From NCBI GenBank assembly GCA_963575745.1, contig CAUYUJ010002091.1, positions 420,223-484,222 of the forward strand: a stretch of DNA of 64,000 nt. Reading direction: 5' to 3'. Below, one piece after another: positions 1 through 64,000 of this stretch. Origin of the DNA: Prorocentrum cordatum. Its lineage: Eukaryota; Sar; Dinophyceae; Prorocentrales; Prorocentraceae. The notes under the pieces are model-generated. The model worked only from the letters and a program-made list of their open reading frames with translations, ran no database searches and was not told the DNA's origin. Position 1 is the stretch's first letter. Every line of letters starts with the position of its first letter. The position numbers and the translations under genes were made by a program.

Positions 1-780
1 ACCACTGTTACGGTGACGACTACTCCTGATCTTATCACTAGTATTGCGAGCACGAACGCTACTACAACTACTACGGTCATAGCTGCTATCTTGGCGACGG
101 CGACTGCTAGTATTAACGCCACGTCTTCTCGTACTACTACTACTACCGCGATGACTGTTCTTGGTATTCCCATTTTTGGAACTACTGTCCCTACTGTCAT
201 GACTTTCAGCACACATAGTCATACTACTACGATCATGGCTTCTACTTTTACGACTACTACTACCACCACGTCGACTTGTATTACCACGACCGCGAACACG
301 ACTACTACTACCCTTACTGCTACCGTAGCTACGACTAAGACCTAGAACTGCTACTACTACTTCTGCTAAGATCACTATTCAAACGATTAAGAGCACTAGT
401 ACTACTTCTACGACTCGGGCTACTCTTGCTACGAAGACTATTTCTACTCTTCCCACCACGGCCGCTCCTACAACCATTACGTCTAGTGTTAACTTCTACT
501 ACGACTACTTCTACTACTACTTTGACTACTACTACCATTACTGCTACTACTACTGCTGCTACTACTACTGCTACTACCATTTTTACTACCGCGCCTACGA
601 CCACTTCTACTAATACTACCCCTACGACTACGACTACGACTACTTCTTCTACTATTACTACTATTACTACTATCACTACGTCCTCTCTACTACTACTACT
701 ACTCTTACGACTGCGGCTGTGATTGCAACTACGAAGGTTGCTGCTGCTTCCACGACTACTACTACTACAACGACTACTAT

Positions 781-822
<42 letters not shown>

Positions 823-1085
823 CACTGCTGCTGCTACTACGAATATCACTACTACTGCCACTATTACGACCACAACTGTTTATTTTTCAAAGAAATGACT
901 ACTACCACTAGGACCAGTACAGGCACCATTATTATTATTACTACAACTACGACGACGACTACAACTACTACGACTACTATTATTACTACTACTTATACTA
1001 CCCCTTTTACTTCTGTCTTTTGGATTACCGCGACTATGGTTATCTCGAATTCCACCAACACCACCACGCGTCCCATCACTTCTAC
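1..1085. repeat. Degenerate (ACT)n trinucleotide tract
   Basis: More than 1 kb is built almost only from ACT, ACG, ATT and ACC triplets, with the purest run at about 775-822. Guanine is rare on this strand. The long open frames here encode only Thr, Val or Leu runs and are artefacts of the repeat. It is a long, decayed microsatellite with no sign of a gene. Confidence 0.9.
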
Positions 1086-1625
1086 CACTATTGAATTGCG
1101 ACCAGCACTACTTCAGCAAGGTCTTTGCAAGCACGTTCCCAGCGAATCCTGCCATACTGGCCAAAGGCGTGGCTTTCAGGGACGCAGCGCCAACGTCATG
1201 CGCGGTGCGCCTAAGCATTTGCACTGTGGCAGCACAATGTGTACGACCGGGCGCAGCAGTTTTGAGAAAACGCAGTGTGCAGCGTGGCGCTGGTGTGCTT
1301 GGCTCTGAGAAAGGCGGCCTGGCCGCGGCCAGAGCAGGTCAAGCAGCCTGGCGAGCTGTTGGAGCCAGCGCTGCGGCCGCAAGGGGTTTCAGCAAGCGCG
1401 GGAAAGCTACAGAGAATGCGAAGCTGGCTGGTCCTAGCCGACGTGATATAAAGCATGGAATGAGCGAGGGTTGACGAGCACACGCCGCAAGGGCCGAACT
1501 GCCCAAGTCAACCACCCCACTCGAAGCGAGGTGACGCGCCAGCTGTCTCCAGCGAGCCCTCCATAAAAGGGGCCACTATCTGTCACCACGGCGGCCGCAG
1601 GATTCGGAAGGTCGGCGCGTGGGTA
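1086..1625. other. GC-rich unique sequence, no recognised gene
   Basis: A 127-codon plus frame (1091-1474) is open and Ala/Arg-rich, but it has no domain I recognise and no clear splice context. I see nothing else here. Confidence 0.4.
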
Positions 1626-1964
1626 ATGATGATTAGAATGATGATTAGAATGATGATGATGATGCTGATGATGATGATGATGACGATGACGGTGACGGTG
1701 ACGGTGATGGTGGTGATGATGATGAGCACGTTCATGGATGACGATCAGAATGTTGATGTTGATGATGGTGTTGATGGTGATGACGATGTTAGTGATAATG
1801 ATGCTGATCATGACGGTGATGATGACGATGGTGTAGTTGATGATGTTGATGTTGATCTGACGGGATTGGTCGTGATGATGGTGAACAAGATGGTGTCGAT
1901 AATAATGGTGATGATGGTGGTGGTAATGGGAATGGTGATGATGGCGATGGTGATGGTGATGGGC

Positions 1965-2011
<47 letters not shown>

Positions 2012-2250
2012 ACTGATGCTGCTAACGATGATGATGGTGCAGGAGATGACCACGATGAGGAGCATGATAGTGCTGTTGATGACGACCTTGTCAATAATGG
2101 TAACGATGGTCATGATGATGATGTTGGTGGGAATGATGAAGATGATGATAATGACGATGATGATGACGACGATGATACTGGTAGTGATGATGATGACGAG
2201 GGTTTCCAGGTGGATGAGGAAGAGGCGGAGTTCGATGAGGAGGAGTCATA
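1626..2250. repeat. Degenerate (GAT)n tract
   Basis: Triplets GAT, GAC and GGT dominate; the purest stretch is about 1965-2010. One plus frame ends in an acidic stretch (DEGFQVDEEEAEFDEEES, stop at about 2250) that could be a real Asp/Glu-rich segment, but the composition follows from the repeat, so no gene is called. Confidence 0.85.
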
Positions 2251-2354
2251 ATTTTGGGATAAAGAGGGGGAGGACGGAGGACGAGGAGGAGAGTGGAGGA
2301 GGCTGATGAGGTGGATGTGCAGGACTATGGCACATTGATGGCCCTGCCTTGCAG

Positions 2355-2443
2355 GTTTGGGACCTCGGCCTCGGACGCATCTCCATGCTGCTGCAAGGGC
2401 ATACGGGCACGATCAGGTGCGTCGAGACCGACTGGCCCTCGAG
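2355..2443 (+). CDS. WD40-repeat protein, exon 1 of 5 seen
   Basis: After a TTGCAG acceptor the sequence reads VWDLGLGRISMLLQGHTGTI followed by RCVETDWPSR. This is the end of one WD40 blade (VWDL) and the GH-dipeptide start of the next. The best join to the next exon uses the donor CGAG/GACGCC, a GA-AG intron of a kind known in dinoflagellates, leaving phase 2. Joined to the exon at 7712 it gives WPSR-RALTGSDDG, which restores blade spacing. WD40 proteins are beta-propeller scaffolds; which family this is cannot be told from the fragments. The start codon lies upstream, outside the part I can identify. A CAG/GTGCGT site inside the exon is an alternative donor, but it would cut the blade. Confidence 0.6.
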
Positions 2444-2948
2444 GACGCCTCTCGTGTATATTGCACTATTTTGCCTGCAGACATCAGCGCCCAGCTCCGC
2501 TGTATCCCTCACTCTTGGCAATGTTATCTGCCCCCTCCTCTCGTGCTTGTCTGTTGTCATAGTTCACGAAGCCGCTCGCCCATCGTATTCTCGTGTTTCC
2601 CCCCTGTGCATTGGTTTTTTCTTGTCCATCGTTTCAAGTTTCAGTCATATTCGCACTCCTTCGATCCGACCCAATAATGCATCCCGAAAGTGATGTAGCA
2701 CACGCCCATGGACCATCGCAGTGTCTCGCATTTTCACCGCATGAGGCGCATCGGGTGTGTCGACGAAGCGATCCCCCTGCTAACTCGTCTTCACGGACTG
2801 TAGTTGGCAGGGTGGCAGCAAATTGAGCACGCTTACTTTCCACCCTCCAGCATGAATTCTGGAGCCAGCAGGACTTGCGATACGGCAGCATGTGCCACAC
2901 AATGTCAGAAAGTAGTGCCACGTGTAAGGGAATGGACGGAAACCAACG
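2444..2948. other. Intron 1 start of the WD40 gene, nothing else seen
   Basis: Mixed-composition sequence without a recognisable exon or repeat. It leads into an antisense LINE remnant. Confidence 0.35.
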
Positions 2949-3450
2949 TCAGGTCAGGACGTGGGTGGAATGACCGTGGCCTCGAACATATTCACGAACC
3001 CGTTGTGTCATTACGTCGTGAATGGCTGCCGTCGGCCTGGGGGTCTGGGCGTGTTGTTTGTCGTTTGTGCGCCCGTACGTCGCGTAAACCAGAAGGACGA
3101 TGGTCGTGAGCGTCTCCTGGGCGTTGGGCCAGAGGGCCTACCAGAAGAAAAGAGTGGAGGTTCACCAACTGGTGGGGGTCGAGGTCCAACAAATGTGCAG
3201 CAAGTCGCTTCACCACCTGGCACTTCAAGAAATGCTCCATTGCGTCCTGGGCGTCGGGCTCTTTGCAAAGGGGGCACGTTCCACCGTGGGGTCGTTGAAA
3301 GCACCGGGCTGTGGTCCATCGATTCCAGATCGTGCCAAATACCGTTGATTGTACCCTTGAAGTCACCAAGTTGCTCAGGCGTCGAAGGTGATGGAGAGCT
3401 GCTCCGACGTGCCATTTGTCCTTGCGCTGCCGGACCAGAAACAAGCTACC
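2949..3450 (-). pseudogene. LINE 3' end remnant (zinc knuckle and C-terminal tail)
   Basis: On the minus strand, about 3300 downward, the frame reads WNRWTTARCFQRPHGGT and then CPLCKEPDAQDAMEHFLKC, a CX2C-X9-H-X3-C knuckle of the type that ends the LINE reverse-transcriptase protein at 39.3-43.3 kb. It continues as QVVKRLAAHLLDLDPHQ and HSFLLVG. A frameshift follows near 3130; the next frame then reads QETLTTIVLLVYATYGRTND to a stop at 2949-2951, as expected for the tail of such a protein. The upstream reverse transcriptase is missing, so this is a 5'-truncated dead copy, typical of LINE insertion. It lies antisense in the first WD40 intron. The family assignment rests on motif pattern only. 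Confidence 0.6.
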
Positions 3451-3924
3451 GACGTGGGCGTAGTCGGATCGATTGGGGTACCAGCACAGGTATTTGCTCC
3501 GATGCGGTGTTCGGCTGGCGGAGCGTGCGCCTGCGACAGTCGAGCGTACATGGCGGATTGGTGCCGTGATAACATTGCCATTTCCAATCCACATTCCTCT
3601 CCGACTTCCCATTCGCACCTCCATCCATCGATTTCCAGCTGCCAGCAGTTTGACACTCCGACCTGCCTTCGGCACCTAACGTCCCACCTCCTCCGCCTCC
3701 CATCGCTCTCTACCACCCACTGCCCACCACCGATTCACAGCGTCCGGCTTCCACTCTCAATCAGTTAAGTGCCAATCTCCAGAAGCCGACTTACCACTTC
3801 CACCTCCACCAATCAACGACCAGCTTCCACCACGCAGCATGTCGACTCCTAGCCTCCAGGGTACGACTTTCCACTCCCGCCTCCACCTGTCGATCACCGG
3901 CCAACGGCCGCTAGCAGCACGGCG
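3451..3924. other. Pyrimidine-rich intronic sequence
   Basis: About 3580-3880 is a C/T-rich stretch repeating phrases such as CTTCCACCTCCACC. No coding signal is seen. Confidence 0.4.
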
Positions 3925-5145
3925 ATGCGCAGCACGACGGCCTCCAGCAACGCGGTGGTACGCAGCACGACGTTGAGCAGGTCTGCAGCACGACGAGGAG
4001 AAGCACGGCGGAGACGGGCACCACATCGCGTTCCAGCACTACGGAAGAAAGTGCCGCCGCCTTGTTCACAAGTCGCAATCAAGCATCACGTCGGTATCTT
4101 GCGCTACAGACTCGAACACCACGTCGATATGCAGCACCGCATGACTTGAACGCGACCACGATGCCCCTCCGACGACAGCTCTGGATCCGACCCCAGCCCC
4201 GACTCCAGCGCTAGTTTCAACACGAGCACCGATGCCCCAGCCCTGACTTTCCTGCTGATGCCACGGCTCCCGCACCAGCTCCGACTCCCAGCCAGCGCCA
4301 GCCCCAGCTCTGACCCCAGCCCCGACTCCAGAGACAGTCCCAACACCAACTCCGACTCTCCAGCTCCGACTACCTTGTCGCTGCCACGGCCCCGCTGCTA
4401 ACTCCGACTGAGGCAGCTGGTGCAAGACTGTATCAGCGAGCTGCCCAGCTAACCGGTGTTCTCACCAAGTGGTTGCCAGACAAACAGAGCCAAAGCAGCC
4501 ACAACGCACCAGTGAGTTGCCCAGCTAAGCGGTGTTCTAGGAGCAAACCGGATTACGCCTCCGCTACTGCGTGGGGCATGCTCCGGCCCACAATATAGCA
4601 TAGCTTTCAACATCCATTTATTCCGGCGCCGACGCGAGCACCGATGGCAGCATTCCTTCGGATCAGCTGCACGACGTTGAGCAGCGGTGCTTTTGATCAG
4701 CACATCCGCTGCCAGCAGCATAACGTTCCGCAGCACGACGACGCGCAGGTCGGCAGCACGACGCTAAGCCCAGCACCAGCAGCACGACTATGGACAACGA
4801 CGTGCAGCACAACTGACGCAGCACTGCAGAACTTGAACGCGACCACGGTGCCCCTCCGACGACAGCCCCGGCTCCGACCCCAGCCCCGACTCCAGCGCTA
4901 GTTTCAACATCAGCTCCGACTCCCCAGCCCTGACTTCCTGCCGCTGACACGTCTCCGACGTCAGCTCCGACTCCCAGCCAGCGCCAGCCCCAGCTCTGAC
5001 CCCAGCCCCGACTCCAGAGCCAGTCCCAACACAATTTCCGACACCCCAGCTCAGACTGCCTTGCCGATCGCACGGCTCCGACGCCAGATCTGACCCCCCT
5101 TCCAACGCCAGATCTCACTCCCCCCTCCGACGCATAGCTTTCAAC
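3925..5145. repeat. Two diverged copies of a duplicated segment
   Basis: A block around 4128-4400 recurs about 688 bases downstream at about 4815-5060. Both copies carry ACTTGAACGCGACCACG, then CCCCTCCGACGACAGC, then CCCCGACTCCAGCGC. Flanking phrases rich in CAGCACGACG occur before both copies. A shorter direct repeat with the core GCTGCCCAGCTAA (GTTGCCCAGCTAA in the second copy) followed by CGGTGTTCT lies at about 4440 and 4513. This is a local tandem duplication inside the intron; no gene is seen. Confidence 0.75.
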
Positions 5146-5149
5146 ATTC

Positions 5150-5425
5150 CTTCGCTCCAGGACCGACGCCAGTCCACGCCAGCACCGACGCCAGTACTGG
5201 CGCCAGCACCGACGCCAGCCTCAACGCCTGCGCTTACGCCGGCGCCAGCGCCAGCGCCTACGCCAGCGTCGACGCCAGCACCGACGCCAGCACCGACGCC
5301 AGCACCAACGCCAGCGTCAGCGTCTACGTCGGCACCAGTGCAAGCGCCTACACCAGCACCGATGCCAGGACCGACTGCAGCACCAATGCTTGCGCGTGCT
5401 CAAGCGCCGACGCGAACACCGACGG
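5150..5425. repeat. GACGCCAGCACC minisatellite
   Basis: A 12-base unit close to ACCGACGCCAGC is repeated about 15-20 times with substitutions. The open frames in it are repeat translations. Confidence 0.85.
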
Positions 5426-6690
5426 CAGGCAGCGTCAGCAATGAAGACGACAAAGGCAAGCACTACCAGTGGGGCAACCATCGCTGGCAAGTTTACGACG
5501 CCGGTGAGGTACATGACCATCATCGTTACTACTGCCGCCGTGGTCACCCAGCCAGGTACTGGCGCCCCTGCCACTCATATCAAATCCGATGCCGTTGTCT
5601 CATCACCTACGCCTCCACATCTACCTCTCCATCTTGCCGTACCCTGGCCACCACCATTACCACTCCACTCTCTAATTCGGTGCACAACCTCAGAGCGGAA
5701 TGTTGCACAGACGGTCCATTGGCAGGGCCGGTACATGTGTGCATGTGTCCAAGCGCCCATCGGCCTCCATCCTATTCGGTGACGGTTATCTCTGCAAGTA
5801 CTTTTTCTACTGGCTTCTCGACTTGTCCGTCAACCTGTGAGCTCCGGCTCTTGACTCTCTTTGGTCTGCCTGTTGTCCTGTACAGCATTGCAAAGCTGCA
5901 ATTAATGGGGTCGCGTGAGTCCCTTACGTTTATCCCCTCGATTCCCCTTTCTCCTATTCTTCCTCTTCTTCCTTCTCGACATTGAGAGTATCCGCTTCCA
6001 CACGCTTGGTCCGTCTTTCAAGTGCAACCGCTTTCTTTGTATCCTGCATCTGTTGTCGTATCAAGACGCGTTTCGGCTTAGCTGTTGCCGCAATTCTGTG
6101 CGATGCCAAGTTTTGTCGCTCGAGCTTGGCACTTGGTCATTCGATCCCTCCTCGTCCTCCTCCTCCGCCCTCGCCCTCTTCTCTCTAGGCACTGTGAGTG
6201 TCCGATTCCACGTTCTTGGTGAGGAAGAAAACGGTTTTCAAAGGCAGCCGTTTTTTTTTGCCTTGCATCTTTTCCTCATCATGATGTGTTTTTCCCCAGT
6301 TTTCGGTGTGGCTGGTATTATCGTTACGACGTTGGTTGCTGTGGCATGTTGTCCGCTCAGTAACACACAGACAACTGCGCCTTAGCGCCAACACGCGTCG
6401 CCCTGTAGAAAGTGGCACAAGTTTCGACGTGGATCCACTCCAGGCCCCAGGCCTTGCTCCATCCTTGCCATCGTCCTCTTCCCACTGTCTCGCCAAGAGA
6501 ACGCGACGTGGGGAACCAAGGACAATCCACTCGCATTGCTGTGCGCAGACTCTTCGCGGGACGAGGGCGGAGAGAAGGAAGGAAACAAAATGAGGGGAGG
6601 GCCGTGTTTTGCTGGAGGTCGGTTTGCCAATCCTGCCGTCGGGCCTCAGCACGCTCCCGTCGCATGTGCTTGTTTTTGGGCAGGCTGGGC
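5426..6690. other. Intronic sequence, no gene recognised
   Basis: Mixed unique and T/C-rich sequence. Long minus-strand frames at about 6185-7031 are Ser/Pro/Arg-rich low-complexity translations and are not called. Confidence 0.35.
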
Positions 6691-6895
6691 GAGGAGGACG
6701 AGGAGGAAATAGGACGAGGAAATAGGAGGGCCTCGAGGAGGATGGACGGACTAGGATGGACGGAAATGGAAATAGGAGGGCCTCGAGGAGGAGGAAATAC
6801 GACGAGGAAATAGGACGAGGAAATAGGAGGGCCGCGAGGAGGATGGAACAGGACGAGGAAGTAGGAGGGCCTCGAGGAGGACGGACGAGGCGGAC
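6691..6895. repeat. GGAGGGCCTCGAGGAGGA minisatellite
   Basis: Units built around AATAGGAGGGCCTCGAGGAG alternate with GGACGAGGAAATAGGAC; about six imperfect copies. Confidence 0.8.
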
Positions 6896-7120
6896 CAGGC
6901 CTCCTCGCTGCGCGCCGCTCGGACACGGTCCCAGCTGGCCACTGGGCGGCCTGAGCTGCCCGACGCGGTCGCCGTCCCCTTCTTCCCGAGAGTGCGCGCG
7001 TGGCCCCACGGGGGGACCAGTGAAGGTGCATCAGGGGGGTGCGCGGTGTTTGGCGTCAGGGGGGAGGCGCGCGTGGCCCACACCGGGCTGGCGCTCGCAG
7101 GAGGAGGCGGAGGAGTGAGG

Positions 7121-7672
7121 GGGAAAATATGAGGAGGAGGGCAAGGAGGAGGAGGAGGAGGAGGAGGAGAGGAGGAGGAGGAGGAGGAGGAGGAGGATGA
7201 CGAAAAGAAGGAGGTGGAGCAGGTGGGGGCAGAAGGAGGAGGCGGATGATGAGGAAAATGAGGAGGAGGACGAAGAGGAGGACGAAGAGGAGGACGATGA
7301 GGAGGACAAGGAGGAGGAGGAGGAGGAGAAGAGGAGGAGGGGGATGAGACGGAGGAGAAGACGGAGAAGACGGAGGAACCGTAGGAGAAGAAGGAGCAGG
7401 AGAAGCACAAGGACGAGGAGGAGGATGTGGAGGACGACAAGGGAGAGGAGACAGGAGGCATGTAGGACAGGCGTTGGTTGAGCAGAATCAGGCAGAGGGG
7501 AAGGAGGACGAGGAGGAGGAGGAGTGCAGATCAGGAGGAGGAGGAGGAGGAGGAGGAGGAGGAGGAGGAGGAGTGCAGATCAGGAGGAGGAGAGGAGGAG
7601 GAGGAGGAGGAGGAGGAGTGCAGATCAGGAGGAGGAGGAGGAGGAGGAGGAGGAGGAGCGGAAAGCCTGCCA
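7121..7672. repeat. (GGA)n array with nested 15-base unit
   Basis: Long (GGA)n runs. Between 7520 and 7650 the phrase GTGCAGATCAGGAGGAGG recurs three times between pure GGA runs. The polypurine side is the plus strand. Frames here encode Glu/Arg/Gly runs only. Confidence 0.9.
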
Positions 7673-7711
7673 CCGCCGCTGTCTCCCTCCTCCTGGCGCT
7701 CTACAGAAAAG

Positions 7712-7803
7712 GCGGGCGTTGACCGGCTCGGACGACGGCGCGGTGCGGCTCTGGCACCTCGGCATGGGCTGCGAGCTCCGGGTCCTGCGCGGCCGCGGCG
7801 GCA
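7712..7803 (+). CDS. WD40-repeat protein, exon 2
   Basis: An acceptor in CTACAGAAAAG is followed by codons for RALTGSDDGAVRLWHLGMGC and ELRVLRGRGG. GSDDGAVRLWHL is a textbook WD40 blade end (S-D-D-G...R-L-W). The likely donor is GTGCGT at 7804. That leaves phase 1, whereas the next exon wants phase 2, so one base is out of register; a sequencing indel, a pseudogene lesion or an unusual donor would all explain this. The exon begins 40 bases after a (GGA)n array. Confidence 0.6.
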
Positions 7804-7849
7804 GTGCGTGGCGCTGGGGTGGAGGGAGGAACGGGAAAGCAGGGGGATG

Positions 7850-8020
7850 AGGAAAGGGAGGAGGAAGGAGAGGAGGAGAGCAGGAGGAGGAGGAGGAGGA
7901 GGAGGAGGAGGAGGAGGAGGAGGAAGAGAAGAGGAAGAGGAAGAGGAAGAGGAAGAGGAAGAGGAAGAGGAAGAGGAAGAGGAGACGGGAGGAGGAGACG
8001 GGAAGAGGGGAAGGGGGAGA
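7850..8020. repeat. (GGA)n then (GGAAGA)n array
   Basis: Polypurine tract, first GGA triplets and then GGAAGA hexamers. Non-coding microsatellite. Confidence 0.9.
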
Positions 8021-8095
8021 AAGGATGATCGGCGGGGTTGGCGGCGGGTTGCATGGGGAGTGGCGGGGGAGAGGTGTAGGAGCCGAAGGGGGAAA

Positions 8096-8197
8096 CGATA
8101 CCGATGTTGCTGCCCTTCCTTGTCGCCACGGCTGGGTTCGTTTCGAAATCCTGGCAGAGCGCACCCCAGGAGAAATCCGTGGAGCATCGGTATCGGT
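8096..8197. mobile_element. Short TIR element, GGTACCGATACC family, copy 1
   Basis: Ends are ACGATACCGATG and CATCGGTATCGGT, inverted relative to each other. The core holds GCCACGGCTGGGTTCGTTTC and a CACCCCAGGAGAAATCCG end shared with four other sites (8586, 23727, 24996 and 31136). About 102 bp, no coding capacity; a degenerate MITE-like member. Confidence 0.6.
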
Positions 8198-8325
8198 CTC
8201 TCTCTCTCTCTCTCTCTCTCTTTTCAGAGGATGGAAAGGAAGAGAGGGAGGCAACATGGCGTGGGAACGGGGAAGGACTGGGATTGGCGAGGATGGCGGA
8301 AGGGGTGCAGGAGGGAAGGAAGAGG

Positions 8326-8370
8326 TGAATGATGAGGATGAGGATGAGGATGAGGATGAGGATGAGGATG

Positions 8371-8428
<58 letters not shown>

Positions 8429-8580
8429 GGATGAGATGAGGATGAGGATGAGGATGAGGATGAGGATGAGGATGAGATGAGGATGAGGATGAGGATGAGG
8501 ATGAGGAGGATGAGGAGGCTGAGGAGGAGGATGAGGAGGAGGATGAGGAGGAGGATGAGGAGGAGGAGGAGGAGCCAGAG
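8326..8580. repeat. (GATGAG)n / (GAT)n / (GAG)n array
   Basis: Hexamers GATGAG pass into pure GAT and back, ending in GAGGAGGAT units. Not coding. Confidence 0.9.
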
Positions 8581-8585
8581 GAGGA

Positions 8586-8695
8586 ATATCTACCGATGCC
8601 GCTACCCTTCCCTCGTCGCCACGGCTGGGTTCGTTTCGAAGTCCGGATCTGGAAGCACCCCAGGAGAAGTCCGAAGAGTATCGGTATCGGTATCT
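8586..8695. mobile_element. Short TIR element, GGTACCGATACC family, copy 2
   Basis: Starts ATATCTACCGATGCCGCTAC and ends GAGTATCGGTATCGGTATC. The core GTCGCCACGGCTGGGTTCGT and the phrase CACCCCAGGAGAAGTCCG match copy 1. About 110 bp. Confidence 0.6.
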
Positions 8696-9325
8696 TCGTC
8701 TTCCATCGAGGAGGTGAGGGAGGAGACAGGCAGCGGGAAAGGAGATGGAGGATGATTTCCGAGGGTGGCGGAAGGGTGCAGGGGACAAGAAAGGAAGAGG
8801 GCGAGGTGCATCAGGACGAGGAGATTTAATGATGCCAGACGGACGCGGAGGAGGAGGAGGGTTGTATGGGCAACTGGGAGGAGGAGACGAAAGGTAATTC
8901 GGACTGACGATGGGCAGGACAAGAGTAGGCAGAGGATGGGAAGGAGGAGGAGGAGCAGAGCAGAGCAGAGCAGATCCTCGTGGAGTCCCTGTCAAGCCAA
9001 CGATCTCGGAGCCCGAGAATACTTGACTGTACTCTGAGAGGGTTCCTTCGAAACCAGACGTCTCACCATGCAAGCCCCTCTAAGACTCACAGCGCGCAAC
9101 CTGCACTGGCCGACTGGTACCCCTTTGGGCACGCAGCCCTCAGCGCGGGGCCGTACGTCAGGCGCGACGACCTCTTCCCGCCCCCCGCCCGCCAGAGCTC
9201 ACCCCCCGCCTCCTTTTCCCAGGGTGTCGGCCGCCACGGCCACGATTCGAAGGCATACGAATTATTGGAATCTGAGGAACACTAACTACTGCGAAACCTT
9301 CTGGAAGAAAAGCCTGGGAGGCTTA
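8696..9325. other. Intronic sequence, nothing recognised
   Basis: GGA-rich at first, with a four-unit AGCAG run near 8955-8970. No gene is seen. Confidence 0.35.
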
Positions 9326-10610
9326 CTTAGGTACTGCTCGATCAATCTCCTCACGGGTTAGTCTACCTGTTGCGACTAAGGATGCTACCCTAACACTGCC
9401 TTGCACTATCTGACTCCGACGCTCAGTCACTTCACTGCTTACACTCGCGCTGCCTTCTACGACGCCTTGCGATCTAGGTGCTTCGAGAGTTCCCTCTCCA
9501 GCGGCCCCCTCGGTGCTGTTCCTGAAGGGACCCCCTTCCTCCACAGCCACGAGTGTCTCGATCATCGGGCCCGCCACGGAGCCAATCGTCTGAGGGGAGA
9601 TCCATCCTGAAGGGAAAGGTAGACTCGTCCTTCTGGACCTCGACTTTGCGATGAAGGCGGACGCGACAGTACTGGACCGCTCGGGCCACACCCGACATCA
9701 GTGACTTGCTGAGCCTCTCGTCGCCATAGTATCGCGTGTCTTTCTTGATCTTCTCCGCCCGCAGCTTCATCGAAGAGTCTCCCTCTTCCGCCACTGATTT
9801 CGTTGCCCCGTACCCCCAGACTGCGATGCATATCATGATGTGTGGAGCTCTGCGTTCTTTGTGGTTGACCCGGTCTCCACCCTTTGCGCGCTTCGTCATC
9901 TCTTTGCTCTCCTCTTTGCTGGCCGCTCCTGCCGCGACAGCGGCCACGATCATGCCCTGGCCTGCGTCCATCTCGTAGCGCAAGTAGCATACTGCCCCGA
10001 GGTCCATGAGCTCTCGACTGTTGGCGAGAATGGGCTTGCAAATTACCAGGATGATCTTGTCGATTGGGACTCGACCCCCTTGGCCCCAAGCCTCTTTCGT
10101 CTTCTGTTTCTTGGAGTCGGGCTGGGACCCATTTGCGGCGGAGGCGCTGGCACCGCTGCACCGAGCAGGTCTCTGGAGAGCCTCGATTTACAGGGTTGAA
10201 CCCCTGAGCATCGGTGGTTAAAGGTTAAAGTACGAGCAATGGACACAAAGGGCGCCATCTCGACAGGACGATGGCTCCTGAGATGACGACACAGGCAGCG
10301 TGTCCACCCCCACAGACTCACAGCACACGCATTCGTAGGAGGACGGGGTCACAAGCGGGGTTCAAAGTGCGAGGTCCACATGTCATACAATTGCCCTTCT
10401 GGAATGAGCGTAATAGATGACGGGCCGCTGTGACGGGCGTAGCGGACGTTTGAAGACAGTGCATGCACACGTTGTTCGGCGTAAGTGCATGCGCCAGACC
10501 ACTTATAGTATGACAGTGGCGTAGGTGCTCGAGTAGCTGTTTGCTGGTACTGAAGGCACTCTGGCAGGGCTCCCACCGAGGTCCATCGGGCACTGAACGG
10601 GCAACGTATC
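9326..10610 (-). pseudogene. Retroelement-like remnant with zinc-finger segment
   Basis: Read 10593 to 10318 on the minus strand there is a Cys/His-rich segment: CQSAFSTSKQLLEHLRHCH, then CMHCLQTSATPVTAARHLLR and GNCMTCGPR. In another frame from about 10090 to 9600 follow ILANSRELMDLGAVCYLRYE, APHIMICIAVWGYGATK and VARAVQYCRVRLHRKVEVQK. The frame changes several times, and stops separate the blocks. Zinc-finger-like segments followed by a conserved C-terminal region occur in multicopy dinoflagellate retroelement proteins, and I infer that origin; I cannot name a family. It is antisense to, and inside an intron of, the WD40 gene. Confidence 0.4.
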
Positions 10611-11515
10611 CTCGACCCGTTCTTCGCGTTCTGCTAGGGGCCTTGCAGGAGTGAGATTACCAGGAGGAGGAGGAGGAGGAATACAGACCGAACAAACTAG
10701 ACTACGACGTTCTGTCGGATCCACCCTCTGAAGCGCCCCTGATGCCTCCGAATCTGCAAGTAGTCGCAGGTCACCTGCACCATCTCTCACACCCTGGTGC
10801 GGAAGAAGCCCGGAAGCTCGATCTCGATCAGATGCCACTTGTGTTGTCCACGGCGTGGCCTGTGCGGCCGGTCTGCCCTCGCACAGCTAGGGCGTCATCG
10901 ACTCGAGGGTAAGGAGGAGGCGGAGAAGGAGGAGGAGATGGAGGCGTTGAAGAGGAGAGGGATGTTGCTTTGTTTGTGTTTTGAGAATGGGCAGAAGGAG
11001 AAAGACGACGACCACAACGAGTGGGATGCATGATTGTGGACCTGGGGGGATTTGGAGGAGAGTTGGAGGAGGGGAATACAGGAAGATACGAAGGAGGAGG
11101 GGGAGCAGGAGGATGAGGAGGAGAGAAGCGTAGGAGTAGGAAGAGGATACGGACGAGTAGGGGGGAGGGATGGCGGATGAGGAAAATGGAAGGGAAGGAG
11201 GGGGGAGGGAGGGGGGGGAGGAGGAGCAAGAGGGGGAGCAGGAGGGGGAATACCAGAAGGAGGAGGAGGAGGAGGAGGAGGAGGAGCATGAGGATACGAG
11301 CGGGTGGGTGGAGGATGGATGGGGAGAGGCATCGGATGGAGGGGGAGGACGTGGAGAATGGGTGGAGGGATGAGGGAGGGTGGGAGATCGAGGAGGAAGA
11401 GAGCCAGAGCAAACCAAGGATGCATCGACGATGCTGCAAGACACCCGCCCGTCCCAACCCTCCTCATCGCAGGTCTCTGCCAACCCCTCAGCTTCTCTGC
11501 AAAGTGTGCCCCCAC
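10611..11515. repeat. GGA-rich degenerate region
   Basis: Polypurine on the plus strand at about 10905-11400, with a pure GGA run at about 11257-11285. Minus-strand Ser/Pro frames here are repeat translations. Confidence 0.7.
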
Positions 11516-12238
11516 CTGGTGGGCCTCTGCCATTCGGGCGGACGCCACGCTTTGAAGAGGAACTGCCTTGACTTGCCTTGCCTTGCCTTGCCCTGCCTCC
11601 TCCTCCTCCTCCTCCTCGTCTTCCTGCCCCCCCCCCTCCTCCTCCTCCTCCTCCTCCTCCTCCTCCTCCTCCTCCTTTTCCTAGAGTTCAATGATGTGCC
11701 CATCGAGAATGCAATTTTGAAGTGGAACCACCCCCCATGCGTGCTACTGCTGCGCAATTTCGCACGGGAGGAAGTCTCGAGCGAGAGCCCCATGTTCAAA
11801 AGAAGCCGCGTTCCATGCGAGCAGATGCTGCAGGGGTTGAACTTTCTTGTCGTTCAGGGTATGGAAGTCCTAAATGGGAGCACCTTTTGTGGAAAACAGC
11901 CATCCTCCATCATTGTAGCTGTTGCAAGTTTGTATGACGAATGCGCTCGGCGCTAAGGCGAGAGCCACGCTTTGAAAAGGAAACGCCCTGCATCATCCCT
12001 ACATCCTTGTAGCTGCCGCAAGCTGCTTGGGACGAATGCGCGCAACGAGTAGGCGAGAGCTAAATTTGGAACGCGTGCCAGTCTCCATCTTGACAGCCGC
12101 TGAACAGCTTTGCAACGACTGTGCCCGGCGTCGTCGCGAGAGCCGCATTTTGAGCGCCACCCGACCTTCACTCGTGCAACTGGTGGAGCTGTTTGAACAG
12201 AACGTGCTTGACATCAAAGCGAGGGCCTCATCTTAACC
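11516..12238. repeat. Diverged 90-bp satellite, first locus, with (CCT)n
   Basis: Four to five decayed units share GGCGAGAGCCACGCTTTGAA, preceded by GAATGCGC. They are clearest at 11938, 12032 and 12118, with weaker forms near 11530 and 11770. The same unit is better preserved at 44.99-45.27 kb. A (CCT)n run lies inside at 11596-11678, after a short CCTTG run. Confidence 0.65.
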
Positions 12239-12409
12239 CTCGATTGGCTCCCTATCTTTGCAACGCTTGGAGCTTCAGCTCCGTGGCCGTGCATCGCAAG
12301 GGGAGTATCAAGCGAGACGTCTGGCTTGACCTCCAGACGCGGCCTGGTGGCGCGACACGGGAAGCCTTGTGAGGAAGAGGGGTGGAGGAGGATGAGGAGT
12401 ACATATAGG

Positions 12410-12495
12410 AGGAGGATGAGGAGGAGGAGGAGGAGAACGAGGAGGAGGAGGAGGAGGAGGAGGAGGAGGAGGAGGAGGAGGAGGAGGAGGAGTAG
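12410..12495. repeat. (GGA)n array
   Basis: About 80 bases of nearly pure GGA on the plus strand, just upstream of WD40 exon 3. Confidence 0.9.
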
Positions 12496-12558
12496 AGGAA
12501 ACAAGGATGAGGATGGACGGTGCGGAGATGGAGGGCGTGGGGGTAGGAGGATCGGGAG

Positions 12559-12599
12559 GTGCTTGGCGTCGAGCTGGACGCTGGGCTGCGCGCTGTCAG
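12559..12599 (+). CDS. WD40-repeat protein, exon 3 (41-nt micro-exon)
   Basis: After an acceptor in ATCGGGAG the sequence reads CLASSWTLGCALSG. This is the part of a WD40 blade that should lie between the end of exon 2 (LRGRGG) and the start of exon 4 (GDDASLKVW). The donor is TCAG/GACGCG, again AG/GA as in exon 1. With it the exon ends in phase 1 and joins exon 4 exactly, giving ALSG-DDASLKVWNL. The 41-nt length is very short but matches exon 4. Identification rests on fit to the blade and on the join. Confidence 0.5.
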
Positions 12600-12904
12600 G
12601 ACGCGGGCGGGAGAGACGAAAGCGCAGCTGGGGCCACGTTGCGGGTTCCAGGAAGGGCCGGGCCGGGCCCCAGGGGGTCGAGGGAGCTGGCATCTCTTCC
12701 CCGCCAGATGGCGGCCTCGTTTTGCCCTCGCTGTGCCCGTCTGGTTCTGCCACGGGCAGTTTGCTTGCAGCTCCCCTCCTGCTGATTTCTCTCGTGCTCC
12801 ATCCTTCCCCCTCACCCCTCCATCCGTCCTCGCTTCCCCTGCTTCAGGGGCTGCTTTCAATGCACGCGGCGGGTTCGGAAGAGAGCGAGCATTCTTGCAA
12901 CGAT

Positions 12905-12975
12905 TGTTGTTGCTGTTGCTGGTGGTAAGTGTTCTTGGTGTTGCTGCTGCTGTTGTTGTTGTTGTTGTTGTTGAA
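12905..12975. repeat. (GTT)n-type array
   Basis: Degenerate then nearly pure TTG triplets, followed by an A/T-rich stretch. Confidence 0.8.
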
Positions 12976-12999
12976 CATTATTTATTCTAAAGAATAATT

Positions 13000-13733
13000 A
13001 TTGTTGGGCCCCCTGGTGCGCGCCCCCCCTGCGCCGCCTAGGCCGCAGCTACATTTTCATCATTTTCGTGAGGAAGCCTCAGAAAAGAGGGTGTGTACAG
13101 GATCCGGTTGTTTTGTTGTAATCCGCTTTCCCTTGCAAAAAACAATAGAAAATGACATTTCTTGTTCTAATATAATCAAATTTCAAGAATCCCTTGCAAA
13201 AAATAAGGTAAAGTGGACATTCGCGCGCGCAAGACGAAATCCTTCCAAAACCTTAGTGTTCGCAGCGATTTTAACATAAAAACATCAAAAAACCAATGGT
13301 TTTTCAACAAAAAATTGTCAAAATCTCATCCCGCGCGCTCTTGCGGATTCGTAGGAAACCCAACACTTTTTAAACATTTCTGTCAAACGGGCTTTTGCGA
13401 GCAACTTTTTCGAACTTCTGCAACAACGGTTGCGCACCTGCCAGGGCCATCATCCCTGTCAAATAATACCATGCGGGACACATTCGTTTTTTCTTCGCGC
13501 GCGCACGCCGTCGTCGTCGGCCGCGGGGCCCTGAATAGTAGCCACGGTCGTCCGCATGCCACGAAGTGAAGTGTCCGAACGTCATAGGGCGGGAAGCTGG
13601 GTGTGGGTGGTGGCGAAGAGTCGTTTGGAAATTTGGTAGAGCTTGAACCGGCCCCCCCACAAAGTGGGGGTATTGCCCGCCTCCTATGAAAACCCTGGCA
13701 CTGGTGAGAACGGAGTGTCCCCACGTGCTAGTA

Positions 13734-13734
<1 letters not shown>
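13000..13734. other. AT-richer block with CGCGCG runs
   Basis: Lower-GC sequence punctuated by GCGCGC runs. The texture resembles 15.9-18.3 kb in reverse orientation. It includes an inverted copy of the TTTGACAGGG motif at 13451-13470. No gene is seen. Confidence 0.5.
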
Positions 13735-13781
<47 letters not shown>

Positions 13782-14095
13782 ATTGTTGTGGTTGTTGTTG
13801 TCGTCCACCTTCCCTCCACCCATCCCGTACTCACGTCCGCCCCCGTCCCTCCAGTTCCCTCCCTCCCTCCCTCGCCCCTCCATCCATTTCACTTTCCCCT
13901 CGCCGCTCCCCCTCCCCCCTCCCCTTCTCCCGCCTGTGACGCCCCCATCCCTCGCTCCCCCTCCCCTCCCCTGCTCCCTTGCCCTAGCTCCCTCCCATCC
14001 TTCCCCTCTCCGCCGCTCCAGCTCTTCTCTCCCTTCCTTCCTCATTCTTATCGCACTTCCCTTTCCTTCCCCCCTCACTCCCCAGCCCCAACCAG
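13735..14095. repeat. (GTT)n followed by a pyrimidine tract
   Basis: About 68 bases of GTT triplets, then about 290 bases of C/T-rich sequence directly before WD40 exon 4. It could serve as an oversized polypyrimidine tract, though such tracts are also common here without exons. Confidence 0.75.
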
Positions 14096-14098
14096 GAG

Positions 14099-14139
14099 GC
14101 GACGACGCCTCGCTGAAGGTTTGGAACCTGGACAGCGAG
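14099..14139 (+). CDS. WD40-repeat protein, exon 4 (41-nt micro-exon)
   Basis: The acceptor ...AACCAGGAG is followed by GC and 13 codons reading DDASLKVWNLDSE. Joined to exon 3 this is ALSG-DDASLKVWNLDSE, a complete WD40 blade end (D-D-x-S-x-K-V-W). The donor is CGAG/GAGAGG, another AG/GA site, in phase 0. The next exon begins EPVGELTGHG, so the protein reads DSE-EPVGELTGHG with correct blade spacing. An acceptor three bases upstream (CCAG) is possible. Confidence 0.6.
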
Positions 14140-15109
14140 GAGAGGAACTGTGCGTCGACAGATGGAGAAGTGAACAAATGGGAGGGTTCAAGAGGAAGGG
14201 GAGAGGAAGGTAGGGTACTTGAGGCGAGAGAGGCAAGGAGGGACAATCTGTGGGGTACGAGGAGAGTTTTGGAACGCTCGCCAAGATCGGAGGGGATGAC
14301 CCTGATCGGAGGGGGGCGCAGATGTAAGTGGACCAGAGCATGCGAGGTGATGCTAAGGCTCCAAGGTGAGGCTGAACCTGCGAAGGTGAAAAGATCAGTA
14401 TCCATTAAAATTGTCGTCCATGTCATGCTCCTCACCTTTACTATCCTTCAAGCGTCACCTGCCACCCACCTGCACAGAAAGGGGACGTGTTGTCACAGTC
14501 GTTGTCAGTGCCGCGCGGCCCTACCCCTCGCCAGTCGGGCAGCTGACTGCTCAGGCGACGACGGTGACGACGACGACCGTATGGTAGGTTCGCGTCGTGT
14601 CGACCGGCGGCGACCCCGCCGCTGGCGTGAACCCCACTGGCGACCCGGAGTCGATCGATGTTGAACGATCCGACGTTTCGGACACGGTCGATCGTTCAAG
14701 GTTGAACGAGCCCCGCGGTGTCAGAAACCAACGCTGGGGTCGACACAACACTATCCTGCCATAGGTCAACTGCCGGGGGCGCGAAGGTCCCCGCGCTTCG
14801 CGCGCTGCGGTCCGGGCCCAGAGCGATTGCCCTTCTCCAGAGTGGTGGCCTGCTGGCGCGAAGATGTTCGCGGGGCGCGATGCGCGAAGTTGGGTAACCT
14901 GGGCGCTCTGGACCGCTTCCTGGAAAGGCAGCTTTGCGTGTCGGACCTTTTTTCGACGGTCCCGGGGCCCGGCGAGGGCCCCCTTGCGCCGCAAACCATA
15001 ATTTTCGGTGATGTTTCTCAATGCGTTGGAAGTCTTGGGGGCGCCGACCGAAGCGGCGCCCACGAGCGACCTGACAGGGCCGTGTGACCCCTCGCCGCGC
15101 AAGTGGGAG

Positions 15110-15180
15110 GAACCGGTCGGGGAGCTGACGGGCCACGGCATGCAGGTGAACTGCGTGGCCATGAGGCCCACGGGCCTCAG
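15110..15180 (+). CDS. WD40-repeat protein, exon 5
   Basis: The acceptor GTGGGAG is followed by EPVGELTGHGMQVNCVAMRP and TGL. GELTGHGMQVNCVAM is the strand-a/strand-b part of a WD40 blade with its GH dipeptide. The 3' limit is uncertain: ATGAG/GCCCAC is a possible GC donor, and CATGCAG/GTGAAC is canonical but would cut the blade. No convincing next exon was found downstream, so the gene either continues beyond detection or is broken here. A (CTC)n array follows within 50 bases. Confidence 0.6.
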
Positions 15181-15217
15181 ATGCCGCAGGGTGGTCCGCA
15201 TCCTCCTCCGCTTCGGC

Positions 15218-15300
15218 CTTCTGCTGCTTCTGCTGCTCCTCCTCCTCCTCCTCCTCCTCCCCCTCCTCCTCCTCCTTCTCCTCCTCCATCCCTTTCCTTC
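15218..15300. repeat. (CTC)n array
   Basis: CTG triplets then CTC triplets, polypyrimidine on the plus strand. Confidence 0.9.
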
Positions 15301-15399
15301 ACCAGTGTCAGCCAGTGTGGACCCCAAGCAGTGTGCTTCTAGAACACTATGTGGTGCAATCTACGTTGGATTTTGGGAAGTTGGACTTGTCAACTCCCC

Positions 15400-18335
15400 T
15401 GCTCGCGCAATCATCTCACCCCTTCGCAACTTGGTCTGCAAAACCAGCGCGGTGGCGATTGCGATAAGTGCTCGGCGTTGGCTGGGGCATCTCTGCGGCC
15501 GCGCTAGCCCGCGCATGCTCGCGCGGACAGCGGCCAGCTAGTTTGACGCGACCGACGAGGCCGCGGTGACGCTGACCGCTGGGCACTGTCTAGCGGGCAT
15601 TTCAGTGCGAGTCGGTGATTTTGGCGGGCGCGGTATCATGGCGACGTCGACATTGGTAGACACGATCACGATAGTAGCGAGGATGGTGACGATGATGACG
15701 ATGACGACGGCAAGGCTAATGACGGCGCCGATGGTGATCACGCCGATGATGATGACGATGTCTTCGCGCCGGTGATATTTTTCTTGAAGGAAAAAACGGA
15801 ACGAGTTCGATATGCAAGCCCGGCCGGCGCGCGCGAGTGACCCGCCATGTATTATTTGACAGGGACCGCCCCCCCAGGCACGCGCGCAAGAGCATCCGAA
15901 TGATGTCGACATGCCCACGCGAAAGGCACTTTTGATAGCATTTGATGAACCTGTTGAACATCCATGGTTTTCTTGAGATTTCGCAGAAGCGAGCGCGCAA
16001 CTTTTGTTTGGACGCGGTCGTTGCAAAGCCATGTGTTTTTTGGTATCGAATGGTTTTTGGTTCATCCCGCCACCGTGCCTCGGTTGTGGGCACGAAGCCT
16101 TTTGGATGTTCGTTGGGATCTCGTGGGGGGGTCTTCGGGGGCCTCCTGGAGGCAGTTTGGACGCCTCTTGGGGGCCGTTTGGGGGCCTCTTTGGGCCTCA
16201 TTGGGCCTCGTGGGGGCTTCCTGTGGCTGGGGCTTCTTGGGGCCCTCTTGGGCGCAGGTGGGGCCTCCTGGGCACCTCTTTGGGCCTCCTGGGGGCCTCT
16301 TGGAGCGGAAGCTTGGATTTTCGGTTCGTGATCCCTCTTTGGGGCTCCTTTCGGGGCCGTCTTGGGGCACTCTTGGGCCGTTTTGGGCGACTCTTGGGCT
16401 GTTTTGGAACCCTCTTGGGCCATTGTGGGGCTCTCTGGGAGGCTTCTTGGGCCGTCTAGGGGGATCTTGGGGGCCTGGGCGGGCACTTCAGTGCGAGGCG
16501 GTGCCTTGGGCGGGCGCGGTCTCGTGGCGACGCCGACAGCGATGCGCGCGATTATGAAAGTAGCGATGACGGTGACCATGGTGGCGCTGACGACGGCATG
16601 GCCAATGGCGGCGCGGACGTTGATTGAGCCCGCCGACAGTGATGACGATGTCCTCGCGTCGGCGACGACGGTTTTAGATGAACATATGTTTCGGGGTTTA
16701 AAAAATTATGGGCTTTTTAAGTTCACAAGGGCGCGAGCGCATGCATGTCTGAAAAACTGTCGTTGAAAAACCATGCGTTTTGGTTTTGGGACCCGCACGC
16801 AACCAACAGTTGTTTGAGGATTTCGGCACGCGCGCGCGACGACGCGCGCGTGCGCACTTCGTTCCATTTGCTCTAGGGGATTCTAGAAACTGGTGCTTGT
16901 TGATCAATGAGAGCGCGCGCGTAGTATTATTTGACAAGGGTGAACTCGATTTCAGGGTGGACGATGGCGCAGGATCTTATTATTGTGCAGTCGGGCTTCT
17001 CTTTCGACAGCACGCGCGCATGGGCGTTCGAGCGATTTCGACATGCGCGTGCGCGCGAAACCCGCTTGGTTGCATGTTATGACAATGCTGAAGCACTCAC
17101 GTTTTCTGTTGAAAAAAGAATTCGCAAGAGCGCGCGCGCAAACTTCTTTGAACATTGTTCTGTTGCGAATACATGTGTTCTTCGTCTGTGTTTTGGACAG
17201 TTGATTTTGAAATCCTTACGACACCTATTGTGTGTTTACAACGTCCTTTTGAAGGATGTGGGCATGCGCGCGCGACGACGCGCGCGAGTGCACTTCGCCC
17301 TTGATGTTTAATGGGTTATGGAACATGGCTGTTTTTTGATATCCGGGTGCGCCAGCACAGTTATTTTGACAGGGGCAAGGGGGATTCCAGTCTTGTGTAG
17401 CTGGGATGATACGAGTTCATGTGTACGATACACGATGGGGCAGACTCATCCGTACATTACAATACGAAAGGTGGCCCGTTAACCCTCAGGGCTGTGGGGG
17501 AATAGAACCAACACTGTTTCAAAAAAGGATAATTAATGTCTGCTCGCAACGAGTTGTCCAGTTCACTGCTCACGCAACCGTCCTGCCCACACGCCCGAAA
17601 CTTGGCCTGCCAAACTCATGCGACGGCGATTTCGATCAGTGCTTGGCGTTGGCTGGTGCATATACGCGGCCGCGCTAGCGCGCGCATGCCCGCGCGCGGC
17701 GCGACCAGCTACTTTGGCGCGACCGGCGCGGCCGCGGTGGCGCTGACCGCTGGGCACTTCCCCGCGGGCAGTTCAGTGCGAGTCGGGGCCTTGGGCGGGC
17801 GCGATACCATGGCCACGGCGACAACGGTAGACACGATGATGGTAGTTGCGATGCTGGTGACGATGGTGACAACGGCGACGGGAAAGCCAGTGATGGAGCC
17901 GATGCTGATCGATCACGCCGACGACGATGACGCCGTCCTCGCGACGGTTACGAGGGTGTTGCAAGGAGTTCGACATGCGAGCACGGCCGACGCGCGAGAG
18001 TGGCCCTCATGGTACTATTTGACAGGGATCGTGCCCCCCCCCAGCGCGCGAACCCATAGGTGTTGAGATATCAATGGTTCCTTTTTCTGAATTTACAATA
18101 GCGCGAGCGCGGTTGTTTGATAACCATGTATGCGAAACCGCGTGTGTGTGTGTATATGCTTCCTGGGCACTATTTAAAACATCCGTACGACATGTATGGT
18201 TTGTTTGAAAGATTTTGGCATGCGCGCGCGACGACGACGCGCGCGTGTGCACTTCGTATAATTTCTCTGTTTTGTTTCATGGTTTGTTGGCACGGCTGGT
18301 TTTTTATTTATAAACAAGCGAGTAATCGCATGGTG
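15400..18335. repeat. Three diverged copies of a ~1-kb repeat unit
   Basis: Ordered landmarks recur. GGCGTTGGCTGG plus GCGGCCGCGCTAGC occurs at 15475 and 17650. GTGACGCTGACCGCTGGGCA plus TTCAGTGCGAGTCGG occurs at 15565 and 17740, with the related GGGCACTTCAGTGCGAGGCG at 16483. Next come GATGACG-rich stretches (15680, 16550, 17860), then TATTTGACAGGG (15852, 16926, 17361, 18014), then hairpin-like GCGCGCGACGACGCGCGCG (16830, 17268, 18225). No coding function is recognised. A stretch at 16100-16480 belongs to the CCCAAGAGG family in reverse. Confidence 0.65.
16100..16480 (-). repeat. CCCAAGAGG-rich family, reverse partial copy
   Basis: Dense GGGGGCCTCTTGG-like phrases on the plus strand, i.e. 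the family seen forward at 20.8, 22.1 and 32.1 kb, here inverted and partial. Confidence 0.55.
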
Positions 18336-18689
18336 TCTACTGCAGAGGCTGATGGGGGGGGCGACAGCGTTTTGCTTGGGATGGTATGAACTCATATCTT
18401 GGATGGGCGATGGGGCAGAACCGCATGCACATTGCATTACGAAAACAGGAACCGTTCATTCGGGAGGGAATAGATCCTACTTCATGGTTTCGGTCATTCC
18501 GCCGGCCCGCATTGTGCCACCGCTGGCGCTTGCCAGCGCGTTCGTGGCCCATGCGGCGCTGCTTGGCGGTGCTCGTTATTTTGTTGTTGATTTGTTTTGT
18601 TTCCTGGAGGTGTGGCGACAGCAAGCATGGAGGTAAAGTAGTTGTTTTGGAACATGTCGTGGGATTTTGGCTTCTACTGCCCAGCGACA

Positions 18690-19330
18690 TGGCTAGGTTG
18701 TGGGTCACAGTCAGGGATGCGTCTTGGGATCTCTTCAGAGCTCTTTCGGGGGCTTTTGGAAGTTAGTTCTGACGACTCTTGGGAGCGTCTTGGGATCGTC
18801 TTGGGAGCCTCTTTTGGGTCTCTTTGGCCTTTCTGGGGCCCCTTGGCGGCCCCTTGGAGCCTCTTAGGGCCCCTTTGGGCTTCCTGGGCCCCTAGTAGAT
18901 AGTGAATAACATTGAGATAGGACTGGAGAGACAGGGCCAACAAAAAAAAAACCTTGGGCCTCCTGGAGGCGTCTTTGGGCCGAGGGCTCGACATGTCCGT
19001 TCGGGTCCCCCGTCGGGGTTCTTTTTGGAGCTGGCATCGGGGCCTCTTGGGCCGTTTTTGGAGGCCTCTTGCGCCGTCTTGGGGTCTCTTGGGCCGTCTT
19101 GGAGCCCGCTTTGGGACTTCTTGGGTTGTTTTGGGACGATCTTGGAGGCCTCTTAGGCCGTCTTTGAGCGCCGGGAAGCCGCAAAGGCGAGAATGCTGAA
19201 TTCTGCCTTCGGGGACCCTCTGGGGAGTGCTCTTGAAGAGCTTTTGGGCCGTCTGGGGGCCATCTTAGGCGTCTTGGAGCGATCTTGTGGTGACCTGGAC
19301 GCATCTTGGACCATCTTGGGGGCCACAGTT
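18690..19330 (-). repeat. CCCAAGAGG-rich family, reverse copy
   Basis: TCTTGGGCCGTCTTGG-like units. At 18985-19005 the complement of the family landmark ACATGTCC flanked by CGGAC/GAGC is present, matching forward copies at about 21570 and 32600. Confidence 0.6.
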
Positions 19331-19371
19331 TCAAACGAAGACCCTCAGTGAGGGCATCCAGTCTCCGAAGG

Positions 19372-19408
19372 ATGAGGAGGAGGAGGAGGAGGAGGAGGAG
19401 GAGGAGAA
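19372..19408. repeat. (GGA)n array
   Basis: Short pure GGA run. Confidence 0.9.
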
Positions 19409-19424
19409 GAAGGGTGGTGTGATG

Positions 19425-19738
19425 GAGGCGGGATGGGACGTAGTCGTGTTGACATCTCCCCGAGCAGTCGGGCGTAAGGACTCAGCCCTGGCCTGCAGAG
19501 GCAGCGCAGCGGTCCACCTCTGCTGAAGCCGCCGCAACGCATGCCGAGCTACCAAAGCCGGCAAGGCTTCAAGGTCAACAGTAGGGCCTGAAGTTCAAGA
19601 GGGCACGTTTAATCGGCCCAGCAGTGTGATTCCGCATACAATGGGCATTGTTTCATTGGCATTGGCACATTTGCTTAAGCCGCCTTGAGCGGTGCAGCGC
19701 TGCAAATTGGGGGGATCGCGGGGAGATTTGTGAGGTGG
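19425..19738. repeat. 300-bp dispersed repeat, copy 1
   Basis: Shares GGGACGTAGTCGTGTTGACA, GAAGCCGCCGCAACGCATGC and CACTGCAAATTG-like ends with 23241-23500, in the same order and orientation. No coding function is recognised. Confidence 0.75.
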
Positions 19739-19865
19739 GGCTTGGTGGGTCAGGTTGTCATTATCCCAGAGCGACCCTACCTAGGAGTTGGAGCCCCTAG
19801 GAGAGCAATATTGGTAGTAACGGTCAAGGCCGTCCTCGTCCTTCTCCTCATCGTCGCACTTGTAG

Positions 19866-19867
19866 CG

Positions 19868-19941
<74 letters not shown>

Positions 19942-19996
19942 CGTAGTAGTCGTGGTAGTCGTAATAGTCGTAATAGTCGTAATAGTCGTAGTAGTC

Positions 19997-20058
<62 letters not shown>

Positions 20059-20068
20059 CGTAGTAGTC

Positions 20069-20108
<40 letters not shown>

Positions 20109-20157
20109 CAGCAGCAGCATAGTAGTAGTAGTAGTAGTCGTCGTCGTCGTCGTCGTC

Positions 20158-20215
<58 letters not shown>

Positions 20216-20222
20216 CAGTAGC
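19866..20222. repeat. (GTA)n microsatellite, about 360 bp
   Basis: Almost pure GTA with occasional GTC and GCA units, including a GTC run at 20135-20158. It is open in several frames in both directions, all homopolymeric. Confidence 0.95.
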
Positions 20223-20249
20223 AAGAGTAGTAGCAGTAATGGTACAACT

Positions 20250-20360
20250 TAATACCTACATCTACATCTAGACCTACATCCACATCTACACTTACAGCTA
20301 CATCTACATGTACATCTGCATCGACATATACATCTACATCTACAACTACACTCACATCGA
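20250..20360. repeat. (CTACAT)n hexamer array
   Basis: About 17 imperfect CTACAT/CCACAT units. Confidence 0.9.
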
Positions 20361-20361
20361 A

Positions 20362-20586
20362 GCCAAGCTAAGCTAAGTTAAGCTAAGTTAAGATGAGATG
20401 TGCTATTCTAAGTTAAACTAAGCTAAGCTAAGCTACGCTAAGCTGAGCTGGACTGAGCTAAGCTAGGCTAGGCACAGCTAAGTTAAGCTACGCTAAGCTA
20501 GGCTAGGCTAGGCAAGGCTAGGCTAAGCTAAGCTAAGCTAAGCTAAGCTAAGCTAGGCTAGGCTAAGCTAAGCTAAGCTAAGCTGG
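20362..20586. repeat. (AAGCT)n pentamer array
   Basis: About 45 units of AAGCT with AGGCT and AGTTA variants. Confidence 0.9.
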
Positions 20587-20836
20587 GTGAACCCAGGGGG
20601 CGCAACTGGGGGAACCGCGGGGCGGGGCCTGGGGGAACCGCCCGGGGCCAGATGCACTGCCCGGCCCCTTTAAGACAGAGAGCAAGAACCCTCTAGGCAG
20701 AGCCTAGGTAGGGAAAAATGTCAACCACGTATCTCGAGCATCAGCCACGTATCTCGCTGCAGCCTCGTGCCGCTGCCATGTAGTTCATGCTTCCCCGACC
20801 GCGCGGAGGTGTTCCCGTTTAGTGCTGACCATGGGG

Positions 20837-21870
20837 GGATCTGAGAGGGGACACCCCAGGACATGTCCCCGGTCACGGGCGGAACGCGGCTTCCGCGGGC
20901 GGAAAGCGGCCGTTGTCGGCCCCATTTCTTTGGGCCTCCTAGATGGGGTCCGTGTGGATGGGGTCGGAGGATCGCGCCGCATCGCCGACGTATCGGCGAT
21001 GTGGCTTCACGCCGACGTCGCCGGTGCATCGCCGATGTCGACGATGCATCGATGGTGCATCGCCAATGCATCGTCGACACATCGCCAATGCATCGTCGAT
21101 GTATCTGCGATGCGGCGCGATCCTCTGACCCCATCCACTCGGACCCCATCTGGGAGGGTTCGAATTTCGGCAGACGGGCGGCACGGGCGTCCCCAAGATG
21201 GCCCGCAAGGTGGTCCAAGGGGGCCACGAGTCGCCGAAAGATCGGTCCAAGACGCGCAAGATGGCTTCAAGATGTTCCAAGAGGCCTTCAAGAAGCCTCC
21301 AGGAGGGCCTCCAAGAGGGCCTGGAGAGGCAACCTGTGTAAATTTCGGGGAGGTTTCTCCATGTTTTTCGCGTCTCCTCTTTTCTGGCTTCCCGAAACAC
21401 CCAGACGGCCCAAAGAGGCTCCACAGGTCGCCCCAAGACGGCCGAGGAGGCCCGAGGGCGCCCTCACGGCCCGAGAGGCCCCCAAGACTGCCCAAGAGGC
21501 CTCCAAGATGGCCCAGGAAGGCTCCAGCATCGACCCAAGATGGGCCCCTAGAAGGGAGTACGGACCAACATGTCCAGCTTTTCGCCCAAATAGACCCCCA
21601 GGAAGCCCCAAGAGGCCCCCAAGAGGCCCCAAGACGCCTCCAAGAGGTTTCCAGGAAGCCCCCAGAGGCCCTGTAGACAAAGTGGCACAGCGTCAAACAG
21701 ACAACATGGGAACCAGCATCATACGCCTTAACGCGGCGCGGCATCAAGCGGACAACATTGGAATCAGCATCATTCGCCCTACAGGCATCTTTTTTGTTTT
21801 CCTATTCCTCGCAAGTCACGCCCACCTAACCTCCAAGGTCAGAGTTTGTGGCAACATCTGGTTGCTTTTG
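20837..21870 (+). repeat. CCCAAGAGG-rich dispersed family, forward copy A
   Basis: Begins near CCCCGGTCACGGGCGGAACG. It contains GAGTCGCCGAAAGATCGGTC, many CCCCAAGAGGCC units and ACCAACATGTCCAGCTTTT. It ends with AAAGTGGCACAGCGTCAAAC and CGCAAGTCACGCCCAC. Copies B (22107) and C (32103) have the same landmarks in the same order. A 380-codon open frame across it is a by-product of the Pro/Arg-rich repeat. It carries a nested MITE at 20929-21163. Confidence 0.75.
20929..21163. mobile_element. Nested TIR element (MITE-like) with ATTTC target duplication
   Basis: 235 bp. The two inner arms, AGATGGGGTCCG-GTGGATGGGGTC-GAGGATCGCGCC, are inverted copies about 40 bases long with two mismatches. The interior repeats CATCGNCGATG. 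It is flanked by ATTTC on both sides (20924-20928, 21164-21168). Copy B of the host repeat has the uninterrupted site CCCCATTTCGGCAGACG (22181-22197), which is the pre-insertion state. The transposase family is unknown. Confidence 0.8.
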
Positions 21871-22106
21871 CATAGATCGGCCGCGTATCTCAAGTTACTG
21901 CCTTACCTGTTGCGGGAAGTATGTGGCGTCGACAAACTAAGACTTAGGATGCTAGAGACGGAGGAGGGCGCGCGAGTCGACTGGTGCAAGCGCGTTGACC
22001 GCTAGAGCTAAGCTTCAGAGCTGAACGTGCCACCGCCTGATTACTCATAGTCATTTTGTTGTTCCCCGGCGTTGCGAAGGGACTTCCGTTGTGTGTTCCC
22101 TTGGGG

Positions 22107-23178
22107 GTGTCTGGGGGGGACCTCCGGGGACATGGCCCCGGCCACGGGCGGAACGCCGGCGGATGACGGCTGGAATCGGCCCCATTTCGGCAGACGCGCT
22201 TCTGGGCGGCACGGACGGCCCCAAGATGGTCCGTAAGATGGCCCCAGATTTCCACGAGTCGCCGAAAGATCGGTCCAGACCGTCCGAAACGGCTTCCAGA
22301 CGGCCCAGGAAGCCCCAAGACGCCCTGGGAGGCCTCCAAGAGACCCCCCAAGAGGGCCCAAAGAGTCAAACTTCATGTGTTTCCCGAAGGTTCTCGACGG
22401 TTTTCGCGTTTTTGCTTTTCCACCTCCCGACGCTCCGAGAAGGCCCATGAGGACCGACGCGAAATCTCCTATACGACTGTGTCAATCGGGAACAGTTCGC
22501 CTCGACTGAGAAGCGAGCTGCCCTGGAGATTGCAGTGATTCGGGATTCCTTGGAGAATCTCGGTGGTCAGTGTCGCTAGTTTCCACGCGAACTGAACCCG
22601 ACGGACGGTTTGACGAAGTTGAAGGGAACGTGAAACCCCTACTGCAAATTATGCAGACGGCAGAATTACGCATTATCGGGGCGCCTCAAAACGGCCCAAG
22701 ACGGCCCAGGGGGCCTCCAAGACGGCTTCAGGAGGTCCCAGGACCCCCCCCAAGAGAGTCTTCCTAAAGAGGAGGGGGGCAGGGACCGACATTCTGGGCT
22801 CTCCGCCCAACGGACCCCCCAGGAGGTCCCAGGACCCCCCCAAGAGCCCCCAAGAAGCTTCCAAGAGGCCCCCAGGAAGCCCCCATAGGCCCCCAAGAGG
22901 GCCCCAAGACTGCCTCAGAGAGCCCCGAGATGGTCGGAGACGCCCCAGGGCCCGAAGACGGCCCCTCATGGCTCCATGATGGTCGGAGACGCCCCGACGA
23001 AGTGGCACAGCATCAAACGGACTAGTTCGCTTTAAAGCGGCACAGCGTCAAACGGACAATATTGTAATCAGAATGATGCGCCATATAGACATCTTCTGAA
23101 TTGTTCTATTTTTCCTCGCAAGTCACGCCCACTTGTCCTCGAAGGTCGGGGTTCGTGGCAATATCAGGTTGTTCTCTG
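22107..23178 (+). repeat. CCCAAGAGG-rich dispersed family, forward copy B
   Basis: It has GACATGGCCCCGGCCACGGG, GAGTCGCCGAAAGATCGGTC, the CCCAAGAGG-rich body and the end motifs GTGGCACAGCATCAAACGG and CGCAAGTCACGCCCACTTG. A foreign block of about 230 bases (about 22452-22680, including GCAAATTATGCAGACGG) interrupts it. Confidence 0.7.
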
Positions 23179-23240
23179 TGAGTGCGGCCATGCCACCGAT
23201 GTATTCAAACTTGCACGAGGAAGTGGAGGCACGGGCTCCA

Positions 23241-23500
23241 TAGGCGGGGTGGGACGTAGTCGTGTTGACACATCCCCGAGCATCTGGGCGCAGAGGCCCA
23301 GCCCTGACTTGCAGTGGCAGCGCAGCAATCCACCTCCTGATGAAGCCGCCGCAACGCATGCCGAGCTGCCAAAGCTGGCACGGCTTCAATGTCGCACGCA
23401 TCGTGTCATTGGCCTTGGCATGTGTGCCTAAGCCGCCTCGAGCGTCGTAGCACTGCAAATTGAGGGGACGGGGGGGATTGGCGATTATGTTGGGACGGGA
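23241..23500. repeat. 300-bp dispersed repeat, copy 2
   Basis: Second copy of the segment at 19425-19738; it begins immediately after the end of CCCAAGAGG copy B. Confidence 0.75.
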
Positions 23501-23726
23501 TGTGGGGATGCGGGCTACCTTGCCTACACCTGCAGATATAATTATATTTGCCCTTGCGGGCTCTCCGTTTTTCCGTCTCTCTTCGCACCTCCTGTTCCGC
23601 TGATTTCTGCATTCTACCAGTTTCGTTGTGCTTTTTCTGCCACCATTTGCCGCCTGAGCGCTACAGCTCGTTTGCCAAAGTCCACTCAACGTGAAATAAC
23701 AAAGGAGGAGGAGGAGGTGGGGAAAC

Positions 23727-24010
23727 CAAAAGGTACCGATACCTCTACTCCCCGGACCTCTCCTGGGGTTCGCTGTGCCCAGAATTTCGAGGCGAATCCA
23801 GCAGTGGCGACGAGGGCCGCCCAGGAGGCCCAAGAAATCGAAACCGAGGCAAGGGTCGTTTTGGCATCGCTCGCACGTGTGCTTTTCTTCTCTGCGAGGG
23901 CCTTCGAGGAGCATTCTCGACCATCGGGCCAGGAAAACACGCGCGAGACCGAAACGTGCAGAGGGAATGGGCGTCCGAGCGACGGCGAAGGGTAGCGGTA
24001 TGGGTACCTC
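23727..24010. mobile_element. TIR element, GGTACCGATACC family, copy 3 (longest)
   Basis: Left end CAAAAGGTACCGATACCTCT; right end GGTAGCGGTATGGGTACCTC, inverted. About 284 bp. The first 100 bases hold ATTTCGAGGCGAATCCAGCA and match copies 4 and 5; the interior is unique and has no transposase. It is the best candidate for the less-deleted form of the family. Confidence 0.7.
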
Positions 24011-24414
24011 TTCCTCCCCTGAAGAGGAGGAGCGGGGACGGAGTGGGAAGGTGTCATGGCGCCAACGTTGCAGAGCGGATTTCGTTCGGAAGCGATAGGG
24101 TGGGCCCAGGGTGTCCTGGAGAATTCCGTTCTGGATTTCGAGGTGAATTCCGCGCGGATTTTTTTCTGTCAGGAATGAAGACCATCAGGAACCTGCGCAG
24201 AAATCCGCTGCAGCACGTCTGCAGGGCCGGTACAGTGAGAGGTGTCGGGCGGGCGCACGCCGCGCGGGCCTCCCCGAGGCCCACCTGGGCTGAGGGCCCC
24301 GGGCGTCCGCGCAGTATGGGCCGCGGGCCGCGCGGCGCGGACGACCGCAGCGGCGCGCGGCGTGCCGAAACCCGCGGCGTGCCGGGGGGGTCCAACCCGA
24401 CTGCACGTGCAGTG

Positions 24415-24605
24415 GGGGGCCCATGCCAAGAGGCACCCTGCTTGCCTCCAGGGTGCCCTGGGTTTCTTGGGCTTCGAGGGTTTCGCTCTGGAAAGCGTGA
24501 CCCTCCCACACCAGAAATCAATGGACGTCCTTGGGTCTCAGGGTGGGGTTTCTTGTGGAAGGTGTCTTGTGGACTGGCCTCCGCTGTGTTCTGGGTGTCG
24601 TAATG
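24415..24605. repeat. Dispersed repeat, also at 62440-62640
   Basis: The phrases CTGCTTGCCTCCAGG, CCCACACCAGAAA, GGTCTCAGGGTGGGG and TCTTGTGGAAGGTGTCTTGT recur in order at 62.44-62.64 kb. Non-coding as far as can be seen. Confidence 0.6.
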
Positions 24606-24769
24606 AGCGGGGGGGGGTCCCCCCCCGACGGGGATCCACCTCGCCTCGTCGTCGCGCCGCGACGGGGGTCGGAGCGCCTTCGGCGCGTGGTGGCTACCCG
24701 CGACGGGGGGTCGATGTGGGGCTGTCGGTGGGGGTGACGCCCCCCCGACGCTCGTTAAGAAACTCGGAG

Positions 24770-24916
24770 TAAGAGTGACCCTTCGCCGGAGTGACCTTTG
24801 GTGTGGGCCCATCGGGGTACCCCGATCGCCGAGCGCGGTGCGATAGTAGCGTCTTGTGCGCTTTTATCTGGCCCCCCCGCGGCCCCCAAAAGGTCGCGCA
24901 CCAAAGGTCACTCTTA
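24770..24916. mobile_element. 147-bp TIR element
   Basis: Starts TAAGAGTGACC and ends GGTCACTCTTA, perfect 11-base inverted ends. GAGTGACCTTTGGTG also occurs 25 bases in on the left and faces CACCAAAGGTCACTC on the right. No coding capacity. The TA ends could be a TA target duplication, but no empty site is available. Confidence 0.55.
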
Positions 24917-24995
24917 TCCACGGTCAGCTAGGGTCAGTCTTGAGTGTAGTCGACCACGGCATCCGATTTTTCTCGATGATGCTCAGCCAAGGGAG

Positions 24996-25146
24996 CAAAA
25001 GGTGCCCAATACCGCTACCTTAGCTTCGATTGCGCCTCTTTGGGTCTCGGGGGAGGCCCTCTCCACCTCCGTTGGATTCGCCTCGGCATTCTGGTCAGAG
25101 TGCATCCCGGGAGAGGTCCGGGGAGTAGCGGTATTGGTACCTTTTG
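24996..25146. mobile_element. TIR element, GGTACCGATACC family, copy 4
   Basis: Left end CAAAAGGTGCCCAATACCGC; right end GCGGTATTGGTACCTTTTG, inverted. 151 bp. The interior contains TTGGATTCGCCTCGGCATTC, matching the reverse orientation of copies 3 and 5. Confidence 0.75.
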
Positions 25147-25154
25147 TGATGGGT

Positions 25155-25335
25155 CTGTTTTCCACCACCACCACCACCACCACCACCACCACCACCATAA
25201 GTTGGAATGGGGAAGGAGCTGGAGGAGGAGGAGGAGGAGGAGGAAGAGGAGGAGGAGGAGGATGAGGAGGAGGAGGAGCAGGAGGAGGAGGAGGAGGAGG
25301 AGAAGGAGGAGGAGGAGGAGGAGGAGGAGCCCTCC
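25155..25335. repeat. (CAC)n then (GGA)n arrays
   Basis: About 36 bases of CAC triplets, then about 115 bases of GGA triplets. Confidence 0.9.
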
Positions 25336-25588
25336 CCTTCCTACTTCTGGGGGTGGCGGTGAAACACAAGCCCACCATTTTGGTTTCCCCCTTCAGAACG
25401 TTTGTGAGCCCAGTGTGTGCGTGCGCCGTTCCGTACCGCCGGCAGCACGCAGCCTGCGTCGGCCCTCACTGCGCTGCCCGGGTCGCAGGGAAGGCCTTCG
25501 GTGGACAAGCAGACGTTGGCGCTGACACACGTCCTTTTGGATGCAGCTCCTGGGAGGTCAAATTCTGCCTATGCTCGGGCGAAGAGAG

Positions 25589-25726
25589 CTATGCACATGC
25601 ACCGATCCTGGCAAGGCCCATTATTGACCCAGGATCGGTGCATATGCCTTCCTGGCCAAGGTAGGAGGGCGTATGCACCGATCCTGGGCTCAGGATGGGC
25701 CTGGCCAGAATCGGTGTATGTGCATA
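25589..25726. mobile_element. 138-bp fold-back element (double hairpin)
   Basis: A left arm of about 64 bases (CTATGCACATGCACCGATCC...) is the inverted complement of the right arm with few mismatches. Each arm is itself a hairpin because TGCACCGATCCTGG faces CCAGGATCGGTGCA inside it. The whole folds as a cruciform with side hairpins. There is no coding capacity and no clear target duplication. Confidence 0.75.
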
Positions 25727-25799
25727 GTTTTTTTTCCTCTATATGCCCTGGTCCGAAATCCGGCCCAATCCGGTTTAATCCCGCTGAATCTTCGGCCTA

Positions 25800-28050
25800 A
25801 TTCAGCGCAGCAGCCCCCCAATGGGATTCAATAGTTTCCCATCCTTCCGACGAAGACCTTCCGAACGTCCTGAGGACCATCGGCTTTCGCGTCCCGACGG
25901 GCCGGCGCGCTCCCGAGAGGGCTTCGCCCTTGGCATCGCTCCGACGTGTGCACGGTTCCCCCGGCGAGGACCATCGAGGAGCAGCCTCGATCATTTGGCG
26001 GAAGAAACACGCACGAAACCAACAACAAACCCAGGGAATGGACGTCCGAGCGATGGCCAGCCGCCTCCGAGGGAGAGCCGAGGTGCTGGCAGAGCCGCTC
26101 CTCGGCGGACGACGGGCTCGCGGAGGCCGGCGGGAGCAGAGCGAGGCCGCCTCCGCCAGTGGAGGCCGGCGGACGTTAAGATACAGGTCGGCCCGGATGG
26201 GCAGGTCGACCCCGCCGGATCGAGGGTGTACCCCCTTGGTGTCCTGTGTCTCGTGGCCAGTGCTTCCCACACTCCTGTGGCAATGTGGCCCTCGGAAGGG
26301 CCTTGTGTCCTCTCGCGTATCCTGGCCAATCGAGTCCGACTGTATGCGCCGCCAAGAGATGACACGTTTCGGGGGGTCAGTCGGCGGCGACCGAGGGGGG
26401 GAAGCGAGAAGGAGCAGGCCTCTTCGGAAGGCTCGGGAGCCCCCCCCCGGGCCTCCCGAGAAGTTTTCGAAGCCGCGGAGACGCAGAACACTTGTCGGAA
26501 GGCGCGGCGGCTTCTGAGAAGCCCCACCGCCTTCTGAGAAGGCCTTCTTCTGCTCACTTCTCCCCCCCTGGCCGCGACGTTGAATATCGATCAACATCGG
26601 TCCTTGGATCCCTCCGGGGGTCCACTCGACGCGGTTTTGCACCCCGGATCGAGTTTTTCACCCCGGGTCAAATATACACGTGCGTTTCTACATGGTACTC
26701 TGCCGTTCGATTCCCACTGCGGTGTTATACCCCATGTTGTTTGCGAGGTTGCCGCTCTAGTGTGACGCAGCGAAGTAATGATGATAGTGCTGTCCAGAAG
26801 GCGAAACGTACCCCGACACAGCCCACAGAGGCCCCAGCCCACAGAGGCCCCAAGCACGCCCGCAGAGGCCCCCAGCGCGCTGCCCACCGAGGCTCCCCAA
26901 CGCAGCCCACAGAGGCCCCAAGCGCGCCCACAGAGGCCCCAGCCCGCAGAGGCCCCAGGAACGGGTCTCTCGAATGAGACTTCTTCGCAATCCAATCAAG
27001 TTCGCGCATGCCCAGCCGCGACGACGATGCCCCCGCTCGATAGTTTCTCGCGGTTTACTCCGGCAGGCCCTGGCAAGAGAGGCTCCCGAACTCAGGTCCA
27101 GCGCTCTCGCTGGAAACCTTCCTGGCAACTCAGTCACATTAGTTGTGAGTTGAGCCAATACCAGAAATTGGAGCGGATGCGGAGAGCCCGCCCAACCCCA
27201 GGAGATTTGAAACGATCGTTTGGGGATGCGCCTTCACAATGTTTCGCATCAGACCAATTCCCGGAGCCGCAGCAACCCAATTTGTGGACCTTTTGGGAGG
27301 TGGGTTATTTTGGGCGTGGTGCGTTATGGGAGCTGCCGATGTTCAACAGTCGCCGCGGGACGTACAGTGTCAGCCGTGTGAATGCAAGCAGCAGGATGGC
27401 CATTACCGCACCCGTGTGCCAATGTCGGAATTCCAGGCACCCGTAGTGATACGTTGTTGCCGTGTCACTACGGGCGTCGTTATTTTGTCCAGACGAACAG
27501 GTGATATTCATACTGGTCTTGTAGTCTGCGTTCAGCTGGTTGGGCGGGGCAGAACATGAAGTTGCTGCGCGTCTCCGACGAGAGGTGTATGTTTTCTCTG
27601 CGATTGCGCCACTGAGTACCTGTGCGGGACAGCCGAAGGAACATTCAAGCAGAGCGCAAACACAACAGCAAAATCGCGAAGTGGAGGGAATCACTTCCAC
27701 ATGTGTCAGTTCCGGATCGTCTGTTTTTTTCCAAGTCATGCAATCGTTATTAGCCAGTATTCCCTTCTACCGCCCCCAAACCCGCTCCACATGTTAATTC
27801 GTCTAGTCGTTGGCCGCTTGCTTCTTGCACTGTTGCGGCTTGCTCCCGGGTGCTTATCTGGTGGTCAAGCGTCACCTTCGTGCATTTGGTTTTGCCGTTC
27901 TCTTTCTAGGGGTTATCTCCTGGCCTTTGAGTCTCGGCCTGTAGTGATCTTCGCCATTCACTCGCAGTACCGAGCACATGGATACTGCCATCACTTCACG
28001 TATTGCCTATGTTCTGCGTCCTCATGCTTCAACTTGTTCTGTGCACCCGC
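25800..28050. other. Region without a recognised gene
   Basis: Unique, moderately GC-rich sequence. 26817-26957 is a minisatellite of GCCCACAGAGGCCCC units. The frame at 27239-27559 (reads VDLLGGGLFWAWCVMG and then Cys-rich sequence) looks slightly protein-like but has no recognised domain. I call nothing else. Confidence 0.35.
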
Positions 28051-28052
28051 AG

Positions 28053-28112
28053 GAGATGAACCGGCAGTTGCACAGAGAGGGTGGCCAGGCGGCCTCGAGA
28101 CTTGCATCATTG
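28053..28112 (+). CDS. Candidate short exon (20 codons, phase 0)
   Basis: A strong acceptor (TTGTTCTGTGCACCCGCAG) is followed by 20 codons EMNRQLHREGGQAASRLASL and a GTTTGT donor. It is phase 0 at both ends. Joined to the candidate at 28487 the frame stays open. No domain is recognised; support is splice signals plus frame. Confidence 0.35.
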
Positions 28113-28486
28113 GTTTGTTTTTACTTTCCCCACTCTGGGTGAACGGCAAGTTTGACCTTCATACGGCCCCCTCCCTCCTTCCTTCCATTTTCTCCGAACC
28201 CCAGCCCCCCATTCTCCCCCCTTGCCCTTCCAAGCTGCCGAGACCTGTCGATACTTTCTAGAAGCCATCTTGGCTTGTGTCCGACTGGTCAATCTCGTCA
28301 TTATCCTCCTCTTCCCCCTCCCCTCCCATCCCTCCCGCCCAGTCTTTGCGATGGGCACTCAGGGGAGCACGGTTCGCAGGATGTTGTCCAGGTTGGGTCT
28401 GGCCTCCGTTTTTGATCGGATTCGGAGTGGCAGGGAAAATCAGAGGATCAGGACTAGGCGGATCGTCCCTTTCGCGGCCTGTGCAG

Positions 28487-28543
28487 CAGGACGAGATGGC
28501 GGTAATTTGTTCGGCTTGCCGCTCGTGCGGCCAGCACGTGAAG
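28487..28543 (+). CDS. Candidate short exon with CX2CX2C motif
   Basis: The acceptor CGCGGCCTGTGCAG is followed by 19 codons QDEMAVICSACRSCGQHVK and a GTCTCT donor, phase 0 at both ends. CSACRSC followed by QH could be part of a zinc-binding site. Product unknown; it probably belongs with the exons at 28053 and 28800. Confidence 0.35.
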
Positions 28544-28799
28544 GTCTCTTGGTCGCCCTTTCTCTCCGCAGAGGCGAGGCGGCCTTCTTGAGAGGGCGGC
28601 GCCCAGGCACTCCTGTGTCTCACCCGGACGCTTCAGGTGGGGTGCGTGTAGAAGCGCAGTCGTCTCGCCACGGGTGTTTCAACTGCTCTGTGGCGGTTCT
28701 GTGTTCTGCCAGTGCCATTGGGCATCGGCGCCCCCGCCCCTTACCCTCCCATTTTTTCCCTGCAGTTCTCCACTCCCTGATACTTACCCCTTCTTGTAG

Positions 28800-28877
28800 C
28801 TGTTCAGCGGGGTTTCCTCTTCCGAGTGCCGAGCTCTCGACGTTTGCACGGGGAGAATAATTATCCTTGAGCAGCAG
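28800..28877 (+). CDS. Candidate short exon (26 codons, phase 0)
   Basis: An excellent acceptor (CTTACCCCTTCTTGTAG) is followed by 26 codons, LFSGVSSSECRALDVCTGRI and then IILEQQ, and a consensus CAG/GTGAGG donor. It is phase 0 at both ends. The stretch ALDVCTGR is mildly reminiscent of a WD or PQQ-type beta-propeller blade, but this is not enough to assign a family. Confidence 0.4.
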
Positions 28878-28959
28878 GTGAGGATTACCCGTTGATTCAA
28901 GAGGTTTGCCCCATTCCGTCGACCCCATAGAAGAGGATACGTGCGGTTCCGAGATCTTC

Positions 28960-29345
28960 CCGTCGTTCTGCCTGCGTGCAGTTGTCGCTGTTTCGGCCTC
29001 CTCTTCCTCCGCGTCTGCTGCGGGGCTTCTCGGGTGCCCCTTCGAGGAACACAGGGGCGGCCTCTCGGAGCCGATTTCAAGGCTCCCATTGGCTTTGGGA
29101 GGTCCCTTAGGAGCTTCTTGGGAGCCTCCTGGGGCGGCATGTCGGGGAGGGCCCTTGGGGTGGCTGCGATGTCCCCTTCTTGGGGCTCCCTTGAAACCCT
29201 TTTTGACCGTCTTGGGGGCCGTTTGGGCCGTCATGCTTCGTGAGGCCCTCTGGGGTTCTCTCGGGGCCCTCTTGAGACGTCTTGGGCCGTCTTGAGACCA
29301 TCTTGGGTGTTCTTGAGGCCTCTCGAGCGTGTTCTAGCCCGACTG
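28960..29345 (-). repeat. CCCAAGAGG-rich family, reverse partial copy
   Basis: TCTTGGGAGCCTCCTGGGGC and CGTCTTGGGCCGTCTTGAG-like units, i.e. the reverse complement of copies A-C. Confidence 0.55.
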
Positions 29346-29739
29346 GAGCCATATGTGAAGTCAATTGGGGCTTTTTGGTGGCCGCGGAGGGTATGGAATC
29401 TGGAGGCTCCGAGGGCCCTGGAGCGTGCGTTGGCGAGCTCGTCCCCGGACCCGCCCCCGTCTAACATGATTGTCGACCCACCGGGAGGGAGAGAAGGGGG
29501 GAGGGGGGACAGCCGAATGCCTCGCACGCCTTCTCACCCCTGGCAAGCGGGGGTCGGCGGATTCGCCAGCGCCGTACGTGCAACGAGTTCTTGTACCCAC
29601 TGCTAGTCTACTTGAGCTGAGTGTCATCAAGGGGGCATGGACAAGACATGGTCTACGTGTGTATACATATATAAGTACACAAGTGTAGACGTACTATGTA
29701 CAGTTGCTCCTGGGCTTCTCCCGGACCCCCGAGCGATTG

Positions 29740-30330
29740 TCTTCTCCTTTTTTCCTTGTCCTTGGTGCTCCCCTCCTCATCCCTTCCCCTCTTCGTCATT
29801 GTCCTTCTCCTTCGTATCCTCCCCCTCCTCCTCCTCGTCGTCCTCCTCCTCCTCTTCTTCCCCATCTTTCTCTTCCCCCTTGAAGTCGGGGTTTCAAAGC
29901 TATCCAGAGCTATCATCCCACTCTCTCTCTCTCTCTCTCTCTCATTATCCTCTTCGTCGTCGCATGTTGTGTTATCCTCATCGTCTTCCTCCTTGTCAAC
30001 CTCCTCTGGCTTCACGTCGGGGGTCTGGAATTATACCGAGCTATTCTCATCCCCCTCTCTCTCTCTCTTCTCCCTCCGCGTCTTCCGCGTCCTCCCCCTC
30101 CCCGTCCCCCCATTCGTGATCGTCGTCATCCTCCTCGCCCTCACCTGTTTCCTCATCCTCTTCTCTCTCCTCATCCTCATCCGCCCTCTTCTTCCTCCTT
30201 CCAATAGTGCCATCAAGGCGGGCTCACACCCCGCGTTCTCGTCATCGTCCTCCTCCGCGTCCTCTTCTTCTTTGTCTCTCCCTCCCTCCCTCCCTCCCTC
30301 CCTCCCTCCCTCCCTCCTTCTGCGATGACG
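29740..30330. repeat. Pyrimidine-rich tract with (CT)n and (CCCT)n
   Basis: C/T-rich throughout. (CT)n at 29920-29943 and TCCC tetramers at 30280-30318. Frames are low complexity. Confidence 0.8.
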
Positions 30331-31135
30331 AGGGAGGGCGACGAGCAACATTGACGGCGACGGCGACGATGTTCCACTGCCTGTTCCCATAAGCGTGCAG
30401 CGGGATAGAAGCGTCCCGCTTGCCCTCTGAGGCGCCGAACCTCACTGCCAAAGACTTTGCCTGGCTGTTTTTTTTGTCGTTCAGCATCGTCAGACCTGTC
30501 CCCATCCCTAGTAGAGCTTGGCGCCACCAGATCACCCCCTAAAGAGCCGGGGAAGGACGCCGCGACACCCGACAGTGACGGCATCTATCCCCACCCAGGG
30601 GGGTAGGTCGGACAGCGGAGCCGAGGCTTTCCCAGTGCGGATGGGGATCTGTTAAACGATGTTGAGATACGGTGGGGAAGTTTTGGATAGCGCGTCGCTC
30701 CGCCGGTTCTGGGCCACCACGGGTCGGCGCGACACGCTATTCACTTCCGGCCCCCAGCGTCAGCGCCCCGAGCTTTTCCGACTCCCGCCCCGCGGAGCGG
30801 AGCGACACGCCATCCGCCCTCAAGGGACAGCGTGTCGTAAGTGTCGTTGGGGCCGCCGCGGCGGCACGCTACGCAAACGTTCCCGACCGTATTTACAAAG
30901 GCGATGCGCAGCACACAGGATGCAATTGTCCTTCTTCCCCTCCTCCTCGTCCTCTCTCCTCCCCCTTGATCCCGAGTCCGAGGCTGCTGCTGCTGCTGCT
31001 GCTGCTTTTCTTTTTTGCCCTCGTGGCCTCGCAGGACAGCGCAAGACGGCGTGACTTGGTCATCGCTTGCTAACCGGTCATTGCCGTCGGTTTGTTGTGT
31101 GTAAGTAATGAGAACACTGGGGGAACCAGGAGGGA
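30331..31135. other. Region without a recognised gene
   Basis: Includes GC-rich sequence at 30690-30900 and a (CTG)n run at 30980-31005. Nothing else is seen. Confidence 0.35.
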
Positions 31136-31282
31136 GGTACCGATACCGCTACTCCCCGGACCTCTGCCAGGGTGCGTTCTGACCAGGATTTCGAGGCGAA
31201 TCCAGCGGTGACAGCGAGAGCCACCCAGGAGGCCCAAAAAAGGGAAAACGGACGCAGGGAGGAGGTATACGGTATGGGTGCC
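31136..31282. mobile_element. TIR element, GGTACCGATACC family, copy 5
   Basis: Left end GGTACCGATACCGCTACTCC; right end GTATACGGTATGGGTGCC, inverted. 147 bp, with the shared core ATTTCGAGGCGAATCCAGCG. Same orientation as copy 3. Confidence 0.7.
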
Positions 31283-31434
31283 CTTTCTCTCCACCGCAAC
31301 ACGCGATGCCACAGAGGAGTCGCGGCGGCAGCGGCGACCAGAGGCCCCCCCCACCCCACGCGAGGCCCTCAGCGAGTGCCAGCTGCGGGCCGTCTCTGAG
31401 ATTGCCTCCGGCGGCTCCGGCTCCGTGCGACTCT

Positions 31435-31590
31435 CGGGGGGAGGAGGGTGCGGCGGGAGGGGGGGAGGAGCAGGAGGGAGGAGGAGGGAGAAGGAGGGAG
31501 GAGGAGGAGGGGGAGGGGGAGGAAGAAGGAAGGAAGGGAGGAGGAGGAGGAGGAGGAGGAGGAGGAGGAGGAGGAGGAGGAGGAGGACCG
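31435..31590. repeat. (GGA)n array
   Basis: Polypurine; pure GGA at 31540-31588. Confidence 0.9.
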
Positions 31591-32100
31591 GGTTACTCGT
31601 TCAACGAACTGTGTCATTGGGTTATTTCTGTCCTGGTTTGCTCAACGCTCGCCACGGCGCATGCTCTGCAGGATGACAGCGCTGTTCACTGCTTGTGTGG
31701 CCCCTTCCCCTCGACATGTCCCCCTCAACAGGCCGCCCTCTCCAGCGAGAGCTGTGTACATATGCCCTTTGTTTGGCCGCCTGCGTCGCGCCCGCCGTGG
31801 CGCGTGCATCGCGGAGTGCAGCTACTAGCCCGCTTCTCTCCGTCTTCCCTTCCCCGACCTTGAGGAGGGGATCCCGGGATCCCGTTTAGTATCTCCTTGG
31901 GACGGGAATTTAGATTGCAGGGCTTGGCGATGGTCTTGTACAGATGCAGGCCCAGTTCATACTGGCAGACGCCACGTTACCTCCTATTTTGAATTTCTGT
32001 TGACTTCGGTGTTTCTCTGCAGAATTCGGCGTTGCATCATTGGACTCAACCCCAACAAAAATTAGTCTCCGCATCCAGGCGCGTCTAAAAAAAAGTATCT
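31591..32100. other. Short region without a recognised gene
   Basis: Unique sequence between a GGA array and repeat copy C. No splice-flanked coding block stands out. Confidence 0.35.
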
Positions 32101-32102
32101 CC

Positions 32103-33645
32103 CTGTGGGGTCTGGGGTGCCCCCTCGGGACATGGCCCCGGCCACGGGCGGAACGACTGCAGAGGCCTGCAGGAGACTGCCGGAGTCGGCCCCATTGGGG
32201 CAGACGCGCTTCTGGGCGGCACTGTCGGCCCAAAGATGGTCCGCAAGATGGTCCAAGAGGGCCACGAGTCGCTGAAAGATAGGTCCAAGACGCCCAGGAT
32301 GGCCTCAAGATGGTCCAAGAAGCCCCGGGGACGCTCCAACAGGCCTTCTGGAGGGCCTTCAAGAAGGCCCGGAGAGGCAAGCTCCGTTGATTTCCTGAAG
32401 GCCCTTCAACGCTCTTCGCGTTTCCGCCTTTTCGGCTTCCCGAGTGTCCCAGACGTCGCCCAAACATGCCATAAGAGGCCCCAAGAGGGCGCCCTCATGG
32501 CCCAAGAGGCCCCCCAGACGGCCCAGGAGGCTTCCAAGCTGGCCCAAGAAGGCCCCAGCATCGCCCCAAGAGAAGCCCCACAGAGGGAGCACGGACCAAC
32601 ATGTCCAGCTCTCCGCCAAAAGAGACCCCGAGGAGGCCCCAACGGCCCTCAAGAGGCCCCCAAGAGGCCCCGAGAAGCGTCCAAGAGGCACCCAGGAAGC
32701 CCCCAGAGGCCCCCGGCAAGGGCCCAAGACTGCCCAAGAGAACCTCAGGAGGCCCAGAGGACGCTCAACACGGCCGGACATGTTCTCTGCACAACTCTCG
32801 CATGGTCCGCATGCGGCCCCAGAAGGCCGCAAGTTGTCTCACCGTGTCCCAATACAGCCGCAGACGGTGCCCGAAACAACCCACGGCGATAGCTGAGGGC
32901 CTCCAGGAGCCTCTAGAGTCCCCAAACTCCAATCTGTCGCCCGCCATAGGAATCCATGCCCCCTCCTTTGCCGGTGGCTCTCATGGAAAGGTGCTGAGCT
33001 CACCTCGTGGCTCGCATGGTCGCGTGCTGAGCCCATCCCCAAGAAGTACCGCCGCTTCCTCGGCCACCTTTCCCTCCGGACAGCTTTGCAAGATGTCCCC
33101 AAGAGGGCTCTCAGATTGCCCAGGAGCTCCCCAGGAGGCCCCCAGGAGGCCTCAACACGGCCCGAGACGTCCTCAGCACAGCTCTCGAACGGTCCGCATA
33201 CGGCCCCAGAAGGCCGCAATTGTCGAATTCTGTCGCAATACGGCCAGAGACGTGGGTCCCGCGCGCCCGTCGGGTCCAAGGCGCTGGGCAAACGTGGCCA
33301 CGCCGTTCCCGAGGTTCGAGGATCGAGGAAAGATGTTCTTGCATGATGTTTTTGAGGTTTCTCGTCCTCTTTGAATCGCCCCTGGACGGCCTAAAGGGCC
33401 CCCAAGGAGCTCCCCAGGAAGCCCCCAGAGGCTCCCTAAGGGCCCCAAGACTGCCCAAGAGGGCCCCAGGATGTCTGGACAGGCCCCGACAAAGCGTCAC
33501 AGCGTCAAACGGACCCCACGGGAACCAACGCAATGCGCCCCATAGGCGTCCTTTTCTTTGCTGTTCTCTTTCCCGCAAGTCATGCCCACTTGTCCTCCAA
33601 GGTCGGGGTTCGTGCCAGTGTCAGGTTTTTTCGGGCAAGCGCATT
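32103..33645 (+). repeat. CCCAAGAGG-rich dispersed family, forward copy C
   Basis: The landmarks GACATGGCCCCGGCCACGGG, GAGTCGCTGAAAGATAGGTC and ACCAACATGTCCAGC occur in the same order as in copies A and B, as does the end GCAAGTCATGCCCACTTGTC. An internal duplication of about 390 bases is visible: CGGCCCCAGAAGGCCGCAA occurs at 32815 and 33202. Confidence 0.7.
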
Positions 33646-35228
33646 CACTGGAAGTCGAATGGCCTGGGCGCCGGCGGGCTGCGATTACACGAAATGGGGG
33701 TTCGAATCTTTTCGCTTTGGGGAAGGGGAGCTTAGCGGTCGGGGCGGGGTCTTGAAGAGGAGGCGGTGTGGTTTCCAGGGAGCGGGGCTGGGTTAACTGT
33801 TGGGGTGGGGGGAGAGGAGGGGGGTCTGGGGGAAGTTTGGCAATGTTCTGCAATGTTGGCAAGCGCGAGGCCACCTTGGCCAGTGTTGGCCCTCTTTGCC
33901 ATCTTAGGGTTATCTCCGAGCCATCATGGGCCATCTTGGACGCTCCAACCTCTCGCGACCCCCTCGCTCAGTATCCGCGGGGTGGGGAAGAGGGAGTAGT
34001 TTGGCCCTCCCCAAAGAGAACGAGCGGCAGGCTTTCGAATCATTGGTCTGATAAAAGGATCTACGCCTAGAGCGCTGGTCGGATTTTCCGCCCTGGGAAG
34101 AGGCAGGTGGGAGTGCCAGGGAGAGGGGGAAGGTAGGACAGATGCTTGGGTTGGGAGGGGCGATAAGAGGGGAGGGAGGACGACGGGACGGGCGAGGGAG
34201 TGATGGAGAATGGGGGGGAGGGAGGAGTGGTAAGAGCAGGAGGGGAAGGTGGAGGAGGACGAGGAGGAGACAATGGCGGAGGAGGACGAGCAGAGGGAGG
34301 AGGAGGAGCAGGAGGAAGAGGTGGAGGAGGAAGTGGAGGAGGAGGAGGAGGAGGAGGAGGAGGAGGAGGAGGAGGAGCAGGAGGGGGCCGAGGAGTAGCA
34401 GCAGCAGGAGCATTGGAGACAGCGTGAAGAGGGGCGGGGCTGCCAGCGCCAAGGTGCAATACCAAAGCTTTTTGGGATCTTTACGGCTGGTCGACACCGT
34501 GAAGCGCTCGAAGCTCATGAAGGTTGGCGGGTCGGGAAAGAAATCCAGCGCAAGGAATTCTGCATTCGTGTCAGTCGCAGGTGTGACAACCGTCGCATGC
34601 ATTGCAATATTGTTGGGCGAGAGAGCGTTGCAAAATCATACCATGTGTGTTTGGCCAGTCTGCTTAGAGATATTGTGGGGTGCAAAGGAGGGGAAGAGTG
34701 GCAGGCAACGTAGGGGAGGGCAGCAATGTAAGAAACCTGGCACATGGAGCCTTCTGTCAGTGTCGGGGTCTGCTCTTTGTGCCGACACGCATATACATCA
34801 CGAGGCCGGTTTCAATCATTCGTCCAAGTTGGCTTCCAGTGTTGTTTGAATGTTGGGATGTGTTTGTGGTCGAATGGCGTGTTCCTACGGGCTCATTTGT
34901 GTGAAGTCTAGTTTGGCGGTCCTCGCATCTACGAGTACACCTACTGCTTTACTCCTTCTGTTACGGCTACGAACATGACCGAAAATGTTGCCCCACAGTG
35001 GACTGTACATTGTTTTTGTTGGATAGCGATGGTGGGGGCGGTGCCCTCATTGGTCCTGGTTGGCTGCTGGTCGTCTGCGGGAGGGGGGGTGAGTGTGATC
35101 AAGACGCCCTCCCCGCCCACAAACCTTCTCGCTCACTCCCACCCGCCCTCCCAACACATACGCAGCACCCGAGCCTGGCCCGAGCCGCAGCATATTCAGC
35201 AGTCGTCTTTGGATGGGCAGCTGCTGGG
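33646..35228. other. Region without a recognised gene, with GGA-rich core
   Basis: 34160-34400 is GGA-rich. The remainder is unique sequence with no supported exon. Confidence 0.4.
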
Positions 35229-35229
35229 G

Positions 35230-35283
35230 GCGAATCCGCCGCCGTCGCCGCCTCCGCCGCCGCCGCCCGCCGCCGCCGCCGCC

Positions 35284-35323
<40 letters not shown>

Positions 35324-35392
35324 AGCCGCCGCCACCGCCGCAGCCGCCGCAGCCGCTGCCGCCCGCCGCAGCCGCCGCAGCCGCCGCCGCCA
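35230..35392. repeat. (CCG)n array
   Basis: About 160 bases of CCG with scattered CAG and CTG variants; open in Pro, Arg or Ala on either strand. Confidence 0.95.
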
Positions 35393-36325
35393 AGTGTACT
35401 CCCTGTATTGTTGTTTGACAGGGATGGTGGGGGGAGGCCGCATCGGGTTCGCTGCGCATGCTCAGATTTTGGAGGCAGAGTGTGTTGTGCATTTTTTTTA
35501 CGGATGGTGTGGGGGGGGGGGGCGCATTATCCTTGGTTGGCTCCCAGTCGCCTGGGGGAGGGGGTGTCTACTAATAGGGAACAGTGATCAAGCTACCCCC
35601 TCCCCCCGAAGGACGGCCTTTGCGCTCACTCCCACCCGCCTTCCCTCCACACGAATAGCATCAGGGTCTCAGCATGGGCAGGGGCCGCCATCGTAAAACA
35701 TCGGGTATCGAGCCAAGTGAGACGCCAGCCAGCCAGGTACCCGACGCTCGCTAGGTGCGCCGCGCGTGCCAGTGCACCCCCGATCATCCTTGTCAAATAT
35801 CAGAATGCAATGTGTTCGCGGTGCGCACGTGCATGACAATTTTTCCGCAAACTGTATGCTGTATTGTTTTGGACAGGGATGGTGGGGCCTGTGTGCAGCA
35901 GACACATGCCAGCACCCCCCTCGAGCCTGTCAGCAACAACAACAACAGCATGAACAACAACAATCATTATAAGTCTGGTCGCTCTTACTCGCCCGAGTGT
36001 CATTCAAGACGAGGTCCCCACACCCTCGATACCCGCCCTTTTTGTATTCGATCACACCCCCTTTGGGGGAATTATTTTTCTTTGTGGGGGGCGGCGGGCT
36101 TAGACAGGCGGGCAAGTCTGAACGGGCGGGCAATCCTTCGTGGGCGTACATGTGCCCGCCATTGGAATTGGTGCGGGCCCGGCAAAAAGAGGAGGGGGAG
36201 AACGAGGGATAGTGGGAAGAAGGGAGGGGGGGGACGAAGGCAGAAGGAAAACGCCAGGAGAGAAGGAGCGAAGAGGGGGGTGGTTGATTTGAGGCACAGA
36301 TAAGAGAGGTAGAGAAAAGGAGAGG
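35393..36325. other. Region with TTTGACAGGGATGGTG motifs
   Basis: The motif occurs at 35411-35430 and 35867-35888 on plus and inverted at 35784-35800. The last two face outward to inward, like the ends of a roughly 100-bp element. No gene is seen. Confidence 0.45.
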
Positions 36326-36540
36326 GAGAGGAGAGAGAGAGAGAGAGAAAGAAAGATAGTGTGAGAGAGAGAGAGAGAGAAAGAGCGAGGGAGGGAGGAG
36401 GCGGGTGAGGGGAGGGAGAAAGGAGGAGGGAGAGGAGGGAAAGAGGATAGGGCAGATAGGCATAATGATAGAGAGGAAGGCGAGAGAAGGGAGGAGAGGA
36501 GAGAGGAGGGAGGAGGCTGAGGGAGGAGCAAGAGGGCGTG
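36326..36540. repeat. (GA)n and GGA-rich tract
   Basis: GAGAGA dinucleotides, then GGA/GAG-rich sequence. Confidence 0.85.
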
Positions 36541-36544
36541 AACG

Positions 36545-37050
36545 TTCGAGAAAGTCTTATGCGAAAGCGCCGTTCCTGAAGAAAGTCTCGGGCGGGAGCC
36601 CACGACGGGCGGGCGATCCCCTGACGGGCGGGTCGGGCAGGTGGGACATTCAAGCGGGATGCCCGAGTATGGCGAGAGCGCGATTACTAAGTAAGTTGTA
36701 AGGGCGTCTTTGGCGCAGCGTGTTTCCTGAGCGTCGAAAGCGCGATGTCTGAATACATTGCGTGGAAGTCACAGGCGAGAGCGCAACTCCTGAAGAACAT
36801 GTGAGGGGCTCTCTGTCGGGAGCGGGGGTGTTGATTAAATTGCGAGGAAGTTTTGGTTCAATTGCGAGGAAGTCTCAAAGGGGAGCCTCGCTCCTCAGTA
36901 TATTGTGAGGAAGTCTCAGATGGGAGCGGGGGTCCTGACTAAGTTGCGAGGAAGTCACAGGCGGGAGCACCGATCCTGAGTAAATTGTAGGGAAGTCTCA
37001 GGAGCGGGGGTCCTGAGTAAATTTGAGGAAGTCTCAGTTGGGAGCCGTTG
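36545..37050. repeat. Tandem ~50-60-bp satellite (GAGGAAGTCTCAGG units)
   Basis: About eight diverged units share GAGGAAGTCTCAGGCGGGAG then TCCTGAGTAAATTG. They are best at 36880-37040. A single related fragment occurs at 45310. Non-coding. Confidence 0.75.
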
Positions 37051-37499
37051 TTGTTGTAATCCAGGGGCGCAGGGGCCCAGCTTGAGCAGGAACATTTTCC
37101 TTCTCAGAAAAACAGGATGCGAGCGTCCAGGGGCACACTTTGATTGAGAAAAGCAGTATGCACTGGAGATGGGGAATACAATAATAAGCATTACTCATGA
37201 ATGAGAGTTCAACGACAACCACAGCAACAACAACAACAACAACAACAACTATAGACACGTCTCATTCGGTTTCCACGCATGATGTTGCCGCTAAGGGCAT
37301 TTCGTGTTGATTTCCAGCACGCTCCTGTGAAACGGTCGAGCGGGAGTGAAGCGAGGACGAGATGAATGAATAGGATGGCGATGGCGATGCGGAAGAGGAG
37401 GAGGAAGAGGTGGAGGAGGACGAGGAGGAGGGGGAAGAAACACAGGATGGGGGAGGGAGAAGTATGAGGGAGGGAGGGGGGGAGGACGGCCAGGGACAG

Positions 37500-37667
37500 T
37501 GTCCGCCCCTCCTCCTCCTGCCTCCCTCCCTCCCCTCCTTCCCCTCCCTCCCCCCCCTTTCGTCCTCCTTTTCTTCCTCGTCCTCCTTTTCTTCCTCCTC
37601 CTCCTACTCCTCCTCCTCCTCCCCATCCTCCTCCTCCTCCTCCTCCTCCTCCTCCTCCTCCTCCTCC
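37500..37667. repeat. (CTC)n microsatellite, 5' flank of the LINE
   Basis: Decayed then pure CTC triplets, purest at 37627-37667, abutting the spliced leader with no intervening base. The same microsatellite resumes at 43322. Confidence 0.9.
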
Positions 37668-37689
37668 TCCGTAGCCATTTTGGCTCAAG
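37668..37689 (+). other. Genomic dinoflagellate spliced leader (DinoSL), full 22 nt
   Basis: The sequence reads T, then CCGTAGCCATTTTGGCTC, then AAG. This is the complete 22-nt leader that dinoflagellates trans-splice onto nuclear mRNAs, with a T at the variable first base. It is not an SL RNA gene: the intron donor that follows the leader in SL genes (AAG/GT with a short non-coding tail) is replaced here by LINE sequence with a start codon 4 bases later. Its presence at the exact 5' end of the LINE means the element's RNA was trans-spliced and then reverse-transcribed. Confidence 0.93.
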
Positions 37690-37841
37690 GTCATGGCGCG
37701 CGGCGGCGTCCAAATGGATACCGCTGTGCCGCGGCCAGGAGTCGAGATTCCTTTGCAGCCACCCCCAGGGCGAGCTGCCGCCAAAGACTGGTCCTCCTGG
37801 ACCCACAGGTTCGTGCCCGCGAGGGCTCTCCATCGCAATTC

Positions 37842-39251
37842 ATGGCGGCCGAGGAGGAGCGCCGCAGGGCTGGGCGCGCTGGTGGCGGCCACCGTGGTCC
37901 TGGTGCTGCTGATGGCCGCAGGCGGGCTGACAAAGGAAAGGAGCCCCCGCCTGAGGACATTCGCTCCGCCTCCCGCAGCACCAACGAGCGCGCCCCGGCG
38001 CGGAGGCGCGCACGGCGGGGCCACCCTCGCTCCGACGGCGAAGCCGACGCCTCGGGTTCCCCAGCCAGTGATCGTGCACGACATGCCCCCGATGGTCTCG
38101 ACCGTGCTGCTCAAGAGGAGCTCGTCGCCGCCCTCGAGGCCGCGCCCACCTTCCCCACGCAGGAGCGGATGGACATGCAGGTGGAGCAGACTACCACGGG
38201 CAAGCCCCCAGTGGGACCCCATCATGCTCAAGCTGATCCGTGGCAACATCCTGGTGGAGATCCATGGCATGAACGCGCTGCTCCTGCTGACGGACACGCT
38301 GCGGCCCCCGCGGCTGGCACTCCCGTCGGCGGGATGGCCACCCCTGTGGACGCGGGCGGCACGGACATGCAGGCCATGCTCCAGAGCTGCATTCGTCAAG
38401 CCACTGATGCGATCGCTGCCACCTCCATGGCGCAAGTCACGTCTTGCCAGACTCAGCTGGTGCGCATGTTCCAGACCCAGCAGGAGGCCGTCAACAGATC
38501 CCTCGCCGTGCAGACACGCGACATCGCCTCCATCGGTCAGCGAGCTGACGCGCTGGAGGCCGAGCAGGCTGCCATGCGCAAACAGATCGGTGACATCAAC
38601 AAGGTGCTGGCCCTCGCGGAGAAGGAGCTCCCCCTCATGGACTTCCAAGAGCTGGAGGCGTGGAGCCGCCAGCCCAACCCGAGGGTCTTCTCGATCGGCG
38701 CTCCGCAGCTGGTTGGTCCCGCGCAGGCGCTGCAAGGCCTCGAAGAGTGGATTCGCGCTGCTGGCCTCACCAATGACATGGTCCGCCTCGATCCCGCTGT
38801 CCCATCCAAACGCTTCAACGTCCTTGTGCAGGGTGGTGACGGCGTCGCTCTACCCCGTGCCCAAGCCCTCGCTCGGCAGCTTCGAGACCCTGCTGGCAGG
38901 AACGGGTGGCGTGCTTTCTGCGCGCAGAGCGTCGGAGGAGGCACCGTCCCGCTGTACATCTCGCCCGACAAGTCGCCCCAGCAAGTGCGAATGGAGATCC
39001 AGTCGAGGAGGCTATCGACTTTGCTCGCAGAAGCTTATCCTGGCATCTCTTTCAGTGCGCAGCGTGCACGGGGCATCGTCACCTCCCAGGGCGTCAACGT
39101 TGCCAAGCTCGAGATGGGCGAATCCCGACACATCGACACGATCATCAGGTGGAACCCAGACATGGTGGCCAGACTGCACATCGACAGGGAGTCCATCAAC
39201 GCGCAGTTCAAGAAGGCCTTCTCCGTGGTGGACAATACCGAGTGGATTTAG
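37842..39251 (+). CDS. LINE ORF1 protein (RNA-binding/chaperone type)
   Basis: From the first in-frame ATG, 469 residues. The first ~190 are Arg/Ala/Pro-rich and probably disordered. A helical, coiled-coil-like stretch follows (SCIRQATDAIAATSMAQVTS ... QRADALEAEQAAMRKQIGDI, with heptad-spaced Leu/Ile/Met). The C-terminal half contains an alpha/beta region (RFNVLVQGGDG, VRMEIQSRRLSTLLAEAYPG) like the RRM-like and C-terminal domains of LINE ORF1 proteins. Known ORF1 proteins trimerise through the coiled coil and coat the element RNA. The frame is also open upstream of this ATG to before the SL, but has no earlier ATG after the SL. The first ATG of the mRNA (37693) is in the ORF2 frame, so an N-terminal frameshift is possible (MARGGVQMDTAVPRPGVE... 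then this frame). Confidence 0.75.
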   Translation: MAAEEERRRAGRAGGGHRGPGAADGRRRADKGKEPPPEDIRSASRSTNERAPARRRARRGHPRSDGEADASGSPASDRARHAPDGLDRAAQEELVAALEAAPTFPTQERMDMQVEQTTTGKPPVGPHHAQADPWQHPGGDPWHERAAPADGHAAAPAAGTPVGGMATPVDAGGTDMQAMLQSCIRQATDAIAATSMAQVTSCQTQLVRMFQTQQEAVNRSLAVQTRDIASIGQRADALEAEQAAMRKQIGDINKVLALAEKELPLMDFQELEAWSRQPNPRVFSIGAPQLVGPAQALQGLEEWIRAAGLTNDMVRLDPAVPSKRFNVLVQGGDGVALPRAQALARQLRDPAGRNGWRAFCAQSVGGGTVPLYISPDKSPQQVRMEIQSRRLSTLLAEAYPGISFSAQRARGIVTSQGVNVAKLEMGESRHIDTIIRWNPDMVARLHIDRESINAQFKKAFSVVDNTEWI

Positions 39252-39312
39252 CACGCCGCTGTGGGCGCCCTGGCGCCCTCCTGGAGCACGACATGGCTTT
39301 CATGGCCTTCAC

Positions 39313-42300
39313 ATGGTCGTGTGGAACGCTCGTGGCCTACTCCATTCGGATGCCAGGCTGCGCAGACGCAAGCAGGCGCTGCTCGCATCGTACATGAAGG
39401 TCAATGCCATCATCGCGGTGCAAGAGGTCCACGGCTCCGAGGACGCGCTCAGGATCTTCCTCCAGGCGCAGCCGCAGAAGTACATGAGCTTCCTCTCCCC
39501 TGGCCCCACCGCCGCCGTGGGGGGTGTTGCCTTTCTCGTCCCGCGCATCATCGATGAATGTCCAAGGGCGGAAGGACCCAGAGCCGAATCTCTGGGATGC
39601 AGGGGTGCCGCGCCGCGGGAAGGCTCCCATGCGCGCGCCGCACCCCCTGCAGCATCCTTGCCGACTCATGATCCCTGGTCAAGTGCACGTACCTCCTCGT
39701 CTTCATCGGCTACAAGTCGCACCACCAATCGGTCAAGTTCACGAAGTCCTCCCCCGACGCCCACGACGAAGCCAATCGACACACGGTCTAGCTCACGGAA
39801 CGCCACTCCAGCCCTACCGTCTTACAGCTTCGTTTCTGTGGCCGCTGGCCGTGCGGCGCTCCTCACGATCACCGACAGCACGGGCAAGTACAGCATGCAG
39901 ATTTTCAACATTCACAACTACGACCTCAAGCCGCACGAGTTTTCCGCCATTCAGCGCACCTGGTCCAGTGGCCTTACCTGGGCGCGCCGCGACTCCCTGC
40001 ACCGCGTCTTTCTGGCCGTCGGGGACTTCAACATTGCCTCTCGCCCGCCAGTTAGCCAACGCGCTCCCTCTGACGCTACGGCGTGGCGCTTACGACCTGA
40101 CAATCGCTGCCAACTACGTCAACCTGCGTGGCGGCGCCTCTTGGCTGCCGCTTTGGAGATTGAATCACAATGGCCGACTCACTACGACAAGTCCTGCAAG
40201 CAGCTGTCCACGATCGACCGCATCTTCGTGGGGATTGACGCGCATGCCATGCTGTCGGTCTCTACAATCCTGACCACCGCGAGGGATGCGATGGAGCTCT
40301 CCGAGGCTGGCATCAGCGACCACGCGCCCCTCGTCTTGCAGATCACTGCTGCTCGACACGTCCCGGGAGACGAGCAGCCTATTCCGACGCACCTCTTCAA
40401 CCACAAGAAGTGCCCCGAGACCTACGCGCTCATGCTGGCGCACTGTTCCTTGGAGGGGGAAACGGCGGAAGGGCGCTGGAGAGCAGCGAAGCAGTGCATG
40501 AAGCTAGCCGCTCGACGTGCGCGGGATGAACAGCTGAGAACCAACTTCTCCCTCCTCGTCAAGGACTCCTCGGCCGAGACCTCGTACATGGGCTTCAAAT
40601 CGGCGGCGAGAGCCGTCTGGCGACAGGACGCCGTCCTGGCGGGCAGGCTTCTCGACTCCTGCCCCGCGCTGGCGACCCACCTCAAAGTCACCGACGGCAC
40701 CGTGCGCATTGTGGACACCAACAGCTTTGCCTCCAACTTCGACGCAATTGCTGAGCGGGTGCACTCTATGAGAAGACAAGCGGCGGAGGCCGCAGCTCGG
40801 ACAGCCAACGTGCGCGACAGCGCAGCCTGGCGGAGAGTTGAACGTAAGGCCGCCAGACACGCTCAGCTGTGGGTCCCCTGGCGGCGTCGCATGATCCTCT
40901 CTGGCCTGCGCGTGGACTCTACACCGTGTTCCGCCAAGGACTCGCAGGTGGCTCAGCATGTGGTCTCCGACCCCGCGGGCATGAAGACGATTGTGGCGAA
41001 CTACTGGGGTGAGATCTTCGCGAAGTTGCCGAACGATGAGCAGCTCAAGACCATGGGCTCTTTCTTGGACAAGCACGCACCGCGGTACCCGGTGGTGGAA
41101 CTTCCCCAACCTGCCCTCCACAACCTCGAACGAGCGGTCAGCAGAGCACCCCCTAGCGCTGCGGGACCTGACCAACTCACGTACGCTGCATGGCGGCGCA
41201 GCCCTGGTGCGCTGCAGCATCTCCACGGGCTCATGGAGACCATCTTCAACGACGGAGTCGCCCCACTCGACCTCAACTGGTCGATCTTCATCTGCGTCCC
41301 CAAGGGCACGGAGGAGGACGACGTCCCTGATTCATGCACTCGCACGGCATCCACCGTGCGCACTCTCTCCCTCAAGAACTGTGACGCCAAGCTGATTGCG
41401 GCATGCGCGGATCGTGGACTGCAGCCTATTGCAACATCATCTACCTCACCCGAGCAGAAGGGCTTCACTGCGGGGCGGCGCTTCGTCGACCACATCCCTT
41501 TCCTGGACGCTGAATGCCGCAGGGAAGGACTCCTTCCTGATGCTGCGGCCCGTCGCCCGATGTTCCTTTCGTTCGACTTCCGCCAGGCCTTCCCATCGCT
41601 CTTCAGGGAAGTCATCGAGAAGGTCCTCCCGCGCTACGGGGTCCCGCTGGGCTTTCGCAACGTGATCATGGCGCTCTACAGCAACTGCCTCGCTTTCAGC
41701 TCCTTCCGAGCCGAGGGCACCAGCGCGGAGCTGGAGCCACTGTTTGCGCTCATGTGCGGCATCATGCAAGGATGCCCGCTCTCTGGCACGGTATGGTGTC
41801 TGGCCATGGATGCTCCCATCCGCGCTCTGCTAGCAGCGATCGACGAGCACGGATCTCTCACAGCCTGCGCGGACGACATCGGGATGCTGATCAAGAACGC
41901 AGTCGCCCTCCCGAGCATCGACCGCACCTTCGTCTCCATCGAGTTCGCCTTCAATCTGCAGCTGGCGCTCCACAAGTGCGCGCTGGTCCCGCTGTGGGAG
42001 GAGATCACGGACAACACACTGCAAAACGTCAAGTCATTCCTTGCGGGGGCGGTCCCACGCTGGAGTGGCTTCCGCATCGACTCATCGGCCAAGTACCTCG
42101 GGACATACCTGGGCCCTGGCGTAACGGACTTTGGCATCTGGAAGGCTGCGGCGGGGAAGTGGCGGTCCCGCTGCTGGGAGCTGGCGCGCACGGGCATGGC
42201 CACCAGCCTTGCTGCCCGTGCATACAACATCAACGCGCTGCCGTGCCTCTCGTACCTGGCTCAGTTCTACTTCATCGTGCCCGCCATCTGGAAGGTCGAG

Positions 42301-43284
42301 TTCACCTCCTTGCACCGCCTGCTGCGACTGCCACCGTCTTCCATGCGCAAGGCGGACATCCTCTCGATGAGCGCGTGGTGTGGCTCGCCGGCGCCGATTG
42401 GCCTCTTCCCGTGCACGATCGCCGCGATGATGCGTTCAGCGGAGAACACGGTGAGGGGCTGGGAGGTGCACCTCCGCCACCTACATGAAGCTGCAGTGGA
42501 ACACGTACCACTGGCCGACGTGATCAAGGGCAATTGGTCACCGCCGTGGTGGCGTACGAGAAGGGCGATCGTGCAGAACTACGCCATGGTCTCGGACTCC
42601 CTCGACATGCTCGACATCCCAAGGCCGACGCTGGACTCGCTCCCGATCCCGATCCCGCGCAGGTGCATCTTGAAGGCGAAGACGGCGATGCTCATGGAGG
42701 CGAAGAACGCGGCCGCTGCCACCCCTGCCAGGAAGCCCAAGCGCCAAGCCGCGGCCGCGGCAGCGCTTCGCGGCATGCTTTACCCTGAGGACCTCGTTGC
42801 CATCATCCACCGCCGGCTCCGCAGGTGGGGGATCGACTGTCCGCTGCCCGTCCTGCGTGAGAGATGGCCTCCGCTGCGCTGCAAGCTGACGGAGGTCCGC
42901 CCAGCCTGGATGTGGTCGTGGCTGCGCACGGCGGTCAACGGCTGGACCACCTCGCGTCGCATGAGCGCCGTCATCGACGCTCGCCAGTGCATCTTCGGCT
43001 GCGACGGGGAGGACGCGCTGGAGCACTACGTGCGCTGCCCGACCCTGCGGGAGATGGCCGCGGGCGCTGGGGGTGCCGACGCCATCGGCAGTGGCCTGGA
43101 GCTCCTCGGGCTCGGCGACGAGACGTACCACACGCAGCGGTCCCACGTGGACTGCATCTTCTCCATCGGCCTCATGTGCCAGTGCTACCACATCCAGAAG
43201 TACAGGATGGACGTGGGGCTGGCCGTGGGCGTCGACCAGCGGGCCTCCGTGAGGTTGGCCGCGCTCCATCGCATGCAGGCTTAG
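39313..43284 (+). CDS. LINE ORF2: endonuclease-reverse transcriptase
   Basis: 1,323 residues from MVVWNARG. Endonuclease (about 1-345) keeps the AP-type signature residues: N5 in WNARG, E38 in QEVHG, NIHNYDL near 198, GDFN near 237 and SDHAPL near 335. Reverse transcriptase (about 600-950): motif A FLSFDFRQAFPSL with D755, motif B GIMQGCPLSGTVW near 816, motif C CADDIGML with D854/D855, then LHKCALVPL and AKYLGTYLGP. The C-terminus has a zinc knuckle CIFGCDGEDALEHYVRC from residue 1226. This enzyme nicks the target and primes reverse transcription on it. It is in the +1 frame relative to ORF1 and starts 61 bases after ORF1 stops; its frame is open all the way back to 37693. Residues about 78-170 are Ser/Pro/Arg-rich and do not fit the endonuclease fold; they look like an in-frame insertion. 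Confidence 0.93.
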   Translation: MVVWNARGLLHSDARLRRRKQALLASYMKVNAIIAVQEVHGSEDALRIFLQAQPQKYMSFLSPGPTAAVGGVAFLVPRIIDECPRAEGPRAESLGCRGAAPREGSHARAAPPAASLPTHDPWSSARTSSSSSATSRTTNRSSSRSPPPTPTTKPIDTRSSSRNATPALPSYSFVSVAAGRAALLTITDSTGKYSMQIFNIHNYDLKPHEFSAIQRTWSSGLTWARRDSLHRVFLAVGDFNIASRPPVSQRAPSDATAWRLRPDNRCQLRQPAWRRLLAAALEIESQWPTHYDKSCKQLSTIDRIFVGIDAHAMLSVSTILTTARDAMELSEAGISDHAPLVLQITAARHVPGDEQPIPTHLFNHKKCPETYALMLAHCSLEGETAEGRWRAAKQCMKLAARRARDEQLRTNFSLLVKDSSAETSYMGFKSAARAVWRQDAVLAGRLLDSCPALATHLKVTDGTVRIVDTNSFASNFDAIAERVHSMRRQAAEAAARTANVRDSAAWRRVERKAARHAQLWVPWRRRMILSGLRVDSTPCSAKDSQVAQHVVSDPAGMKTIVANYWGEIFAKLPNDEQLKTMGSFLDKHAPRYPVVELPQPALHNLERAVSRAPPSAAGPDQLTYAAWRRSPGALQHLHGLMETIFNDGVAPLDLNWSIFICVPKGTEEDDVPDSCTRTASTVRTLSLKNCDAKLIAACADRGLQPIATSSTSPEQKGFTAGRRFVDHIPFLDAECRREGLLPDAAARRPMFLSFDFRQAFPSLFREVIEKVLPRYGVPLGFRNVIMALYSNCLAFSSFRAEGTSAELEPLFALMCGIMQGCPLSGTVWCLAMDAPIRALLAAIDEHGSLTACADDIGMLIKNAVALPSIDRTFVSIEFAFNLQLALHKCALVPLWEEITDNTLQNVKSFLAGAVPRWSGFRIDSSAKYLGTYLGPGVTDFGIWKAAAGKWRSRCWELARTGMATSLAARAYNINALPCLSYLAQFYFIVPAIWKVEFTSLHRLLRLPPSSMRKADILSMSAWCGSPAPIGLFPCTIAAMMRSAENTVRGWEVHLRHLHEAAVEHVPLADVIKGNWSPPWWRTRRAIVQNYAMVSDSLDMLDIPRPTLDSLPIPIPRRCILKAKTAMLMEAKNAAAATPARKPKRQAAAAAALRGMLYPEDLVAIIHRRLRRWGIDCPLPVLRERWPPLRCKLTEVRPAWMWSWLRTAVNGWTTSRRMSAVIDARQCIFGCDGEDALEHYVRCPTLREMAAGAGGADAIGSGLELLGLGDETYHTQRSHVDCIFSIGLMCQCYHIQKYRMDVGLAVGVDQRASVRLAALHRMQA

Positions 43285-43321
43285 GCGTGGTTGAAGCCCA
43301 ACCGGCCCGCCGAGCTTCGTG

Positions 43322-43402
43322 CCCTCCTCCTCCTCCTCCTCCTCCTCCTCCTCCTCCTCCTCCTCCTCCTCCTCCTCCTCCTCCTCCTCCTCCTCCTCCC
43401 CT
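43322..43402. repeat. (CCT)n microsatellite, 3' flank or tail of the LINE
   Basis: About 80 bases of pure CCT start right after the LINE 3' UTR. It matches the array that abuts the SL, so it is either the split target or a templated tail. Confidence 0.9.
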
Positions 43403-43564
43403 CCCCCCCTGCTTCGGTCGGCGTCTGGCCCTGCCAAGAGGGGGCGCGGCCCCTCCTCCGGCAGGCTGCGCAGACGGGCCTCCTGGCCGCGCTGGGTGCT
43501 TGCTGAGCAGTGGGCCGTGCCGGCGTGTCCCTCTGCCCCCCGTCGGCAGCGTTCCGCTCTCCCG

Positions 43565-43975
43565 CTGCAGATGCGGAGGAGGGCGAGGGAGGAGAAGGAG
43601 GGCAGGGGTGGGGAAGAGGAGGATGAGGAGGAGGAGGAGGAGGAGGAGGAGGAAGAGGAGGAGGAGGAGGAGGAAGAGGAGGAAGAGGAGGAGGGAGGGA
43701 GGAGGAGGATTAGGAGGAGGAGGAGGCGGAGGAGGAGGAGGAGGAGGAGGAAGGAGGAGGAGCAGGAGGAGGGCATGACCGTAGACCAGCAGCGTCAGCA
43801 TCAGCGTCAGCGTCAGCGTCAGGAGGAGGAGGAGGAGCAGGAGGAGGAGGAGGAAGAGGAGGAGGAGGAGGAGGAGGAGGAGGAGGAGAGGAGGAGGAGG
43901 AGGAGGAGGAGGAGGAGGATGAGAGGGGGATGGGGGAGGAGAGGGGATGGGGGAGGGAGGAGGCAGGAAGAGGGT
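43565..43975. repeat. (GGA)n array
   Basis: Long polypurine array with GGAAGA and CAGCGT interruptions (43793-43820). Strand-reversed relative to the (CCT)n that precedes it. Confidence 0.9.
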
Positions 43976-44985
43976 GACGATGGCAAGCTGGGTGCGCTCG
44001 CGACGTGCCCGGCATCCCAAGTATCCCCCCCACCCATCCCGTTCCATTGCGGTGATTTGTTCTCTATCCGTGGACGCGTGCCGTGGCGGACCTGGATCTC
44101 TAAAATTGGCCCCATCGTGCTATGTGACATCGGAACAAAAAGGTAAGTTGCGTACATCGGAGGAGGAGGTGGCGGGTAAGAGGGAGGATGAGCAGGAGGA
44201 ACAGAAGGATGAAGAAGGAGGACGATGAGGACAAGCAGCCGCAGCAGCAGGAGCTGTAGTGGAAGGAGCTGGAGGAGCAGACGGACTAGGGAAGGCGGAG
44301 GAGGGGAAACGAGGTAGGCGACAACGATGGGAAAGGACTCGGATCCAGCAAAGCGCCGATCCGAAATTGAGGCCCACGTTTTAGCGGGGGCCCCATTTTG
44401 AAACCCCGAGAACTTGCCGATCAAAGCAAGCAGATGGAAACCGAACTAATGCAATCCCGCGTGTGAAAACAATGCGCGCGGAGGACGTAGTATTGAGAAT
44501 TTGTAGAGGAGGAGTAGGAGGAGGCGGAGAAGGAGGAGGGGACCACGAGCGGGAGGAGGAGGAGTAGGAGGAGGAGGAGGAGGAGGAGGAGGAGGACCAC
44601 GAGCAGGAGGAGGAGGAGGAGGAGGAGAAGAACGGACCAGTGTAAACCCAAGGGTCACCAAAGATTGTTGGAATAAGCCCTCCCCCCAAGCGTCCTTGTC
44701 ATAGGCCCCCTACAACGGTTCATTTCCACAGAGGGACCTGCCCCATTGGAAGACAACCGATGGAAGACCCTGAAGCATGCCAAAACATTGTTCTCGGGAT
44801 TCCAGCGCCACGGATTAACCTGACTGTTGCGACTTGACGATCCTGAATCGTGCCAGAACGACATTCCTGGGACTTCAACACTGCGAATCATCATAACTGC
44901 AGAGCCCCCATAATCGTGAGTCATTTCGAAACACTATTTGTGGTACGTCGACCCTGGGAATCCGTGAAGCTCTTGCACATGTTTA
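43976..44985. other. Region without a recognised gene, with GGA arrays
   Basis: GGA-rich at 44155-44290 and 44505-44635. The remainder is unique sequence with no supported exon. Confidence 0.45.
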
Positions 44986-45268
44986 ACAAGAGTGTGCGCG
45001 GCGCTGAGGCGAGAGCCACTTTTAAAAAAGGCCGCTCTCAATCATGCGCGCGGCGCAAAGGCGAGGGCCACATTTTGAAAAGGAACCGCCCTCAATCCGA
45101 AAAAATTTTGCACTTTTGTGAAACGAATGTACGCGGCGCTAAGGCGAGAGCCACATTTTGAAAATGACCCGGTCTCAATCCGCGAAGCTCTTGCAAGTTT
45201 TGAAAACGAATGTGCGCGGCGCTAAGGCGAGAGCCACATTTTGAAAACCACCCGCTCTCCATCTGTGA
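44986..45268. repeat. Diverged 55-85-bp satellite, second locus
   Basis: Four units (44988, 45042, 45122, 45207) share GCGCGGCGCTAAGGCGAGAG, CCACATTTTGAAAA and CGCTCTCAATC. These are better-conserved relatives of the units at 11.5-12.2 kb. Confidence 0.8.
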
Positions 45269-45369
45269 AAATGTTGCCAATGTTTTAGCTGGAGGGTCAA
45301 AAGTGGTGAGAAAGTCTCAGGCGAAACGTCCTAAAAACTGGCCTCGCGGTGCGACAGGGAGAGATAATT

Positions 45370-45700
45370 CATAAAGAACACGAATGGAGGAGGAGCAGGA
45401 GCAGGAGCTGGGTGAGGAGGATGAGGATGAGGAAGAGGGGAACGGGGGGGTGGGGGGGTGAGGATGGGGAGAAGGGGGGGGATGCTGTAGGAGGGAGGAG
45501 AGGGGGAGGCGCCCGGAGAAGTGAGGGGGGAGGAGCGAAGATGGAGCATCGTGGCGGGAGGGAGAGTGGGATGGGGAGGGGGAGGGGGAGGGGGAGAGGA
45601 AGATGATGGGGAGGATCATCAGGATGACCAGGATCAAGGGGGGGAACAGGAGGAAAGGGAGCAGCAGGAGGAGGACGGCGACGACAACGATCTGACAGAC
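45370..45700. repeat. G/GGA-rich tract
   Basis: GGA triplets and GGGGGA runs, including (GGGGGA)n at 45572-45598. No gene is seen. Confidence 0.7.
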
Positions 45701-47540
45701 GGAGGAGTTTAGAGTGGTTCAGGGGGGGGGAGAGATCATGAAAGAAGAAGATGCGAACGCGGAGGTGGAGGAGGAGGGAAGTTGACTCAGCAGGAGGAGG
45801 ATGCGGAGCCAAATCTGATGAAGTTCAAGAATGGCGTCGGTCAGCCTGCCCATGCGCGACAATGTATCGTAGCAAGGCCGTGACTTGGTAATGGTGCTCG
45901 ACAGCATGTTCTCGTACGACGGCCATTTGCACGGCTACAGCGATGCCCTCGGGTGCAGCTCGCTACAAATAAGGCGCATTCCCTCAACTTCATCTCGCAT
46001 TGAGATTATGGCAGTGAATGCCACCAATCTCTACGGCAGGGCATTGAGATAGAAGCCAGCCATGCTGGGTAAAGTATGCCGTGGCAGCGCTCGGCTGTCC
46101 AGTCTCCAGCCGCACTTGCCTCCAACCTGGGTTGTGGTGCTGCACTGGGCAGTTCTGAGCATTGGCAGGCCCCCGGCCACGAGTCCGGACGTGGTCCAGA
46201 CCGTGCAGGTTCTACGAACGGCCCTGGCGCCGCCCCGCCCTGGCCTGGGTCCACGTGCCTTGCCCTCGTGGGTATGTCCTCCCTCCCGGGGCTTCTGTGC
46301 TGGAGGCGTAATAGCTTCTTCTGGCGGAGGAGGGGTGCTGATTGTTTCGTGGGGCTGATGGCATTGGTTCCCTTTGGAATCTTGAGGTCTCCCTTGCAGC
46401 ACATCGCTTGGCATTCCGATTCGGCTGGGTTCATTTGGCTTTGTCCGCGTCCAATGTTATGTCCCCTTTTTTGGTCGGCCGAAATGCCGCCTCTTGCAGC
46501 CCGCAGCTATGTTGGGGGACATCAAGCCTTGTGAGTTCCCCCCAAGAACATGTCATCATTGTCGCAATCGCGTTGCTCCTAGGATTTGGTTGGGGCCCCA
46601 TGAGGACCCTCTTGGGACCTTCTCTTGAAGGCTCGAGAGGCCTTTCACTTCCTGCAAGCTTGCTCAGTCTGAGCATTCTCCAACAAAGCCGCAGAGGGCT
46701 GCGCAGAAGGCTGGAATGCTTCTGAGAAGCCCCGCCGCCTTCCGAAAGTCGGAGGGAGCCCCAAACGGAGTGGTGACCACATCGTGTGGTGAGTCGGTGG
46801 GGATTCGGGGTCATTGCACGGTTCTGGGACTCAGGTCGTTTTTCGGGGATGTCTCGGGCAATTGGGGCCTCCGAGGTCCCAGGACTGTGTTGTGAGGTAC
46901 CCTGCTGTGAGGTCTTTGTGGATTTCGAGGTCACCGCTGGGTCTGTCACCACACGGTGTTGGGACCTCCAAGAGTTATGATACCAGCGGCCTTCCCCATG
47001 AGGGTTCCAGAGGATTGGCTGAAACGTGACGTCAACAGTCTCAAAGCAGTCAGTGGACAGCAGCGCTCAAGAGTTTCAGACAAATGTCGCGGCGCGGCTC
47101 TCGCGCAGAAACACGACGCTGGCTACTCCACACCACTTCGGCACTGGCCGACCGCGAGCACGACCTGGGGTCCCCCCCCCCCGGCACTGGAGCGGCACCC
47201 GCGCAGCCGGCGCGCGAAGCCGGCCGACGCGCAGGCACACCGAGCGCGACCACCTGCGCGGAGGGGGGGCATAGCCGCCAGCCCGCGCCTGCGCTTGAGC
47301 CGCAGGTGGAGCGCTGTGGAGCCAACGGGTGTAAAGAGGCCGCGGATCTAAAGAGGCGAGTGACCTTCTGGAGAGCTTCGGGGCGCGCCTGCTGGGAACG
47401 ACTCGAAAAACGCTCCTCGGGGCCTGCTTCCGGGACCGGCAACCTGCTCCGAGAATCGTGGAGCGGCCAGGGTGGGCGTGGGCTCCTCGCCGCCCACTTC
47501 CAGCTTCTCCTCCTTGAGCCAGAGTGACCACGGGTGTAAA
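45701..47540. other. Region without a recognised gene
   Basis: Unique sequence. Minus frames at 46006-46434 are open and moderately complex but have no recognised domain or splice context. CTTGGG-type phrases appear briefly near 46590-46620. Confidence 0.35.
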
Positions 47541-47800
47541 GGTGAAGGGAGGGGGGGAGGAAGGAGGAGGGGCAGAGGAGGAGGGGCAGTGGGGGGGAGG
47601 GGGGGGATGATGAAAGGGGGGAGGGAAGGAGGGATAAAGGCGATGGGGAAGGAGAGGGGAGAGAGGGCAGGAGGAGAGCGAAGGGGGGAGGGAAGGGGAG
47701 GGAGGATGAGCAGAGGGGTTCTGAGGGAGACAGAACGCGGTGAGCGGGGAGAGGGGGGAGGAACTGGAGCAGGCAAGGGGGAGGGGGATGGATAGGGGCG
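47541..47800. repeat. G-rich GGA/GGGGA tract
   Basis: Polypurine low-complexity sequence. Confidence 0.8.
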
Positions 47801-48194
47801 GAAGTGGGGCAGGCGGCAGGCGTCAGGGAGCCAGAGGCGGGGTGACAGCAGACGGGGTAGCAGGAAACGGCCGGTTCGAGGCACCAAGTGGCCCTTTTGT
47901 TGCAGTGCAGTTGTGTGTTGCTTTCGCGTTCGATGCAGCACCTTCCACCTGCTGGCTGCGTCGCACATTTTCGGATGCTGCACTGCAACTTTTTGTTTTG
48001 GGCCCTCTGCTACCTGGTCTGTGGGGTTTGTTTGCAGTTTTTTTTCCGCAATTAGTTGCCAACAAATTGCAGCGCAGCTTTTTCCGCTTTGCAGAAAATG
48101 CAGGGCATGTGTTTTGTTCTGCTCGTTGCAGCTTCTCCACCTGGATCCCATGATTGGTCTGTTACCCCGTTTAGGCGTTACCCGGTTGAGTGTT
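47801..48194. other. Short region with an inverted GTTGCAGTGCAG pair
   Basis: GTTGCAGTGCAG (47900) and CTGCACTGCAAC (47976) are inverted, about 65 bases apart. No gene is seen. Confidence 0.4.
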
Positions 48195-48460
48195 CCCTGA
48201 AGGCGGTCTGGCGTTGGTGTTGCTGCTGGCGGTGCTGCTGATGGTGTTGCAGCCGCTGCTGCTGGTTGCGCGGCTGGCGCTGTAGGTGTTGATGTTGTTG
48301 CTGGTGCTGCTGCTGGTGCTGCAGCTGTTGGTGATGATGCTGCTGGTGCCGTTGCTGGCTCTGGTGCTCATGCTGCTTGTGCTGGTGCTTTCGCTGGTGG
48401 TGCTGCTGCTGGTGCTGCTGCTGTTGGCGTTGCTGATGCTGGTGCTCTCTCGGGGTCCTC
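48195..48460. repeat. (TGCTGG/TGT)n imperfect array
   Basis: TGC, TGG and TGT triplets alternate; frames give Leu/Val or Gln/His runs. Microsatellite. Confidence 0.85.
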
Positions 48461-48857
48461 TTCTGGGGCCTCTTTTTGGGAAGGTCTTGGGGTCCTCTTT
48501 GGGGGCCACCCTTTGGGCAAGAGCGCCGTTCGGCCACAGGGTCGTTCGGGGCGGGCCTCGTGAGGGTCTTGGCGGGGGGTCAAGCGGAGAGGGGGGCGAG
48601 TACTGCCAGGGAGGGCCGCGCGCGGTGGCGGTCCCTGCACGCAGCCCGCGAGCCCGCTGGCGGTCCGCGCCGAGCCGCGCGCCCGAGGCCCGCCCCGGAG
48701 CGGAAGGCGGAGGAGGGGGGGAGGAGGCGGGTGGCGACACTGCACGGGTGCCGTCAAGGGGGGCGTCGGCACGGCGGCGGAGGACGAGAGGATTGCGAGG
48801 CGGAGGCGGAGGTGGAGGAGGAGGGAGGACTCAGGATGGGGCACGGGCTCGGGCAGC

Positions 48858-49073
48858 TCACTGGATCTCGCCCTCGGAGGTGCTGCTCGAGTGCTCGTCA
48901 GTGGGCGGGGCGCCTCCGCGCCGCACGATCTCGAGGGCCTTCCGTCTCTCTGTCAGGATCTGCACTTTCCCGACCAGGGACCGATGGGCTTCTTGGAGTC
49001 GGTTGTGGAATCTCCCGCAGATGTCCATATCTTGGACGAGCTTGGCGACTTGCCTCTTGAGATCCTTATTGCT
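48858..49073 (-). CDS. Terminal coding exon, coiled-coil protein
   Basis: On the minus strand an acceptor (GCGCTTGGGGCAG) opens a 71-codon exon ending in a stop at 48858-48860. It reads SNKDLKRQVAKLVQDMDICG, RFHNRLQEAHRSLVGKVQIL and TERRKALEIVRRGG, then an acidic, Ser-rich tail (TDEHSSSTSEGEIQ). Heptad spacing of Leu/Val suggests a coiled coil. I do not recognise the protein. Upstream exons were not identified; the sequence at 49.1-50.3 kb would be intron. The composition is unlike the surrounding repeats, which supports a real exon. Confidence 0.5.
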   Translation of the reverse strand, partial: SNKDLKRQVAKLVQDMDICGRFHNRLQEAHRSLVGKVQILTERRKALEIVRRGGAPPTDEHSSSTSEGEIQ

Positions 49074-49123
49074 CTGCCCCAAGCGCCTCACTTCGGCGTC
49101 ACCCCAATATATTTGTACTATGT

Positions 49124-49156
49124 GTGCGTCGCCCCCCCCAGGGGCGACGCGCGCAC
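49124..49156. other. Strong GC hairpin
   Basis: GTGCGTCGCCCC faces GGGGCGACGC, with a short C-rich loop. It is within presumed intron of the minus-strand coiled-coil exon. Function unknown. Confidence 0.5.
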
Positions 49157-49159
49157 CGA

Positions 49160-50290
49160 GAAATCGTATAGTATATGCGTCGTGGCGGGCGCTTTCTGGC
49201 CACGCCGCTCGGGAAACGATGTACTACAAGATGAGTATACTATATGTTCGGGTCCGACGCGCGCCTCCAAGGAGGACAGATAGTATCAGTATGGTTCTGC
49301 GCGTCCCACCAGCCGCCGACGGACGCGGGGAAGCCACGACACGGGCAGGGGCTCAGCAGGTTCGGTATGGGGCGCAGGCGGGGCTATAGGGCCAGGTGCG
49401 GCCGCCCTCGGGGCCGAATGGCGACGAGGTGGAGAGGGGGGCGCGGAAGTTCCGCCGCGGAAGGAGGAAGCAGGGAATGCGGGTGAAGAGGAGGAGGAGA
49501 AGGAGAAGGAGGAGGAGGAGGAGGAGGAGGAGGAGGAGGAGGAGGAGGAGGAGGAGGGGGGGGGGGAGGAGGAGGAGAGGAGAAGGGGTAGGAGGAGCGA
49601 GGTGGAAGGAGGATCTGGTGAGGAGGGGACGTTGTGGGTTTGGCCAGGCGCAGGGGGGCGATTCCGAGGAGGAGGATGAGGAGGAGGAGGATGAGGAGGA
49701 TGAGGGTTGCCAAAACAAAGCGATGGCGGCCATCTTGCCCTTCCACATCCTCCTCGCCCCCCCTCGCCCTCCGACTCATCCTCCCCCTCGCCCCGCCCCG
49801 TTTGCCTCCCTGTGCTCCTGGAGCGCAGCCTGACGGCGAGGGTTGCTTCTCGGACTGGGCACTGCCCTACAGTCCGGCACCACATGCGTTGTCTCGGCGT
49901 CAGCGCCTGCCTCCTGCGAGGCTTGCGTTTAGAAGCAAGCCGTGCTCCCTAGAGTCCTAAGGAGAGAACGAGCTCCGTTTCGATTCGGCCCCTGTGCCGA
50001 ACATCGTGTCTCGTTCAAGTTGGCGTCCTCGTGGGCCCTGGGACCGATCGACCTCGAGCTTGTGGGGGCCCAACATTGCTAGATTTGAATTTGGAGCTGC
50101 AAGGCCTGCTGCACGCGATGGGTCACCGCGGGCGGCAGCCTCTCTTGGGGGACCGACTGCTCTTTCGGTTGGCCCACCAGCGTCACGCAGGAGGACTGCG
50201 AACTCTGTTTACCGTCGGCCTCCCGAAGAGCTGCAACAGGCGAACCTGTTACCAGAGTGAGCCGACCGCTCGGGAGCATACCAGCCGCGA
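49160..50290. other. Region without a recognised gene, with GGA array
   Basis: Pure GGA at 49507-49556 followed by a G run. Otherwise unique sequence. Confidence 0.45.
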
Positions 50291-50294
50291 CCTT

Positions 50295-50363
50295 TTAGTC
50301 GCCGCTGCTGGGGCCGATGGGCATCCCGTACGTGGGCGCCTGGTTCTCCCACGAGGACATCGC
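50295..50363 (-). CDS. Candidate terminal exon, 22 codons plus stop
   Basis: On the minus strand a classic acceptor (CCCCTTCCTCGGTCTCCCG to GCCGCGCAG) precedes AMSSWENQAPTYGMPIGPSS-GD and a stop. The exon is phase 0 at its start. It lies 430 bases downstream of the large minus ORF ending at 50792 and could be the last exon of that gene if a donor before the ORF stop is used; a matching phase-0 donor was not found. A GTAAGC donor at about 50720, after MSNDVGKAVAAM, is another candidate partner but is in phase 1. Confidence 0.4.
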   Translation of the reverse strand, partial: AMSSWENQAPTYGMPIGPSSGD

Positions 50364-50504
50364 CTGCGCGGCAGCAACGGGAGACCGAGGAAGGGGGGGG
50401 GGGGAGCAGAAGGACGGATGATCATGTGGACCCAGGCGCGTCCTGGAGTGGTGGGAGGACGGGGCAGCACGCTGGGAAAAGCCCCTCGTTTTCAAGCCGA
50501 AAAA

Positions 50505-50565
50505 ACTCCTCCTCCTCCCCCTCCTCCTCCTCCTCCTCCTCCTCCTCCTCCTCCTCCTCGCCCTC
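50505..50565. repeat. (CTC)n array
   Basis: Pure CTC triplets on the plus strand. Confidence 0.9.
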
Positions 50566-50791
50566 CTCGCCCTCCGCGCCACCCTGCCTCCTGCCTCCTG
50601 CCCTCATTGGCCCCCCCTCCTCGTCTGCCTTCGCCGCCCTGCCCTCTCCCTATCATTTCCTCCGCCCCGCCCCTTCAACGGCGCCGATGCCTTGGCCACC
50701 TCGTCCAAGGCTTACTCATGGCAGCCACGGCCTTGCCGACGTCGTTGCTCATGATGCCCGCGCCAGCGTGCTCGGGGAGCTTCTATTCATG

Positions 50792-53526
50792 TTAGAGGTC
50801 CTTCTCTGCGAGACCGTCCAACCACGACTTGCCGCCAGCAGCTCTGTGCAGGTAAGGATCGACATTCGCCGAGATCGCCTGAACGTCGTCCAGCGAGGTC
50901 TCCGCAGCAAGGGTGCCGAGGACCTTGCAGAGCGTGGCAGCTTGCTCCTTCAAAGCAGCCGCTCGCTCACTCACGCGGGCGCGCGGCTCGACGTCGCAGC
51001 CCTCCGCGTCGAGGCTGAGCAGGAGCAGCTTCTCCCCCAGGAAGCGCGCGAAGGCAACCTTGGGGTCCTCGAGGTCGACCTGGTCTCTCAGCAGGTATCC
51101 TTCCGCGTCGAAGAACTTGGCCTTGACCGACTTCACCGCGGACTCCTGCGGCCTATGAGCTCCCGCGGCTTCCAGGCACGCCCGCTGCGGAGCGACGCTC
51201 GCATCTGGGAGGAAGTCGTGAAACCCGTGCGCTGCGGGGTTAGCAGCGGCAGCCAAGTCCCCATCCGCCGAAATTGCCGTCTTGACCAGCGCGAGGGAGC
51301 AGTGGCCGAGAAGTTGGACCGCATCTTCGCCCAGCTGGGCGTGGGTAACCCTCTCCAAAACCAACGGCAGGTCCGTGCGGAGGAGCTCCACCTCCATCTT
51401 GCCGGCAAGGATCGCTTCTGTCATCGCTTCCACTTGGGTCTTGATGGCGTCGCGGGCCGTGGACGCGTCGGCCTCGTCCATGGTCGTCTTCATCTGCGCG
51501 GGGTCGAGGTCGTGCGGCATGATGTCGACTGCCTGGCCCAGCAGCTGGCCGCAGGCAGCCCGCTCGCCCTGCGCGAGGGCGCCGTGCTGCAGGGCGGCAT
51601 GTCTGGCGTGGCTGGCCATGCGGCCGAGCACCATCTTCGTCTCCCCAGTGATGTGGCCGGCGAGCCCCTCGCCCAAGGAGCACGTGACCTTCGGGGTGCC
51701 ATTCCAGCGCAGTGGCGACCGCAGCGGCGGCGCCCGCGAAGCTCGTGGGGGTCGAGCACCACGGACGTGAGTGACGCCGTGGCCGCGGCGAACTCCTCGC
51801 TCAACTCCTGCACCGTGGCTCTGCCGTCCGCAAAGCATCGCCCAGATCTCATTGTAGCGCTCGCATGCGCCGAAGGCGATCGCAGTCCCTCCGGGGCTGC
51901 TGCAGAAACCTCCGCGACTGATGTCGAGGGAGGCAACGTCGGCGTAGTAGCCATCGATGTCGTCCGTCGCCCACGCGGTGGTCGGGTCGGCCAGCTTGAG
52001 GACTCCGCCCACCATGCGGCCCAAGGCGTCGAGGAAGTCGGTCACCTCTGCACAAAACGAGTCCTCCCTCGCAAGCAGGTCGTCCATGGTGCTTGCCATG
52101 TGAGTGGCAAGCTGCTTCGAGGTCGCTGCCTGTTCCCTGCCCTTCTCGATCAAGGCATCGAACATGGACGTGATGAACATCTGGTTGAACATCTCAATCT
52201 CCTGGGCTATCCCGATATCCACGAGGTACAGCTTGGGGCTCTTCGGGCCAAAGGTTTCCTTCGCAACGGCATCCGACTGAGGCCACGGCCACACCATCTC
52301 GAAGAGCAAGGTGGCATCCTGGGAGTTGACCTCCGAAGCCAAGCGATCCTGGAAGACCTTCCTGACCAGATCCGCCGTCACGCACGCTGGAATCGCCGCG
52401 GACTCAATGAGAGACTTATACGCGTCCTGGACTTCGGTGTCACCCGCACAGAATATCTGGTCCGTGCGAGGCAGGTGGGCCATGTCGTACTTGGTGGTGT
52501 GCAGGCTGAGCTTGTTCCGCTGGTCCTTGTCCTTGGTCTTCAGCTTCTTGAGCTCCTCGCGGGCGCGGTGCGCCTGCACTCCCAATTTGCCGTAAGTCAC
52601 CACCTTCACTGGCTGGAGCGTCGCGATCCATACCTCCCCCCTGCCGAGCGTTTTGTCATCAGCGTCCACCCCCATCTGGCTGGCCAGGTCGGAAGCGTTG
52701 ACGGTGGCAGTCGCAGAAGCAGCGTCCATGGTCTTCGCCTCCAGCGCCGCGGCAAGACTGCCGCTGCGCGCGCTGCTGACTGCGCTCCTGGGGCCAGCAG
52801 CCGCTGGCCCTGCCAGCGGGAGCGTCGTGGCTGACAGCGAGCCGCGCCTGTGCAGCAGGGAAGCCCACTGGCGCGGGTGCCGCTTGGGCGGGGGCGTGGA
52901 GAACGCGTCGGGCGCCTCGGGCGGGTCCCCCGCGTCCAAGGGTGCAGTGGTCGCGAGGCTCGGGCCCGTCGTGAGCGGCTGCGGGGGGGAGTGTGCCTGC
53001 TGCTGCCGAAGAATCTCGCCAGGCACTGCGAAGCCATATTCCTCTGGGAGGTTCAGAAAGAACGTCAGCTTCAACTGCCCCTCCTCCTGCTGGCCGCCCA
53101 GGCTCCACTGGAAGACGCGCTCGGGTTGGCTCGCAAACGTGTGCTTTCCCTCGGTCACGTTCTTGCTGCGCCTCTCTGCATGCACCGTCATGGAGATTGA
53201 GTGCGACTGAAGAAAAGCCCATTGAGCGCTCCTCTGGAACAGACAATCTCCTCCTTCTCCACGGTCGCCCCCGTAAAGGGCATGATGATGACGAGGCCCT
53301 TCTCCCTGTTCGCCTCTCTCATTGTCCATCAAGAGAGCCATGCGCTTGACCGCCTGGGCGTGCGAGGTGGCCTGGCCGACGCCCTCTGGCTGGTAGTTCA
53401 CGGCGTCCTTATTCTTCTTGCGCTGCTCCCCCTCGATGAAGTCCTTCTTGAACGCGGGGTCCGGCCTTGATGATCACCTCGGGGGCCGAGAGCCGCGACG
53501 GCGAGGCCACGTAAAAGCCGTCGCGG
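50792..53526 (-). CDS. Large hypothetical protein, frame-broken
   Basis: The 869-codon minus frame (53401 to 50792) reads as protein with normal complexity: VTEGKHTFASQPERVFQWSL, LKLTFFLNLPEEYGFAVPGE, TTKYDMAHLPRTDQIFCAGD, VTADLVRKVFQDRLASEVNS and LYLVDIGIAQEIEMFNQMF. I recognise no domain. Two stretches make better sense in another frame. At about 51850-51720 RATVQELSEEFAAATASLTS replaces a low-quality segment. At about 53300-53210 GLVIIMPFTGATVEKEEIVC replaces another. Upstream, DGFYVASPSRLSAPEVIIKA from an acceptor at 53526 is one base out of frame with AFKKDFIEGEQRKKNKDAVN. Such small indels mean either a decaying gene copy or sequence errors. No introns are visible in 2.7 kb, which is unusual for a host gene here and would suit a retrocopy, but no SL relic or poly(A) is seen. 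Confidence 0.55.
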
Positions 53527-55228
53527 CTGATGCAGAGGACGTAGATTCATCACCGACGCGGTGCTTGACCCCGCTTGTTGTCCACCGCCTCGGCTGGGGC
53601 GAACCCCCCCTCTCCTCTTCGCGCTCCTCTCGCCTCCACTCCCCCCTGGTGGTCTCCCTATCCTCCCTGCCCGCGCGCCGCTTCGGCTCGCTCCCGGTCC
53701 CGCTCGGGCCCCTCCGGTGCAGCGGGGGGACCTCGATCGCCCGCCGCGGGCGCCGGGCGCGGCGAGAAACAGGCGCTCCCGCTGCGTCTCCCCACCGCGG
53801 GGGAGGAGGCGGGGCGGGCGGGTGGGGGTGGGCGGGAAGGGCGGGCGGGGGGGGGAAGCGGAGGGGGGGGGGCACGACGGCGCAAGTCTTGGGTGGCATA
53901 TATGTATGTATTTACATATATATATATATGTGTGTGTATATATAGATATGCATATATTTGTTATTTATTTGTTTATTTCTTTCTTTATGTATTTCCTTTC
54001 GCTGAAGAGCTCGTCCACGTCCTCCTTCGGGCCGAGGGTGAGATGGCGAGGCGACTAGATGCATCGAGAAGGCTACCCGCGGCCCTCGAGACGGCTCGAG
54101 GTGGCCCCGCGGTGCCGCAACATGGGCAATGATAAAAACGATTTCAATTGCCTTCCGAGGTCACCGATGACCCCAAGATGGCCCTGGATGGACGCCTTGA
54201 TCCCCGAGATGGCCCCGAGATAATTCAAGACGCCCTGCGGGAGCGGGGTGAGGGCCATTGCGGGTCCCGAGGTGGACCCGTGATGGCGGAATTCGTTTTG
54301 TGTCAAAGCAAGTGCTGCCATTGGCCACCGTGGAACCATCTCGAACCCTCTCAGAAAATTCTGGAGTCCACTTGGGCACTTTCGGGAAATCTCTGGGCCG
54401 ACTCCGCAAGGCCCCAATCGCGACGAGGGGGGGGGGGGGATGGGGGCGGAAACAACGGCGGAGGCGCGCGAGCGCCTGCGAAAACAACATACAGGGCTGA
54501 CGAAATCAGCGTCCTTTCAGATATCCGATCCTCTCCGAACTGGCTGCCCTCGCCCTCGAGGTCGCCGCCCTCGACCTCGGGGTCGGGCGGCGTGTGTTCC
54601 AGGGGTGTGGGCGCCTCGCTCCTTGGCTCAGAAGCGACGCTCTCGACGCTCTCGCCGCCGCATTCGCCTTCTCCGCCTCGGTGGCCAGGCATCGGACTCG
54701 CCGCCCATGGCGAGCACGACAGCGTCAGCAGGGCGGAGGCGGGCGATGGACCGATCCGCCTCGTCAAGGGTCCAGGAGCCCAGCGTCCATGTGGCTGCCA
54801 GGCCCAGCTGGGCGAAGGCCGCCCAGGCGACCAGGCTCTGGCCGCCAGCCGTCCGAGGGAGGCCGAAAAGGCTGCCACCCGCACCCTCCCCTCCGCCTTC
54901 CCCCCCCCATCCATGACCCCTTCCCCTTCCCCTTCCCCCCCCCTCGCCTTACCCATCGTGGTCATCCTCCCCCCTCCCCCCACCCACCCGCTCTCCCCCC
55001 CCCTGCCTCTAGGGGGGGGGGGGCAGAAGTGTGGGGCGGGGGCGGGGGGGGGCAGTGGCGGACGGACAGGGGTTTCCGTTCTGCTCGAGACGGCGCAGGG
55101 CCGCACAGGTTGCACCAAGTAGAGTGCGCCACGTAGCTTACCCCACGCTGCTAGCACAATAGTTTGCGCTATGGCACCACGCAGCATGCTAGAGCACACT
55201 GTTTAGGGCCCATGCCTAACATGTCGTT
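53527..55228. other. Region without a firmly recognised gene
   Basis: Contains (TA)n at 53918-53952 and C- and G-homopolymer-rich sequence at 54900-55070. On the minus strand about 54850-54690 reads AFAQLGLAATWTLGSWTLDE and ADRSIARLRPADAVVLAMGG, which is protein-like and may be an exon of the minus-strand gene that continues upstream; unproven. Confidence 0.4.
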
Positions 55229-57070
55229 TCAAAGCCTTCGGCCATAAGACCCCAACAATGTTGTAAGACGATCGCTGCAACCGAAACCTCTGTGAGACAT
55301 CGAACCCCATCGGCTCTGCTCATCTCCTCTCGCTTTTCTAATTTGAGCGGCCTCTAAAGATACCTCCACCAGCCCGTTGACCACGGCCTCCGAGACGTAG
55401 CGCATCGGCCTGAAGGTTGAAGCGTAGGGGGAGTACTCGTGGGCCCCGATGTGCCACCACTCGAAAACATCGAAGCCCTCGGGGTCGTCGCCAACGACGT
55501 CCGCCAACACCATGACCCTCTCGGACACGGTCGCCCGCTTGGTACTGTGCAGCCTCACGACCAAAGAGTTGTCGTCCCAGAGCTTCCGCTCAGCCGAACC
55601 ACGATTGCACATGCCCTTCAGCTCGGCGTAGAACAGCCTGCGGAATCGGACGAGATCGCCAGCCTCGGGGCAGCAAACGCGCATGCCGATCCTCTCTCCT
55701 TCTGCGGGGGGACGTCGGAAGGCCGACAATCTTCGTGAATGATCGCCTTGCGCCGTGCCATCCAATCGTCCACTGGGCACTTCTTCAGATTGTTACGTCT
55801 GGAAGCCATCCACGCTGCGCGGGCCAGCGAAGCTGATGCCGTGGTTGGATGCCTGAACTCGGCCATCGCGTGGACAGGCGAAGGCACGGGTGCAGGCGCC
55901 GCCGCGAAAGCCGAGACCCCCCTGAACATGTGGCACGACAGCGCCCAGCTCGCCTCGCCCGCTGCAGGACTGCCACTCGCACAACGCCGCGTCGAGCCTC
56001 CGCCCCTCGGCCTGGGTCAAACTGCGCAGGCCCCGAAAATGAACGTCGGCAATCCTCAGCATGTGCCCGCCGTTGACCTGCCTCTCCCCCCCCCTCCCCC
56101 TCCCCCTACCCCTCCCCCCCCCCACCTCTCCCCCTTCCACTCCCCCTCCCCCTGCCTCCTCCTCCTTCTTCTCCTCCTCCTCCTCCGCCCACGCTAGTAT
56201 CCGCGGTAACGCCCACCGCAACCAGCTGCTGCGCATGCACTTCCCGTCGCTGTCTGGCCCGGACTCGATCGGCGTCGCGAGTGCGAAGGCCAAACGAGCC
56301 GCCCCGAGCATCGACAGGTCGTTTCGCATCCCTTGCCGCAGCCGCCAGGCGGCGCAGCCTTGCGAGAGCGGCGTCACTCAGCTCATGGTACTTCCGACTG
56401 AGCTCGACCATGTTTTGGAGCACCCCCCTTGTTGGCCCAAGGATTGCTCCCTCACGTAGGTGTGCCAGCATTTCAGCCCCCTTCTCCTGGGCGGCGTCGC
56501 CGTCGTCCTCAAGCCCATTCGGCCCGCCAGCCTCTCCGTCAGCCGCGGCTGCGAGAAGAGCCTCCGCAGCTTTGAACGGATGGCCTGATAGACGAGCTTG
56601 GGCAATCACCCACTCTGCCGAAGCCTCAGCAAAAGTCGCCACGTGAGTCTGCACGCCACGAACGATAAGCCGCCTGCGTATCGAGGCGTGCCGCGACTCG
56701 AGTGCCTGGATGTCCAGGTCGATTAGGGCAGCTAGTAAAGTCAGCTCCGCGATCGCAGCAGGGTTAGCCAGGCCGCCCTCCACATCCCTGTGGCGCTCAA
56801 CGAAGTCCCGCGTCCAGCCATCTTGGCGACGTCGGGGGAGGTCTAAAATCTCTGCAGCCAATAACAGATCTTGGATCATCGCGAAGACGCGAGTCGGCAT
56901 CAGACCATGTCGATGCATGAAGGAGATATTCACCAAGCACTCGGACCTCGGAAGTATCCTGAAAGCCAGAGCGCGGTCCTTCCGAGTCATCGCCTTCTGC
57001 GGCACGATGTCGTTCCACAGCACGGGCTCAAAGGAGAGGGATCCACTTCGGCTTGAAGACGCGCGCTGGG
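55229..57070 (-). pseudogene. Minus-strand coding remnant of unknown family
   Basis: Protein-like blocks lie in different frames. From 57060: GSLSFEPVLWNDIVPQKAMT, RKDRALAFRILPRSECLVNI, LANPAAIAELTLLAALIDLD and SRKYHELSDAALARLRRLAA, down to about 56230. Then a possible GT donor (GTTGCG/GTGGGC) and a C-rich gap, then NGGHMLRIADVHFRGLRSLT and EGRRLDAALCEWQSC near 56060-55980. Then, in two further frames, MAEFRHPTTASASLARAAWM (about 55870) and VMVLADVVGDDPEGFDVFEW and STFRPMRYVSEAVVNGLVEV (about 55520-55360), to a stop at 55229. Frame changes without clear splice sites suggest decay. No domain is recognised; it may be one gene with the ORF at 57087-59219. Confidence 0.45.
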
Positions 57071-57086
57071 GTACCGAGCGCGGCCT

Positions 57087-59219
57087 CTACGATTGGCCAC
57101 GTCCTGCTCGTCTGGCTGACACTGCCAACCGATGCAGCTTTGGCCACCTTGCCGCGCTGCTCGCCTTCCCACCGCTTGCTGCTACTTGCAAGTGCCATAC
57201 CATCATGCGACGCAGCGGCTCCAGCACCTGCCGAACGATCACAACGTCGCTGAGGGGCGACGTGTCCATCCAGTCCCCAGCGGAGCTACGATGACGTTCG
57301 TTCTCCTCTCGCTTCGCATCGAAGCCGCCCGAGCCCGCTTGGCTGCCAGCATCGGCGCCCTGCTCTTGTCCAGCATCGGCGCCGCGCGGGGCTGGCTTGG
57401 CAGCGGCTCCATCCCCGCGCCTCCGAGGTCGCTCAGGGCCAGCTTTCATCTCGGATGCCCAGGGGCCCCACGCTGCAGGGCCCAAGCCATGCACGCCGTC
57501 CAGCAAGATGAACTCATCTATAGCCACGTCGGGGTTAGTCCATCGGCTCCTCGGCCAGCGGGTGAAATGAGCCCCAAGGAGAACGACCTCGAGCGCTTTC
57601 GACACTGCAGTCCTGATCGCAGCCTCGTCCAAGGCAATGCCCGCTGGGATCCATCTGTCGACGTGCCCCCGATCCCTCCAATCACCATTGGGTAGTACAT
57701 GTAGGGCGGCCTTCTTCTCGACGAGGGGCGCCCCCCTCGCAAGAGCTACGTTCGCTGAGTGCCGCGTGTACTGGTATGCATCCAGCGGCGGGCGCCCTCG
57801 TCGAATCCGAATGCGTCGCCCGACCTCTTCGCGAAACAAGCGGCAGAGCTTTGCAGATCCGGCGCCCTCGTTTACAGCCAATGCGAAGTTGCTGTGTCCA
57901 GCTACCGTAGGCTCCGTGAGGCACAAGGTGTGCTTGGAGCTTAGTGGGCCCTGGAAACGACAGGGCAGTTTTTTTATTGGTTCCGTTTTGCCGTTTTTTT
58001 GCCGGTTCCGACGCTGTTTTCTTACTGGCTCCGTAGCCGTTTTTCGACCGGTTCCGGCTCCGGCTCCAATCCTGGAGCCGTTTTTTTGCTGTTTCCGGTC
58101 GCTGTTTTTTGCCGTTTCCATTTTCAAGGAACATTTTTTTGGAAGCGGTGAAAAAACGGCCCTGCCGTTTCCGGTGCCCACAAAGGCTTGGAGACGTTGG
58201 CGAGGCAATGGATCGAACACGTGAACCCTAGATGACCCATCCGTTTCGTATTCTGCCTTCTCCAGCCTGCGCTTCGCAACGGCTGTTCGGTCCAGCGCCG
58301 TCCAAGATAGAGACCCGTGTCTTCGCCTGGCAGTTGCTCGAGGCCACTCCCATAGTACCGTGCTGCGCTGCTGGCCTGCTTCCACGGGGCACTCCCCAGG
58401 GTTGGGGTCCAGCCACTGCCACTGGGAAATCGACCGGCCAATGATGCCGAGGAACTTGCCGCACTTGGAGCTCAACACATACCCGAATCTAGTGGCGCTC
58501 TGCAGAAGCTTGAGGACCGTCCTCTCCAACCTCGGCTTCCCCAGCGCGTGAGACACGTCCATCTGGTGCGGTACAGTCGGGTGGCCACCAGCTGTGTGAT
58601 AAGACGATGGCCGGGAACATCGCCTGACATTGTTGTTCATTGAAAAGTTCACGGGAGCCTCGTCGTATTTGCACGCCTCGACGTAGAGCAGCCTACACTC
58701 GCGGCTCGCCGTCGCTGCGAGCATCGTCTCCGAACCGTTCTTCTGGTCCCTCCCCAAACGGATGGCGGTGCTGGCCAGGACGGCGACGCATTCGGTGCAC
58801 GCGGCTGCTGCGGACGCCCGAGGCGTCCCGACTCGAGGCCCCGTCGCTCTGCCGCCCGTGGAGTGCCCCGAAGCCGTGCTGTCCTCGGCATCCGCGTCGG
58901 CCCGCGGCGGCCGCACAGCGGGCGCCCCCCCCGATGCGCACGTGCGGGAGCAGCGGCGCCACTCGTCGAAGGCCGCAGGGCCCCCTCTGCCGCCGCCGTC
59001 GGCGATGAAAACTCGGGCACGGCGGGCAGACCCGCCCAGTGGCGTCAGAGGCGAAGCCAAGACGCTCGTCCGACCAGTGGTCTCAAGGCACGTCTTGCGC
59101 CTCTTGATCGCGGGCCTCCTCGGGGCATCGACCGCGCCGTCGCTCACGGCGACCACGGCCTGCTCACCAGGTGCCTCGCCCAAGAGGCCTGCCGGCACGT
59201 CGCCCCACCCAGCGCCCAT
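57087..59219 (-). CDS. Hypothetical protein ORF (710 codons) split by a MITE
   Basis: One uninterrupted minus frame. Before the MITE it reads ACTECVAVLASTAIRLGRDQ, SRECRLLYVEACKYDEAPVN, RTVLKLLQSATRFGYVLSSK and CGKFLGIIGRSISQWQWLDP. After it comes LCLTEPTVAGHSNFALAVNE, KLCRLFREEVGRRIRIRRGR, DEAAIRTAVSKALEVVLLGA and DVAIDEFILLDGVHGLG. The middle 82 codons are MITE sequence. The insertion plus duplicated target adds 254 bases, which is not a multiple of three. So the two halves, although now in one open frame, were in different frames before insertion, and at least one had already shifted. The first ~110 residues are low-quality Ala/Gly/Arg sequence and may be non-coding. No domain is recognised. 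Confidence 0.45.
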   Translation of the reverse strand: MGAGWGDVPAGLLGEAPGEQAVVAVSDGAVDAPRRPAIKRRKTCLETTGRTSVLASPLTPLGGSARRARVFIADGGGRGGPAAFDEWRRCSRTCASGGAPAVRPPRADADAEDSTASGHSTGGRATGPRVGTPRASAAAACTECVAVLASTAIRLGRDQKNGSETMLAATASRECRLLYVEACKYDEAPVNFSMNNNVRRCSRPSSYHTAGGHPTVPHQMDVSHALGKPRLERTVLKLLQSATRFGYVLSSKCGKFLGIIGRSISQWQWLDPNPGECPVEAGQQRSTVLWEWPRATARRRHGSLSWTALDRTAVAKRRLEKAEYETDGSSRVHVFDPLPRQRLQAFVGTGNGRAVFSPLPKKCSLKMETAKNSDRKQQKNGSRIGAGAGTGRKTATEPVRKQRRNRQKNGKTEPIKKLPCRFQGPLSSKHTLCLTEPTVAGHSNFALAVNEGAGSAKLCRLFREEVGRRIRIRRGRPPLDAYQYTRHSANVALARGAPLVEKKAALHVLPNGDWRDRGHVDRWIPAGIALDEAAIRTAVSKALEVVLLGAHFTRWPRSRWTNPDVAIDEFILLDGVHGLGPAAWGPWASEMKAGPERPRRRGDGAAAKPAPRGADAGQEQGADAGSQAGSGGFDAKREENERHRSSAGDWMDTSPLSDVVIVRQVLEPLRRMMVWHLQVAASGGKASSAARWPKLHRLAVSARRAGRGQS
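57940..58185. mobile_element. 246-bp MITE with perfect 8-bp target duplication
   Basis: Ends CTTAGTGGGCCCTGGAAACG and CGTTTCCGGTGCCCACAAAG form inverted repeats 35 bases long with 30 matches. GCTTGGAG flanks it on both sides (57932-57939 and 58186-58193). The interior repeats GCCGTTTTTTTGCCGGTTCC-like phrases and encodes nothing. The 8-bp duplication suits hAT, P or Merlin-like transposases; the ends do not decide among them. Confidence 0.9.
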
Positions 59220-59485
59220 GCCCGCTCGTCCGTGTGTACACTACGACGAGTCGCAGCAAGAGGTACGCAGTCGAACCTGGCCACGATACAAAGGAACTCA
59301 TGAGCTCAAATGGTTACGCTGACGATGATGGCGCCAATGGCGAGAGAAATGTGTGACCCCTGTTAGAACCCTCCTGCGAAACGCTATTAAGGAACAACCA
59401 GAGGATAAGCGATATCCTCCTCCCTCCCCTCGCTTTTCGCCCTCCCCCTCCATCTTCAAATGTTCATCCCCCCTGGTCCTGCCAG

Positions 59486-59579
59486 GCGGCCACGTGCGCG
59501 TGCTGGACGTGATGCCCCGCGCACGGCATCCAGCTGCTTGCCTTTTGCGGGACGGAGGCTCAGATTTACGACCCGTCGG
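59486..59579 (+). CDS. WD40-like exon with one-base frame break
   Basis: The acceptor CCCCCCTGGTCCTGCCAG opens a frame reading GGHVRVLDVMPR. One base later the next frame reads GIQLLAFCGTEAQIYDPSGR, ending at a CGG/GTCGTA donor. Together (VRVLDVMP ... IQLLAFCGTEAQIYDPSG) this resembles the blade of WDR70-type WD40 proteins in which a GS-AQ-K-V-D-R-D-G motif follows. The frame break (an extra base near 59523) means error or decay. It need not belong to the gene at 2.3-15.2 kb, 44 kb away. Confidence 0.4.
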
Positions 59580-60093
59580 GTCGTAGATCTTAACATCCTT
59601 CCCGAAATCGCACCCCTCCCCCCGCCATCTCACCAAACAAGGAGAGTCAGATCAGAAAACCCTTGCACCGCGCACCGCTCGCACTGAGGTTCTCGAAAGC
59701 GCGACGGTGCGACGCAGCAGGAGTCCCAGCAACACACCCTGACATTTTTTATCCTGGGGCTCTCGTGTGATACGGATGCGACACTTGTCTCACAGCTGTT
59801 TTGGTATTATTTTGAATCGTTTTTGAGACTGTGCCAGACATTGAAGAAAACATTGTTTTGAGACCATTTGTTTATGTTTTCGGTAAACTATGGACTTAGA
59901 TGCTGGCAGAGGCCAGCCACCGAATAACCCAAGAGAAGACCGACCCCCTCTCACTCGCCCACCCTGGCACACCGCCGACTCCTCCTCGCCCGCGCGCGGG
60001 TATTCTGCTGGTCACTCTTTTCGCCAAGGAGCCGCCACATGCGGCCTCACCCAGGGCGCCTGTGTGTACGTCGGGAAAGTTTGGAAAAATACC
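59580..60093. other. Region without a recognised gene
   Basis: Includes an A/T-richer stretch at 59740-59890. Nothing else is seen. Confidence 0.35.
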
Positions 60094-60238
60094 CAGGGCT
60101 GGACCGAAACGGTGTTTTGGCGATTTCGTGGGCCGTCTCCGTTTCGATTTCGGTTGCTGGGAAAGGCGGATTGAAGACACCACGAGGGAAAACGAAAACG
60201 AAAACGAAAACCGAAAACACCTTTCAGGTTCAGCCCTG
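60094..60238. mobile_element. 145-bp hAT-like MITE
   Basis: Starts CAGGGCTGGACCGAAACGG and ends CCTTTCAGGTTCAGCCCTG, inverted with small gaps. Flanks are AAAAATACC and AAAAAGACC, a 9-base near-duplication with one mismatch. CAGGG termini are typical of hAT elements. The interior has a (GAAAAC)n run and no coding capacity. Confidence 0.65.
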
Positions 60239-60722
60239 AAAAAGACCCTCGCCCGCGCGCTCACGCCACAGACGCTTCGGCGCTGGCCCTCCGCGGCGCG
60301 GCCCCTCCGGCGGCGATGGCCGGCGCGCGCCGCGCCGATGCGCCGCCGGTGCCGGGACTCCGCCGCCCTCCCTGCCGAAGATTCAAGGGTGAAAGAGGGG
60401 GTCTGCAACAGGGGGTCTTCAATGGGGGCTGAATGGCCCATGTATGCTCAATGTATCGCTCATGTATGTGATCGGGTACGATTGGCATCCAATGCTGGCG
60501 GTCATTGGTGGCCAGTCATTCGTGCCCGCGCGTTGCCCGCGCGGGCACACGCGCCGTCCATCCATTATCGTTCATGCGTGCGGGCGTTATTGCATATGGC
60601 GTGTGGGTCGGCGAAGTGGAGTGCAAGTGTGTCTTGATTGTGCAGTTCATGATCGCGTATGTTCCCAAACGATGACTTCTCGACCCCCAAGACAGATTTG
60701 GAATGGGCCCCGCGATTCTCCC

Positions 60723-60945
60723 AAAATGTGAATTCACATTTTCCTTTTTCCCAAAATGTGAATTCACATTTTCCTTTTTCCCAAAATGTGAATTCACATT
60801 CTGGCCCCTTCATAAAGAATCCTACACAAAATTCCAAAATGTGAATTCACATTTTCCTTTTTCCCAAAATGTGAATTCACATTTTCCTTTTTCCCAAAAT
60901 GTGAATTCACATTTTGCTTTTCCCCACAATGTGAATTCACATTTT
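60723..60945. repeat. Array of seven 20-bp perfect palindromes, 30-bp period
   Basis: AAAATGTGAATTCACATTTT, its own reverse complement, occurs at 60723, 60753, 60836, 60866 and 60896; variants with one or two changes occur at 60783 and 60926. The linker is CCTTTTTCCC. A 53-base step separates copies 3 and 4; all other steps are 30. Confidence 0.95.
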
Positions 60946-61287
60946 GCCCTGGCCTTCAAGATCCCCAAAACTGAGGCGCAGTGTTCCGCATGTCAGATTG
61001 GCTGGGCAGATTTCGACACTCACCTGACCGCTTTCGTGCGTTCCAGCCTTTTCTTTTTGCGCCCTTAGCGCACGTTGCCTTCGTCGCCTTTCCCGAGCCC
61101 CCCGCCCCCTTGCTTCCTTTCCCCTCAAGTCTCGCGCGCGGGTGCAGGCGGGGGGCTTCAATTAGTTCCCCCGCCGAACACAGCAATCGAGGATGTATCG
61201 CCCATTCATGGCTTTAAAAAACATCATTGCTGGGACCCTGCGCCCGACCCCCACTTTCACCCTCCAAGAAGAGCGAGGTGGGGAGGG
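60946..61287. other. Short region without a recognised gene
   Basis: Unique GC-rich sequence; nothing supported. Confidence 0.35.
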
Positions 61288-61292
61288 GTGTG

Positions 61293-61498
61293 TCGGGGGA
61301 GCGTAAGACCCGGGTTTGCCAGGACTCGGGTTCGCCATCGTTTTTTGACGACCGCGCCTCGGATTTTGACGAGGAGGAGTTTCGTTGGATGTCTGCAGCG
61401 GGAGGCCTCGTCAAAATGCAGGCTCGGCCTCGTCATTTTTTTGACGACCTCGTCGGGGATTTCCGAGTCCCCCGTACCCGGGTCTTACGTCTCCCCGA
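61293..61498. mobile_element. 206-bp TIR element with GTGTG target duplication
   Basis: The left end carries TCGGGG and CGTAAGACCCGGGT; the right end carries ACCCGGGTCTTACG and CCCCGA, inverted (20 of 23 match). GTGTG flanks both sides (61288-61292, 61499-61503). The interior has inverted TTTTTTGACGACC-like phrases. No coding capacity. Confidence 0.7.
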
Positions 61499-61856
61499 GT
61501 GTGGAGAGCTGGGGGAGGGAGCCCAGGCACTTCTGCGTCGCAGCGCGGCAGAAGCAGCCTGCACGCGCGCTCGGGCAGGCCGGGTAGCGGCATATTGCGA
61601 GCGTGCGGCGGCAAGAGCGAGAAGATGGGGGGGAGGGGGGCGGCCGCGGGGCGGCGAGCGGCCAGGGCGGCCTGGCAGTGCTGTACGCCTGGCAGCGGGC
61701 GCGGGGCGGCGTCGCTGCCGAGGGAGCCCAGGCATGCAACGTCTTGACAAAAATCAGGCTGCAGGTTTTTCGTTGTTCTCGGCCTCATGAGAGCCCTCAC
61801 CATGTCGCGGGGCCTTCAAAAACGACTCATGGTGAAAAGCTGGCCCTGGGAACAGA

Positions 61857-61932
61857 GGAGGAGGAGGAGGAGGAGGAGGAGGAGGAGGAGGAGGAGGAGG
61901 AGGAGGAGGAGGAGGAGGAGGAGGAGGAGGAG
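61857..61932. repeat. (GGA)n array
   Basis: Pure GGA triplets. Confidence 0.95.
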
Positions 61933-62439
61933 GGGGTGGGGGAGTGGGAGGGGGAGGGGGAGGGACGTCGTCGGGGTCACCTCTTCGGGACTTCGGGGGA
62001 CCGCTCATGAAACAATCAAGACATCGCATGTCTGGAACGGAAGTATCGCATCAATCAGGCCAGCGGGTTCGTCCAGAGCCACAGCCCCGTCTGGAGCAGG
62101 CAAAGCTGCCAGAACAGCAGAAGCACGGAGGCAATTCGGAGCCTACAACAAACAGTCACAGTAATACCCTCAGCCGCCCTACCTGGCGAGCAAAAGCCAC
62201 CGCGGCCCCAACCAACCACCCTGGGATGAAGGGGAAGAAGAGGGAGAGTTTGAGATGCGGGGGCGGAGTTTGGGTTGTGCGTGAGTTTAGCATCCAGGGG
62301 CTGCATTCGGCCTCCGAGACTATCCAGCAGCGACCCGCGCGACGAAACACAGATCCCAGGGATCAGGTCGAGAGCTTCGTGGGAGATCTCCGTAGAGGGC
62401 ACCAAACGATGTGGAACCACCAACATGCCTGGCCAGGCC

Positions 62440-62640
62440 CTGCGCGGCATGATGCGCTGAGGGAGCCCACCAAGAAAAACACTCTGCTTGCCTCCAGGTT
62501 GCCCTGAATGCTCTGGGTGTTGGATGGCTTCGCCAAAGGGGAAATTGCGCGACGTTCCCACACCAGAAAGCAGGGAGCGTCCTGGGGTCCCGGGGCTGGG
62601 TCTCTTGTGGCAGGCCTCTTGTGGTCGAGCTCCCACTGTG
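62440..62640. repeat. Dispersed repeat, second copy of 24415-24605
   Basis: CTGCTTGCCTCCAGG, CCCACACCAGAAA and TCTCTTGTGGCAGGCCTCTT occur in the same order as at 24.4 kb. Confidence 0.6.
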
Positions 62641-63605
62641 CGGACCCCCCTGGCCTCGACCGTGGGCGACGGCGGGCCTGCCCCCCTCGGGACCCCCAGC
62701 GGCCCACGGCACGGTGGCACCACCCCCCGGCCCCGGAGGACGGCCGCCGGGAGCAGGCCTGCGGGTCGGCCGCCCACAAGGCTTAGGTCGGGCCTGTTCC
62801 CCCTACAGGGGGAAAGTTCGAGAATAGTCAAAACACAGTCTGGGGACGATCATTGGACCATTTCTGAGCATTTCGATCCAGATCCGCCCGTAGCGGGACA
62901 GGCCCGACCTGACTAACACAGGGGCGCCAGGGCCGATCGCCGAGGTCGCGCCTCGGACCCAACCGCTGCCGACGTCCGCGTCGGACCACGCCTCGAGTCT
63001 CACGACCCCGACGGGGCCCGGCTCCGCCGCGGGGCTCCCGAGCATGCACGCGACGCCGTGCGGCGGGCGGCGCGCGGCCTGCGGACGGGCCTCGGCTCTT
63101 CGGCGCCGCCGCCCGCAGGGGGCCCGACAACCACGACAGCGAAGGCGACCCTTTCGTGCTGGGCGGCGCTCTTCGCACCCGCCAGCCTGCTGAGATCCAG
63201 GAGGGAAAAAAGCACAGACACGATTGATCGTCGATTCCCCAGAAAATATGGGAAAGTATGGGAAGTGGGGGGGAAGACAAACACTTAGAAAATATGGGAA
63301 ACTATGGGGAATCCTGTTATTTGTGTGTGTGTGTGTATTTCTTTGTGCGTTCCAGGGCCCCCTTCAGAGATGCTGCGCCCGCGCCCCCAGCCCTCCACGG
63401 CAGCTCGGCCGCCCAGCGGGCCCCCAGAGGCCTGCGGAGTGGCCGCTCACGACGGGCCGAGGCAGCCCGCGGGGTTCGCACCCGCTGGCCCAGCAATTGC
63501 GGTTGCCAGCCACCGCGCCGACCCCGGGTGCCGCCCTCCACTGAAGCAGTGGCGAGGCGTCCCGGCTCGCCTATAGCCCTGGCAAGCAATGTTTCAAGAG
63601 CCTTT
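62641..63605. other. Region without a recognised gene
   Basis: GC-rich unique sequence; a short (TG)n run lies at 63322-63336. No supported exon. Confidence 0.35.
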
Positions 63606-63609
63606 TGAG

Positions 63610-63735
63610 GTTCCAGCGAAATGTTCTTAAAACATTTCTGGCGGAGTCTGTCTAGTTTTGTCGCATCGGGCTTATGCTCTAAGAACATTGTTTTTGTTCT
63701 TAGAACATTTCTGGGTTCTAAGAACATTTCGTGGT
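63610..63735. repeat. Cluster of GTTCTTAGAACAT palindromic units
   Basis: AATGTTCTTAAAACATTTC, CTAAGAACATTGTTTTTG-TTCTTAG and TTCTAAGAACATTTC occur within 126 bases. They are fold-back units of the same AAGAACAT word. Confidence 0.7.
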
Positions 63736-64000
63736 AGGACTATAGGAATGCCGGGACGGTCGGTCCCTGCTCAATCAACGTCTTCGAGGAAGCCCGCATC
63801 ATCCACGGGGGAGACCCGCTCGGGCTGGGCGGTGATGTCCACAGCCGCGGAGGCGGGACCCCACGGAGTGCCCCACGCGGACGAGGCCCACGGCTCCGCC
63901 GCGGGACCGCACGCCCAGGTGAGCGCCCTCCGCGGCCGCACCCGTGCTCTCCAACGTCAGTGCGACGAAGCGCTCGCCCAGGCCGCGGTCGCCACCACGA
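63736..64000. other. Window end, nothing recognised
   Basis: GC-rich sequence; no supported gene. Confidence 0.3.

Follow-up and report, generated by a model that had tools for sequence, protein, structure and literature searches.

The leader and the element at the locus

The window analysed here, i.e., a whole stretch of 64 kb (64,000 nucleotides) of Prorocentrum cordatum DNA, contains an element of ~5.65 kb (37668-43322) that has CTC microsatellite sequence on both sides and begins with the dinoflagellate spliced leader (DinoSL or SL, DCCGTAGCCATTTTGGCTCAAG; Table 1). The 22-nt leader is matched base for base on the + strand, with the 21-mer CCGTAGCCATTTTGGCTCAAG exact at 37669-37689 and the T at 37668 being an allowed 'D' of DinoSL. 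When up to three mismatches were tolerated, this was the only DinoSL match in the 64 kb, and 100 shuffles gave none. Leader letters 1-3 (TCC) also continue the phase of the (CTC)n array; the unambiguous leader here therefore amounts to only 19 nt.

Table 1. Features of the element and its target in the window
Feature	Position	Strand	Basis or remark
CTC-rich microsatellite, 5' part of the target, outside the element	37508..37667	+	Tandem repeat finder; arrays and outer flanks of siblings differ
Complete DinoSL, 5' end of the LINE	37668..37689	+	Exact match; junction the same in 40/41 family-1 copies including the window
Post-SL leader region; AUG1 (37693) and AUG2 (37714) share the ORF2 frame; GGATACC at 37716	37690..37841	+	
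ORF1, 469 aa	37842..39251	+	Third-position signal starts at ATG 37842
F1, the leader-proximal AUG frame, 1863 stop-free codons	37693..43284	+	Spans ORF1 out of frame, enters ORF2 in frame
ORF2 core	39313..43284	+	Pfam, LINE-1 ORF2p matches, sibling proteins
APE-type endonuclease region of ORF2	about 39319-40323	+	Pfam score just under the cut-off
Reverse transcriptase of ORF2	about 41347-42102	+	Pfam RVT_1
3' UTR; element terminus ...GAGCTTCGTGC	43285..43322	+	Last base the same in 11/11 siblings
CTC microsatellite, 3' part of the target	43323..43404	+	

Judged by its reverse transcriptase, its copies and its ends, the element is a LINE, with an endonuclease domain that scores just below the cut-off. 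ORF2 gave a Pfam RVT_1 match above the cut-off (E 2.4e-10) and an Exo_endo_phos match just below it (E 8e-5, 22.9 bits versus a cut-off of 24.5), and contains WNARG, QEVHG, GDFN and SDH-like stretches, noticed by eye, which we take to be endonuclease motifs. Four of the five solved-structure matches to ORF2 were named LINE-1 ORF2 protein (E about 5e-10), and 19 of 21 protein relatives came from Prorocentrum cordatum, 18 of these 19 being close (50-96% identity over the aligned parts). An initial annotation of this DNA had claimed a complete 22-nt DinoSL directly after the (CTC)n array and LINE ORFs downstream; the former was found exactly at 37668-37689, its first 3 nt being ambiguous with the array, and the latter is borne out by the RVT_1, sub-cut-off Exo_endo_phos and LINE-1 ORF2p matches.

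ORF1 had no significant match in Pfam, no long direct repeats (LTRs) were found apart from the simple-repeat arrays flanking the element, and the 64-kb window held no tRNA and no Rfam match at the gathering threshold. The fold of the LINE 3' end was no better than that of shuffles (z -0.56). Within the endonuclease region, a low-complexity stretch at about 39555-39790 is atypical with its frame preserved; part of this stretch has matches in a different frame in the sibling models P0002 and P0003.

Leader junctions in three LINE families

To collect siblings, the 4,128,499,153-base assembly was searched with a family-1 bait consisting of the 711 nt downstream of the leader, the leader itself being left out, and 40 of 81 candidate places were scored. 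All 40 align from base 1 or 3 of the bait and are 87-100% identical to it. Among the 30 family-1 places that were read, including the window, 29 carry the leader at the same base. A 35-nt family-1 motif has 35 occurrences in the genome, of which 34 fall among the 40 scored places; the remaining 10 scored places and the one new motif place all carry the leader (11/11). In total, with the window counted, 40 of the 41 family-1 5' ends have the leader at the fixed junction; 38 of these leaders are exact, and those of L056 and L140 have one substitution each. In the exception, L036 (G000:C11418:60-770), an inverted LINE 3' end lies head-to-head with a LINE 5' end and only CTCAAG of the leader is left; located at a contig edge, it is possibly an assembly artefact. 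The outer flanks are identical within each of the pairs L042/L047 and L141/L143, and are also shared by L010 and its identical duplicate L094; because of these shared flanks, the pairs are probably assembly duplicates, and the 81 copies of all families therefore represent fewer independent insertions. L042/L047 and L141/L143 were retained in all counts.

The 3' end of family 1 is equally fixed, the same last base being followed by CCT repeats in all 11 siblings with 3' sequence (L087 is cut by the contig end). By eye, all 40 SL-bearing 5' ends lie in CTC-rich sequence, as does the 3' side in 11/11; the CTC at the 5' side and the fixed 3' end before CCT repeats therefore indicate that family 1 inserts into CTC arrays.

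Two further families were obtained with SL-free baits, namely, family 2 (seed L010, 701 nt, 40 scored of 189 candidates) and family 3 (seed L012, 40 scored of 327 candidates), the ORF1 of the latter seed being about 27% identical to that of the window. In family 2, the leader is present in 20/20 5' ends (17 exact), of which 13 cover most or all of the bait and 7 only its first ~100 nt. In family 3, it is likewise present in 20/20 (13 exact); 10 of these are full-length and all 10 lie in AT-rich repeats, and in the other 10, of which 9 lie in CTC-rich sequence, the similarity to the bait is confined to the first ~82-118 nt. CTC-rich arrays surround the copies of families 1 and 2, and the sequence outside these arrays differs between copies, the leader junction being the same within each family. 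Over the three families and their different targets, all but one of the 81 5' ends thus have DinoSL at a fixed junction (80/81), and from these alignments it was confirmed that the leader is part of the LINE and general to the three families. The initial annotation had proposed aligning sibling 5' ends, had allowed that siblings might start at other sequences or that the leader might belong to an unrelated upstream repeat, and had predicted a leader on every new copy. The alignment instead gave the same leader start in 40/41 siblings, differing flanks, AT-rich repeats around family 3 and an unchanged junction, and the predicted leader in all sampled 5' ends but one.

A post-leader module formed by the first 80-118 nt (L010 1537-1636; L012 1522-1603) is common to sequences with different continuations, and matches stopping near its end made up 28/40 in the family-3 search and 23/40 in the family-2 search. 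About 25 nt past the leader, a GGATACC-type motif like GGATACCGCTNGTCCGCGGCCAG was observed (window 37716-37741), and similar motifs occur in L002, L006, L008, L010, L018, L024, L028, L030, L064 and L072. Its halves (CCGC/GCGG or CCTC/GAGG) appear stem-like in some elements, and the best stem varies between elements.

Genome-wide, the exact 21-mer occurs 14,218 times (7,201 + 7,017), and its reversed control was absent. Of these leaders, 3,860 are preceded by 14 unbroken pyrimidines (~1 expected if pyrimidines make up half of the bases) and 1,345 by 13 purines plus one free base. The 51 first-listed sites were read, with minus-strand and self matches dropped; 24 follow CTC arrays, 11 GAG arrays and 16 other sequence. 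LINE ORF1- or ORF2-like sequence lies on the same strand within 1.5-3 kb of 15 of the 51 (tblastn, E<=1e-3), and Pfam searches on 20 of the 36 sites without such a match revealed an endonuclease domain in L063, L071 and L078 (the last just below the cut-off), so that at least 18 of the 51 head LINE-like sequence. Those 20 sites contained no clear host gene, the only candidates being sub-threshold (Cluap1 in L003, ribosomal S27e in L062); that host retrogenes share the targets of LINEs therefore remains an idea.

Reading frames behind the leader

The ATG 4 nt past the leader, which the initial annotation had noted ahead of ORF1, is indeed present (37693, + strand), but it lies in the ORF2 frame, and ORF1 starts at 37842. 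AUG1 (37693) and AUG2 (37714) both open F1, the frame of ORF2, and ORF1 is read in F3. An ORF1 start at 38334 (from P0024) was replaced by 37842, where the third-position signal begins; between siblings, there is no codon periodicity in 37690..37841. Over 29 copies, the pN/pS of the ORF1 frame is 0.23 for 37693-38333 and 0.12 for 38334-39248, and SL-headed copies contain one ORF1 stop in 8,816 codon cells; by these measures, family-1 ORF1 is under purifying selection. For F1, the pN/pS over 37693-38333 is 2.2 in the same number of copies, against 0.23 for the ORF1 frame, and the idea that the AUG1 frame is a coding ORF0 or an exon captured from the host was rejected on this ground. The AUG1 frame has a membrane-anchor-like stretch and a seemingly similar gene model, P0023 (31% identity, E 1.6e-6); a protein search with this frame matched only the sibling P0022.

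F1 is nevertheless stop-free from 37693 to 43281 in the window. Among 452 distinct ORF1 changes between copies, none creates an F1 stop, versus 10.7 expected from changes of the same class; the third (control) frame gained 18 versus 26.5 expected. Since the third frame is also depleted, some general stop depletion exists, and the chance of zero F1 stops corrected for it is 0.0007. When synonymous codons were permuted, 3.1-5.2 F1 stops were expected and none observed in each of the window, L006, L018, L008, L010, L012 and L016 (P 0.0008-0.009); L006 and L018 are close relatives, and all except the window were assessed over the 1.5 kb past the leader. L146 also has none (2.5 expected, P 0.03). 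Exceptions are L072 (4 versus 6.8 expected), L062 (3 versus 2.6) and L145 (1 versus 3.8), and L147 has no F1 stop in ORF1 (4.2 expected) but an early one at base 46. Summed over 12 elements, with L148 left out because of shifted frames, there are 8 F1 stops versus 49.8 expected, and 162 versus 209 in the third frame. Control-frame depletion was found in L012 (9 versus 19.7, P 0.0008), L006 (P 0.02), L018 (P 0.03) and L147 (P 0.007), and ORF2, used as a yardstick at the same shift, has 22 stops versus 27.9 expected (P 0.05). In 9 of 18 listed elements (L024, L028, L029, L030, L064, L067, L076, L079 and L080), which stood outside the permutation test, F1 contains stops and the ORF1 matches are weak or broken; in L016, F1 is open, yet the first 120 nt are without ATG.

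It was concluded from these comparisons that several intact elements appear to preserve an F1 free of stops even though the residues it encodes drift, and that an open F1 is not universal. Such a frame would fit a leader-proximal AUG that reaches ORF2, with ORF1 translated by ribosomes that scan past this AUG, the 5' UTR ahead of it being very short (leaky scanning). A frameshift late in ORF1 would have no need of an F1 that is open across all of ORF1.

Proposed leader renewal, its alternatives and related systems

Tandem arrangements of the leader with a relic (SL+CCATTTTGGCTCAAG) occur 1,202 times exactly in the genome, versus 14,218 exact SLs, and in 6 of the 51 sampled sites at up to two mismatches. 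Two of these six are LINE-like, namely, L010, a family-2 LINE, and L071, which has an endonuclease domain in the ORF downstream. A further tandem relic, L111, has a different flank and is common to family 2 only over the first ~102 nt. A single leader is found in the remaining 18 family-2 5' ends of the sample, some of them in copies 94-95% identical to L010. The relic is 15 nt long and is cut at the leader-internal AG (CCGTAG^CCATTTT); in the available text of PMC12014239, published dinoflagellate relics likewise are without the first seven bases. The cut at CCGTAG^CC indicates that leader-containing RNAs were trans-spliced again, and the tandem relics may accordingly be read as footprints of repeated trans-splicing. 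At the bases preceding CCGTAG in sampled SL sites outside CTC context, T was found in 23 of 26 (A in 2, G in 1); therefore, the full 22 nt are usually copied and reverse transcription commonly reaches leader base 1. Two expectations voiced in the initial annotation are thereby answered, i.e., 5' ends with two tandem SL relics do exist, L010 and L071 among the LINE-like ones, and reverse transcription to the very end of the leader is common at the non-CTC sites. In L053, a truncated leader (CCGTAGCCATTTT) is followed by an A and then a complete leader, possibly reflecting a template jump between two leader-bearing RNAs.

Leader mutations were counted in 81 copies (40, 20 and 21 for families 1 to 3), with the seeds L010 and L012 included and L036 and L094 excluded; tandem copies were scored by their outer leader, and family-2 sites were rescored by hand. 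The leader has 13 private substitutions and none shared within a family; in the 21 nt that follow, a stretch to which 11 family-1 copies contribute only 8 nt, 6 are private and 9 shared (Fisher p=0.0008). Copies with a substituted leader include L056, L140, L103, L109 and L110. Expressed as sites with shared variants, this is 0/63 for the leader versus 9/63 for the next 21 nt (p=0.003). Without rescoring, there are 3 shared leader sites, all in family 2, versus 9 (p=0.13); these three arose because the relic was read in two tandem copies, the outer leaders of which are exact. The leader behaves as if it were re-supplied each cycle, its decay after insertion being visible and not inherited; the remaining alternative for the private-only leader variants is selection against passing on variant leaders.

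On the strength of these sequence patterns, it is quite probable that the element belongs to an autonomous microsatellite-targeting LINE family whose replicating RNA is the SL trans-spliced mRNA. A transcript reading into the LINE from upstream would undergo host trans-splicing. As a rule, the acceptor would be the last AG of the leader copy already present, so that exactly one leader would be regenerated; at times it would be the AG inside the leader (CCGTAG^CCATTTT), and the 15-nt relic would then stay behind. That most copies have a single leader would follow from splicing at the terminal AG, a presumed step that would restore the leader exactly. The capped LINE RNA would then be translated, the endonuclease/reverse transcriptase would nick a CTC repeat, and the RNA would be copied back to the first leader nucleotide, giving each full-length copy a fresh leader. 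With the short leader, the distance from the cap to AUG1 would be ~26 nt; initiation at AUG1 would take ribosomes through F1 across ORF1 into ORF2, and those skipping AUG1 would start ORF1 at 37842. We infer splicing in every cycle, the choice of acceptor and this translation scheme from the DNA. A role of the CTC array as a required polypyrimidine tract is weakened by SL sites in purine (1,345/14,218) and AT context; GAG- and AT-context insertions have no upstream pyrimidine tract, and CTC arrays are therefore not a general acceptor signal.

It could be argued instead that a single retroposition event brought in the leader, which was then inherited as an ordinary 5' end (e.g., as a promoter whose TTTT motif is recognised in the DNA), with transcripts beginning at the leader and no trans-splicing now. 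Most sampled copies indeed have one leader and no stack, family 1 shows very high conservation over the first 50 nt past the leader as well, so that, by conservation alone, selection on an inherited 5' end would fit, and DinoSL has been proposed to carry a promoter motif (Song et al. 2018, in the available text of PMC6050394). However, the tandem relics of L010 and L071 are cut exactly at the leader AG, leader variants are often private and never common to sampled family members, and the same leader heads families with differing adjacent 5' sequence, which makes single capture unlikely. Far less probable still is a jump in which the reverse transcriptase, on completing the first strand, left the LINE RNA for SL RNA, which is abundant. 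LINE enzymes are presumably capable of such jumps, and the truncated second leader beside a whole one in L053 looks jump-like, but jumping predicts SL-RNA intron letters and scattered junctions, whereas exon only, joined at one fixed base per family, was seen.

An equally slight probability attaches to the SL-headed copies being dead processed copies of LINE mRNA, with master copies that are without the leader. Formally they resemble host retrogenes with SL relics; yet among 81 5' ends only L036, at its contig edge, is without a full leader (with 40 candidates scored per search, rare ones could be missed), and family-1 ORF1, with a pN/pS of 0.12 and 1 stop in 8,816 codon cells, does not look dead. 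Chance adjacency to an SL relic, or an upstream repeat ending in SL, might be invoked since SL relics are common (14,218 in the genome), but can hardly be credited when a base-exact junction recurs in 80/81 5' ends at different targets.

Reportedly, DinoSL relics in dinoflagellate retrogenes were described by Slamovits and Keeling in 2008. Genomic SL relics in host retrogenes of dinoflagellates are documented in the available text of PMC6050394, PMC12014239 and PMC7245778. The LINEs resemble these retrogenes, as far as that text describes them, in having a genomic SL at cDNA 5' ends, CCATTTTGGCTCAAG relics and multiple relics that mark recycling rounds; they differ in that the carrier is not a host gene moved in trans but an autonomous LINE, with a leader that is constant in the sampled family copies. 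Similar to LINE-1-type APE non-LTR elements, they combine ORF1 with an endonuclease/reverse transcriptase ORF2, a LINE-1 ORF2p-related reverse transcriptase and a fixed 3' end, but their 5' end is a host-encoded spliced leader and their ORF1 is nested in a longer frame that runs into ORF2. For trypanosomatid L1Tc, an unspliced RNA from an internal promoter is described, with a 77-nt Pr77 containing a ribozyme (available text of PMC8190864). Shared with L1Tc/ingi, on that description, are an SL trans-splicing host and a short 5' module (here ~80-100 nt) on different downstream sequences; in contrast to L1Tc, the leader here is within the copied RNA, and the module is likened to Pr77 by its sharing pattern alone.

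In the accessible portions of two further reports, SL is found on about 30% of the Iso-Seq reads of transposable elements (TEs) in Hydra (PMC12220107), and C. elegans Cer1 carries SL1 on a spliced 2.4 kb mRNA (with forms with and without SL1) and not on the 8 kb RNA (PMC3315495). Transcripts of these TEs are trans-spliced by the host, as is deduced here from DNA, but those portions report no DNA-encoded leader at the element starts. Kibi, Koshi and others are LINEs that target microsatellites. Microsatellite targets are also named for LINEs in the available text of PMC4640811. The present elements insert into simple repeats as well, a likeness of target type. We know of no leader at the 5' end among microsatellite-targeting LINEs, and no report of a LINE with a DNA-encoded SL head was found in the literature covered, preprints and most subscription papers being outside its scope.

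Taken together, the LINE is headed by the leader and most likely renews it. If true, a parasite 5' end renewed by host trans-splicing would be an unusual solution to the 5'-end and cap problem of a LINE. The enzyme that makes SL-tagged retrogenes in dinoflagellates is called unknown in a review whose available text favours LTR elements (PMC6050394). CTC or GAG arrays precede 35 of the 51 sampled SL sites; leader-bearing LINEs lie in simple repeats like many other SL insertions, which makes a LINE engine for SL-retrogenes directly testable. It is conceivable, though somewhat doubtful in its full breadth, that a whole dinoflagellate LINE superfamily gives up its leader in each cycle and obtains a new one from SL RNA, with a self-restoring relic AG and a two-frame mRNA (ORF2 reached from the leader-proximal AUG, ORF1 when it is skipped), and that its enzymes, by also copying other SL-capped mRNAs into these repeats, drive the huge load of SL-retrogenes in dinoflagellate genomes.

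Lastly, relatives of the LINE were absent from a viral contig collection, and one AT-rich contig of that collection (IMGVR_UViG_3300045993_001077; L001, 1936-2913) carries two exact DinoSL copies. By eye, this contig is giant-virus-like, with a glycosyltransferase family 41 gene and others. Its second DinoSL lies just upstream of a 254-aa ORF that is GC-richer by eye, which gives the impression of an SL-capped dinoflagellate cDNA that has inserted into the genome of a virus.
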